Source: an uncultured Alistipes sp.
GTDB taxonomy: Bacteria > Bacteroidota > Bacteroidia > Bacteroidales > Rikenellaceae
DNA: 12,622 nt
Assembly (NCBI GenBank): GCA_947173915.1
Contig: CAMWGZ010000019.1
Location: forward strand, 1 to 12,622
Direction: 5' to 3'
The notes under the pieces are model-generated. The model was not told the DNA's origin. It saw only the letters and a program-made list of their open reading frames with translations, and searched no databases. Positions 1 to 12,622 of the stretch are shown piece by piece. Made by a program: the position numbers and the translations under genes. The first letter of the stretch is position 1. Each line of letters begins with the position of its first letter.

Positions 1-393
1 CTCTCCATGCTGCCCACCGACCACGGGCGCTACCGCTACTACGCCGGAGGCTGCGCCTCCAAGGAGGAGGCCCTCGCCGCTCAGGAGAGGCTGCGCGCAC
101 ACGGGTTCCGCAACCCCGAAATCGTCGTCTGGTACGACGGAGCCTACACCAACCTGAGCCGCACGCCCGAAGCGGCGGCCGCTTTCCGCATCGAAATATC
201 GGGCGAGGAGGGCCTCCCCGAGCGGGTGCGGCAGACGCTCCTGCGAGAAGCTCCCGAGTGCGAACTCTCCCGCGCGGGCGATCTGTTCGTCGCGGGCCGC
301 TTCGACGACCGGACGACCGCCGAACGCGTCGCCGCCGCCCTCCGCGAGGCCGCGCCGCAGCTGCAAATAAAAGTGACGGAAACCGCCCCTTGA
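1..393 (+). CDS. SPOR-domain protein, C-terminal part (5' end outside window)
   Basis: The frame is open from the first base of the window, so the ATG at 7 is probably internal and this is the C-terminal part of a longer protein. Two SPOR-like segments are visible. The first begins near GRYRYYAGGCASKEEALAAQ and contains the alternation of helix (SKEEALAAQERLRAHGF) and strand (PEIVVWYDG) expected of such repeats. The second is around SRAGDLFVAGRFDDRTTAERV, ending in a short strand QIKVTE. SPOR domains bind glycan strands stripped of stem peptides and place envelope proteins in the periplasm. In Bacteroidetes they often sit at the C-terminus of cell-envelope or OmpA-like proteins. The gene ends 44 bases before nfeD on the same strand, so it may be read into the nfeD-floA pair. 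What lies N-terminal cannot be told from this window. Confidence 0.7.
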   Translation, partial: LSMLPTDHGRYRYYAGGCASKEEALAAQERLRAHGFRNPEIVVWYDGAYTNLSRTPEAAAAFRIEISGEEGLPERVRQTLLREAPECELSRAGDLFVAGRFDDRTTAERVAAALREAAPQLQIKVTETAP

Positions 394-396
394 TCG

Positions 397-437
397 CTTT
401 TTTTTCGTATCTTGTCCGAAAATAAACGCACACACGC
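397..437 (+). promoter_or_regulatory. possible weak promoter / leader of nfeD-floA
   Basis: A T-rich run is followed by TATCTTG at 408-414, one T short of the Bacteroidetes -7 consensus TAnnTTTG. The nearest TTG (390-392) lies only 15 bases upstream, too close for a standard -33 element, so the match is weak. The spacer also resembles 'cgtatctttgtcc' at the proven-looking promoter at 4072-4084. Read-through from the SPOR gene is an equally good explanation of expression. Confidence 0.3.
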
Positions 438-914
438 ATGTTACTCATCCTTCTGCTCATCCTTTTGGGACTGCTTTTCCTGGTCGCCGAACTCGTCCTG
501 CTCCCGGGCATCTCGATAGGCGGCATCCTCGCCCTGATCTGCGACGGATGCGCGATCTACATCGCCTTCCGCGAGGGCGGCCCGAGCGCCGGGAGCCTGG
601 TCATCGCCGCCATCCTGCTGCTTTCGCTCGTCACGACGATCCTCGCCCTGCGCCGCAAGACCTGGCAGCGCTTCTCGCTGCACCAGAAGATCGAATCGTC
701 GAGCATGCCCGACCCGGAGCGCCAGGGCGTAAGCCTCGGCGACGAAGGCACCGCCCTCTCGCGCCTGGCCCCGATGGGCAAGGTCTCGATCGGAGGCCGC
801 ATCTACGAGGCCAAGTCGCTCGACAGCTACATCGACCCCCGCAGTTCGGTCGAGGTGGTCGGATTCGAGAATTTCAACATCATCGTCCGCAAGAAACAAA
901 TGTCAAACCAATAA
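438..914 (+). CDS. NfeD-like membrane protein (short form), partner of FloA
   Basis: This 158-residue protein is the short, protease-free form of the NfeD family. Residues 1-23, about 25-44 and 53-71 are three hydrophobic membrane segments (MLLILLLILLGLLFLVAELV opens the first). A basic segment RRKTWQRF follows. From about residue 98 to 153 there is a small beta-rich domain (GDEGTALSRLAPMGKVSIGG, then SSVEVVGFENFNIIVRK) that matches the OB-fold NfeD C-terminal domain. NfeD proteins are encoded beside SPFH/flotillin genes and are thought to help assemble or anchor them in the membrane. Here the stop is followed 9 bases later by floA, which fits one transcript and a joint role. The start at 438 places the first membrane segment directly at the N-terminus. 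No defect is seen. The exact biochemical function of short NfeD proteins is not settled. Confidence 0.88.
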   Translation: MLLILLLILLGLLFLVAELVLLPGISIGGILALICDGCAIYIAFREGGPSAGSLVIAAILLLSLVTTILALRRKTWQRFSLHQKIESSSMPDPERQGVSLGDEGTALSRLAPMGKVSIGGRIYEAKSLDSYIDPRSSVEVVGFENFNIIVRKKQMSNQ

Positions 915-923
915 TCGAAAAAG

Positions 924-1889
924 ATGGAAATAGGACTCATCGCTCTGATCGTCTTCGTGGCGCTCATCGCCGTCTGGCTGATCTTCTACTTCATTCCCGT
1001 CGGACTGTGGTTCTCGGCTCTCGTCTCGGGTGTCCGCATCAGTCTGCTTCAGCTCATCCTCATGCGCTGGCGCAAGGTGCCCCCCTCGACGATCGTCTCG
1101 TCGATGATCGAAAGCTCGAAGGCGGGGCTGGAGCTTAACCCCAACGAACTGGAGGCCCACTACCTGGCCGGCGGCAACGTGACCAACGTGGTGCACGCCC
1201 TCGTGTCGGCCCAGAAGGCCAACATCATGCTCGACTTCAAGATGGCCACGGCGATCGACCTGGCCGGCCGCGACGTGTTCGAAGCGGTGCAAATGTCGGT
1301 CAATCCCAAGGTCATCAACACCCCGCCGGTGGCCGCCGTGGCCAAGGACGGCATCCAGCTCATCGCCAAGGCGCGCGTCACGGTGCGGGCCAACATCAAG
1401 CAGCTGGTCGGCGGTGCGGGCGAGGAGACCGTGCTGGCCCGTGTGGGCGAAGGCATCGTCTCGTCGATCGGTTCGGCCCAGTCGCACAAGATCGTGCTGG
1501 AGAATCCCGACTCCATCTCGCGCGTGGTGCTCGAAAAGGGACTCGACGCGGGCACGGCCTTCGAGATCCTCTCGATCGACATCGCTGACATCGACGTGGG
1601 CAAGAACATCGGCGCCCAGCTCCAGATGGACCAGGCCGAGGCCGACAAGAACATCGCCCAGGCCAAGGCCGAGGAGCGCCGCGCGATGGCCGTAGCACTC
1701 GAACAGGAGAACCGCGCCAAGGCGCAGGACGCACGGGCCAAGGTGATTCTGGCCGAGGCGGAGATTCCGCTGGCGATGGCCGAGGCGTTCCGCAGCGGCA
1801 ACCTGGGCATCATGGACTACTACAAGATGAAGAACATCATGGCCGACACCACGATGCGCGAGACGATCGCCCGGCCCGACAAGAAATAG
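924..1889 (+). CDS. floA: flotillin-like protein FloA
   Basis: This 321-residue protein matches the FloA (YqfA / UPF0365) family nearly end to end; the family is about 330 residues. Residues 3-29 are a hydrophobic membrane-inserted stretch with an aromatic-proline centre ([17 protein letters not shown]). Family-typical blocks follow: [56 protein letters not shown] and [19 protein letters not shown]. The SPFH-like core ends with [18 protein letters not shown]. From about residue 235 to 290 an Ala/Glu/Lys/Arg-rich heptad segment ([19 protein letters not shown]) should form the coiled coil used for oligomerisation. FloA builds membrane microdomains that gather signalling and secretion proteins. 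It follows nfeD by 9 bases, the usual arrangement for this pair. A long palindrome at 1912-1947 lies 22 bases past the stop and could end the transcript. Confidence 0.96.
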
Positions 1890-1911
1890 AGATCCGCAAA
1901 GCAAAAGAGCA

Positions 1912-1947
1912 ACCGTCCCCGCATATCGGCCGATATGCGGGGACGGT
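1912..1947. terminator. perfect 36-bp palindrome after floA, candidate (bidirectional) terminator
   Basis: The 36 bases are an exact inverted repeat with no spacer: the left half starts ACCGTCCCCGCATATCGG and the right half is its complement. As RNA it would form a hairpin of about 16 GC-rich pairs with a 4-base loop. On the + strand there is no T-run after it (GCCGAAATG). On the - strand it is followed by TGCTCTTTTGCTTTG, closer to an intrinsic terminator, yet no - strand gene ends here. It starts 22 bases after the floA stop and sits 72 bases before the acetyltransferase start. A terminator is the simplest reading. A dyad this perfect could also be a protein-binding operator. Confidence 0.65.
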
Positions 1948-2019
1948 GCCGAAATGCAGCGGCCGAAAGCTCCGCTTCGCAGCCGCCCGTCACAGACTTT
2001 TCCTTATTACACCCTACGC

Positions 2020-2874
2020 ATGACGATAAAATCTTTGGAAAACTGCCCGTTCGACACCCTGTTCGAGGCCTTTTCCGCAGCTTTCTCCGACTACAACCGC
2101 CAATGGGATGCCGCCCAACTGCGGGCGATGCTCGCACGACGGGGCTTCGACCCGGCCCTCTCGTTCGCCGCCTACGACGACACCGGCCGGATCGCCGCCT
2201 TCACACTCAACGGCATCGGCAGCTTCAACGGCAGACGCACGGCCTACGACACGGGGACCGGGACACGGCAAGCGTACCGGGGCCGGGGACTCGCCGCCGA
2301 GATCTTCCGCCACGCCCTACCCCGACTCGCCCGGTACGGCATCCGGCAATATCTGCTGGAGGTGCTTCAGGAGAACAAAGCCGCCGTGTCGGTCTATCGC
2401 GGACTCGGATTCGAGGTCTCGCGCGAATTCGACTATTTCGTCCGGCCGAATGGCGAAATTACCGGCTGCGACCTGCCCCGCACCTCCCCTTTCCGCCTCG
2501 TCCCCACCGCCGCAGCCCCGGACGGGGAGCTGCTCCCGTTCGGAGATTTCCGCCCCTCGTGGCAGAACAGCGACGACTCGATCCGCCGGGCGGGGAAAGA
2601 GATGGTCGGATACGACATCCTGACCGGCAGCCGGACGATCGCCCGCATGTTCTTCGAACCCGCCTCGGGCGACATCGCCTGGATCGCCGTGGCCCCGGAG
2701 TTTCGCCGGAGGGGAGTCGCCACCCTGCTGCTGCGGCAAGCCCTCGAATCGAACCGCAGCGACTCGATCCGGGTAATCAATACGGAGTCCGCATGCGATT
2801 CGATCCGCGGATTCCTGGAGGCGAAGAACATCTTCCCGTGCGGCCGGCAGTTCGAGATGACGCTGCAAATCTAA
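2020..2874 (+). CDS. tandem-domain GNAT family N-acetyltransferase
   Basis: From the ATG at 2020 the protein has 284 residues (MTIKSLENCPFDTLFEAFSA). An upstream ATG at 1954 in the same frame would add 22 basic, low-similarity residues and is less likely. Two GNAT folds lie in tandem. The first (about 1-145) has the acetyl-CoA pyrophosphate loop QAYRGRGLA at residues 84-92, followed by the helix and the typical LEVLQENKAAVSVYRGLGFE. The second (about 190-284) has the loop APEFRRRGVATLL around residues 226-237 and ends in a short strand. GNAT enzymes move the acetyl group of acetyl-CoA to amines on small molecules, peptides or proteins; the substrate cannot be predicted here. Neither loop looks damaged, so both domains may bind acetyl-CoA. 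I see no clear promoter in the 72 bases between the palindrome and the start. The gene converges with the CDGSH gene. Confidence 0.88.
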   Translation: MTIKSLENCPFDTLFEAFSAAFSDYNRQWDAAQLRAMLARRGFDPALSFAAYDDTGRIAAFTLNGIGSFNGRRTAYDTGTGTRQAYRGRGLAAEIFRHALPRLARYGIRQYLLEVLQENKAAVSVYRGLGFEVSREFDYFVRPNGEITGCDLPRTSPFRLVPTAAAPDGELLPFGDFRPSWQNSDDSIRRAGKEMVGYDILTGSRTIARMFFEPASGDIAWIAVAPEFRRRGVATLLLRQALESNRSDSIRVINTESACDSIRGFLEAKNIFPCGRQFEMTLQI

Positions 2875-2950
2875 GCGATCCGGACAACGGCATGCACCGC
2901 CGGAATCTTCGCCCCGCAGTGGCGGAACCGAAGCTGCGGCCGACAAGACA

Positions 2951-2976
2951 CGGCGGCAAAAGCTATTTCGCCGCCG
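2951..2976. other. hairpin over the end of the CDGSH gene
   Basis: CGGCGGC at 2951-2957 pairs with GCCGCCG at 2970-2976, and the inner AAA/TTT extends the stem past one mismatch. The hairpin covers the stop codon (2963-2965) of the - strand CDGSH gene and lies 76 bases past the stop of the + strand acetyltransferase. No strong T-run follows on either strand, so a terminator role between the two convergent genes is only a guess. The 88-bp gap 2875-2962 shows no better terminator. Confidence 0.3.
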
Positions 2977-3736
2977 CCGAGCGGGGAAGGGTCTCGCCCT
3001 CGGGTTCGCCCTTCAGCTCGTCGCGCCATCGGGCCGCGACGTGGGAGCCGTCGCAGTAGGGCTTGTTGCCCGAGCGGCCGCAGCGGCACAGCACCGCCCG
3101 GTTGCGCACCTCGAAGGCGCCGCCGTCCTCGCGCCGGATCTCGATTCCGCCGCGCACCCACAATCCGCCGCTGACCCCGAGCGCGGGATCCTCGATCAGC
3201 CCCAGGCTCGGCTCGAAACGGAACTCGTAGGGCCGTCCGGTGCGGTTGTCCCAGGCCGTGAGGCGGGCGCTCGGACAGAGCGATGCCTCCCGCACGGCCT
3301 GCTTCCGGTTGCCGGGCAGCGCATCCTTTTCGGTCAGCTCCCAGACTCCCCCGCCGGGATGGCAGAAGCGTGCGAAGACGCAATATTTCTCGTTGTCGTG
3401 GAGCGTGATGCGCTCTCCGGCAGTAATCGTCGCATGCGCCGACATGCGCTCCGGCGGCGACGTGACCGCCGGCTCCCAGTCGGCCCGAAGATGGGTCCCG
3501 TCGCAATAGGGCTTGTCCGCCGAACGGCCGCAGCGGCAGAGCGCCGTCGGCTCCCGGTCGGTCGGGAAGGCGGCTCCCCGGCGGAAACACCAGCTCTCCC
3601 CCGCGGCATCGGGCACGATGAACTGCATGGCCAGGGGAGGATGTCCGAAGACGAGATAGGGTCCCTTGTCGGTTACCGTGATGGAAACGGCTGTTTCGGA
3701 GGCCCGCTTCCCGGCCTCGTTTTTCAATTCGCTCAT
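2963..3736 (-). CDS. double CDGSH iron-sulfur protein
   Basis: This 257-residue protein has two complete CDGSH motifs of the type CxC-x8-C-x3-H, each binding one [2Fe-2S] cluster through three Cys and one His. The first is CRCGRSADKPYCDGTH (C67, C69, C78, H82) and the second CRCGRSGNKPYCDGSH (C217, C219, C228, H232). Between them is a conserved middle region with ITLHDNEKYCVFARFC (C119, C125), LCPSARLTAWD (C154) and PSLGLIEDPALGVSGGLWVR. I recognise this layout from bacterial multi-domain CDGSH proteins, and the three middle cysteines recur in that family, so a further metal site is possible. CDGSH proteins act in redox sensing, electron transfer or cluster transfer, but the role of this bacterial type is unknown. 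No signal peptide is seen, so it should be cytoplasmic. The gene stands alone and is divergent from the repeat-promoter region and the lipoprotein gene. Confidence 0.92.
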   Translation of the reverse strand: MSELKNEAGKRASETAVSITVTDKGPYLVFGHPPLAMQFIVPDAAGESWCFRRGAAFPTDREPTALCRCGRSADKPYCDGTHLRADWEPAVTSPPERMSAHATITAGERITLHDNEKYCVFARFCHPGGGVWELTEKDALPGNRKQAVREASLCPSARLTAWDNRTGRPYEFRFEPSLGLIEDPALGVSGGLWVRGGIEIRREDGGAFEVRNRAVLCRCGRSGNKPYCDGSHVAARWRDELKGEPEGETLPRSAAAK

Positions 3737-3754
3737 ATACTATACTTCATCTAT

Positions 3755-3785
3755 CGACGTTATGTTCCGGTGTTACCGACCGCAA
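3755..3785 (-). promoter_or_regulatory. weak candidate promoter of the CDGSH gene
   Basis: Read on the - strand, TTG (3783-3785) is followed after 20 bases by TAACGTCG (3755-3762), a partial match to the Bacteroidetes -7 box TAnnTTTG. The spacing is right and the box lies 19 bases before the start codon. Two of the three central Ts are missing, so confidence is low. No other candidate is visible in this gap. Confidence 0.3.
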
Positions 3786-3825
3786 TAATCGTTCCCGCGG
3801 ACGGTTTATCCGGAGGGAAACTGCG

Positions 3826-3864
3826 GAGGCATGTTTTTTGCCTCTTCGGCTGCGCTCGGACACG
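3826..3864 (+). repeat. possible degenerate fourth copy of the promoter hairpin repeat
   Basis: A small hairpin (GAGGCA at 3826-3831 pairing with TGCCTC at 3839-3844) is followed by TTCGGCTGCGCTCGGA, which resembles the hairpin-plus-tail order of the three units downstream. It lacks the TATCTTTG box. It is read here as a decayed copy, which is an inference from order and partial likeness only. Confidence 0.35.
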
Positions 3865-3868
3865 CCTC

Positions 3869-3931
3869 AGATACTTCGCCTCGGCAAAACACAAGCGGAC
3901 TTGCTTTTGCCCTCGCTTATTCGTACCTTTG
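3869..3931 (+). repeat. promoter-carrying palindromic repeat, unit A
   Basis: This 63-bp unit has outer arms AGATAC (3869-3874) and GTACCT (3923-3928) and an inner hairpin, GCAAAA..CAAG cgga CTTG.TTTTGC (3884-3910). The TTG in the right inner arm (3901-3903) is 20 bases from TACCTTTG (3924-3931), a full match to the Bacteroidetes -33/-7 promoter on the + strand. A 10-base linker GCTTCGCCTT (3932-3941) joins it to unit B. Confidence 0.8.
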
Positions 3932-3941
3932 GCTTCGCCTT

Positions 3942-4005
3942 AGATATTTCGCCTCAACAAAACGCAAACATGTTTGGTTTTGTATTCGGCTTATGCGTAT
4001 CTTTG
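3942..4005 (+). repeat. promoter-carrying palindromic repeat, unit B
   Basis: This 64-bp unit has outer arms AGATAT (3942-3947) and GTATCT (3997-4002). Its inner hairpin at 3958-3982 pairs CAAAA.CAAAC with GTTTG.TTTTG around AT. TTTG (3973-3976) is 21 bases before TATCTTTG (3998-4005), again a complete promoter match on the + strand. The linker to unit C (4006-4015) is identical to the A-B linker. Confidence 0.8.
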
Positions 4006-4015
4006 GCTTCGCCTT

Positions 4016-4081
4016 AGATACTGCGCCTCGGAAAAAATGCAAGCGGGCTTGCTTTTTTCGCTCGGCTTATGCGTATCTTTG
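4016..4081 (+). promoter_or_regulatory. repeat unit C, the proximal promoter of the FISUMP lipoprotein gene
   Basis: This 66-bp unit has outer arms AGATAC (4016-4021) and GTATCT (4073-4078). Its inner hairpin (4031-4059) pairs GAAAAAA.GCAAGC with GCTTGCTTTTTTC around GG. The TTG at 4049-4051 lies 22 bases before TATCTTTG (4074-4081), matching the Bacteroidetes primary sigma-factor promoter. The -7 box ends 35 bases before the ATG at 4117, giving a leader of roughly 28 bases. Units A and B would give longer leaders, containing the downstream hairpins. Confidence 0.78.
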
Positions 4082-4116
4082 TCCCGACAGATACATAGAC
4101 CATAGCAAGTTTGATT

Positions 4117-5541
4117 ATGACAAACAGAATTTCATCCCGTCTGCTCCTCTGCCTCGCAACCGCGATCGCAGCGATCGTCGCCTCGTGCAATAAAAACGAC
4201 GGTCCGATCGGCACCCTCGCCTTCGCACGGAACGTCTGCCTGATCGAGAAGGCGGGCGGTACGGCCTCCGTCGAATTTACGGCCGTCAATATCGTCGCCG
4301 TCGCGCTCTCGGACATCCCCTCGGGCTGGACCGTCACGGCCGACCTGACGACGCACCGCGTGGAGATAACCGCCCCGGCCGCCGGAGCCGAAGAGGCGGT
4401 GCAGGAGGGGACGCTCAAGCTGACCGGACAGGATACCCGCGGCCATACCCTCACGGCCGAGCTGCGGGTGGGAATCGGCTCCACGATCGACCTCACGGCC
4501 GCACCCTCGAACTGTTACGTGCTCAACCGGGCCGATGCCTACTACTCGATCGACGTGACGCGCAAAGGCGAAAAGGGCGAAGCGATCGACCCGGTAAAGG
4601 TCGATCTGCTCTGGGCGACCTCGCGGAACATGATCGCCAACCTCACGCTCTCGGACGGTGTCGCCTCGTTCCTGCTTCTCTCCGACAAGAAGGGGCAGTT
4701 CATCGAAGGCAACGCCCTGATCGCCGCACTCGACGCAAACGACCGGGTGCTCTGGAGCTGGCACCTCTGGATCACGGAATACGATCCCGAGACCGAATAC
4801 GTTACCTCGGCGGCGGGCGACCGATTCATGACCCGCAACCTGGGAGCCGGAGCCGACACCAACGGCACGACGGAGGAGATTCTCGCCTCCTACGGACTCT
4901 ACTATCAGTGGGGACGGCCCACCCCCCTCATCGGCCCGCAATACTACGACTGCGCCTACGGCATGGACCACGCGATGTTCAACCTGCGCAACAACTTTAC
5001 CTACCTGGACATGGTCGAATCGAGTCCCCTGACCGGCACCGTGGAATATGCGGTAGCCTTCCCGATGAGTTTCATTCTGGGTGTCGAGGCCTCGGGATAC
5101 GACTGGCTCTACTCGGACCACGACAACGAGCTGTGGGGTGCGGTCAAAACGACCTACGACCCCTGCCCCAAAGGGTGGCGCACCCCCGACCGGGATGCTT
5201 TCGCACCGTTCGCGATCGGCGACGAACACGGTGCCGACCGCACCGACGCGCTGCGCATGGCCTACGGCTGGAACCTGACCGACGGTACGATGACCTCCTT
5301 CTTCCTGGGCGGCGGACGACGCAGCGCCCTGCTGGGCGGCATCCAGAACGTCAATACCAACGAAAACCCGCAGCCTTGGATCGGATGCTACTGGACCTGC
5401 GCCCCGGGCGACGGGGAGCTGAGCGCTTCGGCCATGTACTTCACGCTCGACACGGAGGATGCTTCGCACAGCGAATTCAAGCCCCGGGTGGACTACCACA
5501 GAGCCAACGGCTTCCAGCTCCGCTGCGTCAAAGAACAGTAA
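4117..5541 (+). CDS. FISUMP-domain lipoprotein with Ig/BACON-like N-terminal domain
   Basis: The ATG at 4117 is chosen over the TTG at 4111, giving 474 residues. Residues 1-23 form a lipoprotein signal ending in VAS-C24, so the protein should be lipid-anchored in the outer membrane, probably on the surface (inference). Residues about 35-125 look like an all-beta Ig/BACON-type module (GTLAFARNVCLIEKAGGTAS). A second module from about 130 has the Bacteroidales pattern SNCYVLNRADAYYSIDVTRK and ends with VLWSWHLWITEY. From about residue 229 to the end is a FISUMP domain (Fibrobacter succinogenes major paralogous domain), shown by FMTRNLGA, GLYYQWGRPTPLIG, YDPCPKGWRTPD (C350) and the terminal NGFQLRCVKE (C470). 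The two late cysteines may pair. FISUMP proteins are abundant surface proteins of gut Bacteroidetes with no proven biochemical role. The gene is single, with three tandem promoter repeats upstream and a clear terminator downstream. Confidence 0.9.
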   Translation: MTNRISSRLLLCLATAIAAIVASCNKNDGPIGTLAFARNVCLIEKAGGTASVEFTAVNIVAVALSDIPSGWTVTADLTTHRVEITAPAAGAEEAVQEGTLKLTGQDTRGHTLTAELRVGIGSTIDLTAAPSNCYVLNRADAYYSIDVTRKGEKGEAIDPVKVDLLWATSRNMIANLTLSDGVASFLLLSDKKGQFIEGNALIAALDANDRVLWSWHLWITEYDPETEYVTSAAGDRFMTRNLGAGADTNGTTEEILASYGLYYQWGRPTPLIGPQYYDCAYGMDHAMFNLRNNFTYLDMVESSPLTGTVEYAVAFPMSFILGVEASGYDWLYSDHDNELWGAVKTTYDPCPKGWRTPDRDAFAPFAIGDEHGADRTDALRMAYGWNLTDGTMTSFFLGGGRRSALLGGIQNVNTNENPQPWIGCYWTCAPGDGELSASAMYFTLDTEDASHSEFKPRVDYHRANGFQLRCVKEQ

Positions 5542-5579
5542 GCCCCGCGGAAGTTAATCGCCTTCCCGGCTACAACGAA

Positions 5580-5606
5580 AAATCGCCCGCATGAAGCGGG
5601 CGATTT
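5580..5606 (+). terminator. intrinsic terminator of the FISUMP lipoprotein gene
   Basis: An 11-bp perfect stem, AAATCGCCCGC (5580-5590) with GCGGGCGATTT (5596-5606), closes a 5-base loop ATGAA, 38 bases after the stop. It is preceded by an A-run and followed by TTTCCGTT on +. On - it is followed by TTTCGTTG, so it may work in both directions. Confidence 0.8.
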
Positions 5607-5652
5607 CCGTTACGGCTTCCCCGCTGCAGACAGCCCCGGAAAGCGGCAAGCA

Positions 5653-5726
5653 GGGAATGACGCGCAGGGAATGACGCTTCCGGGAATGACGCTTCCGGGA
5701 ATGACGCTTCCGGGAATGACGCTTCC
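5653..5726. repeat. 15-bp tandem repeat between convergent genes
   Basis: Four exact head-to-tail copies of GGGAATGACGCTTCC occupy 5667-5681, 5682-5696, 5697-5711 and 5712-5726. They are preceded by a diverged 14-base copy at 5653-5666. Each unit carries a short GGAA..TTCC dyad. The array lies between the terminators of the lipoprotein gene and the porin-like gene and shows no plausible start or gene. Confidence 0.92.
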
Positions 5727-5735
5727 GGGAGACGG

Positions 5736-5770
5736 AAAGGCCGGCCGCGGAACGATCCGGGCCGGCCTTT
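5736..5770 (-). terminator. intrinsic terminator of the beta-barrel protein gene
   Basis: An 11-bp stem, AAAGGCCGGCC (5736-5746) with GGCCGGCCTTT (5760-5770), has an extra inner CGG/CCG pairing. Read on the - strand it starts 31 bases after the stop of the beta-barrel gene and is followed by TTTCCGTC. Confidence 0.75.
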
Positions 5771-5801
5771 GGTCGGTATGACGATTCGGGAAAAACCGGG
5801 A

Positions 5802-6605
5802 CTACATTCGCAGCGAAACGCCGCCCACCAGATTGACATCCTCCTTGAACGGACACCAGGCCAGCTGCGTGAAAAGTCCCAGGCGGAACGAACCCATGTT
5901 GCGGAACGACCAGTCGCGGCCGGCGGTAAGGAAGACATTCTTCACGGCAAAGCCTTTCGCTCCGTTCACGCCGGCCGTTTTCCAGGGGGCGACACCCACT
6001 CCGGCACGCATTTCGATGGTCTTGACAGCAAAGGGATAGGAGACTTCGGCATAGGAGGAGTAGCAGCGACGACCCTCGGTATCGACATCGCTCGCACCGA
6101 AGAGAATCGTGTACCACGAAAGCGTAACGGGCACCTTGCGGGAGACCTGCCAGGCAACGCCGGCCTCGACGCGGTGAGGCGAATCGGCACCGAAATGGAA
6201 GTAGTTGCGGCTGGTCAGCACGTCGCGGTTCGAAGTCGAACCCTCGTCGTAGAGATCGGAGACCTGAAAGGTCAGCCCCTTCCACTGGTAGCGGACCTGC
6301 AGATCGACCTCCTTGTAGGACGAAGCGACGAAATCGACCGAGGCCCACGCCCCCAGCGTGAAGTTGCCCGCACGCATCGTGACCGAGGGCTGGAAGCTGG
6401 GACCGCCGAGGTAGATGCCGCGCCAGATGTAGCTGCTGACCAGATCCATACCCGCATCGACCGTAACGCGGCCGGACCGGCGGGTCGGCTCGGAGGAGTC
6501 TTCGGCGCGGGAGGCGACGGGAGCAAGGGAGAAACAGATGCCCAGAAGCAGGCACAAAGCACGGAAGCGATCCGCACGACGGGAACGGACTGAGGATTTC
6601 ATCAT
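5802..6605 (-). CDS. predicted outer-membrane beta-barrel (porin-like) protein
   Basis: This 267-residue protein has a long basic signal peptide: RSRRADRFR, then the hydrophobic ALCLLLGICFSLAPVA, with likely cleavage after ASRA (residue 34). Translation could start at either of two adjacent ATG codons (6605 or 6602). The mature part alternates polar and hydrophobic residues as in amphipathic beta strands: VTVDAGMDLVSSYIWRGIYL, SVTMRAGNFTLGAWASVDFV, EVDLQVRYQWKGLTFQVSDL. The SSYIWRG stretch near the N-terminus recalls the TorF/Gcw_chp family of putative porins. The last strand NLVGGVSLRM is short and ends in Met rather than the usual aromatic residue. A passage role for small solutes is possible but unproven. 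It is a single gene with its own promoter and terminator. Being next to the efflux operon does not imply a shared function, since a strong terminator separates them. Confidence 0.75.
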   Translation of the reverse strand: MMKSSVRSRRADRFRALCLLLGICFSLAPVASRAEDSSEPTRRSGRVTVDAGMDLVSSYIWRGIYLGGPSFQPSVTMRAGNFTLGAWASVDFVASSYKEVDLQVRYQWKGLTFQVSDLYDEGSTSNRDVLTSRNYFHFGADSPHRVEAGVAWQVSRKVPVTLSWYTILFGASDVDTEGRRCYSSYAEVSYPFAVKTIEMRAGVGVAPWKTAGVNGAKGFAVKNVFLTAGRDWSFRNMGSFRLGLFTQLAWCPFKEDVNLVGGVSLRM

Positions 6606-6630
6606 GATCGTATTTAGGGTTAATAGGTCG

Positions 6631-6661
6631 CAAATGTAGCGCTTTTCGCGCGACTATGCAA
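6631..6661 (-). promoter_or_regulatory. promoter of the beta-barrel protein gene
   Basis: On the - strand TTGC (6658-6661) is followed after 19 bases by TACATTTG (6631-6638), an exact fit to the Bacteroidetes TTG-N19-TAnnTTTG promoter. The -7 box ends 25 bases before the ATG at 6605. Confidence 0.8.
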
Positions 6662-6746
6662 CCCCTCCCCGCCCTCCGCACGGAAAAGGAGGCAGGGGAA
6701 AGGTCCGCAAGGAATCCGCCGCCGCACTTGTCCTGAACAATACGAA

Positions 6747-6781
6747 AGGTCCCGGGACGGATGGTTTCCGTCCCGGGACCT
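6747..6781. terminator. strong terminator of the efflux operon, possibly bidirectional
   Basis: A 14-bp perfect stem, AGGTCCCGGGACGG (6747-6760) with CCGTCCCGGGACCT (6768-6781), closes a 7-base loop. On the - strand it lies 70 bases beyond the channel gene stop and is followed by TTCGTATTG. On + it is followed by GCTCTTTTCG. The rest of the 246-bp gap 6606-6851 holds only the beta-barrel gene promoter. Confidence 0.85.
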
Positions 6782-6851
6782 GCTCTTTTCGTTGGCGGAC
6801 CTTCGCCGGGAAAGCCCTCCGGAGGAGGTGGACTCCCGGCGGAGAGCTACC

Positions 6852-8228
6852 CTACTTCTTCTGCTCCTCCTCCGGGGCGCGGCCTCCGCCGAGCGCCTGG
6901 TAGAGGTTCACGACACCCTGGATCTCGTCGAAACGATCGGCCACCTGCGAAAGCCGGGCCGAGAGCAGCGACTGCTGGGCGGTCAGCACCTCCAGGTAGG
7001 TGGTCGAGCCGTACTGCATGAGCAGCTCGGTGCTCTCGACGGCACGCTCCATCGCCTCGATCTGATTGCTCCGCAGGTCGGTCTTGGCACGCGCCGTCTG
7101 CGACTGGGTAAGCGCGTTGTTTACCTCCGCACCCGCATTGAGCAGTGCCTGACGGAACGAAAGCAGCGCCTCCTCCTGCTGGGCCTTCATGATCTTCACG
7201 CGCGCACGGTTGGCACCGGCGTTGAAGATCGGCTGCATGAGCGACGCGGCGGCCGACAGCAGCAGCTTGCCCGGATTGACGATCATCGCTCCGGCGCTGT
7301 TGGTCCACCCCGCCGTACCGCTGAGCGAGATCGACGGGTAGAGCGCCGAACGGGCTTCGGCCGTCGCATAGTAGGCCTGCATCAGCGCAAATTCGGCCGA
7401 GCGCACGTCGGGACGGTTCGCGAGCATCTGCACGGGGACACCCACCGCGAGCTGCTCCGGCAGTCGCTGCTCCTCGAGCGAGCCGCGCTCGATGGCGTGC
7501 GGTGCCTCGCCCAGCAGCGAACAGAGAGCATTTTCCACCGTCGTGAGGTTGTACTCCAGATCGTGCAGCGAAGCCTCGATCGAGTAGTAGTTGCCCTCGT
7601 ACTGGGCCACGCCCGCCTCGTTGGTCATGCCCGCCTCCTTCATGGCGCGCATGGTCTCGACGCTCTGCCGCCATTTGGCCGCCGTCTCCTGCGAAACGGC
7701 ATACTGCTCGTCGAGCATCAGCAGCGTGTAGTAGAGGTTGGCCGTCTGGGCGATGAGCTGCGTGCGGACCGCCTGCTCGTACTCCTTGCTCTGCAGGTGG
7801 AGCGCCCGGGCCTTGCGCTTGGCGTTGGTCAGCGAGTTGAAGATGTCGATCTGCCAGCCGGCCGTGACGGGAATGTTGTAGGTCTTCGAGGTATTCTTGT
7901 TGTCGAAGCTGCTGATGGCACCCTGCGGCGCGAAGTTGAACGACGGCAGGTAGGCCAGGCGCGCCGACTTGAGCGCCGCCTCGGTCTCCTTCACACGCCA
8001 ATGGGCCGACTGCATGTCGGTGTTGTCGGCCAGCGCCTGCTCGATGAGCCGCTGCAACAGCGGGTCGGTAAAGACCTCCTGCCAGGCCATGTCGCCCAGA
8101 GTCGTCTCGTCGGCCGTTTCGGCCGCGCCGTACAGCCCGTCGGTCTGGATCTCCGGACGCGAATAGGGCTTGTAGATGCCGCAGCCGACCAGAGCCGCCG
8201 CAGCCAGTATGACGATTATCTTTCTCAT
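6852..8228 (-). CDS. RND efflux outer-membrane channel lipoprotein (TolC/OprM, NodT family)
   Basis: This 458-residue protein is a normal-length outer-membrane factor. The signal MRKIIVILAAAALVG ends at a lipobox, C16, so it should be lipid-anchored like OprM. Family features are the early PEIQTDGLYG and WQEVFTDPLLQRLIEQAL, the two long helical repeats with AHWRVKETEAALKSARLAYLPS and RSAEFALMQAYYATAEARSALYPSISLSG, and the conserved ANRPDVR. These give the alpha-helical periplasmic tunnel and beta-barrel that take substrate from the pump across the outer membrane. A charged tail (APEEEQKK) ends the protein. It is the last gene of the operon, 5 bases after the pump gene, with AAGGAA shortly before its start. 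Which drugs or metabolites the system exports cannot be read from this sequence. Confidence 0.95.
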   Translation of the reverse strand: MRKIIVILAAAALVGCGIYKPYSRPEIQTDGLYGAAETADETTLGDMAWQEVFTDPLLQRLIEQALADNTDMQSAHWRVKETEAALKSARLAYLPSFNFAPQGAISSFDNKNTSKTYNIPVTAGWQIDIFNSLTNAKRKARALHLQSKEYEQAVRTQLIAQTANLYYTLLMLDEQYAVSQETAAKWRQSVETMRAMKEAGMTNEAGVAQYEGNYYSIEASLHDLEYNLTTVENALCSLLGEAPHAIERGSLEEQRLPEQLAVGVPVQMLANRPDVRSAEFALMQAYYATAEARSALYPSISLSGTAGWTNSAGAMIVNPGKLLLSAAASLMQPIFNAGANRARVKIMKAQQEEALLSFRQALLNAGAEVNNALTQSQTARAKTDLRSNQIEAMERAVESTELLMQYGSTTYLEVLTAQQSLLSARLSQVADRFDEIQGVVNLYQALGGGRAPEEEQKK

Positions 8229-8233
8229 AACGT

Positions 8234-11200
8234 TTATTCCTTGTTTTCATTCTTGCTGTCCTCGATCTCGGCGCTCACGGCCCAGTCGGGGGTATTGGTA
8301 AACTGCACCGGCTTGATCTTCTCCTGAAGGGTCTGGAAGACGATGAAAAGCGAAGGCACGAGGAACAGCAGCGCCAGCGTACCGACGATCATACCGCCCA
8401 CGACACCCGTACCGAGCGTCGAGTTGCCGTTGGCACCGACACCCGTCGCGAATACCAGCGGGATCATACCGAAGACCATCGTCAGCACGGTCATCAGGAT
8501 CGGGCGCAGACGCACCTTGGCGGCCGAAAGCGCGGCCTGCGTCAGCGACATGCCGCACAGACGGCGGTCGGCGGCGTACTCGGTCAGCAGGATCGCCGTC
8601 TTGGCCAGCAGACCGATCAGCATGATCAGACCCGTCTGGAGGTAGATGTTGTTCTCCAGCCCCATCAGCTTGGCGAAGAGGAACGAACCCATCAGACCGC
8701 ACGGCACCGAAAGGATGACGGCGAACGGAATCAGGAAGCTCTCGTAGAGCGCACTCAGGATCAGATAGATCAGCACGATACAGATGCCGAAGATGATCGC
8801 CGTGTTGCTGCCCGTCTGGCTCTCCTCGCGCGTCAGGCCGCCGAACTCGTAGCCGTAGCCCTTGGGCAGGGTCTGGGCGGCCACCTCCTCGATCGCCTTG
8901 ATCGCGTCGCCGTTCGAGTAGCCGGGCGCGGGGGTACCGTTCACCGCAATCGAGTTATACATGTTGAAGCGGCTGATGACCTCGGGACCATAGACCTTGG
9001 TCAGCGTCACGAACTGGCTCAGCGGAGCCATCTCGCCGTTCTGCATCCGCACATAGGAGTTGTTGAGCGACTCCGGATCGAGGCGGTATTTCGGATCGGC
9101 CTGGATCATCACGCGATAGACCTTCGAGAAGCGGTTGATGTTCGAGACGTACTGACCGCCGTAGTAACCCGACAGGGTCGAGAGCACCTCGGTGGGCGAG
9201 ATGCCGGCGCGCTTGGCCTTCGCCGCGTCGATATCGACGATGTACTGCGGGAAGTTGATGTTGAAGGTCGAGTAGGCCATCTGGATCTCGGGACGCTGGT
9301 TGAGCGCCGCGATGAATTGCAGATAGACGTTGTAGAAATCGGGGATCTCGCCGCCGGCACGGTCCTGCAGGTACATTTCGAAACCTGCAGAGGTGCCGTA
9401 ACCGGTAATCATCGGCGGGGCGACGGCGAAGATCTGCGCATTCTTGATGTCGGCCGTACGGGCGTAGATCTGTCCGATCACGGCACCCACGGCATCGCTC
9501 TTGTCGGGGCGCTCGTCCCAGTTCTTCAGCTTGACGATGCACATACCGTAGGAGTTACCCTGTCCGGCGATCATGCCGTAGCCGGCCACCTGCTGGAAGT
9601 CGCGGATCTGGGGGATGCTCTTCAGCCGCTCGCCCAGCAGTCTCATGACCTTGTTGGTCTCCGAAAGCGAACTGCCCGGCGCGGTGGTCACATTGACCAT
9701 GATCGTACCCTGGTCCTCATCGGGCACCATACCCGTCTTGGTGGTGTTCATCAGCACGACCAGCGCAGCAATCGCCAGTACGAGCGTGGACCACATGAGC
9801 CAGCGGCGCTTGATGAAGAACATGACACCGTACTTGTACTTATTGACCATCGTGTTGAAGGCCGCATTGAACGACTTGCGGAAGCGGGCGGCGAAGTTGT
9901 CGCGCATCTCGCCGTTCTCGTCCAGATAGGGTTTCAGCAGCAGCGCGCAGAGAGCCGGCGAGAGGGTCAGCGCGTTCAGCGCCGAGAGACCGACGGCCAC
10001 TGCCATCGTGATACCGAACTGCGTGTAGAAGGTTCCCGACGTACCGGCCATCATCGAGGTGGGGATGAACACCGCCATGAAGACGAGCGTCGAGGTCACG
10101 ATCGCCGAGGTAATGCCCGACATGGCATCGACGGTGGCCATGTACGACGACTTGTAGCCCACGTCGAAGCGGGCCTGCACCGCCTCGACTACGATGATCG
10201 CGTCATCGACCACCGTACCGATCGCAAGCACGAGGGCGAAGAGCGTCAGCAGGTTGATCGAGAAGCCGGCGAACGAGAGGAAGGCGAACGTACCGATCAG
10301 CGCCACGATGATCGAGACGGTCGGGATCAGCGTCGAACGGATGTCCTGAAGGAAGACGTACACCACGAGCACCACCAAGATGATCGCCTCGATCAGCGTC
10401 TTGATTACCTCCTGGATCGAGGCGTAGAGGTAGTCGTTCACACTCATCAGGTGGGTGATCTCGACCCCTTTCGGAAGCTCGGTGGCAATTTCGTCGAGCA
10501 GCGCATCAATCTCCTCGATGGTCTCGGTAGCGTTGGTACCCGCCGTCTGGAAGATCAAGGCCGCGATACCCGGGTGGCCGTTCACATAGCCGTTGTAGGC
10601 GTAGGACTCCTGGCCCAGTTCGATGTCGGCCACGTCCTTCAGGCGAAGCACCTGACCGTCGGAGGTCGAGCGGATGACAATCTCGCCGAACTCCTCGGGA
10701 GTCATCTTGCGGCCGCGGTACTTCATCGTGTATTGGAACGTATTGTCGGAGTTCTCGCCCAGCTGGCCGGCCGCCGACTCGATGTTCTGCTCGGAAAGGG
10801 CATAGGTCACGTCGGAGGGAACCAGCTTGTACTGCGCCATCACGTCGGGCTTCATCCAGATACGCATCGAATAGTCGCCGCCGAGGGCCATGAACTCGCC
10901 CACGCCGGCAATACGCTGGATGCGCGGCTTGATGTTGATATTGACGTAGTTGGAGAGGAACGACTCGTCGTAGGAGTCGTCGGGGCTGCTGAGCGTGAAT
11001 ACCTTCAGCATCGACGACTGGCGCTTCATCGTGGTCACGCCGATGCGCGTTACCTCGGCGGGCAGCGCTCCGGTGGCGGTCGCCACCTTGTTCTGCACGT
11101 TCACGGCCGCCATGTCGGCATCCGTCCCCTGCTTGAAGTAAATGGAGATCGAACCGCTGCCGGCGTTGGTGGCGTCGGATTTCATGTACATCATGTTCTC

Positions 11201-11419
11201 GACACCGTTGATCGCCTCCTCGAGCGGCACGATGACCGACTTCTGGATGGTCTCGGCGCTCGCACCCGGATAGGAGGCGCGCACCATGACCGTCGGAGGC
11301 GCAATGTCGGGATACTGCTCTACGGGCAGCGTCGCCAGACCGATCAGACCGCCCAGAACGATTACGATGGAGATGACCCCCGCCAATACCGGGCGGTCGA
11401 TAAAATGTTTCAGTGTCAT
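8234..11419 (-). CDS. RND efflux transporter, inner-membrane pump (AcrB/HAE1 family)
   Basis: This 1061-residue protein is a full-length hydrophobe/amphiphile efflux pump. It starts MTLKHFIDRPVLAGVISIVI with the first membrane helix. Two halves each have one helix, a large periplasmic porter/docking domain and five more helices. The proton-relay residues of E. coli AcrB are all present at nearly the same numbers: D405-D406 in GTVVDDAIIVVE (AcrB D407/D408), K940 in LLAKTAILLTEYAADRR (K940), R970 in VRLRPILMT (R971) and T977 (T978). The pump works as a trimer, using the proton gradient to bind periplasmic or membrane substrates and pass them to the outer-membrane channel. The start is 3 bases after the adaptor stop, with AAGGAGG at 11428-11434, 8 bases before the ATG. 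Substrates may include drugs, bile acids or detergents by family precedent, but none is shown. A charged C-terminal tail (SKNENKE) follows the last helix. Confidence 0.98.
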   Translation of the reverse strand: MTLKHFIDRPVLAGVISIVIVLGGLIGLATLPVEQYPDIAPPTVMVRASYPGASAETIQKSVIVPLEEAINGVENMMYMKSDATNAGSGSISIYFKQGTDADMAAVNVQNKVATATGALPAEVTRIGVTTMKRQSSMLKVFTLSSPDDSYDESFLSNYVNINIKPRIQRIAGVGEFMALGGDYSMRIWMKPDVMAQYKLVPSDVTYALSEQNIESAAGQLGENSDNTFQYTMKYRGRKMTPEEFGEIVIRSTSDGQVLRLKDVADIELGQESYAYNGYVNGHPGIAALIFQTAGTNATETIEEIDALLDEIATELPKGVEITHLMSVNDYLYASIQEVIKTLIEAIILVVLVVYVFLQDIRSTLIPTVSIIVALIGTFAFLSFAGFSINLLTLFALVLAIGTVVDDAIIVVEAVQARFDVGYKSSYMATVDAMSGITSAIVTSTLVFMAVFIPTSMMAGTSGTFYTQFGITMAVAVGLSALNALTLSPALCALLLKPYLDENGEMRDNFAARFRKSFNAAFNTMVNKYKYGVMFFIKRRWLMWSTLVLAIAALVVLMNTTKTGMVPDEDQGTIMVNVTTAPGSSLSETNKVMRLLGERLKSIPQIRDFQQVAGYGMIAGQGNSYGMCIVKLKNWDERPDKSDAVGAVIGQIYARTADIKNAQIFAVAPPMITGYGTSAGFEMYLQDRAGGEIPDFYNVYLQFIAALNQRPEIQMAYSTFNINFPQYIVDIDAAKAKRAGISPTEVLSTLSGYYGGQYVSNINRFSKVYRVMIQADPKYRLDPESLNNSYVRMQNGEMAPLSQFVTLTKVYGPEVISRFNMYNSIAVNGTPAPGYSNGDAIKAIEEVAAQTLPKGYGYEFGGLTREESQTGSNTAIIFGICIVLIYLILSALYESFLIPFAVILSVPCGLMGSFLFAKLMGLENNIYLQTGLIMLIGLLAKTAILLTEYAADRRLCGMSLTQAALSAAKVRLRPILMTVLTMVFGMIPLVFATGVGANGNSTLGTGVVGGMIVGTLALLFLVPSLFIVFQTLQEKIKPVQFTNTPDWAVSAEIEDSKNENKE

Positions 11420-11422
11420 ACG

Positions 11423-12565
11423 TTACTCCTCCTTTGCTTGTTGTTCGGCGGGCACCGTCGCTGCGGGCTTGGCCTTGATCGGGGTGCCCTCGCGCAGCAG
11501 GCCGACACCTTCGGCGACGATCTCCTCGCCCGGGGTAAGGCCGCCTGTCACGATGTACTCGCGGCCGTTGCTGAGCTTCGCGGCCGTAATGTTGGCCGAA
11601 GAGGCCACGCCGTTCTCTACCTTATATACATAGATCTTGTCCTGCAGCTCGTAAGTCGCGGCCTGCGGAACGACCAGGGCCTCCCGATAGGTATAGGGCA
11701 GCTGGATGTTGCCCGTGCTGCCGCTGTGGAGCAGACGGCCCTCGTTGGGGAAGACGGCACGGAGCTGCACGCTGCCCGTGGCGGGATCGATCACGCCGCT
11801 GATCGACTCGATGCGTCCCTCCTTGTCGTAAAACGACCCGTCGCTGAGCTGCAGCTGCACGGCGGGCAGGGCGGCCAGCGCCTTCTCCATCGAGCCGTGC
11901 TCGCGCGTGAGGTCGAGCAGCTGGTTCTCGTTCATCGAGAAATAGACGTACATCGACGAGTTGTCCGAAACGGTCGTCAGCGGCTGCGGAAGCGACGGGC
12001 TTACCAGCGCACCGACCCGGTAAGGCAGCGTGCCGACCACACCGGCCGACGGAGCCTTGACCACCGTATAGGAGAGGTTGTTAGCCGCATTGACGCGCTG
12101 CGCTTCGGCCTGGGCGAGCTGCGCCTTGGCCGTCAGCAGCTGATTCTCGGCCGTCGAAAGATCGAACTGCGAAACCACATTCTTGGCAAAAAGTTCCTTT
12201 TTGCTGTCATAGACCAGCTGGGCGGTAGCGACGGCCGCCTTGGCTGCGGCGACATTGGCTTCGGCCGTCTGCAGCGCCGCCTTGTAGGGCACCTGATCGA
12301 TCACGAAGAGCGTCTGCCCCTTCTTTACCACCTCGCCCTCGCTTACGCACCACTGCGAAACGGTACCCGACACCTGCGGATAGATGGCAATATCCTGCCG
12401 TCCGCGAATCGTCGCCGAATAGTTCACGGGAATGGTTACGTCGGCGGTCGAAACCGTCAGCACGGCATACTCCGCCTCTCCTCTGGGAGCCGGGGCCTGA
12501 CCGCACGATGCGACGGCCGCCATGCAGCATCCGCAAAAAACTGCCTGAATGAACTTTAGCTTCAT
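11423..12565 (-). CDS. RND efflux periplasmic adaptor lipoprotein (AcrA-type)
   Basis: This 380-residue protein is a normal-length membrane fusion protein. A lipoprotein signal ends at VAS-C21, anchoring it in the inner membrane. The order is typical: a first barrel strand set, then the first half of the lipoyl domain with RQDIAIYPQVSGTV, GEVVKKGQTLFVID and VPYKAALQTAEANVAA. An alpha-helical hairpin (about residues 95-165; KKELFAKNVVSQFDLSTAEN near its middle) and the second lipoyl half LSYTVVKAPSAGVVG follow. A beta-barrel and membrane-proximal domain end the protein (IDPATGSVQLRAVFPNEG, LVVPQAATYELQ). Adaptors bridge the pump and the outer-membrane channel and are needed for transport. The gene is first in the operon, and its last codons overlap the ribosome-binding site of the pump gene. 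No regulator gene lies in the window; if there is one it is beyond 12622. Confidence 0.96.
   Translation of the reverse strand: MKLKFIQAVFCGCCMAAVASCGQAPAPRGEAEYAVLTVSTADVTIPVNYSATIRGRQDIAIYPQVSGTVSQWCVSEGEVVKKGQTLFVIDQVPYKAALQTAEANVAAAKAAVATAQLVYDSKKELFAKNVVSQFDLSTAENQLLTAKAQLAQAEAQRVNAANNLSYTVVKAPSAGVVGTLPYRVGALVSPSLPQPLTTVSDNSSMYVYFSMNENQLLDLTREHGSMEKALAALPAVQLQLSDGSFYDKEGRIESISGVIDPATGSVQLRAVFPNEGRLLHSGSTGNIQLPYTYREALVVPQAATYELQDKIYVYKVENGVASSANITAAKLSNGREYIVTGGLTPGEEIVAEGVGLLREGTPIKAKPAATVPAEQQAKEE
11428..11434 (-). promoter_or_regulatory. canonical Shine-Dalgarno site for the pump gene
   Basis: AAGGAGG on the - strand lies 8 bases before the pump ATG and inside the last codons (Lys-Glu-Glu) of the adaptor gene. 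Bacteroidetes genes seldom rely on such sites, so its role is uncertain, but it supports the chosen start at 11419. Confidence 0.6.
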
Positions 12566-12609
12566 AGCTTTTCGTTCTTTAAAATAATTTTTCTCAACGT
12601 TTTTACGCG

Positions 12610-12617
12610 CAAAGATA
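12610..12617 (-). promoter_or_regulatory. -7 box of the efflux operon promoter (the -33 element is outside the window)
   Basis: TATCTTTG on the - strand exactly fits TAnnTTTG and lies 44 bases before the adaptor start, followed by an AT-rich leader. The -33 TTG would fall beyond the right edge and cannot be checked here. Confidence 0.7.
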
Positions 12618-12622
12618 CCCCA

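Follow-up and report, generated by a model that had tools for sequence, protein, structure and literature searches.

Copies of one promoter standing before unrelated genes are known as putative mobile promoters, and their spread as promoter propagation. The Correia elements of Neisseria and the BOX elements of pneumococcus are small inverted-repeat elements that bring promoters, BOX elements being modular, and integron attC sites fold into imperfect hairpins whose stems vary while their bulges are conserved. Promoters of the Bacteroidetes have the consensus TTG / TAnnTTTG. The BrickBuilt MITE of Porphyromonas gingivalis showed promoter activity in E. coli and was likened by its authors to a putative mobile promoter (PMC4596501). 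In IS608, an internal guide base-pairs with a short target, and insertion takes place on the 3' side of that target (PMC6006769).

The array described here lies in a 12,622-nucleotide stretch of DNA from an uncultured Alistipes sp., which as a whole we call the window, and consists of units that resemble each of these systems in some respects. Like BrickBuilt, they occur in the Bacteroidales and are intergenic, dispersed and internally tandemly repeated; BrickBuilt differs in its 23-nt bricks with a leader and a tail, its 19 copies, its bidirectional promoters and its distance of 49-591 nt from genes (PMC4596501), whereas the promoter unit is a hairpin of 63-66 bp and has a single predicted promoter, directed outward, whose own -7 box would replace that of the gene. 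Like REP, REPIN and BIME sequences, the units are short palindromes outside genes, present in many copies that may form arrays, and their stems covary (PMC6006769), but they are longer, have three helices and sit 5' of genes at the -7 box, and no linked RAYT was found. With putative mobile promoters they share the copying of one promoter before unrelated genes, although here, unlike there, unit structure, insertion point, stacking order and exchange between sister species can be read. Correia and BOX elements occur in other taxa, have other ends and are not known to be bound to the -7 box of the gene that they serve. Similarities to IS200/IS605-derived elements and attC sites lie in the imperfect pairing of the hairpins, in stems that vary while bulges are conserved, and in head-to-tail stacking, but the arm of the promoter unit has at least 6 bases rather than being a tetranucleotide guide, and the units are known without a transposase or integrase. 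The family is best placed with mobile promoters and promoter-bearing MITEs, not with REP in the strict sense; as judged from search listings, no description of it was found in the literature.

The array and its surroundings, all on the plus strand, comprise the following features.

3842..3868, + strand: possible end of an older unit, a relic left of unit A (60% ungapped match; weak)
3869..3931, + strand: unit A, 63 bp, subtype T1, farthest from the gene and more decayed than B or C (covariance-model match 76.4 bits)
3901-3903 and 3924-3931, + strand: TTG and box TACCTTTG of unit A
3932..3941, + strand: linker GCTTCGCCTT, which with the preceding G forms a GGC-TTC-GCC mini-hairpin
3942..4005, + strand: unit B, 64 bp, subtype T2 (covariance-model match 70 bits)
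3974-3976 and 3998-4005, + strand: TTG and box TATCTTTG of unit B
4006..4015, + strand: linker GCTTCGCCTT; TATCTTTGGCTTCGCCTTAGATA, spanning the joint, could form an alternative hairpin (z -3.05 for 3998-4024)
4016..4081, + strand: unit C, 66 bp, subtype T3, gene-proximal (covariance-model match 72 bits)
4049-4051 and 4074-4081, + strand: TTG and box TATCTTTG of unit C, the proposed working promoter
4117..5538, + strand: downstream gene for a putative lipoprotein of 474 aa (ASC lipobox by eye), its ATG 35 nt past the C box

Much of this had been recognized in the initial annotation. The three units with their identical linker, the TTG in the right inner arm (20, 21 and 22 nt 5' of the box in A, B and C) and two exact 20-base repeats (3927-3946 = 4001-4020; 3986-4005 = 4062-4081) are all present in the sequence. 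The outer arms AGATAC/GTATCT, which had been given for every unit, are exact in C; A has AGATAC/GTACCT, with one mismatch, and B has AGATAT/GTATCT, with a G-T pair. A TAnnTTTG box does close the right end of every unit, its wording now corrected to the two forms listed above. Each unit combines paired outer arms with a short middle helix and a long inner hairpin, and TRF reports the array as 2.9 copies of 73 bp (3863-4081, score 266). At other places, AACTTCGTT is found at the linker position instead of GCTTCGCCTT. No sigma-70 consensus promoter was found in 3700-4300 of the window, as is to be expected of a Bacteroidetes-type promoter. The lipoprotein gene has no Pfam match at E 0.001.

Folded as single-stranded DNA, the single units do only moderately better than shuffles (z -2.1, -1.8 and -2.4 for A, B and C); it is the family that takes them beyond chance, with 26 BLAST matches, 49 covariance-model matches and covariation over 58 units. 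In alignment A1, whose consensus structure was drawn by eye, 93.2% of cells pair, compared with 84.1% after shuffling and 33-51% when slid, and the covariation score is 0.272 versus 0.121, with 0 of 500 shuffles as high. Nine of 18 pairs changed on both sides, a weak measure that 41 of 500 shuffles equal. The middle helix is paired in 58 of 67 parsed units (one was unparsed), mainly as GC/GC, GCC/GGC or GTC/GAC, and the outer arms are paired in 94.8% of cells in A1 and 89.3% in alignment A2, making them terminal inverted repeats of the kind found in MITEs. Unconstrained RNAalifold returned the inner helix only (energy -0.47). Compensatory change in the stems had been suggested from the three units alone, and in both alignments the changes seen in relatives do preserve pairing. 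Such covariation shows a history of pairing, not function, because arm-templated correction in replication could yield the same changes without selection. Identity with a known RNA family was considered and rejected: the window gave no match at Rfam gathering scores and an E-value scan of 3740-4200 a single match at chance level, and units at 13 other loci matched nothing in Rfam.

The initial annotation had proposed a covariance-model search for further copies, with attention to their orientation relative to genes. A BLAST search with the window array against the host assembly (G000; 1.36 Mb in 214 contigs, about 85% complete) gave 26 matches, self included, and a covariance model, for which 58 units from five genomes were used, found 49 units at 27 places (E 0.01 or better). 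Two of these places, L008 and L213, run off contig ends; at all 25 readable places the box end faces a gene start. An ORF begins 17-128 nt downstream of the box in 18 cases and 19-27 nt downstream in six more, the distance at L216 being counted from its box, which lies just outside the model match. In addition, a tRNA-Leu lies 10 nt after a unit box, which leaves room for a transcription start only directly after the box and so gives the best position evidence of box use. Among the 18 ORFs at 17-128 nt, which were those tested, 17 belong to Pfam families, including pheS, ychF, tgt, recF, nadC and dnaE; the exception is the window gene. The genes downstream of host arrays are unrelated to each other and mostly housekeeping. 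Similar promoter sequence thus precedes non-homologous genes and varies between close relatives, which is the working definition of a mobile promoter.

Of 151 genomes sampled across the genus, 24 have no match at E 0.001 and the other 127 have between 1 and at least 35 each. An earlier proposal of a mobile, REP-like supplier of promoters is upheld as far as dispersal and gene-facing orientation go, though not as a REP in the strict, RAYT-linked sense. Exact matches to the joint were found in 29 stretches of GTDB species genomes, by record title 23 in Alistipes, 3 in Rikenellaceae, 2 in Porphyromonadaceae and 1 in a Bacteroidales bacterium. BLAST alone matched 8 of 61 genomes, all of the genus and the host included; the genus-only range that this implied was rejected, as the covariance model matches other families and the limit of BLAST is one of sensitivity. 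There was no match among 72,556 plasmid records. Two unannotated faecal 'Bacteriophage sp.' records, MT838894.1 and MT838590.1, carry weakly matching unit-like stretches.

Units within the window array are less alike than units at different genes. A, B and C are 75-82% identical to one another (B and C, 77%), whereas B reaches 94% identity with units at L006 and L002. C is 97% identical to a unit at ychF, and its identity to the gene-proximal units of four genes other than its own is 94-97%. These identities contradict the recent duplication of units that had been read from the 20-base repeats. Sorted against five subtype consensus strings, drawn by hand from G000 and its relatives, T3 is gene-proximal at five G000 genes, with 62-66 of 66 bases identical. 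The nearest relative lies in the unit's own array for 0.8 of 27 units in G000 (1.3 by chance) and for 0.5 of 10 in G007 (1.8 by chance). Local duplication was rejected for G000, where nearest relatives lie elsewhere and the window array holds three subtypes; same-array relatives exceed chance in G002 (5.0 of 19 versus 1.9) and G012 (3.0 of 6 versus 0.9), so local duplication also occurs.

The order of units within arrays appears to reflect age. Arrays of two or more units number 48; the gene-proximal unit deviates less from its consensus than its neighbour does in 31 of them, by the same amount in 6 and more in 11 (sign test p 0.0014). Over 67 arrays, with 4 repeats of already counted loci dropped, boxes are intact in 64 of 67 gene-proximal units and in 56 of 78 others (p 1e-4), where gene-proximal means the last unit detectable by the search, a definition that may itself favour intact boxes. 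Damage to 22 of 78 upstream boxes, against 3 of 67 beside the gene, weakens the idea of a multi-promoter control region and fits one working promoter accompanied by relics. The age order, as read from these sequences, fits either selection on a working promoter or recent arrival; of the two, arrival agrees better with the five T3 copies.

Sister species G144 is very close to the host (YchF 98% identical) and allows promoters to be compared gene by gene. Nineteen downstream pieces of G000 were searched in G144 and 18 were found, all but the tRNA locus. Gene starts match at 83-100%, and in none of the 18 promoters is the -7 box displaced by more than 4 nt. Over the last 63 nt up to the box, however, the two species match at 94-100% in 6 of 18 and at 65-86%, with a different unit, in 10 of 18; in the other two, L003 and L010, G144 has no unit. 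In place of A, B and C at the window locus, G144 carries a single T1 unit; it is 79% identical to A, and its orthology to A is not sure. T3 is gene-proximal at none of the five G144 orthologues of the G000 T3 genes, while a T3-like unit common to both species at L011 indicates that the subtype is older than their split. Where subtypes are swapped within nearly identical flanks (L019, L020, L009), foreign sequence must have arrived in one of the two species. Taken gene by gene, the differences fit either gain in G000 or loss in G144. Loss by recombination between units could contribute to the differences between species, including that at the window.

A wider comparison was made at ychF. Arrays were detected in 9 of 30 species and in none of the other 21, a count that leaves out relic-like stretches in G009 and G104. 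On the protein tree the array state requires at least 8 changes, 4 of them forced by well supported branches, and its clustering is no greater than with shuffled labels. Sisters with and without arrays have similar distances from box to ATG: 54 and 54 nt in G000 and G144, 27 and 26 in G163 and G130 (fork support 90/43) and 27 and 30 in G007 and G009 (81/80). Upstream flanks of ychF in G000 and G144 do not align. In G163 a native promoter, recognized by way of array-free G130, lies with its box left of the array, and the native leader follows the last box. The same locus (L121) contains two tandem chimeras of about 108 bp, each joining the left end of a unit to a terminator-like hairpin and a native-looking promoter, which looks like the capture of a native promoter.

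Outside the genus, the covariance model matched 30 of 198 Bacteroidales genomes, host included, in 25 of 151 genera, and six non-host genomes have 11 to at least 27 matches. Units of other families have CGCTCGG...CTCGCTTA in common, but not the arms. In 42 aligned units of this kind each of the six outer pairs is somewhere altered on both sides, with a covariation score of 0.497 versus 0.155. Forty places, in ten genomes, were read among those listed: 21 have a TAnnTTTG box and an ORF within 150 nt, 14 have neither, 2 have the box only and 3 the ORF only (Fisher p 2.8e-6, over places that are not independent, near-identical G285 copies included). With 21 places having both and 14 neither, the promoter form is, on this reading, one state of a wider palindrome family. 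In G285, L196-L201 and L179 are near-identical palindromes with the same core and arms GTTGC/GCAAC, lacking a -7 box and not lying before a gene start. At L172, in G292, two box-less units with arms TTTTGC/GCAAAA lie about 330 bp 5' of a 16S rRNA gene.

We propose that the three units of the window array are stacked members of a dispersed, non-coding palindromic family with a period of 73-76 bp, here called promoter units. Each would bring a Bacteroidetes-type promoter, with the -33 TTG in the inner right arm and the -7 TAnnTTTG overlapping the outer arm. A unit would arrive directly after an existing -7 box, carrying its own copy of it, so that the gene keeps a -7 box in place and only the upstream half of the promoter is exchanged. 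Repeated arrivals would stack head to tail with the newest adjoining the gene, and displaced units would lose function and decay. From the comparisons above we consider it likely that the family is a mobile promoter unit of this kind, inserting at the -7 box and re-creating it. The gene-proximal unit would be the working promoter, and arrival would be by insertion, not by conversion of one unit into another. The hairpin presumably serves movement rather than transcription; both the promoter activity of the unit and its mobility are deduced from sequence comparison.

If such units move, a mobiliser might be expected in the genomes that carry them. Y1_Tnp had no match in G000 (an assembly about 85% complete) and was found in only 1 of 30 genomes of the genus and in 3 of 8 others; REP_Tyr_transpos was above cut-off in none of 20 genomes and below it in 2. 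Eight Y1 matches were read (L135, L206-L212), with only loose motif matches alongside and no unit. Strict membership of REP/RAYT was rejected, no unit adjoining any Y1-type match read. At L209, L210 and L211 (G292, G175) are genes of 179-184 aa that resemble REP-associated tyrosine transposases, fall under the NCBIfam cut-off and are not flanked by units. A GTAG/GTGG (or CGTC) tag was not seen by eye at the unit foot in A1 and A2, nor were attC boxes GTTRRRY/RYYYAAC in A1. A box of the TATCTTTG type is present on both sides of units, the right copy being also the unit's own end and hence indistinguishable from a target-site duplication. By analogy with IS608, the left arm could act as a guide, AGATAC pairing with the -7 box GTATCT and steering a single-stranded unit to insert just after the box, a speculation that we regard as rather unlikely. 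Were it true, a change of arm would be a change of target, with the other arms of relatives lying off promoters and box-spelling arms at promoters, and the unit would be a selfish element with a target at almost every gene that survives insertion, the box being re-created.

The scarcity of Y1 transposases bears on how units spread. In 29 of 30 genus genomes no Y1 transposase was found, and units may have no dedicated mobiliser, spreading by template switching or short-homology recombination. About 10 bases, CGTATCTTTG, bound every unit and also occur at ordinary -7 boxes; hairpins would stall replication, and the nascent strand would hop out and back. The same box flanking every unit, also left of first units, the replacement of whole units with flanks kept and the G163 chimeras, in which the left end of a unit is joined to a native-looking promoter, all agree with this, and arm-templated correction would yield compensatory changes without selection. 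On its own, however, such switching leaves the conserved CGCTCGG..CTCGCTTA across families with different arms unexplained, as it does the near-identical copies at many loci, and we hold it to be a real but somewhat doubtful possibility. The other route is that of REP/BIME elements mobilized by a RAYT (TnpA-REP) which escaped the searches or whose locus is extinct or incomplete. Palindromic, extragenic, tandem units are what it would produce, PMC6006769 describes a Bacteroidetes TnpA-Y1 subclass, 2.6, with atypical secondary structures, and there are the weak REP_Tyr_transpos matches in G292 and G175. Set against the counts of Y1_Tnp in the genus and beyond it, the empty result above the REP_Tyr_transpos cut-off and the lack of units beside the Y1 matches, this seems distinctly unlikely.

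Two further explanations dispense with mobility in the usual sense. Pairing retained across families could mark a selected cis-regulatory or terminator structure, such as an RNA leader switch, an insulator or a dimer-binding palindrome, and a terminator scan picks out unit C on both strands. But subtypes T4 and T5 have not retained the terminator T-runs, the presumed start in a single-unit array falls downstream of the hairpin, which would leave the hairpin out of the RNA, the served genes are unrelated, presence flips between sisters and the window has no Rfam match; a fixed structure is improbable to a similar degree. Classic tandem duplication of one promoter per gene, followed by concerted evolution among genes, would account for the regular 73-76 bp period and for some local similarity in G002 and G012. 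Arrays of mixed subtypes and subtype swaps at the same gene between sister species speak against it, and the distant nearest relatives of G000 units already contradict it for that genome, leaving it the most improbable of these explanations.

If the mobile promoter unit is the right reading, promoters of core genes in a common gut genus have been repeatedly replaced by a stacking mobile element. Promoters of old genes would then differ between sister species, with past promoters recorded upstream of each gene, and regulatory turnover in bacteria would become directly datable. Caution would be needed in inferring regulons from common upstream motifs in these species, and the units would offer a ready-made promoter series for Bacteroidales. 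It also raises the question of what moves a 73-bp hairpin where genomes show no evident transposase for the unit.

Other parts of the window carry features of their own. At 5653-5730, 3' of the lipoprotein gene, lies a minisatellite of 5.3 copies of the 15-bp sequence GGGAATGACGCTTCC (95% matches). Adjoining NfeD and FloA genes occupy 438-1889, and an outer membrane efflux / RND / membrane-fusion gene set lies on the minus strand at 6852-12565.
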